A DNA stretch of 64,000 bases from Calothrix anomala FACHB-343 (GTDB lineage: Bacteria; Cyanobacteriota; Cyanobacteriia; Cyanobacteriales; Nostocaceae): NCBI RefSeq assembly GCF_014696435.1, contig NZ_JACJQG010000024.1:1-64000 (forward strand). Direction: 5' to 3'. Numbering within the stretch: the first letter of the stretch is position 1; every line of letters begins with the position of its first letter. The position numbers and the translations under genes are program-made. Shown piece after piece: positions 1-64,000 of this stretch. The notes under the pieces were generated by a model. That model was not told the DNA's origin, did not search any database, and worked only from the letters and a program-made list of their open reading frames with translations.

Positions 1-6
1 ATACGA

Positions 7-87
7 AGCCTGCCTTCGCAGGCTATCAAACTTTTAGCCTGCGAAGGCAGGCTTTGTTGGTATAGCAATACCCTTCTAGGGTATTGC
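7..87. repeat. Two-hairpin dispersed repeat, copy 1
   Basis: An 18-base perfect inverted repeat (7-24 and 36-53, arms reading AGCCTGCCTTCGCAGGCT) is followed by a second hairpin (65-73 with 79-87, arms GCAATACCC/GGGTATTGC). A diverged copy in the opposite orientation lies at 28601-28665, so this is a dispersed element rather than a local terminator. Confidence 0.75.
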
Positions 88-584
88 GTCAAAATTGGGA
101 TGCTCCCATTTTAGTTGTGTCAGTCCACTACATATACTTAGATTTTTTCAGAAAAAAATCGGATTCCTATATGTTTTTCAATTTTTTTTTAAAAAAATTA
201 ATATTAAACGAGGTAGCTTATATCTTAAATATTGCATTTCATTAAGATTTTATGTTTTTTATCAGTTTTTTATTTTTTCTCGTTAAATTAAAGGCGTTCT
301 TAACTAAACCGATAACGAATATAGTTGATTTATTGATGCTGTCGCTAGGAATGAGTATAAATACTTAATCTAACTTCAGATAAAAACACTGATATTTAGG
401 CATAGCGATAAAAAATAAATTCACAACCAGAGAGCATTTTTACTCATTTCAAGTTGTTTGATTTACTCTTTGAAATTGAGTAAATTGTGCTGACTTTCGG
501 CTGAATTCAAGCATAAAAGCAAAACAGTAAATAAATTTAAATGTTTTTTATTCTCTTAAATTAATAGGGGTAAACAATAAAATC
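88..584. other. AT-rich intergenic region, no gene seen
   Basis: About 500 bases of strongly AT-rich sequence with many homopolymer runs. The only open frame is a low-complexity Phe/Lys-rich translation without a convincing ribosome binding site. I see no RNA gene or repeat other than the hairpins at its left edge. Confidence 0.5.
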
Positions 585-1001
585 ATGAATTATCAAAATC
601 CGCAAAAACCTAAAGTCTTAACTGCCATATCTGAAGAGAGCTATCGAGCTTTGATCGCCTTTATTTTAGAACAGCAAGGATGGGATGTAAATGAAGCTAA
701 AAATGGCACAGAAGCAATAGAAAAGCTGTTTCAAGAACAACCAAAATTATTAATTTTAGATGACCGAATGCCACAGTTAACCCAAGGCGAAATTTATTTA
801 GACTTATTTGCCCAGGGAATTAAATTACCTTTGGTACTGCTAACTTCCTACAAAAAATTAGATAAATTAGCGTTATCTTTGGGTATTTTTTACTTTCTCG
901 ATCAGAGATTTGAACTGCCTCATTCTCTACAAAAAATTAAATCTGCTTACACAGAGCTTGTAGATTTAGAAGTCGGCTTTAGCAATTTAGCATCCAAGTG
1001 A
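585..1001 (+). CDS. Degenerate response-regulator receiver protein
   Basis: This 138-residue protein has the length and pattern of a stand-alone CheY-like receiver. The phosphoacceptor region is recognisable (ILDDRMP, with D59 as the candidate phospho-Asp), as is the strand ending in LLTSY. Two other key sites are altered. The N-terminal acidic pair that binds Mg2+ is replaced by Ser/Glu around residues 16-18, and the usual C-terminal Lys of the K-P-F motif is Gln in FLDQRF. Known receivers need these residues for efficient phosphorylation, so I infer that this one is weakened or phosphorylation-independent. The gene lies just upstream of a decayed histidine kinase, which may have been its partner. 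Confidence 0.75.
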   Translation: MNYQNPQKPKVLTAISEESYRALIAFILEQQGWDVNEAKNGTEAIEKLFQEQPKLLILDDRMPQLTQGEIYLDLFAQGIKLPLVLLTSYKKLDKLALSLGIFYFLDQRFELPHSLQKIKSAYTELVDLEVGFSNLASK

Positions 1002-1077
1002 TAATTGAATTAGGGTTTAAATAAAAACTTGTAATTACAAAAATTAGGATTTTCATTAATTGGATCAATACCAAACC

Positions 1078-1560
1078 ATGCAATATCAAGTTGATTTAAC
1101 TAACTGCGATCGCAAACCAATTCATATTCCCGGTTTAATTCAAACCAATTCGCAACCATTCAGCAATTTTAGCCTGTAGCATTTTTGACGACCAAGTAGA
1201 ACAAACAGGTATTTTGGGCGATTTATGGCTATTTAAAGACATCGATTCCTTATTTACAGAGATGGAAATCCATTTAGTGCAACAAGTAGCCAACCAATGT
1301 GCGATCGCATTACGCCAAGCCCGTCTTTATGAAGCCGTGCAAGCCGAGGTAAGAGAACTCCAACGACTCAATCAACTCAAAGACACCAACCCCCCGCATC
1401 TTCGATAAGTTCTACCCTATTCCCAAACAAGAGCCTGGGAAACATAGTGGTACTGACTTAGCGCTAGCCTTGGTGAAAAATTGGTTGAACACATCAATGG
1501 CGTGATTTTGGCTGAAAGTGCAAATAATCTGACTCAATTGATCGTTCGGCTACTAGTTTT
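1078..1560 (+). pseudogene. Phytochrome-like histidine kinase remnant
   Basis: Three fragments of one kinase type lie in order, in different frames. At 1078 an ATG opens a stub (VDLTNC..., then PIHIPGLIQ) resembling the N-terminal PAS entry of phytochromes. From about 1167 to 1390 comes the end of a GAF domain (GDLWLF, then VQQVANQCAIALRQARLY) running into the linker that normally leads to HisKA. At about 1393 the sequence jumps to the end of a HATPase domain (IFDKFYPIP...GTDLALALVK), with two glycines of the G2 box lost and a frameshift shortly after. HisKA and most of HATPase are deleted. It cannot make an active kinase. Confidence 0.8.
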
Positions 1561-1726
1561 ACCCATATCGACAAACAGGCGTTGCATCGAATGCCTAAAG
1601 CACTAAACATAACTGGCGATCGCAATTCAATTTTTCGGCGTTGCTGATTAATGGGATGATTTTTATCTCACGCAAAGGCGCAAAGGCGCAAAGAATCGAC
1701 TTTCAGCTTTGTCCAAAAATCTGAAT

Positions 1727-2449
1727 TCATCCCGCCTCCAAAGTTTGTCCATCACGGGTTTGATGCGATACCCGTGAACCACGCCAACCAATATTTCTAA
1801 CTTTCTGTTTCTGCTCTTTGCGCTCAATAATTGGATTAAGAACCCGGTAAACAGTCATGTGGCTGGGGTATCTTTCCAAACCCAATTGTTCGGCTCTCAC
1901 TTGAACCCGAATCGCCACTTGAGCGGGAGTCATTTTTCTACCGCTTTTATTACCTTCTTTATAGGTTTTGATAATAAACTCTTGCCATTGTTTATCGATG
2001 CGGTAATCGCCTTTGTCAGAACGTTCTGGTTCGGTAATAGCCGATAAACCCTGTTCTTGATACTTTTTTACAAGTCGCTGCACCGTCCGAACCGTCTGAC
2101 CCAGCCTTTGTGCCGCTTGCCTGAGTTTGATTCCATAGGTTTTGCGATCGCATGGCTCAATTAAACTTTGTAATACCTCCATCCTCAGCTTGGCTTCATC
2201 CGAGAGTTGAGTAATAATCGTGTTAGTTGGTTCTGCGTACTCATCCTCCAAAATTTCGTCAAGCTCATCCGAACTATCAAAAGATAAAGATGTATTACCC
2301 TCATCGGAGTTTAGCGTTTCACCCATCAGACAACTCCATTGCTTGAAATTCTCTAAATACCTAAAGCTGCTTCTCACACCCTTAACTTCAGTATTGAGAT
2401 GCTGCAAAGCTTCTGCGAAAAAACTCGTCTCCAATTGCTGTTCTTGCAA
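1727..2449 (-). pseudogene. tnsB: Truncated TnsB-like transposase, DNA-binding part only
   Basis: The open frame encodes up to 240 residues. The region from about residue 78 (ITQLSDEAKLRMEVLQSLIE) to the end (GWRGSRVSHQTRDGQ) matches, from memory, the N-terminal helix-turn-helix portion of TnsB from Tn7-like elements of the cyanobacterial type V-K CRISPR-associated group. The frame stops where the DDE catalytic core should begin, so about two thirds of the usual protein (roughly 580-600 residues) is missing. The longest frame starts at TTG (2449). An ATG at 2326 with GGAG upstream, giving MGETLNSDEG, is the likelier start and matches the family's usual N-terminus length. The gene points away from the transposon end at 2895, as in intact elements. 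Confidence 0.8.
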
Positions 2450-2540
2450 CTATAGAGAATGAGGTTTTAGTAGGAGCATGACATAATTAGTATTTGTGTA
2501 TTACTGTTCAATAAATATCATACTACTTTGTTCAAAAAAA

Positions 2541-2895
2541 CGACATTTAATTTTTTATAAACTGAACTTATTCTAGAAAAGGACAATTATTTTGTTATGA
2601 ATTAATCAAAATTTGGAAATCGATGACTTTAACAAAACGACAACTAAAATGTTATTTTTTCAAAAAGCGACATTTAATTTGTTAAAAAAATGAACGGTTA
2701 AATGGCAATCAAAAAGGCTATAATTATTGTGTGCCAAGGATTATAGCCTTTTTAATTTCAGCGACAATAATTTGTTAAGACGACAAATAATTAGTTAACC
2801 GACACCATTCATGCACAAGGTTTTTGGCTATTTTTTCTCCTCAATGCAGAGATGACAATAATTATTTAAATTGGACAATAATAATTTAATGGACA
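2541..2895 (-). mobile_element. Tn7-like transposon end with eight TnsB-site-like repeats
   Basis: The upstream region of the truncated tnsB carries eight copies, all in one orientation, of a 17-18 base repeat of the form nGACAnnTAATTTGTTAA. They begin at about 2541, 2581, 2638, 2668, 2762, 2781, 2852 and 2873. The series ends with GGACA at 2891-2895, which on the minus strand gives a 5' terminus TGTCC. Ordered AAATTA-TGTC repeats behind a TGT terminus next to tnsB are how left ends of Tn7-like/CAST elements look. No matching second end was found near 1500-1727, which fits a decayed element. Confidence 0.78.
2711..2753. terminator. Bidirectional terminator-like hairpin inside the transposon end
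   Basis: A perfect 14-base inverted repeat (2711-2724 and 2740-2753) has AAAAA at one foot and TTTTT at the other, so it could terminate transcription in both directions. It sits between transposase-site repeats 4 and 5 and may insulate tnsB from outside transcription. Confidence 0.55.
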
Positions 2896-2918
2896 TATAA
2901 CGAGTTTGAAAACACGCC

Positions 2919-3866
2919 CTAGCCCCTAGTCCCTAACACCAACTTTTGCAGCCGAGAATTAGGAAAATTTAAACGCCGCGATAATACAGCAGTCAACAAC
3001 ATCCACCAAGCCACAGGCGAACAAATCGCTGGATATACCATCGAGAAAAATACCTTTAGCTGTCTTTGCTGTAAGGCGACAATAGACCAATGTAATACGA
3101 GGTAATTTTTGGTATTCTCTAACTTGGGTATATGCGATATATGCTTTTGATTAACTAACGCATAAATCTTTTCTTTCATCAAAATATTAGTCTCTAAGCG
3201 TTTAAATAAAGACAACTTTTGATTATAAGCACCAGGCCAAATTGTCCGGTAAGCAAGACTTTGATTTAAAAAGATAGCATCGCCAAACTGGGCAATCCGA
3301 ATCCAAGAATCGATATCATCACAGTTAGCATCTAGTTGAGAATCCCAACCACCAGATTGCAAAAATGCATTCCGCGAGCAAGCTACTTGCACTGGCGTCC
3401 CAAAAGGTACCAATTCCAAAAGCATACCGTAATGAATATCAGCTTGAGGAATAGATAAAGCTAACCCCGTACCAAATTTGGGGGTACGGCTGAGTTCCAC
3501 ACCATGACTATCTACCTGAGCCGCAATACAAGAACAGATAACTGCGGTAGGATGGAGTAAAATAGCCTTTGTCATCTCTTCTAGACAATTAGGCGCAAGA
3601 TAATCATCATCATCTAAAAACTTGATCCATTCACCGCTAGCTTTTTCCACGCCAACATTTACCGTCGCTGCATGACCTTGATTTACCCCATTGCGATGGT
3701 AAATCACAGAGTTACCTAAGCTTTTAACATAATTTTCAGTTTCATCAGAGGAACAGTCATCAGCAACCACCACCTCACAAGGAATCGTTTGCTTAAGTGC
3801 TGATGTAATGGCTCGTTTGAGTAAATTTAAACGATTATAAGTAGTTATAACTACAGTAAATTTCAT
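2919..3866 (-). CDS. Family 2 glycosyltransferase
   Basis: A 315-residue GT-A fold glycosyltransferase. The N-terminus has the typical VVITTYNR strand, an ADD motif at 35-37 that contacts the nucleotide, and the metal-binding acidic cluster DDDD at 85-88 (in KFLDDDDYL). Such enzymes transfer a sugar from a nucleotide-sugar to a glycan or lipid acceptor on the cytoplasmic side. The last 70 residues contain a hydrophobic stretch (SPVAWWMLLTAVL) that may associate with the membrane. It stands alone between a transposon remnant and the ribosomal cluster, so its acceptor cannot be guessed. ATG start at 3866. Confidence 0.85.
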   Translation of the reverse strand: MKFTVVITTYNRLNLLKRAITSALKQTIPCEVVVADDCSSDETENYVKSLGNSVIYHRNGVNQGHAATVNVGVEKASGEWIKFLDDDDYLAPNCLEEMTKAILLHPTAVICSCIAAQVDSHGVELSRTPKFGTGLALSIPQADIHYGMLLELVPFGTPVQVACSRNAFLQSGGWDSQLDANCDDIDSWIRIAQFGDAIFLNQSLAYRTIWPGAYNQKLSLFKRLETNILMKEKIYALVNQKHISHIPKLENTKNYLVLHWSIVALQQRQLKVFFSMVYPAICSPVAWWMLLTAVLSRRLNFPNSRLQKLVLGTRG

Positions 3867-3879
3867 AATTTTTTCAATA

Positions 3880-3907
3880 GTCAGTGGTCAGTAGTCAGTG
3901 GTCAGTG
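3880..3907. repeat. Heptanucleotide tandem repeat (GTCAGTG type)
   Basis: Four near-copies of a seven-base unit (AGTCAGT/GGTCAGT), a cyanobacterial short tandemly repeated repetitive sequence, just upstream of the glycosyltransferase start. Confidence 0.8.
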
Positions 3908-4149
3908 GCAGAAAATCATGAATAATATTCTGCTTATTAGCCATTTCATCACTTTGGCAATTGATTAACCACTAGGAAATCAATGTAATATATGTAACTT
4001 TTTTCTGACTTGGTTGCCATAACACTTATGTAATAATTTTTCTCTGTGGTGGTTAGGGTGAAGTAAAATCATCCATATCTAACTACTGGACTCTCAGGCT
4101 GGAATAGATTTATGATTGGTGATCGTGAGTTTTTTAAAGCAGACAGGCA

Positions 4150-4512
4150 ATGAACGCTCAAGAGATCATCCGTTCCATTGAAGGGGAACAGCTAAAATCT
4201 AATCTGCCCGATATTTATGTGGGCGATACAGTTAAAGTAGGCGTCAAAATTAAAGAAGGCGATAAATACCGCGTCCAACCTTATGAAGGCGTAGTCATTG
4301 CCAAACGTAATGGTGGTATCAACGAAACAATTACAGTCCGGCGGGTATTTCAAGGCGTAGGCGTTGAGCGGGTATTCCTGGTACATTCTCCTCGGATTGA
4401 TAGTATTAAAGTCATGCGCCGTGGTAAAGTACGTCGTGCTAAACTTTACTATCTCCGTCAACGTGTTGGTAAAGCCACTCGGATTAAGCAACGTTTTGAT
4501 CGCGCTTTGTAA
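4150..4512 (+). CDS. rplS: 50S ribosomal protein L19
   Basis: A 120-residue protein with the hallmark L19 features: [19 protein letters not shown] near residue 25, [12 protein letters not shown], the [15 protein letters not shown] segment, and the basic C-terminus [12 protein letters not shown]19 lies at the 30S-50S interface. It is followed by tRNA-Trp and secE in the same direction, an arrangement familiar from cyanobacterial genomes. Length is normal and the ATG start at 4150 gives the expected N-terminus. Confidence 0.97.
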
Positions 4513-4663
4513 TTGTAAATTACAAGTATGGGAGAAGCGAGCCTCAAAAAGCGGCATCTGCCGCTCACTTGCATTCCAGACAAAAGTAAGGTATGATTAA
4601 ATCCGGAATTGCGTTAAACTAGTAAATGAGTTCAACGCAATCGCTGAATCCAAGACAGCTTGT

Positions 4664-4736
4664 GCGCTCTTAGTTCAGTTGGTAGAACGCAGGTCTCCAA
4701 AACCTGATGTCGGGGGTTCAAGTCCTCCAGGGCGCG
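4664..4736 (+). tRNA. trnW: tRNA-Trp (CCA anticodon)
   Basis: A 73-base cloverleaf. The acceptor arms GCGCTCT (4664-4670) and AGGGCGC (4729-4735) pair, with one G-U, and G4736 is the discriminator base. The D-loop contains AGTTGG, the anticodon loop reads CTCCAAA with CCA, and the T-arm has GGTTCAAGTCC. No CCA is encoded. Confidence 0.97.
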
Positions 4737-4925
4737 CTCAAAAGCAAAAAACACAGCCCGGAATATCAATACAGCTGCTAACATAGCAGCTAGTAGTGGT
4801 GATTTCGGGTATAATTATTTTGCAGCTTTTTTGCTTCCAGATTTAAGTTGGGATTGACTCAAGCTGTAAACCTGAATCACAATTAGTAGCTTCTAGCTCT
4901 AGAGAAAACGGGGGGATAAACGGCT

Positions 4926-5147
4926 GTGGCCAAAAAAAATGAAGCGGAAATCCCAGAAAACACAAATGGGTCAGCCTTAAATAACTTTTTTCAAGGAACC
5001 AAAGAAGAACTTGAGAAAGTTGTCTGGCCTAGTCGGAAACAACTGGTGAGCGAATCAGCAGCTGTTTTATTGATGGTGACATTATCCGCATCTTTGATCT
5101 ATTTGGTCGATGGATTGTTTGGGTGGGCAGCAAAACAGGTGTTCTGA
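4926..5147 (+). CDS. secE: Preprotein translocase subunit SecE
   Basis: A 73-residue single-span SecE, the short form typical of cyanobacteria. The conserved amphipathic motif FFQGTKEELEKVVWPSRKQL (about 22-41) precedes one transmembrane segment at about 44-66. With SecY and SecG it forms the translocon. The start is GTG at 4926. Its stop codon overlaps the nusG start by one base (TGATG), indicating translational coupling. Confidence 0.96.
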   Translation: MAKKNEAEIPENTNGSALNNFFQGTKEELEKVVWPSRKQLVSESAAVLLMVTLSASLIYLVDGLFGWAAKQVF

Positions 5148-5779
5148 TGACTTTTGCAACAGACGAACCACAAGACCAGACGTTGCAGTCAGAGGAAGCC
5201 GCAGAAGCAGCGCTCAAAGAAGCACGGTGGTATGCGGTGCAAGTAGCCTCAGGCTGTGAAAAACGTGTCAAGACAAACTTGGAACAGCGCATTCAAACTT
5301 TTGATGTGGCTGATAAAATTATCCAAGTCGAGATTCCGCACACGCCGGCGGTAAAAATCCGTAAAGATGGCAGTCGCCAAACTACAGAGGAAAAAGTATT
5401 CCCTGGTTATGTATTGGTGCGTATGGTGATGAATGATGATACTTGGCAGGTAGTGCGCAACACTTCCCATGTAATTAATTTTGTGGGAGCAGAACAAAAA
5501 CGCGGCACTGGAAAAGGTCGCGGACATGTTAAGCCAGTACCCCTTGGTCATTCAGAAGTTGAGCGCATCTTCAAACAAACCAGCGAACAGGAGCCAGTTC
5601 TGAAAATTGATATGGCGACTGGTGATAAGATAGTTGTGCTTTCTGGGCCGTTTAAAGACTTTGAAGGTGAGGTAATTGAAGTTTCTCCCGAACGGAGTAA
5701 GCTCAAAGCCTTACTGTCGATTTTTGGACGAGATACACCAGTAGAGTTGGAATTTAATCAGGTAGAGAAACAGAGTTAA
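5147..5779 (+). CDS. nusG: Transcription termination/antitermination factor NusG
   Basis: A 210-residue NusG with the NGN domain (WYAVQVASGCEKRV near residue 30, PGYVLVRM in the middle) and a C-terminal KOW domain (DKIVVLSGPFKDFEG, then VSPERSKLKALLSIFGR). It binds RNA polymerase and links it to ribosomes or Rho-like factors. A longer frame opens at 5123 inside secE, but the ATG at 5147 overlapping the secE stop is the better start. Confidence 0.96.
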   Translation: MTFATDEPQDQTLQSEEAAEAALKEARWYAVQVASGCEKRVKTNLEQRIQTFDVADKIIQVEIPHTPAVKIRKDGSRQTTEEKVFPGYVLVRMVMNDDTWQVVRNTSHVINFVGAEQKRGTGKGRGHVKPVPLGHSEVERIFKQTSEQEPVLKIDMATGDKIVVLSGPFKDFEGEVIEVSPERSKLKALLSIFGRDTPVELEFNQVEKQS

Positions 5780-5785
5780 ATAAAA

Positions 5786-6211
5786 ATGGCAAAGAAAGTA
5801 GTAGCGGTCATTAAATTGGCCCTGAATGCTGGAAAAGCCAACCCAGCACCGCCAGTAGGCCCTGCGTTGGGTCAACATGGCGTTAACATCATGATGTTCT
5901 GCAAAGAGTACAACGCCAAAACAGCAGACCAAGCTGGGATGGTAATTCCTGTAGAAATTTCGGTTTATGAAGACCGGAGTTTTACATTTGTACTCAAGAC
6001 CCCACCCGCATCAGTACTAATTCGCAAGGCAGCGAAAATTGAGCGTGGCTCTAACGAACCCAACAAAAAGAAAGTTGGTAAGATTACCAGAGCGCAATTA
6101 CAAGAAATAGCTCAAACCAAACTACCTGACCTCAACGCCAACGATATCGACGCGGCGATGAAGATTGTCGAAGGTACTGCCAAGAATATGGGCGTAACTA
6201 TAGCAGACTAG
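5786..6211 (+). CDS. rplK: 50S ribosomal protein L11
   Basis: A 141-residue L11. The N-terminal domain has [19 protein letters not shown] and [12 protein letters not shown]. The C-terminal RNA-binding domain has [16 protein letters not shown] and TAKNMGV. L11 binds 23S rRNA in the GTPase-associated centre. It follows nusG by six bases, so it is in the same operon. A repeat-filled gap of about 130 bases then separates it from rplA. Confidence 0.97.
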
Positions 6212-6292
6212 TCAATAGTCATTAGTCAATAGTCATTAGTAAAAATTTAGATACAAATGACAAATGACAAATGACCAATGACAAATCACAAA
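6211..6292. repeat. Heptanucleotide repeats between rplK and rplA
   Basis: Tandem units of the AGTCAAT/AGTCATT type (6211-6240) are followed by AAATGAC units (6256-6290). They occupy most of the rplK-rplA spacer. Confidence 0.85.
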
Positions 6293-6341
6293 AACTTATC
6301 GGGGGAGAGGCGAAGCTTCGGAAGTACCCCAGGAGAGAAGA

Positions 6342-7058
6342 ATGGCAAAAAAAATATCACGGCGCTTGCAGGCATTGCAAGCAAAAGTAGAAGATAGAGA
6401 TTACGCACCCTTAGAGGCGCTAGCACTGCTGAAAGAAACAGCAACAGCAAAATTTCCCGAAGCTGCGGAAGCGCATATTCGCTTAGGGATCGATCCAAAG
6501 TATACAGACCAACAATTGCGGACAACTGTAGCACTGCCCAAAGGTACAGGGCAAGAAGTACGTGTGGCAGTAATTGCTAGAGGTGAAAAAGTTAACGAAG
6601 CAAGTACTGCTGGTGCGGATGTCGTTGGTTCAGAAGAGCTGATTGACGAGATCCAAAAAGGCAGAATGGACTTTGACAAGCTGATTGCGACACCAGATGT
6701 CATGCCACAGGTAGCGAAGTTGGGTAAATTGCTCGGGCCGAGAGGCTTGATGCCATCACCCAAAGGTGGTACGGTGACATTTGACGTAGCAAGTGCGATC
6801 GCAGAATTCAAAGCTGGTAAATTAGAATTCCGGGCTGACAGAACAGGCATCGTCCATGTTATGTTTGGTAAGGCATCGTTCTCGCCAGAAGATTTGTTAG
6901 TCAACCTGAAGGCGTTGCAAGAGACGATTGACCGTAACCGCCCTTCAGGTGCCAAAGGTCGTTATTGGCGCACAATTTACGTGTCTTCCACAATGGGGCC
7001 CTCTATTAAAGTCGATATCGGTGCCCTACGGGATTTAAAACTGACCGAAGCAGCATAA
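6342..7058 (+). CDS. rplA: 50S ribosomal protein L1
   Basis: A 238-residue L1. Conserved segments include [17 protein letters not shown], the central [35 protein letters not shown], and the C-terminal [14 protein letters not shown]1 forms the mobile stalk at the E site and often represses its own mRNA. ATG at 6342 follows a purine-rich AGGAGAGAAGA ribosome binding site. Confidence 0.97.
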
Positions 7059-7061
7059 TCA

Positions 7062-7131
7062 TTGGTCATTAGTCATTAGTCATTTGTAATAGCAAAAGAC
7101 AACTGACAACTGACGACTGACAATTGACAAG
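7062..7131. repeat. Heptanucleotide repeats between rplA and the L10 leader
   Basis: Tandem ATTAGTC/ACTGACA-type units fill the gap immediately after the rplA stop and before the structured rplJ leader. Confidence 0.8.
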
Positions 7132-7147
7132 TAAAGCTAAATAAACA

Positions 7148-7300
7148 CAGCCAAAGACAGCAGGGGCCTATGGCTTAATATCCTGCCGAGGTTGCAAATC
7201 TAAATTGCCTCAAGTACCGCTAGTGATAGTGTGATGACTATGGCAACAACAGACTTGCTAATAAACCCCGGCTGTCCCAGCTGGGGTTTATTGTTTGAGT
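7148..7300 (+). promoter_or_regulatory. Ribosomal protein L10 leader
   Basis: The sequence CCAAAGACAGCAGGGG (from 7151), followed by CCTGCCGAGG about 30 bases later, matches the conserved core of the bacterial L10 leader, which binds the L10/L12 complex for autoregulation. A strong stem (7262-7275 with 7278-7291, TAAACCCC...GGGGTTTA) follows it and may be an attenuator or terminator arm. The leader lies directly upstream of rplJ-rplL. Confidence 0.85.
7262..7291 (+). terminator. Attenuator-like hairpin in the rplJ leader
   Basis: A near-perfect inverted repeat, TAAACCCCGGCTG on one arm and CAGCTGGGGTTTA on the other, is followed by TTGTTTG. Its place between the L10-binding core and rplJ suggests attenuation. 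Confidence 0.6.
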
Positions 7301-7364
7301 TGGTCAGAACAAAACGCAAAAGTAGGGAAAATCGATGATTTTGCCCTGGGAGGTGAAATAAAAG

Positions 7365-7916
7365 ATGGGTAGAACGCTAGAAAACAAACAAGAGATAGTT
7401 GCTGACCTCAAAGAAACTTTGAGCGAGTCAACTCTGGCACTGGTAATTGATTACCAGGGGTTAACTGTGGCTGAAATCACAGACTTACGGCGGCGGCTGC
7501 GTCCTAGCGGTACTGTATGTAAGGTGACAAAAAATACCCTGATGGGCATTGCCATTCAAGACCAAGAGCAATGGCAACCATTGTCAGAACTGCTCAAAGG
7601 GTCTTCTGCCTTTTTGCTAGTTAAAGACGATTTCTCGTCAGCAATTAAGGCTTACCAAGATTTCCAAAAAGCCACCAAGAAGACAGAACTTCGCGGCGGT
7701 GTGATGGAAGGTCGCTTGCTGAAAGAACCTGATGTCAAGGCTCTAGGAGACTTGCCATCTAAGGAACAACTCATGGGTCAAATTGCTGGAGCCATCAACG
7801 CTTTGGCTACCAAGATTGCTGTGGGTATCAACGAAGTTCCTGGTTCACTGGCGCGTGCATTGCAAGCAGTTGCTGATGCAGAGAAAGGCGATAGTGCCGA
7901 TAGTGCTGGCGAATAG
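7365..7916 (+). CDS. rplJ: 50S ribosomal protein L10
   Basis: A 183-residue L10 with the N-terminal rRNA-binding domain ([32 protein letters not shown]), the [15 protein letters not shown] region and a C-terminal helix that recruits L7/L12 dimers. Together with L11 and L12 it forms the ribosomal stalk. Start ATG at 7365 follows GGGAGGTGA. Expression is probably controlled by the L10 leader upstream. Confidence 0.97.
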
Positions 7917-7999
7917 ACAGTCAAAAGTCAAAAGTCCAGAGTCAACAGTCCAAAGTAAAGTGGTTTTTAACTATTGACCATTGACTATTGACTATTGAC
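7917..7999. repeat. Heptanucleotide repeats between rplJ and rplL
   Basis: AGTCAAA/AGTCCA-type units are followed by TTGACTA/TTGACCA units and fill almost the whole spacer between two genes that are normally tightly co-transcribed. Confidence 0.85.
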
Positions 8000-8034
8000 A
8001 AATAACTAAATCAAACATCATAGGAGTTATATCA

Positions 8035-8427
8035 ATGTCTGCTACAACCGATAACATTTTAGAACAGTTGAAATCTTTGACTTTGTTAGAAGCTGCTGAA
8101 TTAGTTAAGCAAATTGAAGAAGCTTTTGGCGTTAGCGCAGCTGCACCTGCTGGCGGTATGATGATGATGGCTGCTCCTGGTGCTGCACCTGCTGCTGAAG
8201 CAGTTGAAGAGAAGACCGAATTCGACGTAATTCTCGAATCTGTACCTGCTGACAAGAAGATTGCTGTACTCAAGATTGTTCGCGAAATCACTGGCTTAGG
8301 TTTGAAAGAAGCTAAGGATTTGGTGGAAGCAGCACCCAAGCCTGTTAAGGAAGGTATTGCTAAGGAAGCTGCTGAAGATGCTAAGAAGCGCATCGAAGAA
8401 GCTGGTGGTAAGGTAACTGTGAAGTAA
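8035..8427 (+). CDS. rplL: 50S ribosomal protein L7/L12
   Basis: A 130-residue L7/L12. The N-terminal dimerisation domain ([20 protein letters not shown]) leads through an Ala/Pro/Met-rich hinge (about 40-60) to the globular C-terminal domain ([31 protein letters not shown]). It is the multi-copy stalk protein that recruits translation factors. ATG at 8035 follows AGGAG. The gene ends the operon and is followed by a strong terminator. Confidence 0.98.
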
Positions 8428-8455
8428 TCCAGTTTTTAAAACCTGTTGTTGATTG

Positions 8456-8484
8456 AGGAGCCACATTATTTGGCTCCTTTTTTT
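8456..8484 (+). terminator. Rho-independent terminator of the rpl operon
   Basis: An eight-base stem AGGAGCCA (8456-8463) / TGGCTCCT (8471-8478) with a short loop is followed directly by a run of T. It lies about 30 bases after the rplL stop. Confidence 0.9.
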
Positions 8485-8615
8485 ATTTTTATTTCTCTTA
8501 ACCCCAGTTTTAATAATATTTCATTGTTTAATAATGATGGTTTTTCATATATAAAAATAAATGCGATCGCTATTTTATTCTGTAAAAAATAACTGTTTTT
8601 CCTCGCCTCATTAAT

Positions 8616-8631
8616 CAATACGGTTCAGTTA
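8616..8631. repeat. Solo copy of a MITE terminal repeat
   Basis: CAATACGGTTCAGTTA is identical to the left terminal inverted repeat of the small element at 37060-37184. No partner arm was found within the next few hundred bases. Confidence 0.55.
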
Positions 8632-8652
8632 GCACCAAAAACCATAAACTGA

Positions 8653-8745
8653 GTAGGTTGGGTTGAGGAACGAAACCCAACATTTCCAGGGGTTTGTTGG
8701 GTTTCACTTCGTACCCTACGGGAAGCAAGCTACAACCCAACCTAC
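8653..8745. repeat. Palindromic intergenic repeat (GTAGGTTGGGTT type)
   Basis: The segment starts with GTAGGTTGGGTTGAGGAACG and ends with CAACCCAACCTAC, and internally has AACCCAACA facing TGTTGGGTTT. It therefore folds as a long imperfect hairpin. This is a common cyanobacterial miniature repeat. A small second repeat (TACCCTACGGGAAGC) interrupts the right arm; a relative occurs at about 21585. Confidence 0.75.
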
Positions 8746-8880
8746 AATTATTCTTAATTGGTTTTTGTAATACAGGCTTAGGTGGAAATTGCCCACCATA
8801 AAGGTCTGAATATTCTTCAGCAATGAAATCGGCTTATAGCAATTCAAATAATCTTTGCAACACATTAAAATATTCTAGAG

Positions 8881-8908
8881 GGCATGGCAGTGCCAGTGCC
8901 CCTACAAT
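8881..8908. repeat. Short palindromic repeat, copy 1
   Basis: GGCATGGCAGTGCCAGTGCC followed by CCTACAAT forms a hairpin. An almost identical copy lies at 61723-61748. Apart from this and the repeats listed before it, the gap between rplL and 9132 shows no gene. Confidence 0.65.
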
Positions 8909-9131
8909 CTTCCGCATTCTTTTTTCCAGTTGGTATTACTATATTGAAATTGTTAGAAAAAATATTGAGTATCTTCACTGTAGTTTGAGCGCGAATAACA
9001 CACAGAGGACATAGGTGTTAGGAAATAATGTGGTTTGAACTACACTATTGAGTTGAATTATTAAGATAAACTGCCTGGATGTATGTCATTAAACTACTGA
9101 CTGAAATTAAGTTACAAAGTAAGGATAAACC

Positions 9132-9350
9132 ATGACTATGAGCAAAGAAGGAGCCAAAGTAATTTTATGGGAAGAGAACCAAAAAGATTTCCTCAAAAAA
9201 TTTTATGATTTACAATTTATTCCCAGACTGGGAGAGGAAGTTTATCTAAAAAAGGAGAACTGGAAAGTAACGAGAGTTGAACATGATGTAGAAGTTAATG
9301 AAATTAATGTCTACTTGCAAATAATCAAAAAAGCCAAGCAGGATAAATAA
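9132..9350 (+). CDS. Small conserved-looking protein of unknown function
   Basis: A 72-residue protein, half charged and rich in Lys and Glu, with no Cys, signal peptide or membrane segment. The pattern RLGEEVYLKKENWKVTRVEH suggests a small beta-barrel or strand-rich fold. ATG at 9132 follows AAGGATAA; a second ATG two codons later is also possible. It stands alone between repeat-rich spacers. I do not recognise the family. Its ribosome binding site and normal codon use favour a real gene. Confidence 0.6.
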   Translation: MTMSKEGAKVILWEENQKDFLKKFYDLQFIPRLGEEVYLKKENWKVTRVEHDVEVNEINVYLQIIKKAKQDK

Positions 9351-9433
9351 TTTAATTCATCGGCTTACAGGTGACTCGCGTGCAGATGGTAAATGTTTCT
9401 GTTACGTAATTAAGCTAGTACCGCAAGGCGGAA

Positions 9434-9463
9434 TTCAAAATTCAAAATTCAAAATTCAAAATT
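9434..9463. repeat. Heptanucleotide repeat (TTCAAAA type)
   Basis: Four tandem copies of ATTCAAA. The same unit recurs near 21520, 33170 (reversed), 57120 and 61795 (reversed). Confidence 0.85.
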
Positions 9464-9561
9464 AAGACAGAGTAAGCGTTTTGTTGATTTTGAATGGTCT
9501 GTTTATTTACGCCGTGCTGTACTAGTCAAAATTGAGCGAGGGAGAGAGATTAATTTCATAT

Positions 9562-9606
9562 ATCTAACAATGAGGATATATAGCCATCCTCATTGAGTCG
9601 TTAGAT
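9562..9606. other. Nested inverted repeat in a 660-base gene-free stretch
   Basis: Inner arms AATGAGGAT (9569-9577) and ATCCTCATT (9586-9594) are enclosed by outer arms ATCTAAC (9562-9568) and GTTAGAT (9600-9606). There is no T-run, so a terminator is unlikely. The rest of the gap 9351-10013 holds only heptamer repeats and a GGATTTAGGGGGATCT-type repeat at about 9700. Confidence 0.45.
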
Positions 9607-10013
9607 TAAGCCTTGAGAGAGGAACTCTTAGAGGCTGTTTGAAAAGAGATTGGCTGTAATTATAAGTATTTATTGATTCCCTCTAGTCCCTTCAAAAGGC
9701 GGATTTAGGGGGATCTAGATTTTTTACTACCAGCAAGAGAGGGAAACCTCCGTTACAAACTGCGGAGGAACAGGAATTAAGGTTTTGGGTTTGAGCTAGT
9801 GGTGGTTAAGATACCTCAAATATATTGGTAAATTTGGTCTGCGAGTGGGTTTTCAGGCTCAACAGGTAAAAGTACCCTAGCTCACAGATATTCAACTTGT
9901 TAGTATCGATTATTATAAGTGCGTTAGTCTAGGGCATAAAATACTTAGATACCTGGTTTTTTAAAAAAGTCGGGGAGCTAAATCCAGCTGATGTTTTTTA
10001 ATTACAAATTACC

Positions 10014-11582
10014 ATGAACCTGTTGAACGATCGCTATCAAGTTATCCGCACGTTGGGTGCTGGTGGTTTTGGGGAAACGTATCTTGCAGAGGATACTTAT
10101 ATGCCCTCAAAGCGCCGTTGTGTGGTAAAACAACTTAGACCGATTCAAAATAATCCCCAGATTTATCAACTGGTGCAAGAACGGTTTCAAAGAGAAGCGG
10201 CGATTTTAGAAACTCTAGGTGGTGCGACTGACCAAATCCCCACTTTATATGCCTATTTTGAAGCAAAAGAACAATTTTATCTGGTTCAAGAATGGGTGGA
10301 GGGAGATACTTTAACAGCGAGGGTACAACAGCAAGGTTTATTTAGTGAAGGCGCTGTCCAAGAATTATTGCTAAATTTGTTACCTGTATTAGAATACGTT
10401 CACGGTAAATATATTGTTCACCGAGATATTAAACCAGATAATATTATTCTCCGCCATCGTGATGGTAAACCCGTGCTAATTGATTTTGGGGCGGTGCGGG
10501 AATCGATGGGAACAGTAGTAAATTCTCAAGGTAATCCTACCAGTTCAATTGTGATTGGTACGCCGGGATTTATGCCTAGCGAACAAGCCGCAGGTAGACC
10601 GGTTTATTCTAGCGATTTATATAGTGTGGGGATGACGGTAATTTATTTGCTGACGGGTAGACAACCGCAGCAAATAGAAACAGATCCGCAAACGGCGGAT
10701 ATTGTTTGGCGACAATATGCTAGTCATATTAGCCCCATGATGGCAGAGATTATCGATCGCGCGATCGCTTATCATCCCCGCGATCGATATCCTACTGCTA
10801 GAGCGATGCTAGATGCTTTACAGAGCATATCTAACTCCATTGCACCAACGCAACCATTCTACCAGCCGCAGGTGAATTCTGTACCACTAGCGCCAACGGT
10901 TCCTGTGAGTCCTGGGGCGATAACGGAACCGCCAAGAACCGAACCACCAAAAACTGAATACCCCAGAACTGAATACCCCAGAACTGAAAGTAATAATCGC
11001 AACGCTTTTATTATCGGTGGTTTAATTGCAGGGGGATTAATTGGTGCGTCTGTAATTCTGAGTCAGGTATTAAAACCTACTCAACAAGTAGCACAAACAA
11101 CAGTCACACCGACAAACACCTCATCAAACGCGACATCTCCAATTGCACAAACTCCCACTAGTACGCCATCTCCCATCGCTCAACCCACTGTAACACCGCA
11201 AGCGACGCCTACGGCAACCCTTTCGGGGAACGCTACTCCTACTCCCACATTTTCAGCTTCTACAAATACATATACACCACCAACTAATAACGCTACAACT
11301 AACGATTATTCTTGGCTTTCCCAAAGGGCTGTGACTGATGCAGATTTAGCGGGTAAAGATGGTTTTGAATTAGATATTATGCGTAATTGGGTATTTGCAA
11401 TTCATGGTAGAAAGTTTGATACTCCCGGCATACAAGATTACTTTAATAATCAACCTTGGTATCAACCGACATATTCACCAAAACAATTTCCTAATCGATT
11501 ATTAACACCTATAGAAATTCGTAATGCGGATTATATTGCCAAATATCAAGACCGTTATAACCTGCGATATTTTAGGAAATAA
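10014..11582 (+). CDS. Membrane Ser/Thr protein kinase with YARHG domain
   Basis: A 522-residue kinase. The kinase domain (about 8-270) has the Gly-rich loop GAGGFGETYLAED, catalytic K39, HRDIKPDN (H136), DFG (157-159) and the APE-equivalent GTPGFMPSEQ. A Pro/Thr-rich linker leads to one transmembrane segment at about 331-350. A second Thr/Pro-rich linker follows, and then a C-terminal domain (about 440-520) with the YARHG pattern (DIMRNWVFAIHGRKFDTPG, then FNNQPWYQP). By topology the YARHG domain should be outside the membrane and may sense an envelope ligand. It is the first of three paralogous kinases and lies next to an FHA-domain ABC transporter. Confidence 0.92.
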   Translation: MNLLNDRYQVIRTLGAGGFGETYLAEDTYMPSKRRCVVKQLRPIQNNPQIYQLVQERFQREAAILETLGGATDQIPTLYAYFEAKEQFYLVQEWVEGDTLTARVQQQGLFSEGAVQELLLNLLPVLEYVHGKYIVHRDIKPDNIILRHRDGKPVLIDFGAVRESMGTVVNSQGNPTSSIVIGTPGFMPSEQAAGRPVYSSDLYSVGMTVIYLLTGRQPQQIETDPQTADIVWRQYASHISPMMAEIIDRAIAYHPRDRYPTARAMLDALQSISNSIAPTQPFYQPQVNSVPLAPTVPVSPGAITEPPRTEPPKTEYPRTEYPRTESNNRNAFIIGGLIAGGLIGASVILSQVLKPTQQVAQTTVTPTNTSSNATSPIAQTPTSTPSPIAQPTVTPQATPTATLSGNATPTPTFSASTNTYTPPTNNATTNDYSWLSQRAVTDADLAGKDGFELDIMRNWVFAIHGRKFDTPGIQDYFNNQPWYQPTYSPKQFPNRLLTPIEIRNADYIAKYQDRYNLRYFRK

Positions 11583-11616
11583 TTTTAATATTTCCTAATG
11601 CCCCATGCCCAATATA

Positions 11617-13995
11617 TTAAAAAATGTCCTTTCGCTTTTGTAACCAAAAAGTAATAGTTAAATAAATGGCGGCATGTAATAATAAAAATCCCCAATTTAA
11701 ATGTAAATTTCCCCATGTTGCATCGTAAACTGCTGTGGGTTCAAATGGTTGAGGGACTGTACTTCCATCAGGTAATTTGGTTGGTTCTGGGACTAAACTG
11801 TTGACATTTACTAAAGCACCATAAGCACCTACTGACCAACGACTTAACATCAACCAAGATAAAATTTTATTGACATCACCAGTGGTTTTAAATAATACTC
11901 CAGAAAAGATAATTTGCGGTAGTAAAAGTAATGGTAAAGCGCTATTAGCTTGACTACTATTTCTCACACATGCTGATATTAATAAACCTAAGCTGAAACT
12001 AGCTAATAAGGTGAGGAAAGTAGTAATTGATAATCCTATCGGCCAAGAAATTAATTCTGAATTTGGAGATTTAAAGCCGATGATAATGACTATCAGCATT
12101 AATAAAGTTTGCGCGATCGCTAAAATTGAAAGGACGGTGACTTTCGAGCTAAGATAAGCTAATAATCCTAAATTAACTAGCCTTTCCCTTAAATAAATTG
12201 CTGCTTCTTTGACAATTTCTTGCAAAGAACTAGAAAGTCCTACCCACAACGCAGCACAAGTAAAGACAAACAATACTTGCAAAGCTAAAGGTGCGAGTTT
12301 GGGATCTGGTTCTGCGCCTAAAACAAAGGGTATTTTATCTTTAATTGCTAAAGTAATTAAACCAATACCGATAGGTGCGGTTAAAAGTGAGAGGAGAAGA
12401 TTAACGCGATCGCGTAAAATTAATTGCCAATATCGTTGCGTTAATAAAAACCACTGTTGTAAAAAGGAAACTTTTTTGCGTGTTGGTGCTAAAGACTTTG
12501 ATGGCTGCGGAGTTACAGTATTGATTTGATTGCCAATATAACGTTGATAAAACGGTGATTGCTGAAATAAAGTTGCGTAGTTAACAACTGCTTGTTCTTG
12601 TTCGAGTTTAATATAAATATCGGCAAAGTCACTCACGCCAAAAAACTTCAAAGCTTCTTGGGGTGTACCAAAATAGCACAGTCTACCACCTAAACCGAGA
12701 AAGACAATGCGATCGCATTCGGTAATATTAGCTGTTGCATGGGTGACTAAAATAATCGTTCTTCCCCCTTGATGGGCTAAATCCTTTAATAGCTGCATCA
12801 TCTGCTTATCTAAGCCAGGATCTAATCCAGAGGTGGGTTCATCTAAAAAGAACAATTTGGGATCGGCTAATAATTCTACGCCAATACTCACCCGTTTGCG
12901 CTGTCCGCCACTGAGATCGCTAACTAAAGCATGACGCCGATGAGTCATTTTAATTGCTTCTAGCGCCTGTTCTACCAGTGGTTGCAACTGGATATCCGGT
13001 GGTAGGCGCAATTTTGCTGCATAGGTGAGTACCTCAGCAACAGTCAATTCTCGGTGAATAATATCATCTTGGGGAACATAACCAATTTGGGTGCGGTACA
13101 AATTAAAGTTTTTTTGCAAATCTTCACCATTAATCTGCACTTCACCTTTAGTAATTTTCTCAATTCCTAACAGCGTCCGCATTAATGTAGATTTACCCGC
13201 ACCACTTCCCCCGACTAAAGCAACAAATTGTCCTGGTTCAATTGCAAAAGATAAATTATCTAATCGTCGCTTACCGTTAGTTTCTAAAAGTATATTCTGT
13301 GCATCTAGACGAATGCGATCGCCTTGATCGAGAATTTCTAAATTATCATCGCGCACCACCAAAGTAAACGGCCCGATGCGGATTTTCGCCCCATTTGACA
13401 GTACAGCCGTTCCCATGACTTGTTTACCGTCAATAAACACCCCATTGGTGCTGTAATCTCGCAGAATATAGCGTCCTTGTCCATCAGTATCAATAGTTGC
13501 GTGACGCCGAGAAACCGTAGGCGCATCTAACTGTAAACTAGCTTGAGGATCGCGTCCGAGTAAAATTGATCGCTGTTTTAACGAAATTGCCCGAATTGCT
13601 GGTGTAGTTACTGTATGGGCGTTAGCAGGATTGCCGTATCTAATTTGAATCAGTTGATTTGGGTTTTGGGCAATTTGAATTTCTACACCATGGGTTAAAC
13701 AATAGCCTTCTTTGGGGGTAATTAGGGAATGATTGACATATAGCTTATTACTACTCGCTTTTTGCCCATCGCCGTCATAAATGCGGTAGTCTGCGCCTTC
13801 TTGACACAACACCGCTTGACAACGGGAAACTACTTCCCAATGTTGGGGTACTAGTAAATCGCTGGTACTGGGATCTCGTCCCAAAATATGCTGAGGCTTT
13901 TTGAGTTCAAAGTAGAGAATTTCACCTTGGTTGTTTAATTCTAGAAAAGGATTGGAGCTAAAAACAGTCCGACTTTGGGAAGGTGGCTGCACCAT
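11617..13995 (-). CDS. ABC exporter with two N-terminal FHA domains
   Basis: A 792-residue fusion: FHA1 (about 30-115), FHA2 (about 140-215), an ABC ATPase (about 230-450) and an ABC-2/ABCG-type membrane domain with about six spans (about 520-785). FHA2 has the full phosphothreonine-binding set (GRD, SRRH, STNG). FHA1 keeps GRD (39-41), but SRRH has become SRCQ. The ATPase has Walker A GGSGAGKST, signature LSGGQRKR and Walker B FFLDEPTSGLD. FHA domains bind phospho-Thr, so a flanking Ser/Thr kinase is a plausible regulator. Mycobacterial Rv1747 has the same architecture and is a target of the adjacent kinase PknF. The transported substrate is unknown. Confidence 0.92.
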   Translation of the reverse strand: MVQPPSQSRTVFSSNPFLELNNQGEILYFELKKPQHILGRDPSTSDLLVPQHWEVVSRCQAVLCQEGADYRIYDGDGQKASSNKLYVNHSLITPKEGYCLTHGVEIQIAQNPNQLIQIRYGNPANAHTVTTPAIRAISLKQRSILLGRDPQASLQLDAPTVSRRHATIDTDGQGRYILRDYSTNGVFIDGKQVMGTAVLSNGAKIRIGPFTLVVRDDNLEILDQGDRIRLDAQNILLETNGKRRLDNLSFAIEPGQFVALVGGSGAGKSTLMRTLLGIEKITKGEVQINGEDLQKNFNLYRTQIGYVPQDDIIHRELTVAEVLTYAAKLRLPPDIQLQPLVEQALEAIKMTHRRHALVSDLSGGQRKRVSIGVELLADPKLFFLDEPTSGLDPGLDKQMMQLLKDLAHQGGRTIILVTHATANITECDRIVFLGLGGRLCYFGTPQEALKFFGVSDFADIYIKLEQEQAVVNYATLFQQSPFYQRYIGNQINTVTPQPSKSLAPTRKKVSFLQQWFLLTQRYWQLILRDRVNLLLSLLTAPIGIGLITLAIKDKIPFVLGAEPDPKLAPLALQVLFVFTCAALWVGLSSSLQEIVKEAAIYLRERLVNLGLLAYLSSKVTVLSILAIAQTLLMLIVIIIGFKSPNSELISWPIGLSITTFLTLLASFSLGLLISACVRNSSQANSALPLLLLPQIIFSGVLFKTTGDVNKILSWLMLSRWSVGAYGALVNVNSLVPEPTKLPDGSTVPQPFEPTAVYDATWGNLHLNWGFLLLHAAIYLTITFWLQKRKDIF

Positions 13996-14481
13996 AAATT
14001 GCTTAAGGGGCTAGGGGCTAGGGGCTAGAAATTTTCATGGACAGGTTTGTGATATTTTCTCGTGAATGGCTGTTTTTCATCAATTCTGGTGTACGCAGTT
14101 CATGATGGCTACTTACTCTGAAATTTAGCTGGTTAACAGTAATAGTTGTTTACTTATCAAAAATTAATTTTTTACGCAAAAACTAAATTAATTACAGGTA
14201 CTAAAAGTTTATGATATTGAACAGCTAAATATAAATTATATGTAAAAAATAGGCAATTACAACATTAGATATTGATTAAATAATGAATATATTGAGGAAT
14301 TATTCTGAGTTTTATCCTGCGTAGTCCGGCGCATAGGTTAGACAGTCATCGCTAAATTCAGCAATGCCAAATAGCAAAGTCCAGTTTGATTTTTGAAAAA
14401 AGCCTACTCTGATACTTTTCCATTACCCGTTCTGTGTTTGCTCTGTTTACGAGTAAGTTCACAAATCAAAGAGGAGTGTTT
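13996..14481. other. Intergenic region between divergent ABC and kinase genes
   Basis: This 486-base gap separates divergent genes, so it should contain two promoters. I see three GGGGCTA heptamers at about 14008-14030 and otherwise AT-rich sequence. An in-frame upstream ATG at 14434 exists, but 14482 is the better kinase start. Confidence 0.5.
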
Positions 14482-16212
14482 ATGACCTTGACATTATTAA
14501 ATAATCGTTATCAAGTTTTGCGAGTGCTAGGGAGTGGAGGATTTGGGGAAACTTTTTTAGCCGAAGATACTCAAATGCCTTCTAATCGCCGTTGTGTAAT
14601 TAAACAACTTAAGCCTATAGCCAATAATCCCCAGGTTTACCAATTAATTCAACAACGCTTTCAGCAAGAAGCAGCCATATTAGAAGAACTAGGCGATCGC
14701 AGCAATCAAATACCCAAACTATATGCCTATTTTATCGACAATGGGCAATTTTACTTAGTCCAAGAATATATTGAAGGTCAAACCTTAACCCAAAAAATCC
14801 AACAGCAAGGGGTATTAAGTGAAATTGCTGTTAAGGGAATATTAATTGATATTTTACCAATTCTAGAATTTATTCATAGCAAGCATATAGTTCATCGAGA
14901 TATTAAACCAGATAATATAATTTTGCGTTTCGCTGATGGCAAGCCCATATTAATTGATTTTGGTGCGGTTAAAGTATCAATGGGCACAATTATGACCGCC
15001 TCTGGTAACTCCACCCCGTCAATTGTCATTGGAACACCAGGATTTATGCCGATGGAACAATCGGTAGGTAGGCCAGTATTTTCCAGCGATATCTATAGTT
15101 TAGGACTGACAGCGATTTATTTACTTACAGGCAAAATCCCCTCAGAATTTCCCACAAATCCCGCTACAGGGGATATTCTCTGGCGAAATTTTGCGTTTAA
15201 TATTAGCCCAGATTTTGCGGCTGTATTGGATAAAGCTGTACAACAATCACCGCGCGATCGCTATCTTACTGCTAGAGATATGTTAATCGCATTGCAAAAT
15301 CCCGTTGCACCTACTGTACCTGTTATACCCACCGTACCCCCTGCTAATCCCACAGTAATTGCCACACCAGTCAACGGAGGACATGTTTCAACGCCAACAG
15401 TTCCATCTCCACCCCCTGTATATCAGCCGCCAATTTCTTACTCTCCAGAACCAGTACCATCTCCTAAAAGTTTGGCTACTTGGCAACAAGGGGTAATTAT
15501 TGGTAGTGTAATTGGCTCATTAGTTGTCGGTGGTATATGGTTAGTCAGAGGGCAATTATCTAGTCCAACTCAACCATCAATAAATGTAGCCACATCTCCT
15601 ACACCAACCAGATCGCCAAGCTTAAATTCATCTAATAATTCACCTAATATCAATGAGCAACAATCAACTCCCCCAACATCCAAAGTAGTTGAGTCAAACT
15701 CTTCTAATTCTAATCGTCAAATTAATACTCCCTCAACACCTATTTACACAGAAAGACCAACCACATCTGAGAATAATTCAACCAATGTAGAAACACCTAT
15801 AACATCAACAGCAACCCTCACAGAAGCAGGAGCAAAAAATGTAATTAATAATTGGTTAAAAGCCAAGCAAGTTATGTTTGCACCACCCTACAATCCTCAA
15901 CCAGCTTCTGAGTTAACTACTGGTCAACAATACGAGCAAGTTGCTGGTTATGATGGTTCAATCAACTCCCTCAAAACTGATGGTCATTATTACCAATATG
16001 GTTTACAACAAATTGATGGAGTAGACGAGTTTTCTGTTAACGGTAACCAAGCGACTATTCAAGTCAAAGTTACGGAAGATCGCACACTTTTTGATAGAAA
16101 TGGCAATATTATACCTAAAGAAACTGATTTTAAAACGAGAACAGTCAGATATACTTTACAATTTGTAGACCAACGTTGGAAAATAGCCTCTACGCAAATA
16201 ATTAGTAACTAA
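14482..16212 (+). CDS. Membrane Ser/Thr protein kinase with ARC6-like IMS domain
   Basis: A 576-residue kinase closely related to its neighbours at 10014 and 17917. Its kinase domain has GSGGFGETFLAED, an invariant Lys in CVIKQLKPI, HRDIKPDN, DFGAV and GTPGFMPMEQ. A Pro-rich linker, one transmembrane segment (VIIGSVIGSLVVGGIWLV) and a Ser/Asn/Thr-rich stalk follow. The last 130 residues (from LTEAGAKNVINNWLKAKQ) resemble the IMS/ARC6-like domain (DUF4101), which in ARC6/CDP1-type proteins lies in the intermembrane space. I infer an extracytoplasmic sensor role. The start at 14482 was chosen because GAGGAG precedes it; the frame is open from 14434. Confidence 0.9.
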   Translation: MTLTLLNNRYQVLRVLGSGGFGETFLAEDTQMPSNRRCVIKQLKPIANNPQVYQLIQQRFQQEAAILEELGDRSNQIPKLYAYFIDNGQFYLVQEYIEGQTLTQKIQQQGVLSEIAVKGILIDILPILEFIHSKHIVHRDIKPDNIILRFADGKPILIDFGAVKVSMGTIMTASGNSTPSIVIGTPGFMPMEQSVGRPVFSSDIYSLGLTAIYLLTGKIPSEFPTNPATGDILWRNFAFNISPDFAAVLDKAVQQSPRDRYLTARDMLIALQNPVAPTVPVIPTVPPANPTVIATPVNGGHVSTPTVPSPPPVYQPPISYSPEPVPSPKSLATWQQGVIIGSVIGSLVVGGIWLVRGQLSSPTQPSINVATSPTPTRSPSLNSSNNSPNINEQQSTPPTSKVVESNSSNSNRQINTPSTPIYTERPTTSENNSTNVETPITSTATLTEAGAKNVINNWLKAKQVMFAPPYNPQPASELTTGQQYEQVAGYDGSINSLKTDGHYYQYGLQQIDGVDEFSVNGNQATIQVKVTEDRTLFDRNGNIIPKETDFKTRTVRYTLQFVDQRWKIASTQIISN

Positions 16213-16236
16213 TTAGCAAATAATTCATAAACGATC

Positions 16237-17055
16237 ATGAGATTTTTCTCAAAATTACCTTATATTGTGAGAATTTTAGCGATTGCTACAATTGTGGCAT
16301 TTGGTATTATCCTGTGCGGTACTTTAATGATGAGATTTTCTACCTCAAATGTACCCGTGCAAGCTAAAACTTCTCCAACGGTAACAACTACAGTCACAGC
16401 GCAACCCAACTCAGAACCTATAGCTTTACCAACAGCGAATATTCCTACTAATTCCACACCCTTAGAAATTAGTAGAACCTTGCAAATTGAGAAAACCAAA
16501 CATCAAAATACAACAACATCATCAAATCAAATTGCTTACGGGCATTTTCCTTACGCACAAGCCGATCGTAGCCAAATGATGCTGATTGGTAGCTATGCAA
16601 CAGGTGCAGATCAGCGCTTTGAATCTTTAAACACTGAAGCTGTACAAGCATTTATGAAAATGACTTATGCAGCCAGAGAAGTAGGTATTTGGATTATTCC
16701 TGTATCTGGATTTCGGACTATAGAACAACAAGAAAAATTATTTCAAAACCAAATTAAACGCCGGGGTTCTGAACAAGCAGCCGCAAAAATTAGCGCACCC
16801 CCTGGACATAGTGAACATCATACAGGTTTTGCGTTAGATTTAACAGATGGTAAATCTCCAAAAAAAGATATTACTTTAGCATTTGAAAATACAGATGCTT
16901 ATCGTTGGTTGACTAAACATGCTCAAGAATTTGGCTTTGAACTGTCTTTTCCTCCCAACAATAAACAAGGTGTCAGTTTTGAACCTTGGCACTGGCGATA
17001 TGTAGGTTCAGCAAATGCAGCCGCAGTATTTGCTAATGCGAGAAATCAGCAATAA
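16237..17055 (+). CDS. VanY-type D-alanyl-D-alanine carboxypeptidase, membrane-anchored
   Basis: A 272-residue protein with an N-terminal signal anchor (about 8-31, IVRILAIATIVAFGIILCG), a Thr/Pro-rich linker and a C-terminal LAS-family (VanY/DacB) peptidase domain. The zinc site is visible as the GHSEHHTGFALDL motif (first His and Asp as ligands) and the later EPWHWRYVG motif. Such enzymes trim the terminal D-Ala from peptidoglycan stems in the periplasm. It starts 24 bases after the IMS-domain kinase, so the two are probably co-transcribed, hinting at cell-wall-related signalling. Confidence 0.9.
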   Translation: MRFFSKLPYIVRILAIATIVAFGIILCGTLMMRFSTSNVPVQAKTSPTVTTTVTAQPNSEPIALPTANIPTNSTPLEISRTLQIEKTKHQNTTTSSNQIAYGHFPYAQADRSQMMLIGSYATGADQRFESLNTEAVQAFMKMTYAAREVGIWIIPVSGFRTIEQQEKLFQNQIKRRGSEQAAAKISAPPGHSEHHTGFALDLTDGKSPKKDITLAFENTDAYRWLTKHAQEFGFELSFPPNNKQGVSFEPWHWRYVGSANAAAVFANARNQQ

Positions 17056-17117
17056 ATAAGAAGTTGGAAATTTTGCCATCATGGAAATACATACACCTAA
17101 ATAAAAATAAAGATATT

Positions 17118-17732
17118 ATGACTCAAGCTGTACCAAAAATAGTTACTTTTGATGAATTTATTGCTTGGTATCCCGAAAACTCTGGGGTACGCTACGAACT
17201 GCACAATGGGGAAATTGTGGAAATGTCACAGCCTACAGGGAAACATGAGAAAGTAAAAGGGTTTTTGGTAAGAAAGCTATCTGTGGAGTTTGACAGGTTA
17301 AATCTTCCCTACTTTATCCCCAATCAAGCGATAGTAAAACCTCCAGCAAGAGAATCAGGTTATTTTCCAGATGTTTTGATCGTAAATGATGCAGCTTTAG
17401 CCTCGGAACCTCTTTGGGAAAAATCTTCCACTATTATCAATGGTGCATCAATCCCTTTAGTTATAGAGGTTGTCAGTACTAATTGGCGAGATGATTACTA
17501 TTTAAAACTTGCTGATTACGAAGAAATGGGTATTCCTGAATATTGGGTTGTTGACTATGCAGCGTTAGGTGCAAGAAAATTTATTGGCAATCCCAAACAA
17601 CCTACTTTTTCACTTTATCAATTGATTAATGGTGAATATCAAGTTACTCAATTTCGGGGTAGCGATCAAATTCAGTCTCCAACATTCCCGGAATTAAATT
17701 TAACAGTAGAGCAGATATTTATAGCAGGATAA
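17118..17732 (+). CDS. Uma2 family PD-(D/E)XK nuclease-like protein
   Basis: A 204-residue member of the Uma2 family, highly expanded in cyanobacteria. Characteristic pieces are TFDEFIAWYPE near the start, RYELHNGEIVEM, PDVLIVND with the catalytic Asp, PLVIEVVS with the Glu, and the C-terminal YEEMGIPEYWVVD. The fold is that of restriction-type endonucleases; the biological role of the family is poorly known. The frame is open from 17064, but ATG 17118 fits the family N-terminus (MTQAVPKIVTFDE). Confidence 0.85.
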   Translation: MTQAVPKIVTFDEFIAWYPENSGVRYELHNGEIVEMSQPTGKHEKVKGFLVRKLSVEFDRLNLPYFIPNQAIVKPPARESGYFPDVLIVNDAALASEPLWEKSSTIINGASIPLVIEVVSTNWRDDYYLKLADYEEMGIPEYWVVDYAALGARKFIGNPKQPTFSLYQLINGEYQVTQFRGSDQIQSPTFPELNLTVEQIFIAG

Positions 17733-17916
17733 TAAACTAATATTTTCATAGGTGTGGTGAAGCGATCGCCAATCAATACCAAACCTAGTCATTTGTTATT
17801 CTCCGCGTCGCTGCGTCCCCCTTGCCTTCAACAAAGCTATCTTCTTTAAATCCCAAAGCTAACATGCTATAAAATATACAATTGATATCCTGATTCTGAC
17901 TGGCTAACGCCAACTT

Positions 17917-19464
17917 ATGCAAACGCTGCTAAATAATCGCTATCAAGTAATTGATACCTTAGGGGGCGGTGGATTTGGTGAAACTTTCTTAGCAGAAGAT
18001 ACCCAAATGCCCTCTAGGCGTCGCTGTGTGATTAAACAACTTAAACCAATTCAAAATAATCCCCAGGTTTATCAACTGGTTCAGGAACGGTTTCAAAGAG
18101 AAGCAGCGATTTTAGAAGATTTAGGTGGCGCTACAGACCAAATACCCGCCTTATATGCTTATTTTCAGTCAGAAGGGCAATTTTATGTGGTTCAGGAGTT
18201 GATTCAAGGTCAAACTCTGACTGCAAAGATGCAACAGCAAGGAAGATTTAGTGAAAGTGCTGTTAAAGAAATATTAGTAAATTTATTACCAGTTTTAGAG
18301 TATATTCACTCAAAGCGGATTATTCACCGCGATATTAAACCAGATAATATTATTTTGCGCGATCGCGATCGCAAACCCGTACTGATAGATTTTGGTGCAG
18401 TGCGGGAAACAATGGGGACAGTATTTAATTCTCAAGGCAATCCTACCAGTTCAATTGTCATTGGTACACCCGGTTATATGCCCAGCGAACAAGCAATGGG
18501 GAGACCGGTATTTTCTAGCGATTTATATAGTTTAGGGATGACAGCAATTTATTTGCTGACGGGGAAACAACCACAAGAATTAGAAACAGATCCGCGAACA
18601 GGAGAAATTATTTGGTCTCATTATGCATTAAACGTGAGTCCAACATTAGCCGGAGTAATCGATAAAGCGATCGCCTATCATCCACGCGATCGCTTCGCCA
18701 CAGCTAGAGAAATGCTACAAGCCTTGCAAATTGGCGCAAATACCTTTCCACCCACACAACCTTATAACCCTCCACCAGTAGCATCAACACCACCAACAAT
18801 CCCAGTTAGTCCAGGTGTATCTTATCAACAACAGACAATTCCCGTTAGTCCAGGTGGATCTTATCAACCAACTAATCCTCAACCCACACATAACGGACAA
18901 AAAGGAGTCTTAATCGCCAGTTTAATCGCAGGTGGCTTGATTGTGGGTGCAGCTATAATTGGTTTTGCGATCGCTAATAATAAACAACCGCAAATAGCAC
19001 AGTCCCCACAGCCATCTAACGAATCTGCAACAATCCGCAATCAACCCCAAGAAACCGCTACACCAAATACCACCATTCCCAGTCCTACCCCATCTGTGCA
19101 AGTTTCTCCCATAACACCCACATCAGTTGAACGTCCATCACCAGAACAAGCGATACAAAATTATTTTGCAATTATCAATCAAGGTCAATTTCCAACTTCT
19201 TGGAATCTCCTAGCACCCAGCTATCAAAATAATCGCAAACTTCACCCCAACGGCTATCTTTCCTATATAGATTGGTGGGGAAATAGAGTCCAAAGCGTAT
19301 ATGTTTCACAAGTTAATTTAGTACAAGCAAACGAAAATGCCGCTACACTTAATACTAATTTAGAATATACGATGAAAACCGGAAAAACCGTCCCAGCTAA
19401 GGTGACTTTTCTATTATTATGGGATGCTGAAAATAGCAGATGGGTTGTTGGTGATACTAGATAA
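17917..19464 (+). CDS. Membrane Ser/Thr protein kinase with NTF2-like C-terminal domain
   Basis: A 515-residue paralogue of the kinases at 10014 and 14482. It has GGGGFGETFLAED, CVIKQLKPIQNNPQ, HRDIKPDN, DFGAV and GTPGYMPSEQ. A Pro-rich linker contains a duplicated IPVSPG repeat. The transmembrane segment is about residues 330-352. The C-terminal 110 residues (from PSPEQAIQNYFAIINQGQF to the WVVGDTR end) look like an NTF2/SnoaL-like alpha+beta domain. The kinase core is closest to the YARHG kinase, so the sensor domain was probably exchanged on a duplicated core. Confidence 0.9.
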   Translation: MQTLLNNRYQVIDTLGGGGFGETFLAEDTQMPSRRRCVIKQLKPIQNNPQVYQLVQERFQREAAILEDLGGATDQIPALYAYFQSEGQFYVVQELIQGQTLTAKMQQQGRFSESAVKEILVNLLPVLEYIHSKRIIHRDIKPDNIILRDRDRKPVLIDFGAVRETMGTVFNSQGNPTSSIVIGTPGYMPSEQAMGRPVFSSDLYSLGMTAIYLLTGKQPQELETDPRTGEIIWSHYALNVSPTLAGVIDKAIAYHPRDRFATAREMLQALQIGANTFPPTQPYNPPPVASTPPTIPVSPGVSYQQQTIPVSPGGSYQPTNPQPTHNGQKGVLIASLIAGGLIVGAAIIGFAIANNKQPQIAQSPQPSNESATIRNQPQETATPNTTIPSPTPSVQVSPITPTSVERPSPEQAIQNYFAIINQGQFPTSWNLLAPSYQNNRKLHPNGYLSYIDWWGNRVQSVYVSQVNLVQANENAATLNTNLEYTMKTGKTVPAKVTFLLLWDAENSRWVVGDTR

Positions 19465-19483
19465 TTTGCCAACTAGATAATAG

Positions 19484-20029
19484 TCAATTGCATAAAAAAG
19501 CAAATTCTGATTTGATATGCCATCGCTTACCTTCGTGAATTAATAATGTTACTTTATCAGCAATAAATTCAAAATGTAACTGGCGATTTGCAAATTCTGT
19601 CCAAGCTGCTTGAAAATTTTGTCGGGTTAAATCGCGGAAAGCAACTGTCATGTGGGGTGTAAAGCGGTGGTTTTTACCTTCCTTGTCTACAATACCCAAA
19701 TTTGCTTCGACAACGGCTTTTAAGTCTGCTTGCAAATTCAGCAATTCTGGGCTTTGCACCACATCTATATAGATGACACGGGGCGGAAAAGCTGCAAACC
19801 CATTCAGAGTAATTGGTAGCGACTGTTTTTGACTCGCAAACTCCGCCAGAGTAGCTTCTATTTTAGATACATCACGATTTGCCCATTTAAAAGGCTGTTG
19901 TAGCGTAATGTGCGGCGGGGACTTTTGCGCGTGTCGGCTGGCGTAATTATCAGCAAAATACTGCTTGATGTCGTTGGCGTAATCTTGAATATCTTGCGGT
20001 GGTAGCAAGGCTATGAAAAACAGGCTCAT
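19484..20029 (-). CDS. 2'-5' RNA ligase family protein (2H phosphoesterase)
   Basis: A 181-residue member of the 2H phosphoesterase superfamily. The two signature H-x-T/S-x motifs are HITL (in PPHITLQQPF) and HMTV (in FTPHMTVAF), spaced about 80 residues apart as expected. Bacterial relatives act as RNA 2',3'-cyclic phosphodiesterases or ligases in vitro. The gene runs convergently with the kinase before it and is monocistronic. Confidence 0.88.
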   Translation of the reverse strand: MSLFFIALLPPQDIQDYANDIKQYFADNYASRHAQKSPPHITLQQPFKWANRDVSKIEATLAEFASQKQSLPITLNGFAAFPPRVIYIDVVQSPELLNLQADLKAVVEANLGIVDKEGKNHRFTPHMTVAFRDLTRQNFQAAWTEFANRQLHFEFIADKVTLLIHEGKRWHIKSEFAFLCN

Positions 20030-20116
20030 TCAATTTTAAATTTAAGGTAGAGGGCAGAAGCGAAACGACTTATCCTATGGATTTGAGGATAGCAAAATTC
20101 TGGAGGTTGTAAATAA

Positions 20117-20383
20117 ATGCCAATTTTCGTCAAAATTGAAACGGGCAGAGTTGATAAACCTACCTTTGACAAATACGTACCCGCCCATAAGGCTTACGTT
20201 GAGGATTTAATTGCTAAAGGACATAAAGCCAGAACTGGTTACTGGGCAGAATTCGGCGGCGGGATGATGGTATTTGAGGCGCAATCAATGACAGAAGCCC
20301 AAGAAATTATCGCCCGTGACCCCTTGGTAGCAAACGGTTGTGTGAATTATCAGCTACACGAATGGCGAATTATTGTGGAATAA
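20117..20383 (+). CDS. YciI family protein
   Basis: An 88-residue protein with a ferredoxin-like alpha+beta fold of the YciI/YCII type. The conserved His-Asp-type region is visible (KYVPAHKAYVEDLIAKG), as is the C-terminal half with EAQEIIARDPLVANGCVNY. YciI proteins are thought to be small enzymes or subunits; the substrate is unknown. ATG at 20117 is preceded by GGAGG. It precedes the SRP RNA gene. Confidence 0.88.
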   Translation: MPIFVKIETGRVDKPTFDKYVPAHKAYVEDLIAKGHKARTGYWAEFGGGMMVFEAQSMTEAQEIIARDPLVANGCVNYQLHEWRIIVE

Positions 20384-20420
20384 CATCCAATTACGGAATT
20401 ATTGTGCTACTCTATTAATA

Positions 20421-20514
20421 GACCTGGACTTATGCGACTTCAACGCCCAAATCTTGTCAGGACCGGAAGGTAGCAGCAATACGGGATGCTTGTGGTAGGC
20501 GTAAACTCCGGGTC
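20421..20514 (+). ncRNA. ffs: Signal recognition particle RNA, small bacterial type
   Basis: The apical domain TCAGGACCGGAAGGTAGCAG (from 20456) is the universally conserved SRP RNA motif that binds Ffh. The ends pair: GACCTGGA (20421-20428) with TCCGGGTC (20507-20514). The length of about 94 bases matches the short bacterial form. Exact ends may differ by a few bases. Confidence 0.92.
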
Positions 20515-20542
20515 GCCCTATTTTTAGGAGCGTTCAGCAGCA

Positions 20543-20929
20543 ATGCCTGGTTTTGGAGATATTGTTCAAAAAGCTTTTTACCTCGGTGTTGGTTTAGCTT
20601 CTTACGCGGGTGAGAAAGCAGGGGGAAAATTAGCCGAATTGCGATCGCAAGTCCAAAAACTGGCAGATGAAATGGTGGCAAAGGGCGAAATGACCACAGA
20701 TGAAGCCCGCCGCTTTGTCGAAGATATGATGAAGCAAGCTCAACAGCCCCCATCATCTACCGCACCTACAGACAAAACACCGCCTGCTGAACCTCGTCGC
20801 ATCGAAATTGTCGAGGAAGATGAAGAACCAACAGTCAAGGATTCTTCCCCAACTGATGATGTAGATGGCTTGCGTAACCAAGTGCTAGAACTGCAAGAAG
20901 AGTTAAAACGGTTGCAACGCAACGACTAG
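20543..20929 (+). CDS. Phasin-like helical protein
   Basis: A 128-residue, mostly helical acidic protein. The first 65 residues (IVQKAFYLGVGLASYAGEKA, LRSQVQKLADEMVAKGEMT, FVEDMMKQ) resemble the short phasin-like or PHA-granule-associated-like proteins of cyanobacteria. The middle is Pro/Glu-rich and disordered. The end (LRNQVLELQEELKRLQ) is a heptad coiled coil suited to oligomerisation. It begins 29 bases after the SRP RNA. Whether it coats granules is not shown by the sequence. Confidence 0.7.
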   Translation: MPGFGDIVQKAFYLGVGLASYAGEKAGGKLAELRSQVQKLADEMVAKGEMTTDEARRFVEDMMKQAQQPPSSTAPTDKTPPAEPRRIEIVEEDEEPTVKDSSPTDDVDGLRNQVLELQEELKRLQRND

Positions 20930-21114
20930 TCAATAGCAGTAATTTAGCAACAGCACCAAACACAGTAAATTTTTGCATATACTTGAACTAGGATCTACCT
21001 AGTAAATCATAGTGGGAATCCAAAATCCTTTGTGAACTTTCAGCTAAGATACTAGTACTTCCAGCCAGGTCACACTGAGCGCTCTATTCATCAGCCAGTA
21101 AAGGTGTCAAGTTT

Positions 21115-21510
21115 ATGGACAATTGGCAAAAAGATTTGATCGACATCATTGAGACTGTGGCTGAGGAAGTAGAGCAGTTTTTCCTGGGAATGAGTGACAT
21201 GGTAGACGCTTTTTTGGAACTCACAGAAGAAATTACTGAACAGGTACAAACTACAATTGCGACAGAAGTTGATCAGTATTTACAAGATTTAGCCGAGCCA
21301 ATGTTTGAGGCTTACTGGGAACTAGAAGATGTAGTTACAGATTTAGATCCGGGTTTTCCCTATTCAGTTGAAGCCACAGCAGAAAAAAATCCGGCTTGTA
21401 TCGGTTGTATCCATTACCACGGACAAGCTTATGGTGGTAATTTATTAGTTTGTGCCATGCATCCTCACGGCTGGGATGATAATAATTGTCCAGACTGGGA
21501 ACAGGATTAG
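21115..21510 (+). CDS. Conserved-looking cyanobacterial protein with C-terminal Cys motif
   Basis: A 131-residue acidic protein. Residues 1-75 are helical and rich in Glu/Asp, without Cys. The last 40 residues have a compact motif, CIGCIHYHGQAYGG, then CAMHPHGW and NCPDW, with four Cys and several His. This could bind a metal or an iron-sulfur cluster. I do not know its function. ATG at 21115 gives a good N-terminus (MDNWQKDLIDIIET). Confidence 0.75.
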   Translation: MDNWQKDLIDIIETVAEEVEQFFLGMSDMVDAFLELTEEITEQVQTTIATEVDQYLQDLAEPMFEAYWELEDVVTDLDPGFPYSVEATAEKNPACIGCIHYHGQAYGGNLLVCAMHPHGWDDNNCPDWEQD

Positions 21511-21519
21511 GGACAAATA

Positions 21520-21668
21520 ATTCAAAATTCAAAATTCAAAATTCAAAATTAAGAATTCTATTTGCCCAATGACGCCAGTTGCTACCCTGCGGGAAGCCGC
21601 TCCGCCTCTACAACGGGGGAACCCCCGCAACCCACTGGCTCCCCAATGCCCAATGCCCAATGCCCAAT
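21520..21668. repeat. Mixed short repeats upstream of queF
   Basis: TTCAAAA heptamers (21521-21549) are followed by a hairpin-forming segment (CTACCCTGCGGGAAGC with CTACAACGGGGGAACCCC) and CCCAATG heptamers (21645-21668). Confidence 0.75.
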
Positions 21669-21688
21669 TACAACTGACTATTTGACAA

Positions 21689-22075
21689 ATGACAACTGAC
21701 ACCAAAGAAATGAAATATGGCGAACGTGAGATTGCGGAAGGACAATTAATTACCTTTCCGAATCCGCGTGTGGGTAGGCGATATGACGTTAGCATTACTT
21801 TACCGGAGTTTACTTGTAAATGTCCGTTTTCTGGCTATCCGGATTTTGCGACGATTTATATTACCTACGTTCCTGATGAGCGGGTAGTGGAATTAAAAGC
21901 GCTGAAGCTTTATATTAACAGTTACCGCGATCGCTATATTTCTCATGAGGAATCTGCAAATCAAATTCTTGATGATTTTGTCGCTGCTTGCGATCCTTTA
22001 GAGGTGACAGTCAAAGCAGATTTTACTCCCCGTGGGAATGTGCATACTGTGGTGGAAGTACGTCATCAAAAATAA
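21689..22075 (+). CDS. queF: NADPH-dependent 7-cyano-7-deazaguanine (preQ0) reductase
   Basis: A 128-residue type I QueF that reduces preQ0 to preQ1 in queuosine biosynthesis. It has the catalytic Cys C45 in TCKCPFSGYPDFATI and the following Asp D52. The substrate and NADPH motif KALKLYINSYRDRYISHEE and the C-terminal TVKADFTPRGNVHT are also present. Length is normal for the short cytosolic form. No preQ1 riboswitch is evident upstream. Confidence 0.95.
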   Translation: MTTDTKEMKYGEREIAEGQLITFPNPRVGRRYDVSITLPEFTCKCPFSGYPDFATIYITYVPDERVVELKALKLYINSYRDRYISHEESANQILDDFVAACDPLEVTVKADFTPRGNVHTVVEVRHQK

Positions 22076-22092
22076 TACCTAAATTATCTCGT

Positions 22093-22124
22093 TGACTGTT
22101 GACTGTTGACTGTTGACAGTTAAG
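22093..22124. repeat. Heptanucleotide repeat (GTTGACT type)
   Basis: Four tandem TTGACTG units between queF and znuA. Confidence 0.85.
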
Positions 22125-22225
22125 AGTCATTAGGGGTGGGTTTAACCAACATATCTGTTTTCAAGCATGAATATTTGACAAAACCCGCCCGTACAATAGT
22201 GAAAAAGAGCAATGGAATATTTTTT

Positions 22226-23236
22226 TTAATTAGAAGTGCCAAATGGCGTATACTTCCCTCCCAAACCCTCAACAATCGATTGGGTATTTGCAATCAGCAT
22301 TTTTTGATAGGTATCGGCATCACTCCCTGCTTCTCCTAAACTATCAGCATAGAGTTCTCTGTCTGAAACCTTGACATTAGCATTTTTCGCTACTGCTGTA
22401 ATTAACTTGGCATCATTTGTTACCTCTGCAAAAATCGTCGGTACGCCAGTTTTTTGAATATCTTTCACCAATGCACTCACCCTGGCGGCTGTGGGTGCGG
22501 CTTCAGTGCTAATTCCCCCTAATGCTTGTTCTACAGGGATACCATAGGCTTGAGCGTAATAACCTAAAGCATCGTGAGTTGTGACTAACTTGCGATTTTT
22601 TGGTGGAATTGTTGCTACTTCCGATTTAATCCAAGTGTCGATTTTGCTAATTTCGTTAGTAACTTTTTGCGTATTTTCACTATATAAATTAGCATTTTCT
22701 GGTTTTAATTTACTCAAACTGTCGCCAATTACCTTCGCTATGGCTACCCCATTTTGAGCATTATGCCAAACATGGGGGTCGGTGACAGTTTTGCCATCTT
22801 CTGCAAACTTTTGCGGGTTGGGAACAGCTAGTTCGTTCACTGCGACTTTGGTAGCTGGATTAGAAGTTGCTTTGATCAACTTAATTAACTCCGGTTCAAA
22901 GTCATAACCGCCATATAATATCAATTTAGCTTGCTCAATGGCTTTGCGATCGCCTGGTTTGGCTTGGTAAACATGAGGATCGGAACCAGGCTGAATCAAA
23001 CATTGCAGATTCACTGTTGTGGCGGCTATTTGTTTGGTTAAATCGCAAAGTATCGTATTAGTTGCTACAACTAACGGAACTTCGCTGGCGGCGGTGGCTG
23101 GGTTTGCAGTTGCAATGGAAGCAGCGCTGTCTACTGGTTTTGTTTGTTGTGTTGTGGTTGGTGTCGCCTCGCATCCCAGTAAGCTGAAGGTAATAGCTAA
23201 TACCATCAGTCCTTGATTTTGTCGATTTTCTAACAT
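22226..23236 (-). CDS. znuA: Zinc ABC transporter substrate-binding lipoprotein
   Basis: A 336-residue cluster A-I metal-binding protein. A signal peptide ends in a lipobox (LLGC, C22), followed by a Thr/Ala-rich linker. Metal ligands expected for the family are H88 (DPHVYQ), H155 (DPHVWH), H221 (THDALGYY) and D298 (ADSLG). The third ligand is His, as in ZnuA/TroA, rather than the Glu of Mn-specific PsaA/MntC, favouring zinc. No His-rich loop is present. It is transcribed divergently from the ATPase and permease genes across a Zur-box-like region. Confidence 0.9.
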   Translation of the reverse strand: MLENRQNQGLMVLAITFSLLGCEATPTTTQQTKPVDSAASIATANPATAASEVPLVVATNTILCDLTKQIAATTVNLQCLIQPGSDPHVYQAKPGDRKAIEQAKLILYGGYDFEPELIKLIKATSNPATKVAVNELAVPNPQKFAEDGKTVTDPHVWHNAQNGVAIAKVIGDSLSKLKPENANLYSENTQKVTNEISKIDTWIKSEVATIPPKNRKLVTTHDALGYYAQAYGIPVEQALGGISTEAAPTAARVSALVKDIQKTGVPTIFAEVTNDAKLITAVAKNANVKVSDRELYADSLGEAGSDADTYQKMLIANTQSIVEGLGGKYTPFGTSN

Positions 23237-23255
23237 TGTTGATACTCGTAAATTA

Positions 23256-23276
23256 TGATTATGATTATCATTATCA
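23256..23276. promoter_or_regulatory. Zur-box-like palindromes between znuA and znuC
   Basis: Two overlapping matches to TGATAATnATTATCA lie here: TGATTATGATTATCA (23256-23270) and TGATTATCATTATCA (23262-23276). They lie 20-40 bases upstream of the znuA start and could control both divergent transcripts. Confidence 0.75.
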
Positions 23277-23406
23277 TAAAATCGGAGTCTCAGAGACTTT
23301 TAAGTAAAAAAAATATTCCATTGCTATTGTTCATTGTTGACTGTTGACTGTTAACTGTGAACCGTCAACGACTTTAACGGAATAATTTATTTTTTGGAGT
23401 TACCTA

Positions 23407-24135
23407 ATGTTAGAAGTTCGTCATTTAGCAGTTAACTACAGAGGCGTTTGTGCGGTGACTGATGTCAGTTTCCGCCTAGAACCGGGACAAATCGTTGGTG
23501 TCATCGGCCCCAATGGTGCAGGTAAAAGTACGATGGTAAAAGCGATTTTGGGTTTAATTCCCCGTGAAAGTGGGGTAGTTAAATTTCGTAACAATTCCTT
23601 GAAACAGCATTTGGCGCAAATTGCTTATGTACCGCAAAAAAGTCAAATTGATTGGGATTACCCGATTACAGTGTTTAATGTGGTGATGATGGCGAGAACT
23701 AGACATACAGGGTGGTTTCGTTCCCATTCTCGCCAATCCCAAGCCATAGTCAGAGAAGCTTTAGAACGTGTGGGGATGTGGGAATTGCGCCAGCGCCAGA
23801 TTGGGGAGTTATCGGGAGGACAACAGCAAAGAGTATTTTTAGCGCGATCGCTTGCGCAACAAGCTGAGTTATTCTTTTTTGATGAGCCATTTGTTGGTGT
23901 AGACAAAAAAACCGAGGCGGTAATTTTTGAAGTATTTAACGAACTGAAATATCAAAATAAAACCTTGATGGTGATTGGTCACGATTTGGGCGAAGTTTCC
24001 CGCAGATATGACCGATTTTTACTCCTCAATAAAACCATTATTGCTGATGGAAATAGTGCGGAAGTAATTAATGCTAAAAATATTCAAAAAGCCTATGGAG
24101 ATGGAGTATTTTTTCTCCGCAGTGAATTAATTTAA
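23407..24135 (+). CDS. znuC: Zinc ABC transporter ATP-binding protein
   Basis: A 242-residue ABC ATPase: Walker A GPNGAGKST, Q-loop in AYVPQKSQID, signature LSGGQQQR, Walker B AELFFFDEP and the switch His in VIGHDLGEV. The extended Q-loop region (YVPQKSQIDWDYPITV) is typical of the Mn/Zn uptake subfamily. It energises metal import with the permease that starts 115 bases downstream. Confidence 0.92.
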   Translation: MLEVRHLAVNYRGVCAVTDVSFRLEPGQIVGVIGPNGAGKSTMVKAILGLIPRESGVVKFRNNSLKQHLAQIAYVPQKSQIDWDYPITVFNVVMMARTRHTGWFRSHSRQSQAIVREALERVGMWELRQRQIGELSGGQQQRVFLARSLAQQAELFFFDEPFVGVDKKTEAVIFEVFNELKYQNKTLMVIGHDLGEVSRRYDRFLLLNKTIIADGNSAEVINAKNIQKAYGDGVFFLRSELI

Positions 24136-24250
24136 TTAGAACTGATGCACAAAAAATCAAACTCTTATCTCTCTGCGTTCTCTGTGTTCTCTGCGGTTAA
24201 ATTTCTCTTAGATTTACGTAATACCTGTTAATTAATCTGGAGTTTATTTA

Positions 24251-25135
24251 ATGTTAAATTTACTTTTAGAACCGCTACAATTTGAGTTTATGCGCAACGC
24301 CTTATTTACATCCATAATGCTGGGGGTATTATGTGCTGTTGTCGGTAGCTATTTGATTGTACAACGCATGGGATTATTAGGAGATGTGATTGCTCATGCT
24401 GTTTTACCAGGATTAGCGATCGCCTTTTTTTTTGGTGTCGATATTTTTATCGGTGCGTTCATTTCTGGTACAATCAGTACCTTGATTATTGCCTGGATTG
24501 AAACCCAGTCACGGGTAAAAGTTGATGTAGCAATGGCAATGGTTTTTTCGGGATTTTTAGCATTAGGAATTATGCTAATTACCATATTAAAAAGTCAAAT
24601 AGACCTGCATAGTTTTTTATTTGGCGATATTTTAGGCGTAACCACATCTGATGTTGTACGTACTTTAATTATTACAGTAATTGTCTTACTAGGCGTAAAA
24701 TTATTTTACAAAGAATTACTATTTTACACCTTTGATGCTTTAGCAGCGCAAGCAATAGGATTACCTGTAAACTTAATGCAAATCGGTTTAATTTCCGCCA
24801 TTACCCTGACCATCATTGCTAGTATGCAAGCAGTGGGAGTAGTTTTAGTAGTATCACTATTAATTGGGCCTGCTATCACAGCTTATTTATTAGTCAAAGA
24901 ATTACATCAAATGATGTTTTTAGGAGCAATTATTGGTGTAATTGGCAGCGTGAGCGGCATGTATATCAGCTATTATTTAAATGTCCCCTCAGGAGCCGCA
25001 ATTGTTCTAGTCATATCTGGACTATTTTTATTAGCGCTTTTATTAAGCCCCACACAAGGAATTCTCACCAGACCAGAAATGGCTCATCAAAGAGCTAGAC
25101 TAATTCAACAACTGACATCTGCAAAAAAGAAATGA
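24251..25135 (+). CDS. znuB: Zinc ABC transporter permease
   Basis: A 294-residue ABC-3 family membrane protein with about eight or nine spans. Family markers are RMGLLGDVIAHAVLPGLA near the N-terminus and the sequence around GVVLVVSLLIGPAITAYLL. The spacing from znuC (115 bases, containing a CTCTGCG-type repeat) is wide but same-strand. A bidirectional terminator follows. Confidence 0.92.
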   Translation: MLNLLLEPLQFEFMRNALFTSIMLGVLCAVVGSYLIVQRMGLLGDVIAHAVLPGLAIAFFFGVDIFIGAFISGTISTLIIAWIETQSRVKVDVAMAMVFSGFLALGIMLITILKSQIDLHSFLFGDILGVTTSDVVRTLIITVIVLLGVKLFYKELLFYTFDALAAQAIGLPVNLMQIGLISAITLTIIASMQAVGVVLVVSLLIGPAITAYLLVKELHQMMFLGAIIGVIGSVSGMYISYYLNVPSGAAIVLVISGLFLLALLLSPTQGILTRPEMAHQRARLIQQLTSAKKK

Positions 25136-25160
25136 ATCGATTCAAAATTCCTCAGCAAAA

Positions 25161-25191
25161 TTTTAGGGACGGTATCGCCCCGTCCCTAAAA
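25161..25191. terminator. Bidirectional terminator between znuB and hisI
   Basis: TTTTAGGGACGG (25161-25172) and CCGTCCCTAAAA (25180-25191) form a perfect 12-base stem with A/T tails on both sides, lying between two convergent genes. Confidence 0.85.
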
Positions 25192-25211
25192 ATTAATCCG
25201 CCAACCAAAAT

Positions 25212-25547
25212 CTAAAATTTGGTTACAGATATTGGTACAGCATTAAAAAAACAACTTCTTGCACCAGTGTGACAAGCAATATCACCAACTTGCTCAACTT
25301 TTAACAAAATGGTATCTCCGTCACAATCATAAAAAAGCTCTTGGACTTTTTGAATATGCCCAGATGTCGCTCCTTTATGCCATAATTGAGAACGCGACCG
25401 ACTCCAATAATGAGCTTCACCAGTAGCGAGTGTTTTTTCAATTGATTCCCGGTTCATCCAAGCCATCATCAAAACTGTACCATCGCGGTAATCTTGGGCG
25501 ATAGCTGGAATCAAACCTTGGTCGTTAAACTGCAAATTGTTCAACAT
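25212..25547 (-). CDS. hisI: Phosphoribosyl-AMP cyclohydrolase, probable zinc-regulon paralogue
   Basis: A 111-residue stand-alone PRA-CH (third step of the histidine pathway) without the HisE domain. The metal-binding residues are all kept: the DCDGD motif, ACH (in GDIACHTGA) and SCF. It lies 14 bases after thrS on the same strand, so it should share the Zur-box promoter. Cyanobacteria usually have a fused or separate housekeeping HisIE elsewhere; this copy in a zinc island fits the known pattern of paralogues of Zn enzymes near COG0523 genes. It retains the Zn ligands, so it is not an obviously zinc-free replacement. Confidence 0.88.
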
Positions 25548-25561
25548 TTTATTAACTGCTT

Positions 25562-27406
25562 TTAAATAACTTGTTTAGCAATTACAACCTCTTCTAAGCG
25601 GTGAAGCAATTCATCCAGATTCATAGTTCCTAAATCTCCGCCGATTCTAGTTCTGACGCTCAGATTTTGATTTTCTACTTCTTTTTTACCGACAACAGCC
25701 ACAACAGGAATTTTCTCTAATTCGGCTGTACGAATTTGCTTTCCTAATCGCTCACCACTGTTGTCTATTTCGGCTCTTATCCCAGCTTTTTTTAAAGCAA
25801 TTACTACAGATTCAGCATATTCTCGCACATCATCACTCACAGGTAATAAGCGTACTTGAATTGGGGCTAACCATAAGGGAAAATCACCAGCATAGTTTTC
25901 TACTAAAATGCCAAAAAACCTTTCTAAAGAACCAAAAATAGCCCGATGAATCATAATCGGTCGTTGACGACTACCATCAGCTGCAATATATTCCATATCA
26001 AAACGTTCTGGTAAATTAAAATCTACCTGAATTGTGGAACATTGCCACAAACGACCGATAGCATCTTGGATTTTAATATCAATTTTGGGGCCATAAAAAG
26101 CACCACCACCTTCATCAACAACATAATTCCAGCCTTTAGCATCTAAAGCTTGTTTGAGCGCTGATGTTGCTAACTCCCAGACTGTATCTGTTCCTACTGA
26201 CTTATCTGGACGGGTAGAAAGATTAACTTCATAATTTTTAAAGCCAAAATCTGACAAAATCTGTTCTATAAGATTTAAAACTTTGAGAATTTCTTCAGCG
26301 ATTTGATGAGGTAAACAGAAAATATGTGCATCGTCTTGGGTAAATCCTCTCACCCGCATCAAACCATGTAAAGCCCCGGAGCGTTCATAGCGATAAACTG
26401 TACCTAATTCTGCCCATCTTAAGGGTAATTCGCGATAGGAATGTAGTTGATGCTTGTAAGTTAAAACATGGAAGGGACAATTCATCGGCTTAATTTGATA
26501 AGCCTGATTTTCTACATCCATCGAGTCAAACATATTCTCTTGATAAAAGTCAAAATGACCCGATGTTTTCCATAAATCAAGATTGGCTATATGGGGTGTG
26601 TAGAGTAATTGATATCCTGATTCTAGATGGGCTTTGCGCCAATAATCTTCAATAATGTAGCGAATATTTGCACCTTTGGGATGCCAAAAAACTAATCCCC
26701 CACCAGCTGCTTCTTGAATACTAAATAAGTTCAGTTCTTGACCTAATTTTCTATGATCTCGGCGTAAGGCTTCTTCTCTTTGTTTGAGGTATGCTGCTAA
26801 TTGGGAGGGAGTTTCCCAAGCTGTACCATAAATACGTTGTAGTTGGGGCTTGGTTTCATCTCCTTGCCAATAAGCGCCAGCAATATTTAATAATTTAAAA
26901 GCATCAGGTTGAATTTCACCAGTAAAATTAATGTGGGTCCCTGCACATAAATCCCACCAATAATTATTGTTAGGTTGAATATCTGTAATAAATAAAGAAG
27001 ATTCCGGTGTCCCAATATCAGGACTACCAATAAAGTAACGAGTAATTGTTTCTGCTGGGGGAATCCGGTCGAGAATTTCTAATTTATAAGGTTCGTTTAA
27101 TTCGGTAATTTCGGCGCGAATTTCTGCTCTTTCTACCTCTTCGCGAATGATAGGAAAATTGGCGTTGATTATCCGCCCCATTTGTTGCTCAATTTTTCCC
27201 AAATCATCAGGGGTAATGCTAACTGGACAATCAAAATCGTAATAAAAGCCGTTTTCTATAACTGGGCCAGTTGCTACTTTAGTCCCAGGAAATAGCTTTT
27301 GCACCGCCATCGCCATGATATGGGCGCAGGTGTGACGAATTCGCAGCAGTTTCTCACTGTCTTCCTGGGATAGGTTTTCCTGGGGTTTATTTAAGGAACT
27401 GACCAT
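25562..27406 (-). CDS. thrS: Threonyl-tRNA synthetase without TGS domain (zinc-regulon copy)
   Basis: A 614-residue class II synthetase charging tRNA-Thr. It starts directly at the editing domain, with no TGS domain. Editing-site residues are present (HTCAH; CAGTH). Catalytic zinc ligands are also kept: Cys in KPMNCPFH, His in QDDAHIFC and His in MIHRAIFG. The C-terminal anticodon-binding domain is complete. The frame is open to 27487, but that extension would translate the Zur box, so ATG 27406 is the better start. In Anabaena a second, Zur-induced ThrRS serves under zinc starvation; I infer that this is its counterpart. Confidence 0.9.
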
Positions 27407-27417
27407 AGTTGAACTAT

Positions 27418-27436
27418 AATGATAATCGTTATCATT
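27418..27436. promoter_or_regulatory. Zur-box-like palindrome upstream of thrS
   Basis: AATGATAATCGTTATCATT is a 19-base palindrome, mismatched only at its centre. It lies 12 bases before the thrS ATG at 27406 and matches the cyanobacterial Zur consensus well. Confidence 0.85.
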
Positions 27437-27458
27437 ATACGCCAAAACACAGAAAATT

Positions 27459-27477
27459 CCCCACCATGAGGGTGGGG
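27459..27477 (-). terminator. Hairpin after the WD40 gene
   Basis: CCCCACC (27459-27465) pairs with GGTGGGG (27471-27477). On the minus strand it is followed by AATTTTC, a weak T-run. It separates the WD40 gene from the thrS promoter. Confidence 0.6.
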
Positions 27478-27493
27478 AGTCGGTCAAAAAAAT

Positions 27494-28600
27494 CTACTTT
27501 TTGCCAAAACCTTGACCTCGCTTCCCCTTTTTCCAAATAATTAACTCACCATTATTCCCACCGGCGGCTAATAAATGTCCTTGGGGATGCCAAGATAGAC
27601 AAGAGAAACCATTTGCAGCACCATCAAGAACTTGAGAGATACGCTTACCCTTATTAGAGAGACAAACCCAACCATCTTCAGCAGCAGAACCTAACAGATG
27701 AGTTTGGGGTTGAAATTGGAGCGATCGCACTGTATCTTGATGTACAGGTAAAACCTGCGCTTCCCAATCATCAGATTTTTTTTCCCACACCACCACACCT
27801 TCGGCGCTAGCAGCAGCCAAAAGCGGTGCGCCAGATTTTGTGGCTGTATCTGACCATGTTAAATCACGAATTTTACCCGGAAAGCCGCGCATCATCCAAG
27901 GGTTGGGATTCTCCCATTCTAAAACAGTAATTGAACGATCCATATTCGCAGAAGCGATATATTTACCATCCGGCGACCAAGTTATCATCAAACTGGCAGA
28001 ATCAACAGGTAACACACAAGGTTCATCATTCCAATTTTCCGCCATCCATATTTTTACCTCTTGATAACCAGCAACAGCTAAACTTTCTCCATTGGGATGC
28101 CAATTAATATCAAGCACAGAGGAAGTATTAAAATTTAGTATCGCCTCAAGTTCACCGATTTCTGCATTCCATATCTGCACGATGCGACCTAAACTGAAAG
28201 CTAGTAGATTGGCGTTTGGACTCCATACCATGCGGTCAATCCAAGTACCATCATTCTGCCGCACAATCACTAATTCTGGCTGCTGGGACTGTAAACGCCA
28301 AATTTTCACCTCTCCATTTTGCCCAGTTGCGGCGAGAAATTGACCATCCCAAGAAAAAGCCAGACAGTCTAAAGATTCTCCATTTCCTGGTAGGAGAGAA
28401 ATTCCCTCAACTCCTTCTCCCACCAGCCACATCATCACCTCGCCATGGGCAGAACAAGCGGCGAGAATTTGACCTTGAGGAGACCAAGCGATCGCTGTAA
28501 CATAATCTGACAGCATTCCTCGCCACTGCTGCTCAAATTCTCCTTGTATCTTTGCTTTTAAACTAGACACGCCCAAAACCTCTTGACTGATATCTTGCAC
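27494..28600 (-). CDS. WD40 repeat protein in the zinc island
   Basis: A 368-residue protein made almost entirely of WD40 repeats, about seven, giving one beta-propeller. Repeats are recognised by AIAWSPQG, AFSWDGQFLA, VWSPNANLLA, NWHPNGESLA, TWSPDGKYIA and SWHPQGHLLA with WD/WR-type strand ends. There is no signal peptide, so it is probably a cytoplasmic scaffold. The start is GTG at 28600, directly against a dispersed two-hairpin repeat. It lies between hemB and thrS on the same strand, suggesting a role in the zinc response; its partner is unknown. Confidence 0.85.
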   Translation of the reverse strand: MQDISQEVLGVSSLKAKIQGEFEQQWRGMLSDYVTAIAWSPQGQILAACSAHGEVMMWLVGEGVEGISLLPGNGESLDCLAFSWDGQFLAATGQNGEVKIWRLQSQQPELVIVRQNDGTWIDRMVWSPNANLLAFSLGRIVQIWNAEIGELEAILNFNTSSVLDINWHPNGESLAVAGYQEVKIWMAENWNDEPCVLPVDSASLMITWSPDGKYIASANMDRSITVLEWENPNPWMMRGFPGKIRDLTWSDTATKSGAPLLAAASAEGVVVWEKKSDDWEAQVLPVHQDTVRSLQFQPQTHLLGSAAEDGWVCLSNKGKRISQVLDGAANGFSCLSWHPQGHLLAAGGNNGELIIWKKGKRGQGFGKK

Positions 28601-28665
28601 CTACACCCTATAAGGGTGATGCTATACAAACAAAGTCTGCCTACGCAGGCTGATAAACTTCGTTT
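28601..28665. repeat. Two-hairpin dispersed repeat, copy 2 (inverted)
   Basis: CACCC-TATAA-GGGTG (28605-28617 region) and CTGCCTACGCAGGC (28637-28650) match, on the minus strand, the order and spacer words (CTTTGTTTGTATAGCA) of the repeat at 7-87. It abuts the WD40 start codon. Confidence 0.7.
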
Positions 28666-28965
28666 TTCGTTTTATTGCGAAAATATAATGTTTATTGAAA
28701 AGGCATTGTTTAAACATAAATACTTAGTGTAAAATGTGAGTTGACAACTCTGCGTACCTCTGGGTGCAAAACAATAATTTACCCAAGTAATTACACTAAA
28801 TTAATTCACATAGGTAAATTACTTAAAACTTTTATCAAAAAAGTTACTCGCACCTTATTATGTAACGCCTAAACATCCACAAGCAAAGTAACTTATTGAA
28901 CCCAATACCTCATCAATAACCAATGACAAATGACAAATGACAAATGACAAATGACAAATGACCAA
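28666..28965. other. AT-rich gap between hemB and the WD40 gene
   Basis: About 300 bases without a gene. The right end (28920-28960) is filled by CAAATGA heptamers. No Zur-like box was seen in front of the WD40 gene. Confidence 0.5.
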
Positions 28966-30014
<1,049 letters not shown>

Positions 30015-30096
30015 TTGTCCGCACCGCAAAATACTTTCACAAAAAAAATAGCAATCCGGTTATTCTGCTTTTAAGTTGCACAATCCATCGTGAGGG

Positions 30097-30143
30097 CTGT
30101 CAACAGTCAACAGTCAACAGTCAACAGTCAACAGTCAACAGCC
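30097..30143. repeat. Heptanucleotide repeat (CAACAGT type)
   Basis: Six tandem GTCAACA units upstream of the DUF4351 fragment. Similar tracts occur at 36150-36195 and 38822-38862. Confidence 0.88.
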
Positions 30144-30217
30144 CCTATTAATAGTTATGCAATATTGAACAGCCCGAACCTACAAATCGCGCCATAATTG
30201 AGTTATTGGTCACGATC

Positions 30218-30484
30218 ATGGTGTACAAATTTGAACAATTGAGTCGTAAAGAGGTTGAATCAATGTTAGGAATTACGCTTCAAGAAACGAGAGTGTACCG
30301 GGAAATTAAGGAAGAAGGAGAAAGATCGCTGATTCTTCGTCTATTAACTCGGCGGGTGGGAGAATTACCTCAAGAGGTGCGTGAACAAGTTGAATCTCTT
30401 CCCCTAGAACAATTAGAGAATCTAGGGGAAGCACTGCTAGATTTTACTAGTTTGGCTGATTTGCAAGCTTGGTTAGAAGCATAA
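30218..30484 (+). pseudogene. C-terminal fragment of an Rpn-type (DUF4351) protein
   Basis: The roughly 88 residues match only the end of the Rpn/PD-(D/E)XK transposase-like proteins common in cyanobacteria: a helical piece (KFEQLSRKEVESMLGI) followed by the DUF4351 region (LILRLLTRRVGELPQEV, LEQLENLGEALLDFTSLADL). The nuclease domain is absent. ATG 30218 could allow expression as a small protein. I think it is a remnant, although short DUF4351 proteins are often annotated as genes. Confidence 0.65.
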
Positions 30485-30485
30485 A

Positions 30486-30878
30486 TTATGGCTGCACTAA
30501 AGATAGAATGATACCAACTAGGGAACCAACAAGTAGAACCATACCGCTAAGAGAACTGATACCAAAGCCAACCAAGCGTTTTTCTGCTGCTTGATAGTAT
30601 CCCCAAGCGTAAACAATTCGTCCTACCAGCCAAACTGCACCAATACCAGCTGCCCATAACGGGTTAACGTAAAAAGAAAATAACCATAAACCCGGTAAGA
30701 ACAGAACTATTTGCTCTAGAGTATTTTGCTGAACGCGCAACACTCGCTCAAAGTTCGGATCTCCTGTCATTTGTGGAGGTGGTACTTTATATTTACCTCT
30801 CGCTCGACCAACATTAATTGTAATGACTAAGTAGAGTACCAGTGTCAAAGCAGTTATCAGACTAGTCCAGGGTGACAT
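30486..30878 (-). CDS. MAPEG family membrane protein
   Basis: A 130-residue integral membrane protein with four predicted helices. The MAPEG pattern is visible in the first loop (RARGKYKVPPPQMTGDPNF, then RVLRVQQNTLEQI) and in the third helix (WAAGIGAVWLVGRIVYAWGYY). MAPEG proteins include glutathione-dependent enzymes and leukotriene synthases; bacterial members are mostly uncharacterised. It ends two bases after the DUF4351 fragment on the opposite strand. Confidence 0.88.
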   Translation of the reverse strand: MSPWTSLITALTLVLYLVITINVGRARGKYKVPPPQMTGDPNFERVLRVQQNTLEQIVLFLPGLWLFSFYVNPLWAAGIGAVWLVGRIVYAWGYYQAAEKRLVGFGISSLSGMVLLVGSLVGIILSLVQP

Positions 30879-30970
30879 ATCAATGCAAATCTTTGTGTAC
30901 CAAAAAAGTATACTTAATGTTGATGATTGACGGTTGACGGTTGACTGTTGACTGTTGATTAAGTGAACTA

Positions 30971-32252
30971 CCTACACTGACCTGACGGTACAGTGTAGGC
31001 TTCCCAATTCATTGGGGATTGCCGCAGACTTCGTAGATTTTTTACGTCCAGAAGTCTTTGGTCTTACATCCCCTCCAAGGGCAGAAGCGCTAGTTCCTAA
31101 CGCCCATAATCGCAAACCTTCATTTCTAATATTTATTGCAGCGTTGATGTCTCTATCATGCTGTTTGTTGCAGTGCGGACAATCTACAAACCTTACCCCT
31201 AAGGAATCATACCCTTTCTGTAGCATTGGGATTGGTAGTAGAGTATCGCTACATAGTTGAGAAGATGGAAAAAAACGACCTATTTCAATATAGGTGTGTC
31301 CGAATTTAAGAGCTTTGTATTTAAGCATGGTTTGAAACATTCCCCATCCTTGGTCAGATATCGATTTGGCAAGGTTGGGATTTTTAACCATATTCTTCAC
31401 TGCTAAATCTTCTACACAAATCACTTGGTTTTCGTATGCTATTTTGCGAGATAGCTTGTGTAGAAAGTCTTCTCTTACTCTAGCTATTTTACTAGAACTT
31501 TTAGCTACTGAGCGTTTAGCTTTTTGACGGTTACTAGATGTCTTATCTTTTTTTCTGGCTAGTTTTTTCTGTTTACGCTTTCTATTCTTTTCTAGTTTGG
31601 CTAATTGCTTCTTAGGTAGGTCATATTTTGAGCCAACAGACGTTATAGCAAAGTTTTTAAGTCCAAGGTCAACACCAATAGCTTCTCTAATCGCAACTAC
31701 TGGCCTATCTTCTTGGTTGAAAAGAATAGATGCATAATACCTACCATCAGCATTTCTCGATATTGTTACAGTCGTGAACTTAGCGTTTGGCAGTTCTTTG
31801 TGAAACACAGCTTTAACCATCCCCAGATTGCCAGGAAACTTGATAACAGAATCCTCTGGCATTAGTTTCACATTTTGAGGATATTGAATAGATTGTTTAC
31901 CATGTTTAGATTTAAAGTTAGGGAACTTAGTGCGTCCTTCAAAGAAATTGACAAACGCGCTAGAAAGATTGAATGTTACTCGTTGCAATACTTGAGAGTA
32001 TGCAAGTCCTAACCATTCATATTCTTTCTTTAATCCTGGCAACAATTTGTCCATTGCAGCTTTGGAAAGCCCTTTAAGAGTTTCTTTATATGCTGTGGTT
32101 GTAGCATTGAGCATATAATTCCACAACCAACGGGTATTACCAAAACATTGAGCTAAATATGATTCTTGCTCATCAGTGGGATAAATTCTAACTTTAATTG
32201 CTCTATACATGGTATCGAGCTTACCGTGTTTCCTTTTTCATGGTAACACAAC
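30971..32252 (-). mobile_element. IS200/IS605-type element with tnpB only
   Basis: The element is bounded at the 3' side of tnpB by a hairpin, CCTACACTG (30971-30979) with CAGTGTAGG (30991-30999). On the 5' side a GGTAA/TTACC-type hairpin lies at about 32225-32252. No tnpA (Y1 transposase) is present, so it could only move in trans. Exact ends are uncertain. Confidence 0.65.
30972..32210 (-). CDS. tnpB: TnpB-like RNA-guided nuclease with altered zinc finger
   Basis: A 412-residue OrfB/TnpB. The N-terminal helix-turn-helix (RAIKVRIYPTDEQESYL), the RuvC residues D (GVDLGLKNFA), E (CVEDLAVKNM) and D (HDRDINAAINI) are all present. The zinc finger between them is damaged: the first CxxC reads CSDT, keeping one Cys, while CPHC is intact. 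TnpB proteins are reRNA/omegaRNA-guided DNA nucleases. Loss of a Zn ligand may weaken folding. The element lies within a zinc-responsive gene island and separates hemB from the downstream operon. Confidence 0.9.
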   Translation of the reverse strand: MYRAIKVRIYPTDEQESYLAQCFGNTRWLWNYMLNATTTAYKETLKGLSKAAMDKLLPGLKKEYEWLGLAYSQVLQRVTFNLSSAFVNFFEGRTKFPNFKSKHGKQSIQYPQNVKLMPEDSVIKFPGNLGMVKAVFHKELPNAKFTTVTISRNADGRYYASILFNQEDRPVVAIREAIGVDLGLKNFAITSVGSKYDLPKKQLAKLEKNRKRKQKKLARKKDKTSSNRQKAKRSVAKSSSKIARVREDFLHKLSRKIAYENQVICVEDLAVKNMVKNPNLAKSISDQGWGMFQTMLKYKALKFGHTYIEIGRFFPSSQLCSDTLLPIPMLQKGYDSLGVRFVDCPHCNKQHDRDINAAINIRNEGLRLWALGTSASALGGDVRPKTSGRKKSTKSAAIPNELGSLHCTVRSV

Positions 32253-32284
32253 TAGTTAAAAATATCGCAACTTAAACAAATATT

Positions 32285-32413
32285 TTGTTCGTCTCCTCCA
32301 TGCCCTCTTCCCTGATTTCGCTGACGCTCAATATTGGTCAGAGGGCTGTCGTCAACTCACGCGCAATTCATCTCGACACCTCCCTCCGGGTAGGTGTGAG
32401 CCTTCTTGCTGTT
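32285..32413. other. Structured non-coding segment next to the tnpB element
   Basis: Two hairpins lie close together: GCCCTC (32302-32307) with GAGGGC (32341-32346), extended by CTGA/TCAG, and ACACCT (32376-32381) with AGGTGT (32392-32397). The segment ends exactly at the stop of the next gene. It has higher GC than its surroundings and may be part of an IS end or an RNA. Confidence 0.4.
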
Positions 32414-33163
32414 TCAGGTAAATTTTGCAGACTGAAAAGTTTTGTTAAATCCCTTACTTACTCCATAGTGGATAGTTTTAAATTCTACGGCGTTGGTGCT
32501 GGGATTGTAGAGAGTGTAGATGGCTTTCCCTGGATTGCGTCCCACATTACCTACACCTATAACTTGGCTGGGGGTGATGTTGACGGTTTGGGAAACTGGG
32601 GGACTATCAAGGGTGGTAACCCCTGTGGTGATGGAACCTGCTTGTAACTCGTATTGAAAAGCTAAACCAGAACGACCGCAGAATAAATTATGGGCTTGCA
32701 TTCGTGACAGGCGATCGCACATTACAATTGCAGAAGTATCTGGTGTCAGTTCCTCATCTACAGATACCGTTGTTCCATGAATTAGCAAACAATCCAGTTC
32801 AAAAAAACCAAAATCCAGATTTCTGATCCATTGTACTGTTTGGCGAGAAACACTATCCCAAAGTAATTTGGCTGTATCTCCTCCATATTTAGCCATCAAT
32901 TCCGTCGGTTCTCCCGTCGCACCTAAACAATGCAAAATCAAGCATTGTTCTTCCCACCATCCCTTACAAATCTGAGGTATTAACTCACCACGGCGAGGTT
33001 TACGCACCCGTTCTACCAACTGTTCCGATTCTGCTGTCGGCCCTACTAAATCACCCAGAATATACAAAGCCTCTATTACCCGACTTTGACGTTTAATATC
33101 AGCCATCACAGCCTCATAAGCCGCCAAATTACCCTCAATTCCACTCAAAATAGCCCATTTCAT
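32414..33163 (-). CDS. Metallophosphoesterase-like pseudoenzyme
   Basis: A 249-residue protein with the calcineurin-like phosphoesterase layout but without most metal ligands. The usual SDIHGN motif is SGIEGN (D to G8, H to E10). GDLVG is kept. The GN(H/Y)D motif is KGWWEEQ, and the GHTH motif is CGRSG. Only the middle HG (LLIHGTT) remains. It therefore should not bind the di-metal centre. It follows a related protein at 33207 with a heptamer repeat between them. The frame is open to 33250, but that extension would translate the repeat, so ATG 33163 was chosen. Confidence 0.78.
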   Translation of the reverse strand: MKWAILSGIEGNLAAYEAVMADIKRQSRVIEALYILGDLVGPTAESEQLVERVRKPRRGELIPQICKGWWEEQCLILHCLGATGEPTELMAKYGGDTAKLLWDSVSRQTVQWIRNLDFGFFELDCLLIHGTTVSVDEELTPDTSAIVMCDRLSRMQAHNLFCGRSGLAFQYELQAGSITTGVTTLDSPPVSQTVNITPSQVIGVGNVGRNPGKAIYTLYNPSTNAVEFKTIHYGVSKGFNKTFQSAKFT

Positions 33164-33200
33164 AGAATTTTGAATTTTGAATTTTGAATTTTGAATTTTC
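33164..33200. repeat. Heptanucleotide repeat (AATTTTG type)
   Basis: Four to five tandem TTTTGAA units fill the spacer between the two phosphoesterase-like genes. Confidence 0.88.
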
Positions 33201-33206
33201 TTCCCC

Positions 33207-34019
33207 TCACCGTGTACACACATGGGTCGGATCGTCAGCGCGTTCCGCAAACTCTAAACCCCGCGCTAAACGCCAAGCAAAAATTGCTGGTAACCCTTTT
33301 TCAATAATCGCCGCACAAGTTTTTTGATAATCATAGGGGACTTCACGCAAGATTACGGCTTGAGTATCTGTGTCATAAATTATATATGTTGCATTAGGTC
33401 GCCCATGTCTTGGTTCTCCCACAGAACCAACATTAATAATTCGTTTTAAGGATGTATTAAAACTTTTTTCTTGAGCTTTTTCACCTTCAATTTGCACGCT
33501 AACTTTTAGCTTACCTGCATCTAAATTGCGAACATAAGGAACATGAGTATGACCGCAAAATAGCACATCTGCATTTACAGATAGTACCCTTTCTAAAGCC
33601 ACAAAAGCATCAAGTTCTGGTAATAAATATTCATGATTACTGTGAGGACTACCATGTACAAACACCAAATTTTCGTGACGTAAACTGTAAGGTAATTGAG
33701 CAAGAAATTCGCGGTTTTCTGGGTGAATTTCTTTGTTAGTCCACTCATGAGCTAAATGTCCGCGTTTCTCAGCTAATAATGAGGGATAACTACAGTCACA
33801 AGCGTTCAAGCCTTCCACAATATCTTCATCCCAACAACCAGCACAAGTGGGAATATCTAAAGAACGAATTTGTGCTACTACTGCATTTGGATGGGGGCCA
33901 TATCCGACTAAATCACCAACACAATAAATTTGTTCAGCTTTGTGTTTATCTATATCTAATAAAACAGCATCTAAGGCTTCATAATTACCATGAATACATG
34001 ATATTACCGCTATTTTCAT
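33207..34019 (-). CDS. Metallophosphoesterase with Cys-substituted metal site
   Basis: A 270-residue calcineurin-like phosphoesterase. Motif I reads SCIHGN, with Cys in place of the usual Asp (C8) but H10 kept. Motif II GDLVGYG (D36) is intact. Motif III, usually GNYD or GNHD, is GCWD, with Cys in place of the metal-bridging Asn (C62). HGSP and CGHTH are intact. Further Cys lie at 59, 74 and 76. Two ligands have become Cys, suggesting altered metal preference. It overlaps the stop/start of the COG0523-like gene upstream (ATGA), so it is in the same Zur-box operon. Confidence 0.85.
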   Translation of the reverse strand: MKIAVISCIHGNYEALDAVLLDIDKHKAEQIYCVGDLVGYGPHPNAVVAQIRSLDIPTCAGCWDEDIVEGLNACDCSYPSLLAEKRGHLAHEWTNKEIHPENREFLAQLPYSLRHENLVFVHGSPHSNHEYLLPELDAFVALERVLSVNADVLFCGHTHVPYVRNLDAGKLKVSVQIEGEKAQEKSFNTSLKRIINVGSVGEPRHGRPNATYIIYDTDTQAVILREVPYDYQKTCAAIIEKGLPAIFAWRLARGLEFAERADDPTHVCTR

Positions 34020-34786
34020 GCTTCTATTTCCTCAGCAAGCAATTGTTTAGTTTGTTCTTGGTAATTTAAAATTGCCATATCCGATAAACAGCAATCTCCC
34101 AATGTTTGAGCTACAGTAGCTTCGTCTAAGTCTTGAGCAAAAACTTCTATCCCACTAAAACGTTGTGGTCTACCTTCTAAATGACGAGGTAAGTCTAATT
34201 CGAGAAAATCATTTTTGGGAACGCCTGCAACATAATCTGCGTATAAATATCGCCCATCTGCAATATTAAAAATGCCTTTTGCACGGATGACTTGACCATA
34301 AGCGCCATGTGTCAGTTCATACCAAAATTCGTCTAGGCTGTTTTCATCCAAAACTTCGCCAGTGCTGGATGCACGCCAAATTCTAGCTTGTGTTGCAGTA
34401 TTGGAGATATTTGCCCCTGGTATAATTTGGTTAGCCCATTCATGCCATTCGGAATTTTGTAGGTTTGGGGGTAGAACTGCGATCGCCTGATAATGTAAAT
34501 TATCTAAAATCTGGGTAACTGCGCTTAACTCCAAGTAAAACCCCAATTCCAGATAAACCGCATCAGCTAAGGCTAGTTGATTCAAAAACTCAACTCTTTC
34601 GCTATCATTAAAAACCTTCACAGTGGGAAATTCCGCTACAAGGCGAGTTTGGTCTATAGGAACAGCCCCCGTACCCGGACTAAAATACAATACTTTGTCT
34701 CTCTGTTGTAATCTCAACTGTTGCTCAATCCAAGTGGTTTTTCCACAGCCAACAGGCCCAGCAACAACGGTAATTAAAGGTATCAT
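34016..34786 (-). CDS. COG0523/CobW-like P-loop protein, short form
   Basis: A 256-residue protein with Walker A GPVGCGKTT at residues 10-18 and a C-terminal CobW-like domain (YGQVIRAKGIFNIADGRYLY, RFSGIEVFAQDLDEATV). It lacks the CxCC metal motif and His-rich loop seen in the larger COG0523 protein at 37211. The G-domain motifs after Walker A are diverged. COG0523 GTPases act as metal chaperones, and the Zn-linked subset delivers Zn to client enzymes. It heads an operon with two phosphoesterase-like genes behind a Zur-box-like site. Confidence 0.82.
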   Translation of the reverse strand: MIPLITVVAGPVGCGKTTWIEQQLRLQQRDKVLYFSPGTGAVPIDQTRLVAEFPTVKVFNDSERVEFLNQLALADAVYLELGFYLELSAVTQILDNLHYQAIAVLPPNLQNSEWHEWANQIIPGANISNTATQARIWRASSTGEVLDENSLDEFWYELTHGAYGQVIRAKGIFNIADGRYLYADYVAGVPKNDFLELDLPRHLEGRPQRFSGIEVFAQDLDEATVAQTLGDCCLSDMAILNYQEQTKQLLAEEIEA

Positions 34787-34793
34787 ACCAGAA

Positions 34794-34808
34794 TGATAAT
34801 CGTTTTTA
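34794..34808. promoter_or_regulatory. Zur-box-like site upstream of the short COG0523 gene
   Basis: TGATAATCGTTTTTA lies 8 bases before the ATG at 34786, in the 36-base gap after the FAD gene. The left half-site is perfect and the right half is weaker. Confidence 0.6.
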
Positions 34809-34822
34809 TGGGTTTAAAAAAA

Positions 34823-36064
34823 TCAAGCACTGCGCAGGTGAGACAGCGCCAGACTCGGCTTGACAATTGCGGGAACAATCTTCTCACTCGCCATTCTTGC
34901 GCCTGACAAATTTCTCGCGGTTGGGCCTACTTGTAAAGCTGCTAACCCACCCATGATAAATAATTCCGAACCGGGAATACGCAAATATTCATCTAAAACA
35001 GGTAAACCGTTAACTATAGAAGTGGGATAAGCTGCGAAAACTTCTTGTAATAATGGCTCAGATGTAGCATCAAATTGAGTACCAGTAGAAAGCCAAATTC
35101 TACTATATTCTTGCTGACTTCCATCACTACATTTAACTAGCCAATTCTCACCCAACCACTCAGCTTTGACTACTTGACAATTTTCATCAAGTTTCAGATT
35201 ACCATGACGCACCTGTCGCCGCAGTTGCATTCCCATTGCTGGTGTCATAGAACCACCATTACGCGCTTGTTTAATCATGGTAAAGCGCTGTGCATAATTT
35301 GATTCGGCAAAAAATCCCTTGAGATACTTCGGCCCTAACCATCCTGGTTCCGCATCAAATAATTTTTCTTGTAACTGTCTGCGTAACATTAAATCGACTT
35401 TTGCACCACGGGAAATTGCACCCACGGCTAAATGTCCGCTAGTTAATCCACCACCAATAATTAGGACTTTCTCACCCATGAAGCGCAACTTCCGTAAATC
35501 TACGGTGTGGGAATGACAAAGTCTATCTTGAGGATACAATGACTCAATTTGGTTTACCCCGTCGGGGAAGTTTAATTTAGCACTACCTGTTGCTAATACT
35601 ACCCGTCGCGCCACAATTGCTTGTCCATCTTCTAGCCATAAACGCAAGCGGGGACGAATCAGATGACGCAGAGGTTCAATGCGAATTACCTTTAAAGGTA
35701 TGACTTGCTGTGGTATGGAAAAGCGCGAAATTACATCCTGACAAAAATCTCCAAATAACTTAGTTCCTGGTAAATCGTAGGGGGGGAATAATTCACTACC
35801 GCGAGATTCCGCGAATTTCCGCAACGCAAAAGGATTGGGGTCTGGATGATGAACTGCGGGGGAACGTAAATGAGGAATTTCTAAAGCTGCAAATTGATGT
35901 TCCCAATTACTCATCCATGTACCACTAGGGTCAAATACCAAAAATTTACCCCGGATATTTTGGCGTTTTTGTAGCAGGTGCGTTACCAAGGTTAAAGCGT
36001 GAGGGCCAGCACCGATAATTGCGAGGTCAATTGTTTGGGGTATGGATGGTGGAGTATCTTGCAT
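34823..36064 (-). CDS. FAD/NAD(P)-binding oxidoreductase (SidA/IucD-like)
   Basis: A 413-residue flavoprotein with an N-terminal Rossmann FAD motif (LAIIGAGPHALTLVTHLL), a conserved FDPSGTWMSNWEHQFAAL segment, an ATGS motif, a second dinucleotide fold (KVLIIGGGLTSGHLAVGAI) for NAD(P)H, and a C-terminal FIMGGLAALQVGP. The layout resembles N-hydroxylating monooxygenases and related FAD-NAD(P)-binding proteins. Similar enzymes make siderophore or metallophore groups, but no synthetase genes are nearby. It lies inside the zinc island just upstream of the short COG0523 gene. No clear Zur box is seen in front of it. Confidence 0.8.
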   Translation of the reverse strand: MQDTPPSIPQTIDLAIIGAGPHALTLVTHLLQKRQNIRGKFLVFDPSGTWMSNWEHQFAALEIPHLRSPAVHHPDPNPFALRKFAESRGSELFPPYDLPGTKLFGDFCQDVISRFSIPQQVIPLKVIRIEPLRHLIRPRLRLWLEDGQAIVARRVVLATGSAKLNFPDGVNQIESLYPQDRLCHSHTVDLRKLRFMGEKVLIIGGGLTSGHLAVGAISRGAKVDLMLRRQLQEKLFDAEPGWLGPKYLKGFFAESNYAQRFTMIKQARNGGSMTPAMGMQLRRQVRHGNLKLDENCQVVKAEWLGENWLVKCSDGSQQEYSRIWLSTGTQFDATSEPLLQEVFAAYPTSIVNGLPVLDEYLRIPGSELFIMGGLAALQVGPTARNLSGARMASEKIVPAIVKPSLALSHLRSA

Positions 36065-36148
36065 TTGCTGGTTCAGATTATGATATTTGAAAGTAATTCA
36101 TGATGACGAGTTAGGAATTTCTAAGTAAAAAAAATTCCATAATTATTG

Positions 36149-36195
36149 TTAACTGTTGACTGTTGACAGTTCACAGTCAACAGTCAACAGTCAAC
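36149..36195. repeat. Heptanucleotide repeat (GTTGACT/CAACAGT)
   Basis: Tandem TTGACTG units followed by ACAGTCA units, partly self-complementary, just downstream of folE. Confidence 0.85.
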
Positions 36196-36843
36196 TTAAA
36201 ACTTCGGATTGTGTTGTACCAAATTCATAAATTCTTGACGAGTGCGAGAATCTTCTGAAAATACTCCACGCATCGCACTGGTAACAGTCCAAGCACCTGG
36301 TTTTTGCACACCACGCATCACCATACACATGTGGGTTGCTTCGATTACTACTGCTACACCACGAGGTTGGAGTAAACCTTGTAATGCATCTGCTATTTGT
36401 AATGTTAGACGTTCTTGAACTTGTAAACGGCGTGCATACATTTCACAAATGCGGGCGATTTTTGATAATCCGATGACTTTACCGTTAGGAATGTATGCTA
36501 CATGGGCACGACCAATTATTGGTAATATATGGTGTTCGCAAGAGCTAAAAATATCAATGTCTCTGACTAACACCATTTCGTTAGCGTCTTCGGTAAATAC
36601 TGCCCCATTTAAGAGTTCATCTAAGGATTCATGATATCCTTTGGTGAGAAATTGTAAGGCTTTGACAACTCTTTTGGGCGTATCTTTCAAACCTTCACGA
36701 TCGGGATTTTCTCCTAAACCAATCAATAAGGTACGCACGGCTTGAATCATTTCTGATTCTGTAACATTGGGTAATTGCTGATTGCGTAAGGTGAGCATTT
36801 CTTCAGATGTGGAGATTAGTTCGGGAGGAATTGATAAAGTCAT
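36196..36843 (-). CDS. folE: GTP cyclohydrolase I
   Basis: A 215-residue FolE (type IA) making dihydroneopterin triphosphate from GTP for folate and pterins. Zinc ligands of the family are kept: Cys and His in SSCEHHILP, and the Cys in [10 protein letters not shown]. Also visible are [18 protein letters not shown] and LTLQIADAL. It is the zinc-requiring form, not FolE2. Its location between zinc-island genes fits the reported linkage of folE paralogues with COG0523 genes. No Zur-like box was seen upstream. Confidence 0.94.
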
Positions 36844-37059
36844 TGTTGATAAATTGATTGTTGATTGTTACAAAATTTTGGGTTTTCGATTTTCTGTTGA
36901 GTAGCTAGGTACAGGGTTGCATGAAATGCTGGTGAGTTGAGGATGGGAGGTTAAACGCAAAGGTGCGCAAAGGTAGGCGCAAAGGTACGCGGAGAATTAG
37001 ATATGAATTAAGGAATTTTTGTGGTTAGTTGTGATTGCTGGTTGAGGATGGTTATGGAT
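36844..37059. other. Repeat-bearing gap upstream of folE
   Basis: No gene. It contains imperfect GCAAAGGTACGC/GCGCAAAGGTAGG units at about 36955-36990, a common cyanobacterial intergenic word, and otherwise nothing recognisable. Confidence 0.45.
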
Positions 37060-37184
37060 CAATACGGTTCAGTTAGGATTAAAACGCTGCGATATCGGTC
37101 AATTTTTTTTATGAACCGCCAAGACGCCAAGGACGCAGAGAGAAAAAGAAATACAAGGAAGTAATGCTTAACTGAACTGTATTG
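37060..37184. mobile_element. MITE-like element with 16-base terminal inverted repeats
   Basis: CAATACGGTTCAGTTA (37060-37075) faces TAACTGAACTGTATTG (37169-37184) with one mismatch, enclosing 93 bases without coding capacity. A solo copy of the left repeat lies at 8616. The interior contains the intergenic word GCCAAGACGCCAAGGACGCA. Confidence 0.65.
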
Positions 37185-37210
37185 GGTTATAGATGATTAA
37201 TTGAAGACGT

Positions 37211-38257
37211 TCACACTAAACATGCATTTAGGAGGGAGTTAATGTGGCTTTTATCTAGGTCTCTACCAATGACAACTAACTGATTTTTTGGTGGAGATGT
37301 CCAGTCATCTGCATGTAGTTGATAACGCACTCCACTAAGTTGGAAAATATGCCTTAAGTCGCTATCGTTGAACCAAAGTAAGCCTTTGGAACGCATAATA
37401 TTGTCTGGTAGCTTGTCTGTGAGAAATTCTTCAAATTTGTGAACGTCAAAGGGGCGATCGCTCTGAAATGATATGGCTACAAATCCCTCATTTTCTATAT
37501 GGTGAGAGTGATGTTTATGCTCGTGATGATGGTGGTGATGGTGGTCATGGTCGTGGTGATGATGATGTTCGTCTTCCTCTAATAGATGCTCGGTATAATC
37601 ATTGATTGGTGTTAAATCAACATCTAAAATTAAGGGTAATGCTACTTCACCAAATTGACTGTGTAGAATTCTGGCTTGGGGTTTGAGTTGCTTGATGTAA
37701 GTTTCTAGTTCTGCTACTTTTTCGGTTGTTGTTAGGTCAGTTTTATTTAAGAGAATTACATCGGCATAGGTGATTTGTTTTAAAGCTGCTTCGCTGTCAT
37801 AATGGCTAGGGGTGAATGCCTCAGAATCTACTACGGTGATGATAGAATCTAGCTGCGTTAAATCTCTCAGTTCTGTACCTAAAAATGTGAGAATAATTGG
37901 TAGAGGATCGGCAATACCAGTAGTTTCAATTACTAAATAATCGATGCGTTCTTCTCTTTCAAGAACTCGATAAACTGCATCAACTAATCCATCATTAATG
38001 GTACAACAAATACAGCCGTTGCTCAGTTCTACCATATCTTCATCCATCGATACGAGTAACTGACTATCGATGTTGATATCACCAAATTCGTTAACCAGGA
38101 CAGCTACTTTTAAATCGTGCTTATTCTTGAGAATTTGGTTAAGCAGCGTTGTTTTCCCACTACCAAGGAATCCTGTAATAATTGTAACTGGCATTCCTCG
38201 CTTAGGAATAGCAACTATTTCGGTGTCGGTTGCTATATTTGTGGCTGTGTTAGTCAT
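37211..38257 (-). CDS. COG0523 zinc-linked GTPase metallochaperone with His-rich loop
   Basis: A 348-residue G3E GTPase. Walker A is GFLGSGKTT (29-37). The metal-binding CxCC lies in GCICC (81-85). The Walker B/GTP elements include VIETTGIADP and NKTD. A long His-rich stretch (about 230-252, more than 15 His) precedes the CobW C-terminal domain. These are the features of the ZNG1/YeiR-like subgroup linked to zinc. A Zur-box-like palindrome stands 28 bases before the start. The likely role is to deliver Zn to essential enzymes when Zn is scarce. Confidence 0.92.
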   Translation of the reverse strand: MTNTATNIATDTEIVAIPKRGMPVTIITGFLGSGKTTLLNQILKNKHDLKVAVLVNEFGDINIDSQLLVSMDEDMVELSNGCICCTINDGLVDAVYRVLEREERIDYLVIETTGIADPLPIILTFLGTELRDLTQLDSIITVVDSEAFTPSHYDSEAALKQITYADVILLNKTDLTTTEKVAELETYIKQLKPQARILHSQFGEVALPLILDVDLTPINDYTEHLLEEDEHHHHHDHDHHHHHHHEHKHHSHHIENEGFVAISFQSDRPFDVHKFEEFLTDKLPDNIMRSKGLLWFNDSDLRHIFQLSGVRYQLHADDWTSPPKNQLVVIGRDLDKSHINSLLNACLV

Positions 38258-38284
38258 AATTCCTGGTTAATGCCATAGGCTGTT

Positions 38285-38299
38285 TGATAACGATTATCA
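38285..38299. promoter_or_regulatory. Zur-box-like palindrome upstream of the His-rich COG0523 gene
   Basis: TGATAACGATTATCA, a 7-1-7 palindrome with one mismatched pair, at 28 bases before the ATG at 38257. Confidence 0.82.
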
Positions 38300-38549
38300 T
38301 TCTACACAAAAATTTGCCATCTGCAAGCAACAATTGTGCTTTGCGACTTCAACAATGGTTAGAGGTGCGGCAAATATCAAGTTAATTGTGCGGAAACTGG
38401 TGAAAAAACTGGCTAAGGAAGAGTTAACTGCACAAGGGTTAGTGTAAATTTTGCGGTATGTGGAGAGAAAAGCGATCGCATTTACCTTGTGTAATTAATT
38501 TTTGCCAACTAATCATCAATAGTTCAACTAAAAAGCTGCAACTGTGAGG

Positions 38550-38731
38550 TTAAAACGTGCAAACTTCGCCTTCAAAGGTGCAATTTCGCGCATAAAAGGT
38601 GCAAGCTTGGAGTTCAAAGCTGCAAACTTCGCCTTCAGAAGTTCAAGTTCCGAGTTTAAAGCTTCAAGCTTCGCCTTCAGAAGTTCAAGTTCCGAGTTCA
38701 AAGCTCCAAGCTTCGCCTTCAGAGGTGCAAC
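38550..38731. repeat. Tandem array with 42-base period
   Basis: The unit CTTCGCCTTCAGAAGTTCAA followed by GTTCCGAGTTCAAAGCTCCAAG repeats with a 42-base period (best at about 38629-38722), flanked by degenerate copies from 38550. On the plus strand a GTG-started frame of 66 residues crosses it. On the minus strand it reads as heptad-like LEALNSELELLKAK units with no start codon. I treat it as a repeat, possibly a coiled-coil gene remnant. Confidence 0.65.
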
Positions 38732-38821
38732 AATGTCGCTATAAATGAGATTGGTGGTGATGCGAACTAAAAGTACCTTGTTTAGGATGTAGCAGTAGCC
38801 AGATAGATTAGGACATCAAGT

Positions 38822-38862
38822 CAGTCAATAGTCAACAGTCAACCGTCAACCGTCAACAACTA
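38822..38862. repeat. Heptanucleotide repeat (GTCAACA/GTCAACC)
   Basis: About five tandem units downstream of the pentapeptide-RidA gene. Confidence 0.82.
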
Positions 38863-38926
38863 TAAAACAAAATGGGGTACAGCAATGCTATACCCCGGAA
38901 AATATATATGAGCTATTGTGACTTTA

Positions 38927-40237
38927 TTAACCAGGTATCACTGCGATACAATCAATTTCTACCAAAACATCCTTAGGTAAGCGCGATACTTCTACACAAG
39001 CGCGTGCTGGTGCTGTGTCTTCTGGAAAATATTTGGCATAAATCGCATTTACAGCCGCGAAATCATTCATATCAGCCAGAAAGACGGTAGTTTTTACCAC
39101 ATCTTCAAAACCTGCACCAGCTTCTTTTAAGATAGCTTCTAAATTAGCGATTACCTGTTCAGTTTGCTTTTTAACATCATCAGTATAGACAACTTGACCA
39201 ATGCGGGGATCGATGGCAATTTGTCCAGCTACAAACAACATTTGACCAGAAGCGGCGATCGCTTGATTATACGGCCCCACTGGTTCCGGTGCATTATCAG
39301 TGCGAATAACTTGGCGTGTCATAGATATTACTTTCCCCAAAGATGCTTGCTGCTTACCGACTTCCATCTCACAGGCCATCGGTTTGTAAACTTCTCCATC
39401 AGGCATTATCGCACCAGTTAGGTCAGCATCTTCTAAGTTAGCTCCGTAAACCTGGGCAGAAGTCAAATCAGCTTTCTTTAGAGTTGCTCCCTTAAGATTT
39501 GCATTCATCAAATCAGCTTGTTGTAAATCCGCTCTATCTAAATTTGTTCCTTGTAAACAAGCTTTTCTGAACTTTGTACCTCTTAAATTTGCTGCACCCA
39601 AATCAGCCTCAGCTAGATTCATGCCAGACAAATCCTTTTGAGTTAAGATAACACCCCGAATCCTGGCTCCCTGGAAATTAGCATCTTTGACTGTCACATG
39701 ATTGAGGTTTGCTTGGCTCAAATCGGCTTTAAATAAGTTAGCCTCACTAAAATTCGTACCATTAAGGTTGGCTCTAACAAGATTTGCTTCTTTTAATGAG
39801 GCTTGAGTTAGATTGGCGTGTTCTAAATTAGAGTCACTCAAATTGGCATTATCTAGGTTGGCATTACTAAAGTTAGCACCAGTGATAGTTGCTCCACTCA
39901 ATTTCGCACTATCTAAGTTAGCATTACTAAAATTAGGAGACTTTAAGTTTGCTTGACTCAAGTTTGCACCACTAAGGTCTGCCCAACTCAAATTTAATCC
40001 AGAACTTTCCGCCAACCCGCTCAAATTTGCACCTGTCAAACAAGCCCTAGTAAAGTTTGTGTTGTTAAGATATGCATTGCTCAAATTTGCATTATTCAAA
40101 TCTGCACCAGTCAAATCAGAACCCTTCAGATTGATTCCACTTAGGTTTGCACCTTGGAGGTTGACTCCTCTAAGATTTTCTTGCTCAAAATTCCGATGTC
40201 GTGCTGCATATTTTTGTAAAAGCTCCTCAGCATCCAT
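38927..40237 (-). CDS. Pentapeptide-repeat protein fused to a RidA domain
   Basis: A 436-residue frame. Residues 20 to about 275 are nearly uninterrupted A(N/D)Lxx pentapeptide repeats, forming a right-handed beta-helix. The last 131 residues are a complete RidA/YjgF protein ([50 protein letters not shown]), which hydrolyses reactive enamines/imines. An internal ATG at 39322 is preceded by GGGGAAAG at normal spacing and begins exactly where ordinary RidA starts. The frame just before it (GTAATATCT) has a stop one base out of phase. So this may be a recent fusion of neighbouring genes, with RidA also made on its own. Confidence 0.82.
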
Positions 40238-40419
40238 AATGCACCTTTAAATACCACTGCCTCAGTATAATCTCGATAATTAGGCAGGAGTATTCTTCTC
40301 CTCTCTTCCTTAGCGAACTTCGCGCCTTCGCGGTTCGTTTCCCCCAACCCAACCCATAAAGCCGAAATATTAATTACTCCCTCTCTCTGTGTCCTCTGCG
40401 CCTCTGCGGTTAATTTCCC

Positions 40420-40857
40420 CTACCCCAACCTCGGACGCAACCCATAATGCCGATACTGCCAATAATCCCGCAGAATGCGATCGTGGTCAAAACACAAATT
40501 CCCAGGAACCCGCCAAGACTCAAAAATGCCGATATTCTTCGCATCATCACCGGCTTTAGGTTCACCTTTTGCGATCGCTAAAAACACAACACTCATCGTA
40601 TGCTGACGCGGATCGCGGTTAGGGTCAGAATATACCAGAAATTGTTCAATTAACTCCACCTGTAAACCCGTCTCTTCCTCCGCTTCCCGCTTCGCCGCCA
40701 CTTCCACCGCTTCACCATAATCGACAAAACCACCAGGAAGCGCCCAACCTAAAGGCGGGTTATGTCGCTCAATTAACACTATAGGTAGATGAGGGCGATC
40801 CACCAATTCAATAATGATATCTACTGTCGGGGCGGGATTTCTGTAATTCATCTGCAT
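40420..40857 (-). CDS. Nudix hydrolase
   Basis: A 145-residue Nudix protein with the full box ([20 protein letters not shown] followed by ETGL). It hydrolyses a nucleoside diphosphate linked to another moiety; the substrate is not evident. PLGWALPGG upstream of the box and the [13 protein letters not shown] segment resemble ADP-ribose or NADH-type members. ATG at 40857. The gap 40238-40419 carries CTCTGCG-type repeats only. Confidence 0.9.
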
Positions 40858-41022
40858 TATTAAGGATTAAGTAGGAATTATGAGCTTTTATAGGGAATTG
40901 TTACATTCTCTACATCTATCACCATAGGCAGCTTTTAAACCAACCCCTACCGTGATAAATTCGATGCGATCCCCTAGCGTCATGTTAAGGCGATCGCTTG
41001 CTCCCATATCATCTAATTAACT

Positions 41023-42531
41023 ATGCCTTTCCCTAGATCCAGTGGCATTTTGCTGCACCCTACTTCCTTTCCCAGTCGATTTGGGATTGGGGATTTAGGC
41101 CTAGAAGCCTATAATTTTATTGATTTTCTGCAACAGAGCTATCAACAATATTGGCAAGTTTTACCTTTAGGGCCTACTGGGTATGGTAATTCTCCTTATG
41201 CATGTTATTCAGCAATGGCGGGTAACCCCCAACTCATCAGTCCAGAACAACTAAAAGACCAGGGTTTACTCACAGAAGATGACTTTGCTAACTTACCAGC
41301 ATTTGACACATCTCAGGTAGAGTACGAAAAAATTGCGCCTATCAAGCTTGATCTGCTCAAAAAAGCTTGTAATAACTTTAAAACTCAAGCCACACCTTTA
41401 CAACAAAAAGAATTTTCTGGTTTTTGTCAGAGTAAAGCTTATTGGCTCGATGACTATGCTTTATTTATGGCGCTGAAAGATAGTAACGGCGGCTCAAGTT
41501 GGTATACTTGGGAACTAGAAATTGCCAAACGCGAACCCAAAGCCATCGAGCAAGCACAGCGACAGCTAACTGAAGAAATTTACTTTCACAAATATATCCA
41601 GTTTGAATTTTTCCGTCAGTGGTCGGAACTCAAAACCTATGCCAACATGAGGGGTATCCACATAATTGGCGACATCCCCATTTATGTAGCTCATGATAGC
41701 TCTGATGTCTGGGCTAACCCTAATATTTTCTGTTTAGATGAAGAGACAGGCGAAGCAGCTTTGATGGCTGGCGTTCCACCAGATTACTTTAGTGCTACAG
41801 GTCAACTGTGGGGTAACCCAGTATACAACTGGGAGGAATTAGAAAAGCAAGACTTTAAATGGTGGCTGGGACGCTTCCAAGCCATGCTGGATTATGTAGA
41901 TGTGATTCGCATTGACCACTTCCGAGGTTTTGAAGCATACTGGGCTGTGGAACAAGGAGAAGAAACAGCAATTAATGGCGAATGGTTAAAAGCGCCTGGG
42001 GAAGAATTGTTTGAGACAATCAAACAAAAATTAGGCACTCTACCTGTATTAGCAGAAGATTTAGGCGTAATTACGCCAGAAGTAGAAGCACTACGCGATC
42101 AATTTGAATTTCCGGGAATGAAAGTTTTACAATTTGCTTTTGGTTCCGATCCTGGTAATCCTTTTCTACCCTTTAACTACCCGCGCAATGCTGTAGTCTA
42201 CACCGGCACTCATGATAATGACACCACAATTGGCTGGTACAACCAAGCAAGTGATTGGGAAAAGCGCAACTTATTACTTTATCTTGGCTGTATCAGTCCA
42301 GAAGGGATTCATTGGGATTTAATTCGACTGGCTTTAAGTTCTATTGCCAATCAGGCAATTATTCCTTTACAAGATGTTTTAGGATTGGGAACAGAAGCGC
42401 GAATGAATTTCCCCAGTGTTGCTGAGGGGAATTGGGGATGGCGTTATCAAAAAGAAGCCTTGACTGAGGAATTAAGTCAGAAGCTCAAGGTTTTGACAAC
42501 ACTCTATGGACGCGCACCCAAAGAATCCTGA
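41023..42531 (+). CDS. malQ: 4-alpha-glucanotransferase
   Basis: A 502-residue GH77 amylomaltase/disproportionating enzyme that transfers glucan chains during glycogen turnover. Motifs include SSGILLHPTSFPSRFGIGDL at the start, HIIGDIPIYVAHDSSDVW, the nucleophile Asp in VIRIDHFRGFEAYW, the Glu in LPVLAEDLGVIT, and TGTHDNDTT. Length is normal. ATG at 41023. A strong bidirectional terminator follows. Confidence 0.96.
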   Translation: MPFPRSSGILLHPTSFPSRFGIGDLGLEAYNFIDFLQQSYQQYWQVLPLGPTGYGNSPYACYSAMAGNPQLISPEQLKDQGLLTEDDFANLPAFDTSQVEYEKIAPIKLDLLKKACNNFKTQATPLQQKEFSGFCQSKAYWLDDYALFMALKDSNGGSSWYTWELEIAKREPKAIEQAQRQLTEEIYFHKYIQFEFFRQWSELKTYANMRGIHIIGDIPIYVAHDSSDVWANPNIFCLDEETGEAALMAGVPPDYFSATGQLWGNPVYNWEELEKQDFKWWLGRFQAMLDYVDVIRIDHFRGFEAYWAVEQGEETAINGEWLKAPGEELFETIKQKLGTLPVLAEDLGVITPEVEALRDQFEFPGMKVLQFAFGSDPGNPFLPFNYPRNAVVYTGTHDNDTTIGWYNQASDWEKRNLLLYLGCISPEGIHWDLIRLALSSIANQAIIPLQDVLGLGTEARMNFPSVAEGNWGWRYQKEALTEELSQKLKVLTTLYGRAPKES

Positions 42532-42553
42532 GAGGTTGCTGGATTATCATCAA

Positions 42554-42607
42554 AATTAATCAGCACTTCAGTGTTGCAAAATTCACCAACTGAAGTGCTG
42601 ATTAATT
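42554..42607. terminator. Bidirectional terminator between malQ and the RodZ-like gene
   Basis: AATTAATCAGCACTTCAGT (42554-42572) and its perfect complement ACTGAAGTGCTGATTAATT (42589-42607) form a 19-base stem between convergent genes. Confidence 0.8.
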
Positions 42608-42632
42608 GAGATAATTTAGCCTGCGAGCAAAA

Positions 42633-43436
42633 TTAACGTGGTAGACTGCGGGGTCTAGCAGCAATTTGCACTTCCTCTGGCTTTCCTAACTCACCCATTT
42701 CCTTGGGTTGCTCCTGATTGACGCTCATCAATACACCACCAGCGTTATCTGTTTTCACAGTGAGCTGCTCGTTAGCTTTCCAAGTGCGTTGAGTTCCTTG
42801 TGGAAGAGTACCCTCAAACTCAGTTTTACCATCAGCGACTACCCGAATCCAAGATGAAGCTTTTAAAGTAACACCCACCTGTACTGGTGTACCAGGTTTA
42901 GTGGTCATCAGGGTGTTGCTATATGGTTTGATATCTGGTAATACTTGTTTTGAGTTTTTTTGTTGTGCTGCTTTGGGTTGAGATGGGGTAGTACTTGCTT
43001 GTAAGGCCGAATCTTTCAAGAGTTGAGATAAGCCGCTAACAGAGCAAATAATCACAAATATATAAAGAAAATACAAATGCAAAGGACGTAATTGATTAAT
43101 GGGCTTATTCGTCCAAGCTGGTTTAGGGTTCTTCTGTTGATAGACAATGGGAAAAGTGCTAGACAATTCCACGCCATTAAAACCTAAAGCATCGGCAAAT
43201 TGCCGAATTAAACCTTGAATATAAACTGGTTCTGGCAATTCTGCTAAATTCCCTTCTTCTATCGCTTGCAGGAGCCGTTTGGGAATTCTGGTTAATATAA
43301 CGACTTCTTCTAAAGATAAGCCTTGTTCTTGACGCGCCGCCCAGAGTTGACCGCCAATTTCCGCTAATTTTTCGGCCTGTTGTTGCTCTACTGACAGTGT
43401 TGGTGGCTGATTATCCTTCCTGTTGAACCATTTCAT
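42633..43436 (-). CDS. RodZ-like helix-turn-helix membrane protein
   Basis: A 267-residue protein with a RodZ layout. There is a cytoplasmic helix-turn-helix (about 24-90, IGGQLWAARQEQGLSLEEVV, RIPKRLLQAIEEGN, PVYIQGLIRQFA), one transmembrane span (LHLYFLYIFVIICSVSGLS, about 120-138), a linker, and a C-terminal DUF4115-like beta domain (LKASSWIRVVADGKTEFEG). RodZ links MreB to the wall-synthesis machinery. It overlaps the end of the pseudouridine synthase gene by 26 bases. Confidence 0.85.
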   Translation of the reverse strand: MKWFNRKDNQPPTLSVEQQQAEKLAEIGGQLWAARQEQGLSLEEVVILTRIPKRLLQAIEEGNLAELPEPVYIQGLIRQFADALGFNGVELSSTFPIVYQQKNPKPAWTNKPINQLRPLHLYFLYIFVIICSVSGLSQLLKDSALQASTTPSQPKAAQQKNSKQVLPDIKPYSNTLMTTKPGTPVQVGVTLKASSWIRVVADGKTEFEGTLPQGTQRTWKANEQLTVKTDNAGGVLMSVNQEQPKEMGELGKPEEVQIAARPRSLPR

Positions 43437-44226
43437 GTGTAGTTACACTCCTTAACTCAGCTGAATCTGTAATAGGTATGTGCTTGATTTGCTGTTGCAA
43501 AAAGCGCATCTCATCATTTCTTAGGGAACGATACTTACCCTCTTTGAGATAGGGTTGTTTGGGAACTTGTAATTTAATCAGTCCGATGGCAGTTCTATGT
43601 AGCTTGATGACCGGGTAGCCTAATTGTTCGGCTATACGGCGAATTTGGCGGTTACGTCCCTCCTTTAAAACAATCTCTAAACAGCTTTGTGCATTTAAAC
43701 TTTCGATCAGGCGCACCTCAGCCGGTCTTGTTCTTCTACCATCTAGGATCACACCCTGACGCCACATTTGTAACAGTTCTTCTGGCGGATGTCCTTTAAC
43801 TACTACACGATAAGTTTTAGGAACGCTGTGACTGGGATGGGTCAGCGCAAATGTTAAATCGCCATCGTTAGTCAGTAATAATGCACCGGTGGATTCTGTA
43901 TCTAAACGCCCTACTGGGTGAATACCAGAACCACTACGTAATTCTTTGGGTAATAAATCTAAAACTGTTGTTCTTCCCTGGGGATCGTAGCAAGTAGAAA
44001 CTACCCCAGCAGGTTTGTTAAGCAACAAATATATAGGAGCCGGACGTTGCTTGCTAACAACTGGTTTGCCGTCAACTGTAATTTTGTCTTTTTCCGGGTC
44101 AACTTTTTGACCTATATGTGCTAACACACCATTAATCCGCACGCGCGATCGCCTGATCATTTCTTCAGCTTCACGACGTGAGGCAATACCCCATTGAGCG
44201 AGAACTTTTTGTAACCGAGCCTCCAT
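43411..44226 (-). CDS. RsuA/RluB-type rRNA pseudouridine synthase
   Basis: A 271-residue enzyme with an N-terminal S4 RNA-binding domain (RLQKVLAQWGIASRREAEEM) and a catalytic domain with the family motif GRLDTESTGALLLTNDG, containing the catalytic Asp. GRNRQIRRIAEQLGYPV lies near the end. It isomerises a uridine in rRNA; sequence alone does not separate RluB from RsuA, but the length and LNKP motif favour the RluB side. Its 3' end overlaps the RodZ-like gene, suggesting coupling. Confidence 0.9.
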   Translation of the reverse strand: MEARLQKVLAQWGIASRREAEEMIRRSRVRINGVLAHIGQKVDPEKDKITVDGKPVVSKQRPAPIYLLLNKPAGVVSTCYDPQGRTTVLDLLPKELRSGSGIHPVGRLDTESTGALLLTNDGDLTFALTHPSHSVPKTYRVVVKGHPPEELLQMWRQGVILDGRRTRPAEVRLIESLNAQSCLEIVLKEGRNRQIRRIAEQLGYPVIKLHRTAIGLIKLQVPKQPYLKEGKYRSLRNDEMRFLQQQIKHIPITDSAELRSVTTHEMVQQEG

Positions 44227-44362
44227 GTGGAAATTACTTATTCTACCGTTAACATTTAAATTATAAAATTTGTCCTTTGTCGTTAATCACCATAAATGTT
44301 ACATTTATGGATTGATTAACTTCTACCGATTTTTGAGTCACTACCCATAAATAACAAGTGAA

Positions 44363-45076
44363 ATGACTGAGCAAAATTCCGATGGCAAACGTAATCAAAA
44401 GATACGGATAATTACGAATCTGCTCACAACTGCACTAAAGATATGGTTGCGAGCGCAAGTAAGTCAAGTTTCGCACATCGATGTGGACATTAAAGCCAGC
44501 GATCGCCAACTGCTGTCTGGAAAAATTCCTTGGGTATCGATTGGGGCTAGTCATGCTGTTTATCAAGGCCTCCATATTGGACAAATTCAACTCATCGCTG
44601 AAAATATTCAAGTCAACATAGGCTCGGTTATTAAAGGACAGCCGCTCAAACTGTTAGAAACAGTACCAGTAGTTGGTGAATTGATCGTCGAAGAGAAGGA
44701 TCTGAATAATTCCCTCTCATCCGAGCTGTTATTAACGGCCTTAAATGATGTACTGGTTAAACTTTTACCAGAACACTGCGCAAAAACCAAGTCTATTTCT
44801 TGGCAAAAAATTATTCTGGAAAATCATCAAATTATACTGAGTGGCATTCTAACATCTGAAGGTCAATCTATGCCCCTGGATATATACCTGGGCATAAACT
44901 TAATCAATGGTCGCGAGTTGCAACTAGCACCAGTTCTCATCAAGTGCGATATTGTCACTCCAGAACAGAGTAATCATGAGTACACCTTCGATCTCGGTTC
45001 AGAGGTCGATATCCAAGAACTCACACTGATCCCAGGTCAGTTACGCTGTCGCGGGCAGATTAACGTCAATCCCTGA
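44363..45076 (+). CDS. DUF2993 (LmeA-like) protein
   Basis: A 237-residue protein typical of the cyanobacterial DUF2993 family. It has VDIKASDRQLLSGKIPWVSI, YQGLHIGQIQLIAENIQVNI and the C-terminal half with LTLIPGQLRCRGQ. Relatives resemble lipid-binding TULIP-like domains such as mycobacterial LmeA. There is no clear signal peptide. It is monocistronic and divergent from the pseudouridine synthase. Confidence 0.82.
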   Translation: MTEQNSDGKRNQKIRIITNLLTTALKIWLRAQVSQVSHIDVDIKASDRQLLSGKIPWVSIGASHAVYQGLHIGQIQLIAENIQVNIGSVIKGQPLKLLETVPVVGELIVEEKDLNNSLSSELLLTALNDVLVKLLPEHCAKTKSISWQKIILENHQIILSGILTSEGQSMPLDIYLGINLINGRELQLAPVLIKCDIVTPEQSNHEYTFDLGSEVDIQELTLIPGQLRCRGQINVNP

Positions 45077-45145
45077 TCATTAAAAATCAAAAACTTAAAT
45101 TGCTTATTATTTATAATAATTTATCTTTTTGAAGAATGATGGGTA

Positions 45146-45238
45146 TTGGGTATGGGGCATTGGGCATTGGGCATTGGGCATAATTACGCCATTTATTCTC
45201 CCCTGCTCCCTGCTCCCTGCTCCCTGCTCCCTCACCCC
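45146..45238. repeat. Heptanucleotide repeats (GGGCATT and CCCTGCT types)
   Basis: GGGCATT units (45152-45180) and four CTCCCTG units (45205-45235) lie at the 3' end of cdsA. Confidence 0.85.
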
Positions 45239-46125
45239 CCCTTGGCAATTAAGGGTAATAACAAAGTCACGAAATAGTAAACTAAGGGCGCTGTAAAGAT
45301 ATAACTGTCTGTACGATCTAAGATGCCGCCATGTCCGGGGATCAACTGTCCGGAATCTTTGACTCCAGCATCGCGCTTCAGCACAGATTCGATGAGGTCG
45401 CCTAAAAGACTAGCGATCCCAATTAGTAAACCCAAGGCTAAACCAGTGTAGAGGGCATTAGTCCAGTGAAGATAATAAGCACCGCCTAAACCCACAGCGA
45501 TGCTAGCACTAATGCCAAATACAGCACCTTCCACGGTTTTTTTCGGGCTGATATCAGATAAACGAGTTTTGCCAAAGAACTTGCCAATGGTGTAAGCGCC
45601 AATATCAGCTGCCCAGATGCAAAAAAAGGTCAGCACGGTCGCTTTCAGTCCTTGGGGAAGGGAGGCCAGGTTTGCTCGCTCTAGAATATCTGCCCAACTA
45701 GCAGGCCAGTAACCGCCTAAAGGTAGATTGCTGAGGGCGACGTTACCAAGCGATCGCAATCTTACCCAATAACTAGGCAAGTAACCCACATAAAATAGCC
45801 CCATAATTGAAGCGGAAATATCAGCAATTGTTGCCATTTTGGGTTGAAATAGCAGGTAAAAACAAATAAATGTCCCCGCTATTGGCATCACAGCGTCAGC
45901 TAAGTCACCATTCAGCGTACAAATTACCAGTAAAACTTGACTGACAAACATAGTGGTTTTGACAGCAGGAGCCATACCTCTGGCTAGCACCAAATTAAAA
46001 TATTCCTGTTGTCCTAAAAACACCACAATCGCAATCATTATGGTAAAGTACCAGCCCCCTAACAAGGTAGAAAATAGAGCCAGTGCGATCGCAACAATTC
46101 CACTAATAATCCGAGACCAAGGCAT
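45232..46125 (-). CDS. cdsA: Phosphatidate cytidylyltransferase
   Basis: A 297-residue membrane enzyme making CDP-diacylglycerol for phospholipid synthesis. About eight spans are visible. The CDP-OH signature is near the C-terminus: SLLGDLIESVLKRDAGVKDS, then GHGGILDRTDSYIF. The frame is open to 46221, but that extension is translated GGGCATT repeat (MPNAPCPMP). ATG 46125 (MPWSRIISGI) gives the correct membrane N-terminus. Confidence 0.95.
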   Translation of the reverse strand: MPWSRIISGIVAIALALFSTLLGGWYFTIMIAIVVFLGQQEYFNLVLARGMAPAVKTTMFVSQVLLVICTLNGDLADAVMPIAGTFICFYLLFQPKMATIADISASIMGLFYVGYLPSYWVRLRSLGNVALSNLPLGGYWPASWADILERANLASLPQGLKATVLTFFCIWAADIGAYTIGKFFGKTRLSDISPKKTVEGAVFGISASIAVGLGGAYYLHWTNALYTGLALGLLIGIASLLGDLIESVLKRDAGVKDSGQLIPGHGGILDRTDSYIFTAPLVYYFVTLLLPLIAKGG

Positions 46126-46135
46126 AGAAGTATTG

Positions 46136-46186
46136 AGGATGGGGCATTGGGCATGGGGCATGGGGCATGGGGCATTGGGCATTGTA
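46136..46186. repeat. Heptanucleotide repeat (GGGGCAT type)
   Basis: About six tandem GGGCATG/GGGCATT units immediately upstream of cdsA. They create a spurious N-terminal extension of its reading frame. Confidence 0.88.
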
Positions 46187-46277
46187 AATAATTTTGGATG
46201 AGATTCCCATCTAAAATCCAAAATTTCCTCTCCCTAGTCCCTTAAACCTAGTCCCTAGCCGCTAAATTTATGTAGAT

Positions 46278-46880
46278 TCACTCTAGTTTCTCACCACTGA
46301 GGATAAAAATGGGATCTATGGCGGCAAAGGTTTGCGAAAAACCTCGCATTTCTAAGCGATTGACGCCAGATTGCACAACTTCAATATTTCGTGCTTGTAA
46401 TTGAGAAAAGCTTTGAGAGATAGCATAGAGACTTTCTAGATTAGCAGCTGTCGCTACTACTCTACCCATAGGCGGTAGATAATCCCACACTGCTTGCAAA
46501 ATATCTTGAATCGGGCGTCCTCCCTCAATACATACACGATGAGGAGTAGGTTTTAGTTGCTGCAAACAATCCGGGGCATTACCTTCAATCACTTCCACAT
46601 TTTTCACCTCAAAGCGATCGCAGTTTCGGCGGATCAAATTGGCTACTTCTTCATCCCGTTCTACAGCAATAATTTGCCCATAAGGACACAATAATCCTAC
46701 CTCTACAGGAATTGTACCTGTACCTGCACCAATATCCCATAATACGGAATCTGGCTGCAGCCGTAATTGAGCAATTAGTAATAGTCTCACTTCTCGCTGG
46801 CTCATGGGTATTCCTGGTAAATGCTCGAACATTTCATCAGGAATCCCAGGGGTAATGTAAGGCCAAATTTTGGAAGGCAT
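46278..46880 (-). CDS. cbiT: Precorrin-6Y methylase/decarboxylase subunit CbiT
   Basis: A 200-residue SAM-dependent methyltransferase of cobalamin (corrin) synthesis. It has the PGIPDEMFEHLPGIPMSQREVR start typical of CbiT, motif I WDIGAGTGTIPVE, an acidic strand end AVERDE, and GGRPIQDIL. CbiT methylates C15 and decarboxylates the ring side chain. No other cobalamin genes are in this window. Confidence 0.9.
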   Translation of the reverse strand: MPSKIWPYITPGIPDEMFEHLPGIPMSQREVRLLLIAQLRLQPDSVLWDIGAGTGTIPVEVGLLCPYGQIIAVERDEEVANLIRRNCDRFEVKNVEVIEGNAPDCLQQLKPTPHRVCIEGGRPIQDILQAVWDYLPPMGRVVATAANLESLYAISQSFSQLQARNIEVVQSGVNRLEMRGFSQTFAAIDPIFILSGEKLE

Positions 46881-46949
46881 AGAATTACATATTTATACTA
46901 AAGATATCAGCTTGTTTATTGGCATAGTCACCAAAGTCATCGCGCCGTG

Positions 46950-48215
46950 GAAGCCCCTGGCTTTAGACATGGGGGCAAGGCGCAGGCGAATTTATTCGCC
47001 GTGAGCAAATCACAAGTGATAAAATGAGCAGCATGGAACAAGTACTGACATTGGTTTGCAAGCTTAATCCCACCTTTGGGCAAATTGCCCAAATTGAGGC
47101 AACACTGAAAGCGTTTGCAGATGCTTGCAATTATGCTAATGAGCAAGTTAAGCCTCAAATAACAAGTAAGACTACTATTCAAAACTTGGTTTATCAAGAT
47201 TTGCGTTCGTCGTTTGGGCTGTGTGCTAATTTGGCAGTCAGGGCTTGTGCTAGAGTGGGAGCCAATCGCAAAACTGCCAAACAAAAGAATAAACCAGTTA
47301 AATTCTTTAAGCCAACTAGCGCCGACTACGACGCTAGGATTTTTGCATTTAGAGAGAAAGACTGGACTGTTAGCCTGACATTGACCGAAGGCAGGGAGCA
47401 TATCAAATTGGATGTTGGTAACTACCAGCGAGGTAAACTCAAAGGCAGAAAACCAACATCGGCGCAGTTGTGTAAACATCGAGATGGTTCCTACTACATT
47501 CATATTCAAATCAAAGATGAAGCTCCACAGCCGCTTAAACCAACCAATGTGATTGGCGTTGATTTTGGGCGTAGAGATATTGCTGTAACTAGCGATGGGG
47601 ACAAATGGGATGGAAGGCAGATAACAGAGGTTCGGGATAGATACGCTAAAACTAGGGCTTCTCTCCAGCAAAAAGCGTCGAAAGGCACAAGGTCTACTCG
47701 CCGTAGGGCAAGGCAGATTTTGCAACGGCTGTCGGGGCGTGAGAGAAGATTTCAGTCTTGGCTCAATCATCAAATCAGCTACCGGATTATTCAACAAGCC
47801 AAAAGCACAAGCGCGATTGTTGCTATTGAAAACTTGACTGGGATTAGGGAACGCACAAACACTCAACCCAGAAACAAGGTTGAGCGCAGACGTTCTAATT
47901 CTTGGTCGTTTTATCAATTGCGGTACTTCCTTGAGTACAAAGCCATCAAAGAAGGGGTTGAGGTGATTGCCGTGCCGCCAGCATACACAAGCCAAACCTG
48001 CCACCAATGTTTGCACATTGGGTTGAGGTCGGATAAACGCTTCAAGTGTGGTAATTGTGGCTGGCATGGTGATGCTGATTTGAATGGCGCAAAAATGATT
48101 TCTTTATTGGGGCAGTCTGTAAGCCTGCCTAGAGGTTCGGGTTATTTGTGCTGTAACCTCAGCACCGATAGCTCAGGGCTACTACAAAGCCCCGCCCTAA
48201 AGGGCTGGGGTTAGC
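46950..48215 (+). mobile_element. IS1341-type element carrying tnpB
   Basis: The left side has a hairpin GCCCC...GGGGGC (46953-46976) and a second hairpin GGCGAA/TTCGCC (46983-46999). The right side has AGCCCCGCCCTAAAGGGCTG followed by GGGTT (48188-48212), which overlaps the last codons of tnpB, as is usual for the reRNA-bearing end. No tnpA is present. Outer limits are approximate. Confidence 0.75.
47024..48214 (+). CDS. tnpB: TnpB RNA-guided nuclease, apparently intact
   Basis: A 396-residue TnpB of a different lineage from the copy at 30972. RuvC residues are all present: D in GVDFGRRDIAV, E in IVAIENLTGI and D in HGDADLNGA. The zinc finger is complete (CHQC and CGNC). A basic central region (STRRRARQILQRLSGRERRF) probably binds the guide RNA. 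The last codons form the element's right-end hairpin, so the 3' end of the mRNA may double as guide RNA. The long open frame on the opposite strand is a shadow. Confidence 0.93.
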   Translation: MSSMEQVLTLVCKLNPTFGQIAQIEATLKAFADACNYANEQVKPQITSKTTIQNLVYQDLRSSFGLCANLAVRACARVGANRKTAKQKNKPVKFFKPTSADYDARIFAFREKDWTVSLTLTEGREHIKLDVGNYQRGKLKGRKPTSAQLCKHRDGSYYIHIQIKDEAPQPLKPTNVIGVDFGRRDIAVTSDGDKWDGRQITEVRDRYAKTRASLQQKASKGTRSTRRRARQILQRLSGRERRFQSWLNHQISYRIIQQAKSTSAIVAIENLTGIRERTNTQPRNKVERRRSNSWSFYQLRYFLEYKAIKEGVEVIAVPPAYTSQTCHQCLHIGLRSDKRFKCGNCGWHGDADLNGAKMISLLGQSVSLPRGSGYLCCNLSTDSSGLLQSPALKGWG

Positions 48216-48261
48216 TTACAGGCTCTCACCACTTCTAGGCGTAGCGCTATCAGTAATCATT

Positions 48262-49665
48262 ATGATTCCAGAAATATTGGGCGAACGCTACGAAATTCAG
48301 CAGCAATTGGGCAAAAAAGCGGGAAGGCGAACCCTATTAGCCCGTGATTTACTAACTCAGGAACTCGTCATCATCAAGTTACTGATTTTTGGCGGTGACT
48401 TTGAATGGGACGATCTCAAGCTATTTGAGCGAGAAGCTGAAACTTTAAAATCTTTATCGCATCCTGCTATTCCTCGCTATTTAGATTATTTTGAAGTAAA
48501 TTCACCGACGATTAAAGGATTTGCCTTAGTACAGAGTTATATCCCAGCCCAAACTTTAGAGCAATACTTAAAATCTGGGCGAATTTTTACAGAGGCGGAA
48601 ATTCAACAAATAGCCAAGGCTGTTTTAGAGATTCTAATTTACTTACACGGGCTACATCCGCCTGTAATTCACCGCGATATTAAGCCTAGCAATATTTTAT
48701 TAGGCGATCGCTCTGGCAATAGTGTTGGTCAAGTTTATCTGGTCGATTTTGGCTCAGTACAAACTGTTTTGGCAACTGAAGGCTCAACGCGGACGGTGGT
48801 AGGTACTTACGGTTATATGCCACTAGAACAATTTGGCGGGCGCACCGTTCCTGCATCGGATCTCTACAGCTTGGGTGCAACGTTAATTTACTTGCTAACG
48901 GGGACTCATCCCGCCGATTTACCTCAAAAGGATTTTCGCATTCAATTTGAGCAAGCAGCTAATATCAGTCCTGATTTGAGTCATTGGTTAGGCTGGCTGA
49001 TCGAACCTAATCTCGAAAAGCGTGCCAGTTCTGCCCTCAAAGCCATCCAAGCCTTAGATAAACCCCTAGTTTACCAGGCGACAGATTTAACTGATTTAAC
49101 GATTAGTCAACCGCCAGGAAGCAAAATTCAACTGACGAAAAATCAGGATGTGTTAGAAATTCTCATTCCGCCTCATGGCTGGCAAGCATCGATGTTATTT
49201 TTAGGTACCTTTGCGATCGCTTGGAATTCATTCATCCTATTTTGGACGATTGGCGCGCTTGCTGCACCTTTTCCGGTTAATATCCCCTTTGCCTTGTTCT
49301 CCCTGCCTTTTTGGGGCGCTGGCGGCTTTATGATGTATGGTTTTTTATTTAGTATCTGGGGAAGTATGAAATTACACCTGGATAGTCAACAAGTATCTTC
49401 AACCTATGAGTTATTTGGATTTAAATTTCATCGTCCTCGACCATCCCCCCGGCAGAATATTACTAAACTAGTGTATATTCCACCACATTTTACTAAAGAT
49501 TCTGATGGCGACAGAACCCAGGTACCCGCACAATTAGAAATCTGGGCTGGGGTACAAAAATATCAGCTTGGTGGTAATAATATTCCTCTCAAATCTGAAG
49601 CGGAAATGGAATGGCTAGCCCAGGAATTAAGCGATTGGTTAGGGATAGAGATTCAGACTCAGTAG
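48262..49665 (+). CDS. Ser/Thr protein kinase with membrane C-terminal domain
   Basis: A 467-residue kinase of a family distinct from the three at 10-19 kb. The Gly-rich loop is poor (LGKKAGRRTLLARD, without GxGxxG). K39, HRDIKPSN, DFGSV and GTYGYMPLEQFGG are all present. After the kinase domain (about 10-265) come a beta-rich segment (SKIQLTKNQDVLEILIPP), two hydrophobic spans (about 310-375) and a C-terminal domain ending in EMEWLAQELSDWLGIEI. The next gene repeats this last half. It begins just after the tnpB element. Confidence 0.88.
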   Translation: MIPEILGERYEIQQQLGKKAGRRTLLARDLLTQELVIIKLLIFGGDFEWDDLKLFEREAETLKSLSHPAIPRYLDYFEVNSPTIKGFALVQSYIPAQTLEQYLKSGRIFTEAEIQQIAKAVLEILIYLHGLHPPVIHRDIKPSNILLGDRSGNSVGQVYLVDFGSVQTVLATEGSTRTVVGTYGYMPLEQFGGRTVPASDLYSLGATLIYLLTGTHPADLPQKDFRIQFEQAANISPDLSHWLGWLIEPNLEKRASSALKAIQALDKPLVYQATDLTDLTISQPPGSKIQLTKNQDVLEILIPPHGWQASMLFLGTFAIAWNSFILFWTIGALAAPFPVNIPFALFSLPFWGAGGFMMYGFLFSIWGSMKLHLDSQQVSSTYELFGFKFHRPRPSPRQNITKLVYIPPHFTKDSDGDRTQVPAQLEIWAGVQKYQLGGNNIPLKSEAEMEWLAQELSDWLGIEIQTQ

Positions 49666-49702
49666 AAATTGCCTAAAAAGTCTCAGAATCACCCAAAAAA
49701 CT

Positions 49703-50302
49703 ATGGATGAATCCAAACTACCAAATTCTGATGATTTACCCGCTCAAAAAATAATTCAGACTCAAGTTAAACTCACCAAAATTAAATTTGCTAAAAATGA
49801 GGATTGTCTGGAAATTGTCATTCCCCCGGCTGCTTTTTGGTCAGCAATTTGGAATCGCGGATTTTTAGCGATCGTTTTCAACACAATAGCAATTTTGATA
49901 ACAGTTAACAGTTTTTTCGATAATTTATTTTGGTTGCTTTTATGGTGGAGCGGGAGTTTATGTTTGTTATATCAATTTATTTTCGATTTATTTGGACATA
50001 TCCGACTGCGTATAGATAATCAAAAAATTACTATAGATTATACATTATTCAGATTTCGGTTATATTCACGGCGATCGGCACTCCAAAGCAGAGATAGCAT
50101 TACTAAATTAGTTTACATTGAAAAACACTATCGAGAAATTGCTCAAGGCTCAATTGAAGAGCCAGCAACATTAGAAATTTGGGTAGGTGCAGAAAAGTAT
50201 AAAATTATTATTCTTAGTAATCGGGTTAAAAATCAAGTAGAGATTGAATGGTTAGTACGTGAATTAAGTGATTGGTTAGGTATTGAAATAGAATATCCCT
50301 GA
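49703..50302 (+). CDS. Free-standing relative of the upstream kinase's C-terminal half
   Basis: A 199-residue protein whose whole length matches the C-terminal half of the kinase just upstream. It shares LTKIKFAKNEDCLEIVIPP, two transmembrane spans (about 55-95), a SITKLVYIEKHY segment where the kinase has NITKLVYIPPHF, and VEIEWLVRELSDWLGIEIE at the end. It has no kinase domain. I infer a partial tandem duplication. It starts 37 bases after the kinase stop and could pair with the kinase in the membrane. Confidence 0.8.
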   Translation: MDESKLPNSDDLPAQKIIQTQVKLTKIKFAKNEDCLEIVIPPAAFWSAIWNRGFLAIVFNTIAILITVNSFFDNLFWLLLWWSGSLCLLYQFIFDLFGHIRLRIDNQKITIDYTLFRFRLYSRRSALQSRDSITKLVYIEKHYREIAQGSIEEPATLEIWVGAEKYKIIILSNRVKNQVEIEWLVRELSDWLGIEIEYP

Positions 50303-50364
50303 AGTAAAAATGCTATTTGTCAGGAGGGCGGTGAGCAATAAGTGTTTGATTTTTGAACATATAC

Positions 50365-50378
50365 GTAGGGTACCCTAC
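50365..50378. other. 14-base perfect palindrome
   Basis: GTAGGGTACCCTAC lies in the 150-base gap between convergent genes. It is related to the TACCCTACGGG word seen at about 8711. No function can be assigned. Confidence 0.4.
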
Positions 50379-50452
50379 AGATACTTAAGATAAATATTGA
50401 TTCATCGCCATACAATTAAGTATAAAAGCAATATCGACGACCTTAGTTAATT

Positions 50453-51373
50453 TTAAATTGCTCCATAGCTTTCCAAAAGTTGGATTATTTCTGACAGCTT
50501 GGTGTCATCCCAAAAACCTTGTTTGCTTAATTCTTTTGCAATTGCTAGAGCAGTGTAGTCATTTTCTTCTTTGGCATTAAAGTCAGCACCAAGTTCAAGT
50601 AATTGCCGAACAGCTTTTGTATTTAACTTCAAGACTGCTAACATTAAAACAGTTTGACCCCTGCGAGAACTGCCATTAATATCTGCTCCAGCTTCAAGTA
50701 ATTCTTGAAATATCTCATTGTCAATGTTTGCCGAATTTAAAGCGATCGTTAGCGGTGGGTATCCACATACATCTTCTTCTTTCAAATTCGGATTAGCGCC
50801 TGCTTCTAATAAAATGCGAACAATAGATAATTGATTATTTCTTATAGCTTTATGTAATGCAGCTTCGCCATTAGAGCTAATTGCATTGACATCTATACCT
50901 TGAGAAATAGCAGTAGAAACAGCATTGATATTTCCATAGAAAGCATCATCCACAAAGGCTTCAACAGCATAATTATTTTTGCGTTGACGATAAATAAGAC
51001 CCTTTGGTAATTCTTTATAAGCTATTTCTCTAAATTCAGAAAGAGTTAATGGCGCTAAGTAATCAAATACTTCTTGACAGCCAAATCTAGCAGCTTCACT
51101 TAAAGCAAATGCACCATCATCACTAATGGCATTAACATCTGCACCACGTTCAACCAGCAACTTCACCAAATCTAACCGACAACTACTAGCTATTTCTATG
51201 AGTATGGTGTAATTATCGTCATGTTTTTCATTAGGGTCAAATCCAATTGACATTAAACTTAAGCAAGCTTCTATTTGAGCTTGCATATAAGCCGTTTCTG
51301 GTTCTTTTTCATATCTCTCAGATTCATAATACTCATTGAGTTTTTGCTCAAATAAATAACTAAATAAACTCAT
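50453..51373 (-). CDS. Ankyrin repeat protein
   Basis: A 306-residue cytoplasmic protein with about six ankyrin repeats in two blocks: roughly 55-105 (TILIEIASSCRLDLVKLLVE, ALSEAARFG) and 165-300 (GEAALHKAIRNNQLSIVRIL, LEAGANPN, GQTVLMLAVLKLNTKAVRQL). Ankyrin repeats mediate protein binding; the partner is unknown. There is no signal peptide. It stands alone. Confidence 0.88.
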   Translation of the reverse strand: MSLFSYLFEQKLNEYYESERYEKEPETAYMQAQIEACLSLMSIGFDPNEKHDDNYTILIEIASSCRLDLVKLLVERGADVNAISDDGAFALSEAARFGCQEVFDYLAPLTLSEFREIAYKELPKGLIYRQRKNNYAVEAFVDDAFYGNINAVSTAISQGIDVNAISSNGEAALHKAIRNNQLSIVRILLEAGANPNLKEEDVCGYPPLTIALNSANIDNEIFQELLEAGADINGSSRRGQTVLMLAVLKLNTKAVRQLLELGADFNAKEENDYTALAIAKELSKQGFWDDTKLSEIIQLLESYGAI

Positions 51374-51528
51374 TCTCTATCAATAAATTAATTTAAAATT
51401 TATTTTTGTATTATCCTTTAATAATGGTCAAGGAAAGTATAAAAATAGCAACTGACAGTAAATGGCAAAGTTTACCCCAGGAGCGATCGCGAAAGTAAAA
51501 TAAAATTATCCTCCACTTAAACCCCATT

Positions 51529-51774
51529 ATGGTTATCCCAGAACTCGAACAACAACTGCTTCAACTTTCCCCCAACAAAAAACTTTATATTATCCAACTT
51601 CTTGCCCAAAGTCTGACTATACACAACACCCACTCAGAGCAACCTAGTAAACTCTCAGAATTCTTCCGTCATTCCCCTCTGGCTGAAGTTACTGAAGAAC
51701 TCGACCTGAGCCGCGATCGCAGCCTAAACTATAACTACAACGATTTTGCAAAGAACAGGGGTTGTAATTATTAA
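51529..51774 (+). CDS. Orphan antitoxin-like protein
   Basis: An 81-residue protein resembling the small antitoxins paired with PIN or RelE toxins in cyanobacteria. It has LEQQLLQLSPNKKLYIIQLLAQSL and then LSEFFRHSPLAE and LDLSRDRS. The usual end is replaced by an unrelated tail (NYNYNDFAKNRGCNY). No toxin gene follows; the next gene is tatA. It is probably a leftover of a broken toxin-antitoxin pair. Confidence 0.6.
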   Translation: MVIPELEQQLLQLSPNKKLYIIQLLAQSLTIHNTHSEQPSKLSEFFRHSPLAEVTEELDLSRDRSLNYNYNDFAKNRGCNY

Positions 51775-51857
51775 TCCTTGGTCTATTTAAGTTTTAAGTT
51801 AGTCACTATAGCAACTGCACTTTATAGTTAACTATAGATGCTTGAGAGGAAGTATAT

Positions 51858-52031
51858 ATGTTATTTGGATTAGGATGGCCAGAAATTGCCATTATTCTGA
51901 TAGTGGCTATTGTAATTTTCGGCCCGAAAAGAATTCCCGAACTGGGGAATGCACTGGGTAAAACTCTCCGGGGTTTTAAGGAAGAAGTTAAAGGTTCTAA
52001 TTCAGAGAATAATTCCGAGCAAGACCAATAA
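51858..52031 (+). CDS. tatA: Sec-independent protein translocase TatA/E
   Basis: A short 57-residue protein, easily missed because of its size. It has the TatA pattern: MLFGLGWPEIAIILIVAIVI as the membrane helix, FGPKRIPELGNALGK as the hinge and amphipathic helix, and an acidic tail. TatA forms the pore for folded proteins with twin-arginine signals, in thylakoid and plasma membranes. AGAGGAAG precedes the ATG. Confidence 0.92.
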   Translation: MLFGLGWPEIAIILIVAIVIFGPKRIPELGNALGKTLRGFKEEVKGSNSENNSEQDQ

Positions 52032-52098
52032 TATTGTTAATTGGCAGCAAAGCAAAGGTTAATAGTAGAGATACGCGCGATCGCATCTCTACTATTGA

Positions 52099-54801
52099 CT
52101 AAAGCAGCGTATTGATGATCGGAGATACCACGCCATTTTGGGAATCTACGATGGCCGTAGTTGAATTTTGTTGATGTGTTTCTTCTTTAACTACGCCGCG
52201 TGTTCTAATTAGGCGAATGGCACGGCTGACACTTTCTGGTAAAATCACGACCAAGCTGTTTTCCGGAGCCATATCCAAGCCTTTGTTAATCGCTTGGGTT
52301 TCGTCCAAAATTGCCTCAAACCGAGCATTGGGTTTAACTTGGGTAATGCCTTGAGTAATCAACGCTGCGGCTGAACCTCTGGGACGACCTCTCGTGTCAT
52401 CATCTTCTTTAACTATGATGTAATCAAAAATATCGGCGGCTAATTTGCCCAATGTAACAAAATCTTCGTCACGGCGATCGCCAGGGCCGCCAACTACGCC
52501 AATTCGCTGTCCTGTAGTCCAGTTGCGGACGAAAGCACCTACAGCTTCGTAACTAGCTGGGTTATGAGCATAGTCTACTAAGGCATGGTAGTTGCCTAAA
52601 TTAAACAAATTCATCCGTCCTGGAGTTTGACTTACAGAAGCGCGGAAGGTCTTTAAGCCGGCGCGAATCTGCTCAATGGTGACGTTTTGCACAAAAGCTG
52701 CCAAACTTGCGGCTAAGGCGTTAGCAATCATAAATGGTGCGCGTCCTCCCATTGTTAAGGGAATCGCTTCTGCCCTTTCGATGCGGTGCGTCCAATCGCC
52801 TTTGACAATTGACAGATAGCCATTTTCATAAACTGCTGCGACTCCGCCCTTTTGAATGTGCTTGCGCACCAGTTCTGAGTCGGGGTTCATGGTGAAGTAA
52901 GCAATATTCGCTTTTGTCTTCTCCGCCATTGCCGCAACTCGATGATCGTCGGCGTTGAGTACAGCATAGCCATCTGGGAATACAGCTTCGGCTACTACAC
53001 TTTTGAGGTTAGCCAATTGGTCAATGGTATCGATATCGCCTATACCTAAATGGTCGGCGGCAACATTTAATACTACACCTACATTAGCAGCTTCAAAACC
53101 TAGCCCGGAGCGGAGAATGCCACCACGAGCGCTTTCTAAAACTGCGACCTCTACAGTCGGGTCTTGCAAGATTAAATGGGCACTTTGCGGCCCCGTATTA
53201 TCTCCAGCTTCTACTAAATAATCACCGATATAAGTTCCATCTGTAGTTGTATAACCTACTACTTTACCTGTCTGTTTATAAATATGTGCTAGTAATCTGG
53301 TAGTAGTGGTTTTACCATTAGTACCGGTGACGCTCAGAATGGGAATGCGGCTAGATTGCTCGTTAGGAAAGAGCATATCCATAACTGCGCCGGCAACGTT
53401 GCGGGGAATGCCTTGACTGGGCGCAACATGCATTCTAAAGCCAGGAGCGGCGTTAACTTCAACAATTACGCCATCTACTTCCCTTAAGGGGCGGCTAATA
53501 TCTGTGGTGACGATATCCAAACCGGCGATATCCAAGCCAATAATTTTGACTACCCGTTGTGCTAGCCAAATATTTTCTGGGTGAATTTCATCGGTACGGT
53601 CTAAAGCGCAACCACCTGTACTTAAGTTAGCTGTAGCGCGTAAATAACAAACTGTACCTTTGGGAAGAACGCTATTTAGGGTGTAGCCTTGCCTTTCTAG
53701 CAACTGGTAACTAGTCCGGTCGAGTTCAATTTTGGTGAGTACATTATCATGTCCTTCACCGCGATTTGGGTCTTGGTTTGTTTCCTCAATTAGTTCCGCA
53801 ACCGTAGATCTGCCATTACCTACCACATGGGCTGGGACTCGTTCAGCTACTGCTACGACTTTACCATCTACCACCAATACCCGATGATCTCGCCCTACAT
53901 AATACCGTTCCACAATCACTGACCGAGATACCTGTCTAGCTGCTTCATAAGCGGCTTCGGCTTCTTCCCAGGTTCTAATATCAATGGTAATTCCCCGTCC
54001 GTGATTGCCATCTAATGGCTTGATGACTATGGGATAACCACCAACATATTCAATTGCTTCTTCCAAATCATCCAAGAAACTAATAACTGTACCTTTAGGC
54101 ACTGGTACGCCAGCAGATGCCAAGATACGTTTGGTGGCTTCTTTGTCGCAAGCTAGTTCTACTCCCAAAATACCGGTGTTATCGGTCATGGTTGCTTGCA
54201 TCCGCTTTTGGTTCACGCCATAGCCTAGCTGAATCAAAAAGCGTGCCCCCAAAGCCATCCAGGGTATACCGCGTTTTTCTGCTTCTTTGACGATCGCTTC
54301 TGTAGACGGCCCCAAAGATGCATCGCGCCAGAAGTCTTTTAAGTCTTGAATGTCTTGCTCTAGCTCGGCTTTGGGATAACGACCGCGATCGACTATACTT
54401 TGGCACAACCGCACGGCGGCTCGTCCGGCGTAGCGTCCCGCCTCTTCATTCAGGTACTCAAGCACTACCTGGTAAATTCCAGGTGTAGCTGTTTCGCGGG
54501 TGCGACCAAAGCCGACATGCATTCCGGCTAGTTCTTGCAGTTCGAGGGCTACATGCTCAACGATATGGCCCATCATTGTGCCTTCGCGCACGCGCATTAA
54601 AAAACCACCCCGACAGCCCGGTGAGCAATAGTGGCCCTCCAGACTTGGCAAGGCCTCTACTAATCCTTCGTAAAAACCAGGGATTTCATTTGAGGGCTTA
54701 TCGGCAAGGTTTTCTAAATCGAGGCGCATGACGATCAGCTTGTGGCGTCGAATGCTCCAGTAGTTTGGGCCGCGTAAGGTCTGGATCTTGAGGATTCTCA
54801 T
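52099..54801 (-). CDS. cphA: Cyanophycin synthetase
   Basis: A 900-residue ligase that polymerises Asp and Arg into cyanophycin. It has the N-terminal domain (MRILKIQTLRGPNYWSIRRH), an ATP-grasp domain (about 220-480, with IVIKPLDGNHGRGITIDI), then a Mur-ligase-like domain with P-loop GTNGKTTTT (about 490), VLNVAADHLG, and a C-terminal part with DYAHNPASYEAVG. The frame is open ten codons further, but ATG 54801 fits the known N-terminus. It is downstream of cphB on the same strand (169-base gap). Confidence 0.97.
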   Translation of the reverse strand: MRILKIQTLRGPNYWSIRRHKLIVMRLDLENLADKPSNEIPGFYEGLVEALPSLEGHYCSPGCRGGFLMRVREGTMMGHIVEHVALELQELAGMHVGFGRTRETATPGIYQVVLEYLNEEAGRYAGRAAVRLCQSIVDRGRYPKAELEQDIQDLKDFWRDASLGPSTEAIVKEAEKRGIPWMALGARFLIQLGYGVNQKRMQATMTDNTGILGVELACDKEATKRILASAGVPVPKGTVISFLDDLEEAIEYVGGYPIVIKPLDGNHGRGITIDIRTWEEAEAAYEAARQVSRSVIVERYYVGRDHRVLVVDGKVVAVAERVPAHVVGNGRSTVAELIEETNQDPNRGEGHDNVLTKIELDRTSYQLLERQGYTLNSVLPKGTVCYLRATANLSTGGCALDRTDEIHPENIWLAQRVVKIIGLDIAGLDIVTTDISRPLREVDGVIVEVNAAPGFRMHVAPSQGIPRNVAGAVMDMLFPNEQSSRIPILSVTGTNGKTTTTRLLAHIYKQTGKVVGYTTTDGTYIGDYLVEAGDNTGPQSAHLILQDPTVEVAVLESARGGILRSGLGFEAANVGVVLNVAADHLGIGDIDTIDQLANLKSVVAEAVFPDGYAVLNADDHRVAAMAEKTKANIAYFTMNPDSELVRKHIQKGGVAAVYENGYLSIVKGDWTHRIERAEAIPLTMGGRAPFMIANALAASLAAFVQNVTIEQIRAGLKTFRASVSQTPGRMNLFNLGNYHALVDYAHNPASYEAVGAFVRNWTTGQRIGVVGGPGDRRDEDFVTLGKLAADIFDYIIVKEDDDTRGRPRGSAAALITQGITQVKPNARFEAILDETQAINKGLDMAPENSLVVILPESVSRAIRLIRTRGVVKEETHQQNSTTAIVDSQNGVVSPIINTLL

Positions 54802-54970
54802 GGGAATAGGTAGATGGAGATTCGGAACCAATATTCTAGTTTCTTACTGGGATTGATCGTAAACTGTTTATCACGAACAGTTTTTCTTTTTAAATACTGT
54901 ATATCTGATTTTTCTACGGTTAGAAATAAATCCACGATCAACTCAGTGTAACCTCAGATACTCTATTCCG

Positions 54971-55834
54971 TCAGCTGGAGATCCGGTGTACCGCAGGCAA
55001 TACAGTGCGTTGGTACAGGTGGAAGCGATCGCCATAGCTGAGGATATGGAGGCGTAAATTATGCACAGTTAAGGGTTCATTTGCTCCTACATGGGGTTCA
55101 TTTGTGTGGGTTAACTCCGTGGGATCGACAATCGTGACGCTACCTTTACCCATAACCTGTAGCCAGCCATCGCGCTCGAATACAGCACAGGTATCTTCGT
55201 CAATACCGATACCTAAGCGATCGGGGTGAGCTGCGATCGCGCTAATTAATCGCCCCATGCGATTACGGTTGTGAAAGTGTTGGTCTACAATCACTTCGGG
55301 AATAAAACCTAAGCCTGTTGCCATATCTACCAGAGAGCGGTTGGGCGTTTCCCCACTACCACCGCCAGCAATCATATGATGCCCCATTACCGCCGCTCCG
55401 GCACTAGTGCCAGCTAAGGTAAGTTCCCCTGCCCTAACTCGCTGTCGGACAATGTCCATCACTGGCGTATCTGCCAACACGCCACACAGACGTAATTGAT
55501 CCCCTCCTGTTAAAAAGACTCCGCTACAGGCTTCTAGAGATGCTTTAATTTGAGAAGCTTCGCACTGTTCCCGTTCGCGAATATCTAAAATCTCAACCTT
55601 CTCCGCACCCATTTCTTCAAAAATCCGAATATACCTACCGCCAATAATGGCTGGCTCGCGAGAGGCAGATGGAATAATTGTAATATAAGCCTTGCTAGCA
55701 CCAGCACGGCCAAAAAAAGTTCTTAGGATATCGCGTCCGTGAACTTTGTCTTCTGCGCCTCCGATAACCAGAACGGCGGTTTTAGTTGCTTGGGGTGTCC
55801 TCATTTCCAGCGATTTAGCTTTTAATTGCGGCAT
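54971..55834 (-). CDS. cphB: Cyanophycinase
   Basis: A 287-residue serine exopeptidase (peptidase S51) that cuts cyanophycin to Asp-Arg dipeptides. The nucleophile Ser lies in GTSAGAAVMG. GGAEDKVHGRDIL and DQHFHNRNRMGRL are characteristic. ATG 55834 with AGGAG upstream is preferred over the longer frame to 55918. It is first in the cphB-cphA pair, so synthesis and mobilisation of the polymer may be co-regulated. Confidence 0.96.
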   Translation of the reverse strand: MPQLKAKSLEMRTPQATKTAVLVIGGAEDKVHGRDILRTFFGRAGASKAYITIIPSASREPAIIGGRYIRIFEEMGAEKVEILDIREREQCEASQIKASLEACSGVFLTGGDQLRLCGVLADTPVMDIVRQRVRAGELTLAGTSAGAAVMGHHMIAGGGSGETPNRSLVDMATGLGFIPEVIVDQHFHNRNRMGRLISAIAAHPDRLGIGIDEDTCAVFERDGWLQVMGKGSVTIVDPTELTHTNEPHVGANEPLTVHNLRLHILSYGDRFHLYQRTVLPAVHRISS

Positions 55835-56403
55835 TGTGTTTCTCCTGTCAACAACTTCAGGAGCCATCGCCTGGGACGGGTTTCCCGGCTTGTGGCGAAT
55901 GGCGTGTGAATATAACAAAGTTCAGTAGCCTGGCGATTTTTGCGCTTTGCTTGTATGAGAGGACACTTTTTTGCAGTTGCGAGTGTTTGCTCGATCCACA
56001 AGACGCCTCAGTCTTGATATGTCCATTTTCCTCAAAGCCAGCGCCTTGTTTGTTCACCTGTCCACTTTTGCCAGTTTGGCAAAATAGTGCGAGTAGGGCT
56101 AAGTGGGGGCTAGGCTACGCCCGCGATGGGGGCGAGTAGGTTTTGACAAGCTGTGTTCTGAGGCTGGCTGGATGCATCCTGAAAGTTGTTAACTGAGTTC
56201 AGAATATTAATTTAAATGTAGTTTTGACAATATTTAAACATAAAGTAAGTAAATAGAAAAACTTTTCGTCTCCCGCAAGATCTAAGTTTTCTGGTACTTT
56301 TAGTTACTATTGACAAACTTTATCTCTAGCCCTACCACTCATTAGCTTCTTGTGTTTCCTAGACATTCAAATTTAAGATTAGTGTTCTTGAATACGAATA
56401 ACT
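55835..56403. other. Gene-free region between cphB and trmD
   Basis: About 570 bases between divergent genes, so two promoters are expected. Short open frames on both strands lack ribosome binding sites. I see no repeat array or RNA; GC falls sharply after 56200. Confidence 0.5.
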
Positions 56404-57120
56404 GTGCGCTTTGATATAGTTACGCTTTTTCCTGACTGTTTTACCTCAGTTTTGAGTTCTGGATTGCTGGCTAAAGCCTTAGCCAAACAGATTGCGCAAG
56501 TCAATCTTGTTAATCCTAGAGACTTTACCAATGACAAGCACCGGAAAGTAGATGATGAACCCTATGGCGGCGGTGTGGGGATGCTGATGAAGCCGGAACC
56601 CATTTTCGCTGCTGTAGAGTCGTTGCCGATTCTACCGCAAAGAGAGGTGATTTTGATGAGTCCTCAAGGACAAACTATCAATCAACCACTTTTGCGCGAG
56701 CTGGCAACAAATTATAACCAATTAGTTGTCATTTGTGGCCATTATGAAGGAGTAGATGAGCGAGTACTGCATTTAGTTACCCGTGAAGTCTCTCTAGGCG
56801 ACTTTATTCTCACCGGTGGCGAAATCCCCGCAATGGCTTTGCTTAATGGTGTGGTAAGACTATTACCGGGCACTGTAGCGAAGGTGGAATCATTGACAGC
56901 CGAGAGTTTTGAAGAAGGTTTGTTAGATTATCCCCAATACACCCGTCCTGCCAATTTTCGTGGCTGGAAAGTACCGGATGTCTTACTCTCTGGAAATCAC
57001 GCCGCCATTGCCCAGTGGCGTTACGAACAACAAATCCAAAGAACCAGCGATCGCCGTCCCGATTTACTGGAAAAATGGCAAAGGGAAAAGGAGGACAAGG
57101 GAGACAAGGAGGACAAATAA
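56404..57120 (+). CDS. trmD: tRNA (guanine-37-N1)-methyltransferase
   Basis: A 238-residue SPOUT methyltransferase that modifies G37 of tRNAs and prevents frameshifting. It has FDIVTLFPDCF at the start, DDEPYGGGVGMLMKPEP, the trefoil-knot part CGHYEGVDERVL and SLGDFILTGGEIPAMALLNG, and the DYPQYTRPANFRG segment. Start is GTG at 56404. The last residues (EKEDKGDKEDK) are a low-complexity charged tail. Confidence 0.96.
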   Translation: MRFDIVTLFPDCFTSVLSSGLLAKALAKQIAQVNLVNPRDFTNDKHRKVDDEPYGGGVGMLMKPEPIFAAVESLPILPQREVILMSPQGQTINQPLLRELATNYNQLVVICGHYEGVDERVLHLVTREVSLGDFILTGGEIPAMALLNGVVRLLPGTVAKVESLTAESFEEGLLDYPQYTRPANFRGWKVPDVLLSGNHAAIAQWRYEQQIQRTSDRRPDLLEKWQREKEDKGDKEDK

Positions 57121-57206
57121 TTCAAAATTCAAAATTCAAAATTCTATTTGCCCAATGCCCAATGCCCAATGCCCAATGCCCAATGCCCATTGACTATTGA
57201 CTATTG
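57119..57206. repeat. Three heptanucleotide repeat types between trmD and ispF
   Basis: TTCAAAA (57121-57143), CCCAATG (57150-57188) and TTGACTA (57189-57206) tracts lie head to tail and fill the spacer completely. Confidence 0.9.
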
Positions 57207-57210
57207 ACAA

Positions 57211-57696
57211 ATGACAAACATTCGTATAGGTAACGGCTACGATATTCACCGCCTAGTGAGCGATCGCGCTTTAATTTTAGGCGGTGTGAACATTCCCCAT
57301 GAATTAGGTTTGCTGGGGCACAGTGATGCTGATGTGCTGACCCATGCGATTATGGATGCCATGCTAGGGGCATTATCTTTAGGGGATATTGGACATTATT
57401 TTCCGCCGACAGATCCTAAATGGGCGGGTGCAGATAGTTTGGTGCTATTAACTCAAGTAAACCAGCTAATTTGCGATCGCGGTTGGCGAATCGGCAATAT
57501 TGATTCGGTGGTAGTCGCAGAACGACCAAAATTGAAACCCCATATTGAGACAATGCGGGATAAGCTAGCGGCTGTTTTACAGTTAGAACCAAATCAAATT
57601 GGTATCAAAGCTACTACTAACGAAAAATTAGGCCCTGTGGGAAGAGAAGAAGGGATATGCGCCTATGCTGTGGTTTTACTAGTAGCTGCTAATTAA
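57211..57696 (+). CDS. ispF: 2-C-methyl-D-erythritol 2,4-cyclodiphosphate synthase
   Basis: A 161-residue IspF of the MEP isoprenoid pathway, converting CDP-ME2P into MEcPP. Zinc-ligand motifs are present: GYDIHRL (Asp and His) and [14 protein letters not shown] (His). The C-terminal [18 protein letters not shown] is characteristic. It follows trmD on the same strand across a repeat spacer. Confidence 0.97.
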
Positions 57697-57793
57697 CTCA
57701 AATTTCGGTAACAGATTGGTTAATGGATAGCATAGGTATACATGAGCAAGAAATTTCTCAAGAATTATTAAATTATTTAGGAGAACTAGGACA

Positions 57794-58300
57794 ATGGAAG
57801 CTGCAAAATTTCAGATTCCTAATTATGTTGCTGATATTGTTGCCTTGGATAAGGATGAGAAAATTGTTTTATTAGTGGAAGTTAAAGCAACAAAATTAGA
57901 AGGGAGAGATGCCAAAGAGGAAGCTATTTCACAATTAAAGTCATATTTACAAAATGCCAAAAATACTCGGTTTGATTTAGCAAATGAGACATTTGCTATG
58001 TTCGCAGATCTAGAAAATATTTATATTTTTAAATGGGATGGGAAGAAATTTTCAGATTTTCTGATTTCACAAGAAACTGCTAATACTCTTAGCTATTACG
58101 ATCCTGATTTTAGCAGCAAAACAATCTTGGGATTCTACTTAAAAACGCTGGTAGAGGCTTGGCTACGAGACTTAGCTTATCACTGGAAATCAGAAACACC
58201 GCCAGCATCAGAAAAGTTGGCAGAAATAGGGTTGCTGCAAAAATTGGAAGGGGGAACCACTTATTCACAGGTAAATTTTGATGGTGATACTTTACGTTGA
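57794..58300 (+). CDS. PD-(D/E)XK nuclease-like protein of unknown role
   Basis: A 168-residue protein whose first 35 residues carry a restriction-type pattern: D14 in ADIVALD and E29-V-K31 in LLVEVKATKLEG. A helix with a Gln/Lys-rich face (EEAISQLKSYLQNAKNTRF) and strand FAMFADLENIYIFKWDG follow, as in type I restriction HsdR-N-like domains. The C-terminal part (LVEAWLRDLAYHWKSETPP) is helical. It overlaps the next gene by about 20 bases, so the two act together. I infer a small nuclease-type module; no methyltransferase is nearby. Confidence 0.68.
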   Translation: MEAAKFQIPNYVADIVALDKDEKIVLLVEVKATKLEGRDAKEEAISQLKSYLQNAKNTRFDLANETFAMFADLENIYIFKWDGKKFSDFLISQETANTLSYYDPDFSSKTILGFYLKTLVEAWLRDLAYHWKSETPPASEKLAEIGLLQKLEGGTTYSQVNFDGDTLR

Positions 58301-58922
58301 AACTAACTTTTTGATGGCAATTGCCAAAGGACAGGATTTAGAAGCTAAAGAATTATTGCGTTCTGTCCCTCCATCAATACATCGTATAGTCATACCAGAA
58401 ATTTGTTATATTGAAGCTCTTAACAGATGGAAAAAAGAGAAATATTACGCCGATGAATTTGAGAAAGAACTGAATAAGCAGATTAATAACTCAAGCCGAG
58501 ATTTAGCTTCTCCTCATGCTAAATCTTTTCTTACTTCCTTGGAACAAACTCTGATTTTGAATCAAGCATTACTAAATGATATTCAAGTTCGTCTGTTTGA
58601 GTATATTGACTTGCTTATTCAAACAGCTAAAGTAGAAGAAATAAAATTAGATACTACTATAATTCGGAATATTTCTAAAGCAGTTATTCTTCAACCGGAC
58701 ACACTAATTATTAAACGCGACCTCATGGATAACTTGATTTTACATTGTATTATAAGCCATGCAAAAAGTTATTATTCAACCCAGAAAAAAGTATTCTTAA
58801 GTGGTAATAGTAAAGATTTTGGTAAACCTGAAGTTATCAAAATTTTGGAAACTGCTGGAATTGAAAAGTATTTCACTAATACTAATAATTTTCTAGGTTG
58901 GTTAAACTCTCAGTCCAGTTAA
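58281..58922 (+). CDS. PIN-like domain protein
   Basis: A 213-residue protein beginning with ILYVETNFLMAIA, which resembles the first strand of PIN nucleases except that the metal-binding Asp is Glu. Later acidic positions are PEICYIEALNRW and RDLMDNLILHCIISHA, and the last strand reads VFLSGNSKDF, as in PIN folds. The middle (about 55-130) is a long helical insertion. The start overlaps the PD-(D/E)XK-like gene. Such proteins are RNases in toxin or defence modules. The function is inferred only from the fold pattern. Confidence 0.62.
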   Translation: MVILYVETNFLMAIAKGQDLEAKELLRSVPPSIHRIVIPEICYIEALNRWKKEKYYADEFEKELNKQINNSSRDLASPHAKSFLTSLEQTLILNQALLNDIQVRLFEYIDLLIQTAKVEEIKLDTTIIRNISKAVILQPDTLIIKRDLMDNLILHCIISHAKSYYSTQKKVFLSGNSKDFGKPEVIKILETAGIEKYFTNTNNFLGWLNSQSS

Positions 58923-58947
58923 AAATTGATATTTGATTATTAAAATT

Positions 58948-60732
58948 ATGAAATTTTCTACTATTTTGGCTACAGTTAAACGGTTTTGGTTACTCATAAT
59001 TATCTGTATAGTAACAGGACTGACAGTTGCGGCTTGTAACCCATCTAATTTTAAAACCACAGCCGCTCAAGTTCCCCAGTTAGTCACTAGTATTCTCAGC
59101 GATCCGAAAACATTTAATTTTGCGCTTAGTTCGGAATCACCAAATATTTTTGGTTGGACTTATGAAGGGTTAATTACTGAAAATTATGAAAATGGCCAAG
59201 TTGAACCAGCTTTAGCAGAATCTTGGCAAATTTCTGAAGATAAATTAAAAATTGTTTTTACCCTACGTGAAAATCTTAAATGGTCTGACGGACAACCATT
59301 GACAGTAGATGATGTAGTATTTACCTACAATGATATTTATCTTAATGAAGCTATCCCTACAGATGCTAGAGATGGGATGAGAATTGGTGAAAGTCGCAAA
59401 CTACCAACTGTCAAAAAAATTGATAATCGGAGAGTTGAATTTTCTATTCCCGAACCATTTGCGCCTTTTTTACGCAGCACGACAGGATACCCAATTTTAC
59501 CAGCCCATGCATTACGCGAATCTGTAACTACAAAAGACCAAGAAGGTAAACCAAAATTTCTGTCAAAATGGGGCGTAGATACACCACCAGATCAACTAAT
59601 TGTTAATGGCCCTTTTAAACTAGAGCGATATGACACTAGCCAACGCATAGTTTTCCGCCGAAATCCCTATTATTGGCGTAAGGATGCGCAAGGAAAAGCC
59701 CAGCCTTATATTGAAAGAATAGTTTGGCAGATTGTTGAATCTACAGATACATCTTTACTGCAATTTCGTTCTGGTGGTTTAGATACTGTAGGCGTGTCAC
59801 CAGAATACTTTTCTTTGCTGAAAGTGCAAGAAAAGCAAGGTAATTTTAAAATATATAATGGCGGGCCTGGCTCTGGTACGACCTTTTTAATTTTTAATTT
59901 AAATCAAGGTTCCAGAGATGGAAAACCGCTAATTGAACCGAAAAAATCTCGCTGGTTTAATACTGTGGAATTTCGCCAAGCAGTAGCCTACGCCATAGAT
60001 AGACAAACGATGATTAATAATACCTTCCGTGGCTTAGGTCAACCGCAGGATTCACCAATTTCTGTTCAAAGTCCCTATTATCTTTCACCAAAAGAAGGGC
60101 TAAAAGTTTATGATTATAATATTGAGAAAGCCAAACAATTACTCCTGAAAGCTGGCTTTAAATATAACGACAAAAATCAGCTAATTGATGCTGAAGGTAA
60201 CAATGTCCGCTTTACCTTGCTGACGAATGCTGGTAATAAAATTCGTGAAGCAATGGGTTCACAAATTAAACGGGATTTAAGCAAGATTGGCATTCAAGTT
60301 GATTTTAATCCTATTGCTTGGAATACCTATACAGACAAACTTGCTAATTCTCTAGATTGGGAAGCAGCTTTATTAGGTTTAACTGGTGGTTTAGAACCTA
60401 ATGATGGGGCTAATGTTTGGTCTCCTGAAGGGGGATTACATATGTTTAATCAAAAGCCACAAACAGGACAAAAACCAATTCAAGGTTGGCAAGTTGCGCC
60501 TTGGGAAGCAAAAATTGGTGAACTTTATATCAAAGCAGCCAGAGAATTAGACGAAGCCAAGCGCAAAGCAATTTATGCAGAAACACAACAAATTACTCAA
60601 GAGAATTTACCATTTATTTACTTGGTGAATGCCTATGCAATGTCAGCGTTGCGCAATCGTTTTGAAGGCATTAAATTCTCTGGACTTGCTGGTGCATTTT
60701 GGAATATTCATGAAATCAAAATAGTTGATTAG
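58948..60732 (+). CDS. Oligopeptide ABC transporter substrate-binding lipoprotein
   Basis: A 594-residue family 5 solute-binding protein. It has a signal peptide with lipobox (LTVAAC) and then the family core: SDPKTFNFALSSESPNIF, YEGLITENYENGQVEPALAE, LRENLKWSDGQPLTVDDVVF. Near the end FRQAVAYAIDRQTM and the ENLPFIYLVN segment are typical. It captures peptides or related compounds outside the membrane. No permease or ATPase gene is adjacent. The frame is open from a TTG at 58933; ATG 58948 is preferred. Confidence 0.92.
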   Translation: MKFSTILATVKRFWLLIIICIVTGLTVAACNPSNFKTTAAQVPQLVTSILSDPKTFNFALSSESPNIFGWTYEGLITENYENGQVEPALAESWQISEDKLKIVFTLRENLKWSDGQPLTVDDVVFTYNDIYLNEAIPTDARDGMRIGESRKLPTVKKIDNRRVEFSIPEPFAPFLRSTTGYPILPAHALRESVTTKDQEGKPKFLSKWGVDTPPDQLIVNGPFKLERYDTSQRIVFRRNPYYWRKDAQGKAQPYIERIVWQIVESTDTSLLQFRSGGLDTVGVSPEYFSLLKVQEKQGNFKIYNGGPGSGTTFLIFNLNQGSRDGKPLIEPKKSRWFNTVEFRQAVAYAIDRQTMINNTFRGLGQPQDSPISVQSPYYLSPKEGLKVYDYNIEKAKQLLLKAGFKYNDKNQLIDAEGNNVRFTLLTNAGNKIREAMGSQIKRDLSKIGIQVDFNPIAWNTYTDKLANSLDWEAALLGLTGGLEPNDGANVWSPEGGLHMFNQKPQTGQKPIQGWQVAPWEAKIGELYIKAARELDEAKRKAIYAETQQITQENLPFIYLVNAYAMSALRNRFEGIKFSGLAGAFWNIHEIKIVD

Positions 60733-60733
60733 T

Positions 60734-60858
60734 CAAGGGTCAATAGTCAATAGTCAATAGTCAATAGTCAATAGTCAATGGTCAATGGTGATGAGTTTTA
60801 GACAAATGACAAATGACAAATGACAAATGACGAATGACAAGTAACAAAGGACAAATAA
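60734..60858. repeat. Long heptanucleotide repeat tract upstream of larB
   Basis: Six AGTCAAT units (60738-60780) are followed by several AAATGAC units (60800-60842). Together they fill the spacer between the binding protein and larB. Confidence 0.9.
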
Positions 60859-60861
60859 TAC

Positions 60862-61644
60862 ATGACCAATGAAAATGCTTTGCGATCGCTCTTAAAAGCG
60901 GTTGCAGATGGTAATGTGACGCCAAATCAAGCTTTAGACTCTCTCAAAGACCTAGCTTATGAGAAAGTGGGGGATTTTGCCAAAATTGACCACCATCGGG
61001 CGCTGAGGACTGGTTTTCCTGAAGTAATTTGGGGTTTGGGTAAAACTCCCGATCAGATTGCGCAAATTATGGAAGTGATGCGTCAGCGCAATCCGGTAGT
61101 TATGGCTACCCGCATTGAACCTGCAATCTACGCCACTCTACAATCTAGGGTGAGAGGCTTACGCTACTATGAGTTAGCAAAAATTTGTGCTATTACTCCC
61201 AGTGAAATTGAACCGCAGTTTGACGGTGTAATTGGTATTCTTTCAGCAGGAACAGCCGATTTACCTGTAGCCGAAGAAGCAGCCGTGACAGCCGAACTTT
61301 CTGGTTTTCGCGTATTACGTCTGTGGGATGTTGGGGTTGCTGGTATCCACCGTTTATTAAGTAATCGCCACTTAATTGAGTCAGCATCGGTTTTGATAGT
61401 TGTAGCGGGGATGGAAGGCGCATTACCTAGCGTAGTTGCAGGTTTAGCGGATTGTCCTGTGATTGCAGTACCTACCAGTATTGGTTATGGTGCGAGTTTT
61501 GGCGGTTTAGCACCCCTTTTAACAATGCTTAACTCTTGCGCGCCAGGAATCGGCGTAGTCAATATTGATAACGGCTTTGGCGCAGCCGTCTTAGCTGGGC
61601 AAATTTTACGGACAGCAGTGAAATTAAATAATAGTCAGTTGTGA
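60862..61644 (+). CDS. larB: LarB-type pyridinium biscarboxylate synthase
   Basis: A 260-residue protein of the LarB family, related to N5-CAIR mutase (PurE). LarB starts synthesis of the nickel pincer nucleotide cofactor. It has an N-terminal helical part (VTPNQALDSLKDLAYE) and KIDHHRALRTGFPEVIWG. The PurE-like core has GILSAGTADLPVAEEAAVTA, VVAGMEGALPSVVAGL, PTSIGYGASFGG and NIDNGFGAA. larC and larE are not in this window. Confidence 0.92.
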   Translation: MTNENALRSLLKAVADGNVTPNQALDSLKDLAYEKVGDFAKIDHHRALRTGFPEVIWGLGKTPDQIAQIMEVMRQRNPVVMATRIEPAIYATLQSRVRGLRYYELAKICAITPSEIEPQFDGVIGILSAGTADLPVAEEAAVTAELSGFRVLRLWDVGVAGIHRLLSNRHLIESASVLIVVAGMEGALPSVVAGLADCPVIAVPTSIGYGASFGGLAPLLTMLNSCAPGIGVVNIDNGFGAAVLAGQILRTAVKLNNSQL

Positions 61645-61722
61645 TTGGGCATGGGGCATTGGGCATGGGGCAAATAGAATTCTTACAGCATATTTCAGGT
61701 AAATGAGGTACGCGCTTTGGGG

Positions 61723-61748
61723 CATGGCAGTGCCAATGCCCCTACAAT
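61723..61748. repeat. Short palindromic repeat, copy 2
   Basis: GGCATGGCAGTGCCAATGCC and CCTACAAT, nearly identical to the copy at 8881-8908. Confidence 0.65.
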
Positions 61749-61789
61749 TAACGATTATCTGTATCTCACCAACTTGCAATTCGCTGTAA

Positions 61790-61826
61790 TTTTGAATTTT
61801 GAATTTTGAATTTTGAATTTTGAATT
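61790..61826. repeat. Heptanucleotide repeat (TTTTGAA type)
   Basis: Five tandem TTTTGAA units in the gap between larB and the small gene at 61910. Confidence 0.88.
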
Positions 61827-61875
61827 ATTTGTCCCCCTTCCCTTCCCCCAACGCTGGACATCACCTACAAGTAGA

Positions 61876-61890
61876 GGTTATGACATAACC
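61876..61890. promoter_or_regulatory. Operator-like palindrome upstream of a small membrane protein gene
   Basis: GGTTATGACATAACC is a perfect 7-1-7 palindrome 19 bases before the ATG at 61910. I cannot name the regulator. Confidence 0.4.
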
Positions 61891-61909
61891 ATACTTCAGG
61901 GTACTAAGT

Positions 61910-62113
61910 ATGAACTATTTCAGTAATGTGCTAGCTGAGTTATTTTGGCATTCGCCTGTAACTTTATGGCTGGCTCAAAATATTACCGATCCGAATGTTT
62001 TGGGGCAAATGCAAAGCGCTTGGAACCATTTTGTCAAAACAGGGCAAGTTTGGGCACTGTTGATTGGTTTGGTTATTGGCTATCTGATTCGGAATTTAAC
62101 TAGCTACGGTTAA
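61910..62113 (+). CDS. Small single-span membrane protein of unknown function
   Basis: A 67-residue protein with a hydrophobic N-terminal helix (VLAELFWHSPVTLWLAQ) and a clear transmembrane segment near the C-terminus (VWALLIGLVIGYLIRNL). There is no known motif. The palindrome upstream and the hairpin after its stop suggest an independent transcription unit. I judge it a real gene. Confidence 0.65.
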   Translation: MNYFSNVLAELFWHSPVTLWLAQNITDPNVLGQMQSAWNHFVKTGQVWALLIGLVIGYLIRNLTSYG

Positions 62114-62147
62114 AGTAATTTAAGATTTAAGATTTTGCAAAAAATCG

Positions 62148-62177
62148 GATCGCTGACTGTCGGCGATCTGAATTTTT
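62148..62177 (+). terminator. Terminator-like hairpin after the small membrane protein gene
   Basis: GATCGC (62148-62153) pairs with GCGATC (62163-62168), flanked by A-rich sequence on the left and AATTTTT on the right. Confidence 0.65.
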
Positions 62178-62235
62178 CTGGATGGATTGTTAATCAATCC
62201 AAAATCTTAACTTAATTGCCCCACCTTTAACGTTT

Positions 62236-63627
62236 ATGACCGAACAAAAAACTTGGAGCCAGAGGTTTGAATCAGCGTTGCATCCAGCGATCGCTCTTTT
62301 TAATGCTAGTATTAATTTTGACATTGAACTCATTGAATATGACCTAACTGGTTCTCAAGCCCATGCAAAAATGCTGGCTCATACTGGCATTATTTCCCCA
62401 GAAGAAGGAGAAACATTAGTTACTGGCTTAGAACAAATTCGTCAAGAATATCGCCAAGGAAAATTTCAGCCTGGTATTGATGCGGAAGATGTTCACTTTG
62501 CTGTAGAACGGCGATTGACAGAACTTGTGGGTGATGTGGGTAAAAAGCTGCATACGGCGCGATCGCGTAATGACCAAGTTGGCACTGATACAAGACTTTA
62601 TCTGCGCGACCAAATCCAGCAAATTCAGCAGCAATTGCGGGAATTTCAAACTGTTTTACTAGAAATAGCGGAAAAAAATGTAGAGACTCTCATTCCTGGC
62701 TATACTCACCTACAACGCGCCCAACCACTCAGTTTAGCCCATCATCTCTTGGCTTACTTTAATATGGCGCAACGCGACTGGGAACGCCTAGCAGATGTAT
62801 ATCGCCGAGTGAATATCTCGCCTTTGGGTTGTGGTGCTTTAGCGGGAACGACTTTCCCTATAGACCGGCATTATACAGCCGAACTCTTGAATTTTGACAA
62901 CATTTATGCTAATAGCCTGGATGGAGTGAGCGATCGCGATTTTGCGATCGAATTTCTCTGTGCAGCTAGTTTGATTATGGTTCACCTCAGCCGTCTGAGT
63001 GAAGAGGTGATTCTTTGGGCATCAGAAGAATTTCGCTTTATTATCCTCAAAGATACCTGTGCTACAGGTTCCAGCATCATGCCTCAAAAGAAAAACCCCG
63101 ACGTTCCCGAACTAGTCAGAGGTAAAACCGGGCGTGTCTTTGGGCATTTACAAGCCATGCTGGTAATTATGAAGGGGCTACCGTTGGCATATAACAAAGA
63201 TTTGCAAGAAGACAAAGAAGGTTTATTTGACAGCGTTAACACAGTCAAAGCCTGCTTAGAAGCAATGACAATTTTGCTGCGTGAAGGTTTAGAATTTCGT
63301 CCTCAACGCCTAGCAGCAGCTGTAGCCGAAGACTTTTCTAACGCCACCGATGTAGCAGATTATCTAGCAGCAAAAGGCGTACCCTTCCGAGAAGCTTATA
63401 ACCTCGTAGGTAAGGTAGTTAAAACCAGTATCGCCGCAGGTAAATTGCTCAAAGATTTGACATTGGCAGAGTGGCAAGAAATACATCCAGCATTTGCAGC
63501 CGATATTTATGAAGCCATCTCGCCCCGTCAAGTCGTCGCCGCCCGTAATAGTTATGGTGGTACAGGCTTTGCCCAAGTTCGCAACGCAATTAATACTGCC
63601 CGTACTCAGCTAGAGGCTAGGGGCTAG
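62236..63627 (+). CDS. argH: Argininosuccinate lyase
   Basis: A 463-residue fumarase/aspartase superfamily enzyme that makes arginine and fumarate from argininosuccinate. It has [39 protein letters not shown] and the signature [12 protein letters not shown]. Arginine supply also feeds the cyanophycin synthesis encoded about 8 kb upstream, though no linkage of regulation is seen. ATG at 62236. Length is normal. Confidence 0.97.
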
Positions 63628-63664
63628 AGGCTAGGGGCTAGGGGCTAGGGACTAGGGGCTAGGG
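63618..63664. repeat. Heptanucleotide repeat (GGGGCTA type)
   Basis: Six to seven GGGGCTA/GAGGCTA units begin within the last codons of argH (the RG of its C-terminus) and run past the stop. Confidence 0.88.
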
Positions 63665-63737
63665 GGACAGGGGGCAGAAATTTGAGATTTTGGATTTGAG
63701 ATTGACATCTCAAATTTAAAATCCACGCATTCTTGAC

Positions 63738-63773
63738 AATGCCCAATGCCCCATGCCCCATACCCAATGCCCA
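63738..63773. repeat. Heptanucleotide repeat (CCCAATG/CCCCATG type)
   Basis: Five tandem units in the spacer between argH and the next gene. Confidence 0.85.
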
Positions 63774-63781
63774 TAAAATAA

Positions 63782-63812
63782 TTCAGGACGTACATTATCT
63801 GTACGCCCTGAA
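63782..63812. terminator. Inverted repeat between convergent genes
   Basis: TTCAGGACGTACA (63782-63794) and TGTACGCCCTGAA (63800-63812) pair with one mismatch. The stem lies between argH and the convergent gene at the window end and may terminate both. Confidence 0.6.
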
Positions 63813-63862
63813 AAATCAAACATTTAAAGAGCAATTAAAGAGTAAGAATTTTAATAGATGGC

Positions 63863-64000
63863 TTACTCAGCATCAATTGCTGATACACCCTCATCTTCAT
63901 CACTCTTAGGAGGTCTTTGTTGGAACCTTCTCTGCATTCTTCCTGTAGTAGTTCGTTTACGAAACTTTCTGGCGTATGCCTGGTTCCGTAGCGCCTTTTC
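63863..64000 (-). CDS. C-terminal end of a basic protein, gene runs off the window
   Basis: The last 45 residues of a minus-strand gene are visible. They are very basic (KALRNQAYARKFRKRTTTG, then RMQRRFQQR) and end in an acidic tail (SDEDEGVSAIDAE). Such a basic block followed by an acid tail suits an RNA- or DNA-binding protein. I do not recognise the family from this piece. Confidence 0.6.
   Translation of the reverse strand, partial: EKALRNQAYARKFRKRTTTGRMQRRFQQRPPKSDEDEGVSAIDAE

Follow-up and report, generated by a model that had tools for sequence, protein, structure and literature searches.

The locus and its parts

The stretch of DNA analysed here (the window, 64,000 nucleotides) comprises bases 1-64000 of contig C62 (114,344 bp) of Calothrix anomala FACHB-343, whose 9.24-Mb genome is assembled in 144 contigs. 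Near the start of the window, next to a host glycosyltransferase gene, are the remains of Tn7-like, CRISPR-associated transposons (CASTs) of the V-K type. An initial annotation, made from the sequence alone, had recognised here a remnant of one such element, consisting of a tnsB-proximal end and the DNA-binding part of TnsB with everything else deleted, and this is borne out by the match to a TnsB structure (PDB 7svw), by PADLOC and by comparison with relatives in other genomes. The end proves to be composite, and the parts are as follows (CAST 1 being the element from which the tnsB fragment derives, and T2 a second, divergent one).

1634..1735, plus strand: dispersed intergenic repeat, its last bases missing, fused to tnsB (other copies run beyond the junction)
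1727-2449, minus strand: mechanically called open reading frame around the TnsB fragment, starting at an upstream TTG
1736..2326, minus strand: TnsB N-terminal fragment, 197 codons from the conserved ATG (PDB 7svw, PADLOC, closest relatives at 95% and 92%)
2541..2804, minus strand: tnsB-side end of CAST 1, tip at 2804, with six TnsB-type repeats (from the relatives' tips and a repeat matrix)
2781-2798, 2762-2779, 2668-2685, 2638-2655, 2581-2598 and 2541-2558, minus strand: the CAST 1 repeats
2707..2757, minus strand: terminator-like hairpin within the CAST 1 end (inverted repeat, 23-nt arms, 87% complementary)
2805..2895, minus strand: tnsB-side end of a second, divergent V-K CAST (T2), tip at 2895, cut by CAST 1 in T2's own hairpin
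2919..3866, minus strand: flanking host glycosyltransferase gene

Two observations concern the first bases of the window. Positions 1-112 hold a repeat of about 107 bp, plus-type copies of which are 95-100% identical and occur in dozens of places in the same genome among the matches listed, several of these listed copies sitting at contig starts. At 585-1540, a response-regulator gene is followed by pieces of a broken GAF/kinase-like gene, both matching parts of one region of genome G002.

The transposase fragment

The minus-strand frame at 1727-2449 runs for 240 codons without a stop and contains HTH domains (Pfam). Its residues 75-238 align with the TnsB of ShCAST (PDB 7svw) over 164 residues without a gap (E 8e-53), and the PADLOC model for V-K TnsB matches at E 1.7e-54; the only NCBIfam matches were to IS transposases, all of them below the cut-off. 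TnsB matches at E 1e-25 or better are present in 104 of the 218 genomes of the family (this one included), the closest to the fragment, apart from itself, being those of Mojavia pulchra JT2-VF2 (genome G096, 95%, in a complete CAST), G007 (92%) and G061 (82%). The start codon common to the relatives is the ATG at 2326, and it is the 197 codons from there that align with their TnsB proteins. TnsB of the V-K lineage is thereby represented by its N-terminal third only, and the frame stops, as had been noticed initially, before the DDE core: the break falls ten residues before the Asp of WQCDH (residue 208 in the Mojavia TnsB), which we take to be the first catalytic aspartate.

The end of CAST 1

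When the sequences upstream of tnsB were compared among 15 relatives (L011 and L099-L112), motif scans placed the start of their shared end, beginning with TGT, at the base equivalent to window position 2804 in 14 of them, the single exception (L011) having lost the outer end. Ungapped identity of these 14 to the window is 0.87 and 0.86 in the first two 20-base blocks inside this tip, against 0.24-0.37 over five such blocks (100 bp) outside it. A repeat matrix made from 60 sites of 13 relatives, with the window left out, gave its six best scores in the whole 64 kb to minus-strand sites at 2541-2798 (26.2, 24.9, 23.4, 20.1, 17.9 and 17.0), the next-best site being at 56714 (16.6). Counting both strands, 11 sites in the window scored above 9, whereas 40 windows simulated under a Markov-1 model had 4.9 on average; the best single score in these averaged 13.6 and reached a maximum of 19.6, so that the two weakest of the six repeats are not individually beyond chance.

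The tip common to 14 of the 15 relatives, the drop in identity outside it and the six top-ranked repeats together place the end of CAST 1 at 2804, and not at 2895 as first proposed. One end of the element is therefore present, carrying several TnsB repeats and a 5'-TGT tip. The eight repeats originally counted do share one orientation, but they fall into two sets, six belonging to CAST 1 and two to T2. Likewise, the suggested alignment of 2541-2895 with CAST ends succeeds against the relatives over 2541-2804, whereas the remainder (2805-2895) belongs to T2. The name 'left end' also needs to be changed, the tnsB-side end being the right end in V-K usage, at least in the accessible part of PMC9938897. 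An inverted repeat resembling the hairpin at 2707..2757 is legible by eye in L099 and L101.

As a separate observation on these ends, an inverted tip-like sequence stands exactly 2 bp beyond the tnsB-side tip in four of 16 tips (L101, L105, L106 and L110; control p <=0.0045).

The outer 91 bp

Positions 2852/2854-2895 match the ends of another Tn7-like element, T2, at 88-93% (BLAST), and 2805-2895 is matched in at least 44 of the 218 family genomes, this one included (a lower bound, because few candidates were scored per genome). In an alignment of 22 of the places listed (L154-L175), 13 copies have the start of a T2 tnsB 170-204 bp inward of the tip; no start at this distance was found in the other nine, two of which (L154 and L170) have T2 genes arranged otherwise. 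The alignment of the outer 91 bp spans two terminal repeats and then reaches, with weaker identity, a hairpin's left arm. The window's five junction bases precede the right arm of this hairpin in L166 and L174; in the window, the tip of CAST 1 stands there instead. The outer 91 bp thus carry tnsB-side end sequence of T2, although T2 TnsB and TnsC queries match nothing within the window except the CAST 1 fragment.

T2 is itself a V-K CAST, as is seen in L013, where pieces of T2 tnsB lie on one strand with a gene for a 658-aa Cas12k (NF038191, E 2e-241), accompanied by an array of CRISPR repeats; Cas12k is absent from the fetched stretches of L012 and L061, despite the presence there of T2 tnsB (two pieces in L061), tnsC and tniQ, so not every T2 copy can be called a CAST. 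In four of the 22 aligned places (L159, L161, L162 and L172), a T2 tip of the CRISPR-side type faces the tnsB-side tip 5-9 bp away, like tandem T2 insertions.

Nesting and decay

At this locus, then, the end of one V-K CAST interrupts that of another, and a broken tnsB is fused to a truncated repeat. We consider it very probable that the T2 end was interrupted by CAST 1 in the same orientation, that near-total deletion of both elements came later, and that the locus is the relic of this nest. In the order of events that we infer, a T2-type V-K CAST would have adjoined the glycosyltransferase gene; a V-K CAST of another clade would have entered the tnsB-side end of T2, 91 bp from its tip, in the hairpin preceding T2 tnsB and in the same orientation; and later deletion and rearrangement would have spared the T2 tip, the tnsB-side end of CAST 1 and tnsB codons 1-197, which would from then on have run into the truncated dispersed repeat.

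The final two codons of the frame 1727-2449, and its stop, come from this repeat. Four other copies (L039, L040, L042 and L047) extend past the point where the window copy ends and tnsB begins, so the deletion cut into both repeat and tnsB; the break (1735/1736) is 1.7 kb inside the contig and is therefore no contig edge. On the other side, homology with the nearest genome, G001, resumes only at 2917. Beyond the glycosyltransferase gene, G001 has the counterpart of an AcrB-type transporter gene (Pfam ACR_tran) that Calothrix carries on contig C68; a rearrangement took place along with the insertions or after them. The other half of the CAST was not found on this acrB side, CAST proteins matching nothing in the 20 kb fetched. 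A tRNA-Trp gene at 4664-4736 (found by Rfam, its type taken from ARAGORN on the G001 counterpart) was considered as the att site of the CAST and set aside, because the tRNA of V-K elements sits at the CRISPR-side and not the tnsB-side end, according to the portion of PMC9938897 at hand.

The initial annotation was right on the genes and CRISPR repeats missing from the window: tblastn with CAST proteins gave no tnsC, tniQ or cas12k, and Rfam at gathering thresholds gave no CRISPR repeat. The CRISPR side of CAST 1 is gone and so is the catalytic domain of its TnsB, which leaves the relic of a member of the family, not a working member. Nor did this genome yield the opposite end of the nested CAST, so a target-site duplication cannot be shown.

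Could TnsB from an intact element at another genomic site still serve the solitary end, as the first reading had allowed? The searches lend this no support. Searched with the TnsB fragment, it contains no second tnsB (the same query does detect T2 tnsB in G003 and G005, so T2 tnsB is probably absent as well), and a search run without a positive control genome found no tnsC at E 0.001. Cas12k gave two matches, one of them among the matches listed, and the cas12k gene on contig C6 is internally deleted, residues 1 to ~70 being joined in frame to ~380-639; after it come an array of five repeats, a CAST tip and, seven bases beyond the tip, a tRNA-Ala gene. This second relic reads:

L134 (contig C6) 4378-5340, 5845-6175, 6617, 6625-6697: Cas12k with deletion, five CRISPR repeats, CRISPR-side tip, tRNA-Ala

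With no catalytic domain, and no partner proteins found in the genome, the relic is most likely inert; since the assembly has 144 contigs, and C62 and C6 both break off towards the interior of the element, missing parts could be hidden in gaps.

These contig ends also invite the thought that the window locus and the CRISPR-side remnant on C6 are halves of a single CAST, split by an assembly break or a chromosomal rearrangement. The two contigs hold the genome's only tnsB match and only Cas12k matches, and, in its 5' part and the region upstream, the C6 cas12k shares 91% identity with the Mojavia CAST. Nevertheless, we think this unlikely: the rest of the C6 cas12k and the array region is just 78% identical to the Mojavia sequence, the host flanks of the two remnants are ~242 kb apart in G001, and no 5-bp duplication common to the flanks of both tips could be seen by eye. 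This last point is weak evidence, as the tips of L107, L109 and L112 share no duplication either (those of L099 share about four bases, again by eye).

The same genome also has an element of ~214 bp with CAST-like inverted tips at both ends (L135:9932-10145, contig C78), found too in G005 (L141:8190-8403) and with a similar left tip in G008 (L140:7411); it is possibly a MITE of V-K CASTs.

Truncated transposases act as repressors in some other transposon families, and the TnsB fragment might similarly have been kept and domesticated as a DNA-binding repressor that sits on CAST ends and blocks the TnsB of incoming elements. Its frame is open, the cut falls just short of the presumed first catalytic Asp, and the six DNA-contacting residues of ShTnsB named in the available part of PMC9527255 (R58, R66, T78, K84, R99 and R106) are all unchanged in the ungapped 7svw alignment. 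Both DNA-binding subdomains being retained, the fragment could, to judge from its sequence, bind TnsB repeats if expressed. Moreover, the private changes on its branch show a low nonsynonymous share (10 nonsynonymous and 19 synonymous, the neutral share being 78% nonsynonymous; p 5e-7). An open frame and changes so far from neutral imply that the fragment was either cut off only recently or kept, and the data may fit both. However, the ratio of 10:19 does not differ significantly from the 6:6 of two relatives taken together (Fisher p 0.48), and much of the branch may predate the truncation. In G007 and G008 tnsB is broken at other places, the C-terminus of the fragment is an accidental fusion to the repeat, and no partner element to repress was found in the genome. 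A retained repressor therefore seems improbable to us. It is hardly credible that 2541-2895 is one element end with diverged outer repeats and no nesting, for although both repeat sets end in TGTC and run in the same direction, the end shared by 14 of 15 relatives stops at 2804, and the outer 91 bp align with ends of another element that lead into another tnsB in 13 of 22 cases.

RNA-guided attack or chance?

How might one CAST have come to lie within another? The relic of nested CASTs described above is not the only such arrangement. In G201 (L162), the tip of a further CAST, whose tnsB is 71% like the one in L066, lies inside T2 tnsB after about codon 32, again in the same orientation. In G011 (L177, 1-18017) three CASTs lie end to end in one orientation, an ShCAST-like element, a broken T2 and a third with its CRISPR-side tip at 16321 (one of the four tips was deduced from the letters of a flank). 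One may imagine that array spacers against a rival's tnsB steer an incoming V-K CAST into that tnsB region, in matching orientation, and so silence the rival, our locus being the fossil of such a hit. We put this forward tentatively, as an unlikely reading, and an ordinary off-target insertion is at least as likely an origin of the nest.

Some evidence comes from 185 distinct array spacers of 49 loci (some overlapping). Five of them match at least 18 letters outside arrays, three of these over only 18-20 letters, and these three were not counted. A spacer of L112 matches codons 343-354 of the tnsB of a Tn7-like element in G006 (L067:4082-4116) in 32 of 35 letters, with GTA before the protospacer; G006 itself gave no Cas12k match. 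A spacer of L160 (L160:1815-1841) matches T2 tnsB in L163 in 24 of 25 letters (25 of all 27), preceded by GAG and not by GTN, which does precede poorer matches such as that in L159. A nest made by guidance would be expected 46-82 bp away from a protospacer with GTN before it (the range given in PMC9938897). With 5550 mononucleotide-shuffled spacers as control, 22 matching letters were attained by five and 26 by the best one, so that the L112 match is beyond the control and the L160 match only suggestive. Judging from the strand, either spacer would be expected to direct insertion in the rival's own orientation. Since the sequences searched were mostly CAST loci, they do not show what fraction of spacers is aimed at CASTs. 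The arrays at hand gave no spacer against the T2 stretch interrupted in the window, nor do the L112 and L160 spacers explain that nest. The literature, as far as the accessible portions go, also speaks against guided attack. An att-site crRNA accounts for nearly all V-K insertions in nature (PMC11406308), and CASTs, once integrated, are said not to adjoin protospacers of their own arrays (PMC11656645).

A relic of this kind is in itself ordinary, its type being already known. What merits follow-up is the nesting and its possible guidance, and the worth of the locus is as the trace of one RNA-guided transposon landing in another, beside the rival's transposase gene. If spacer-guided nests were real, CAST arrays would serve competition between transposons, besides homing and spread to plasmids and phages.

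Comparison with known systems

Other mobile elements have been described as nested within Tn7-like elements (PMC8649781, from the part available). We found no report of a V-K CAST nested in a V-K CAST in the literature within reach, which was largely open-access, excluded bioRxiv and was in part available only as excerpts (PMC10293859 included), so that absence of such a report is unproven.

The nearest complete element is that of Mojavia pulchra JT2-VF2 (contig C29 of G096; L099), with tips at 16258 (minus) and 1985 (plus), a TnsB of 599 aa, TnsC, TniQ and a Cas12k of 639 aa (NF038191, E 7e-272). Its cargo comprises an N6-methylase (HsdM type) and a TPR protein (Pfam), and it has six CRISPR repeats and a tRNA-Val gene six bases outside the CRISPR-side tip. 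CAST 1 resembles it in the architecture of the tnsB-side end and in the N-terminus of TnsB (95%), but the Mojavia gene set is complete while the window locus is a remnant, and no T2 end sequence occurs in the 30 bases beyond the Mojavia tnsB-side tip. Among the 14 relatives L099-L112, Cas12k was detected by tblastn within the fetched stretch (some stretches being short) in five: L099, L104, L107, L109 and L112. Decay within this clade has also taken other forms. In G007 there is a stop within tnsB, and in G008 (L136:16910-19873) the end, tnsC and tniQ are kept and residues 1-333 of TnsB are unmatched, so to speak a complementary relic of the CAST 1 clade.

With ShCAST, from Scytonema hofmannii, the fragment shares N-terminal DNA-binding domains that align without gaps along the 164 residues compared; ShCAST is, on the partial evidence of PMC11406308, complete and functional, whereas the window keeps the DNA-binding part only. 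Finally, clade T2 (L013, L062 and L177) has a tnsB-side end equivalent to the outer 91 bp of the locus, but its Cas12k is only ~40% identical to that of the Mojavia CAST, and of T2 itself the window keeps just these 91 bp, cut by CAST 1.
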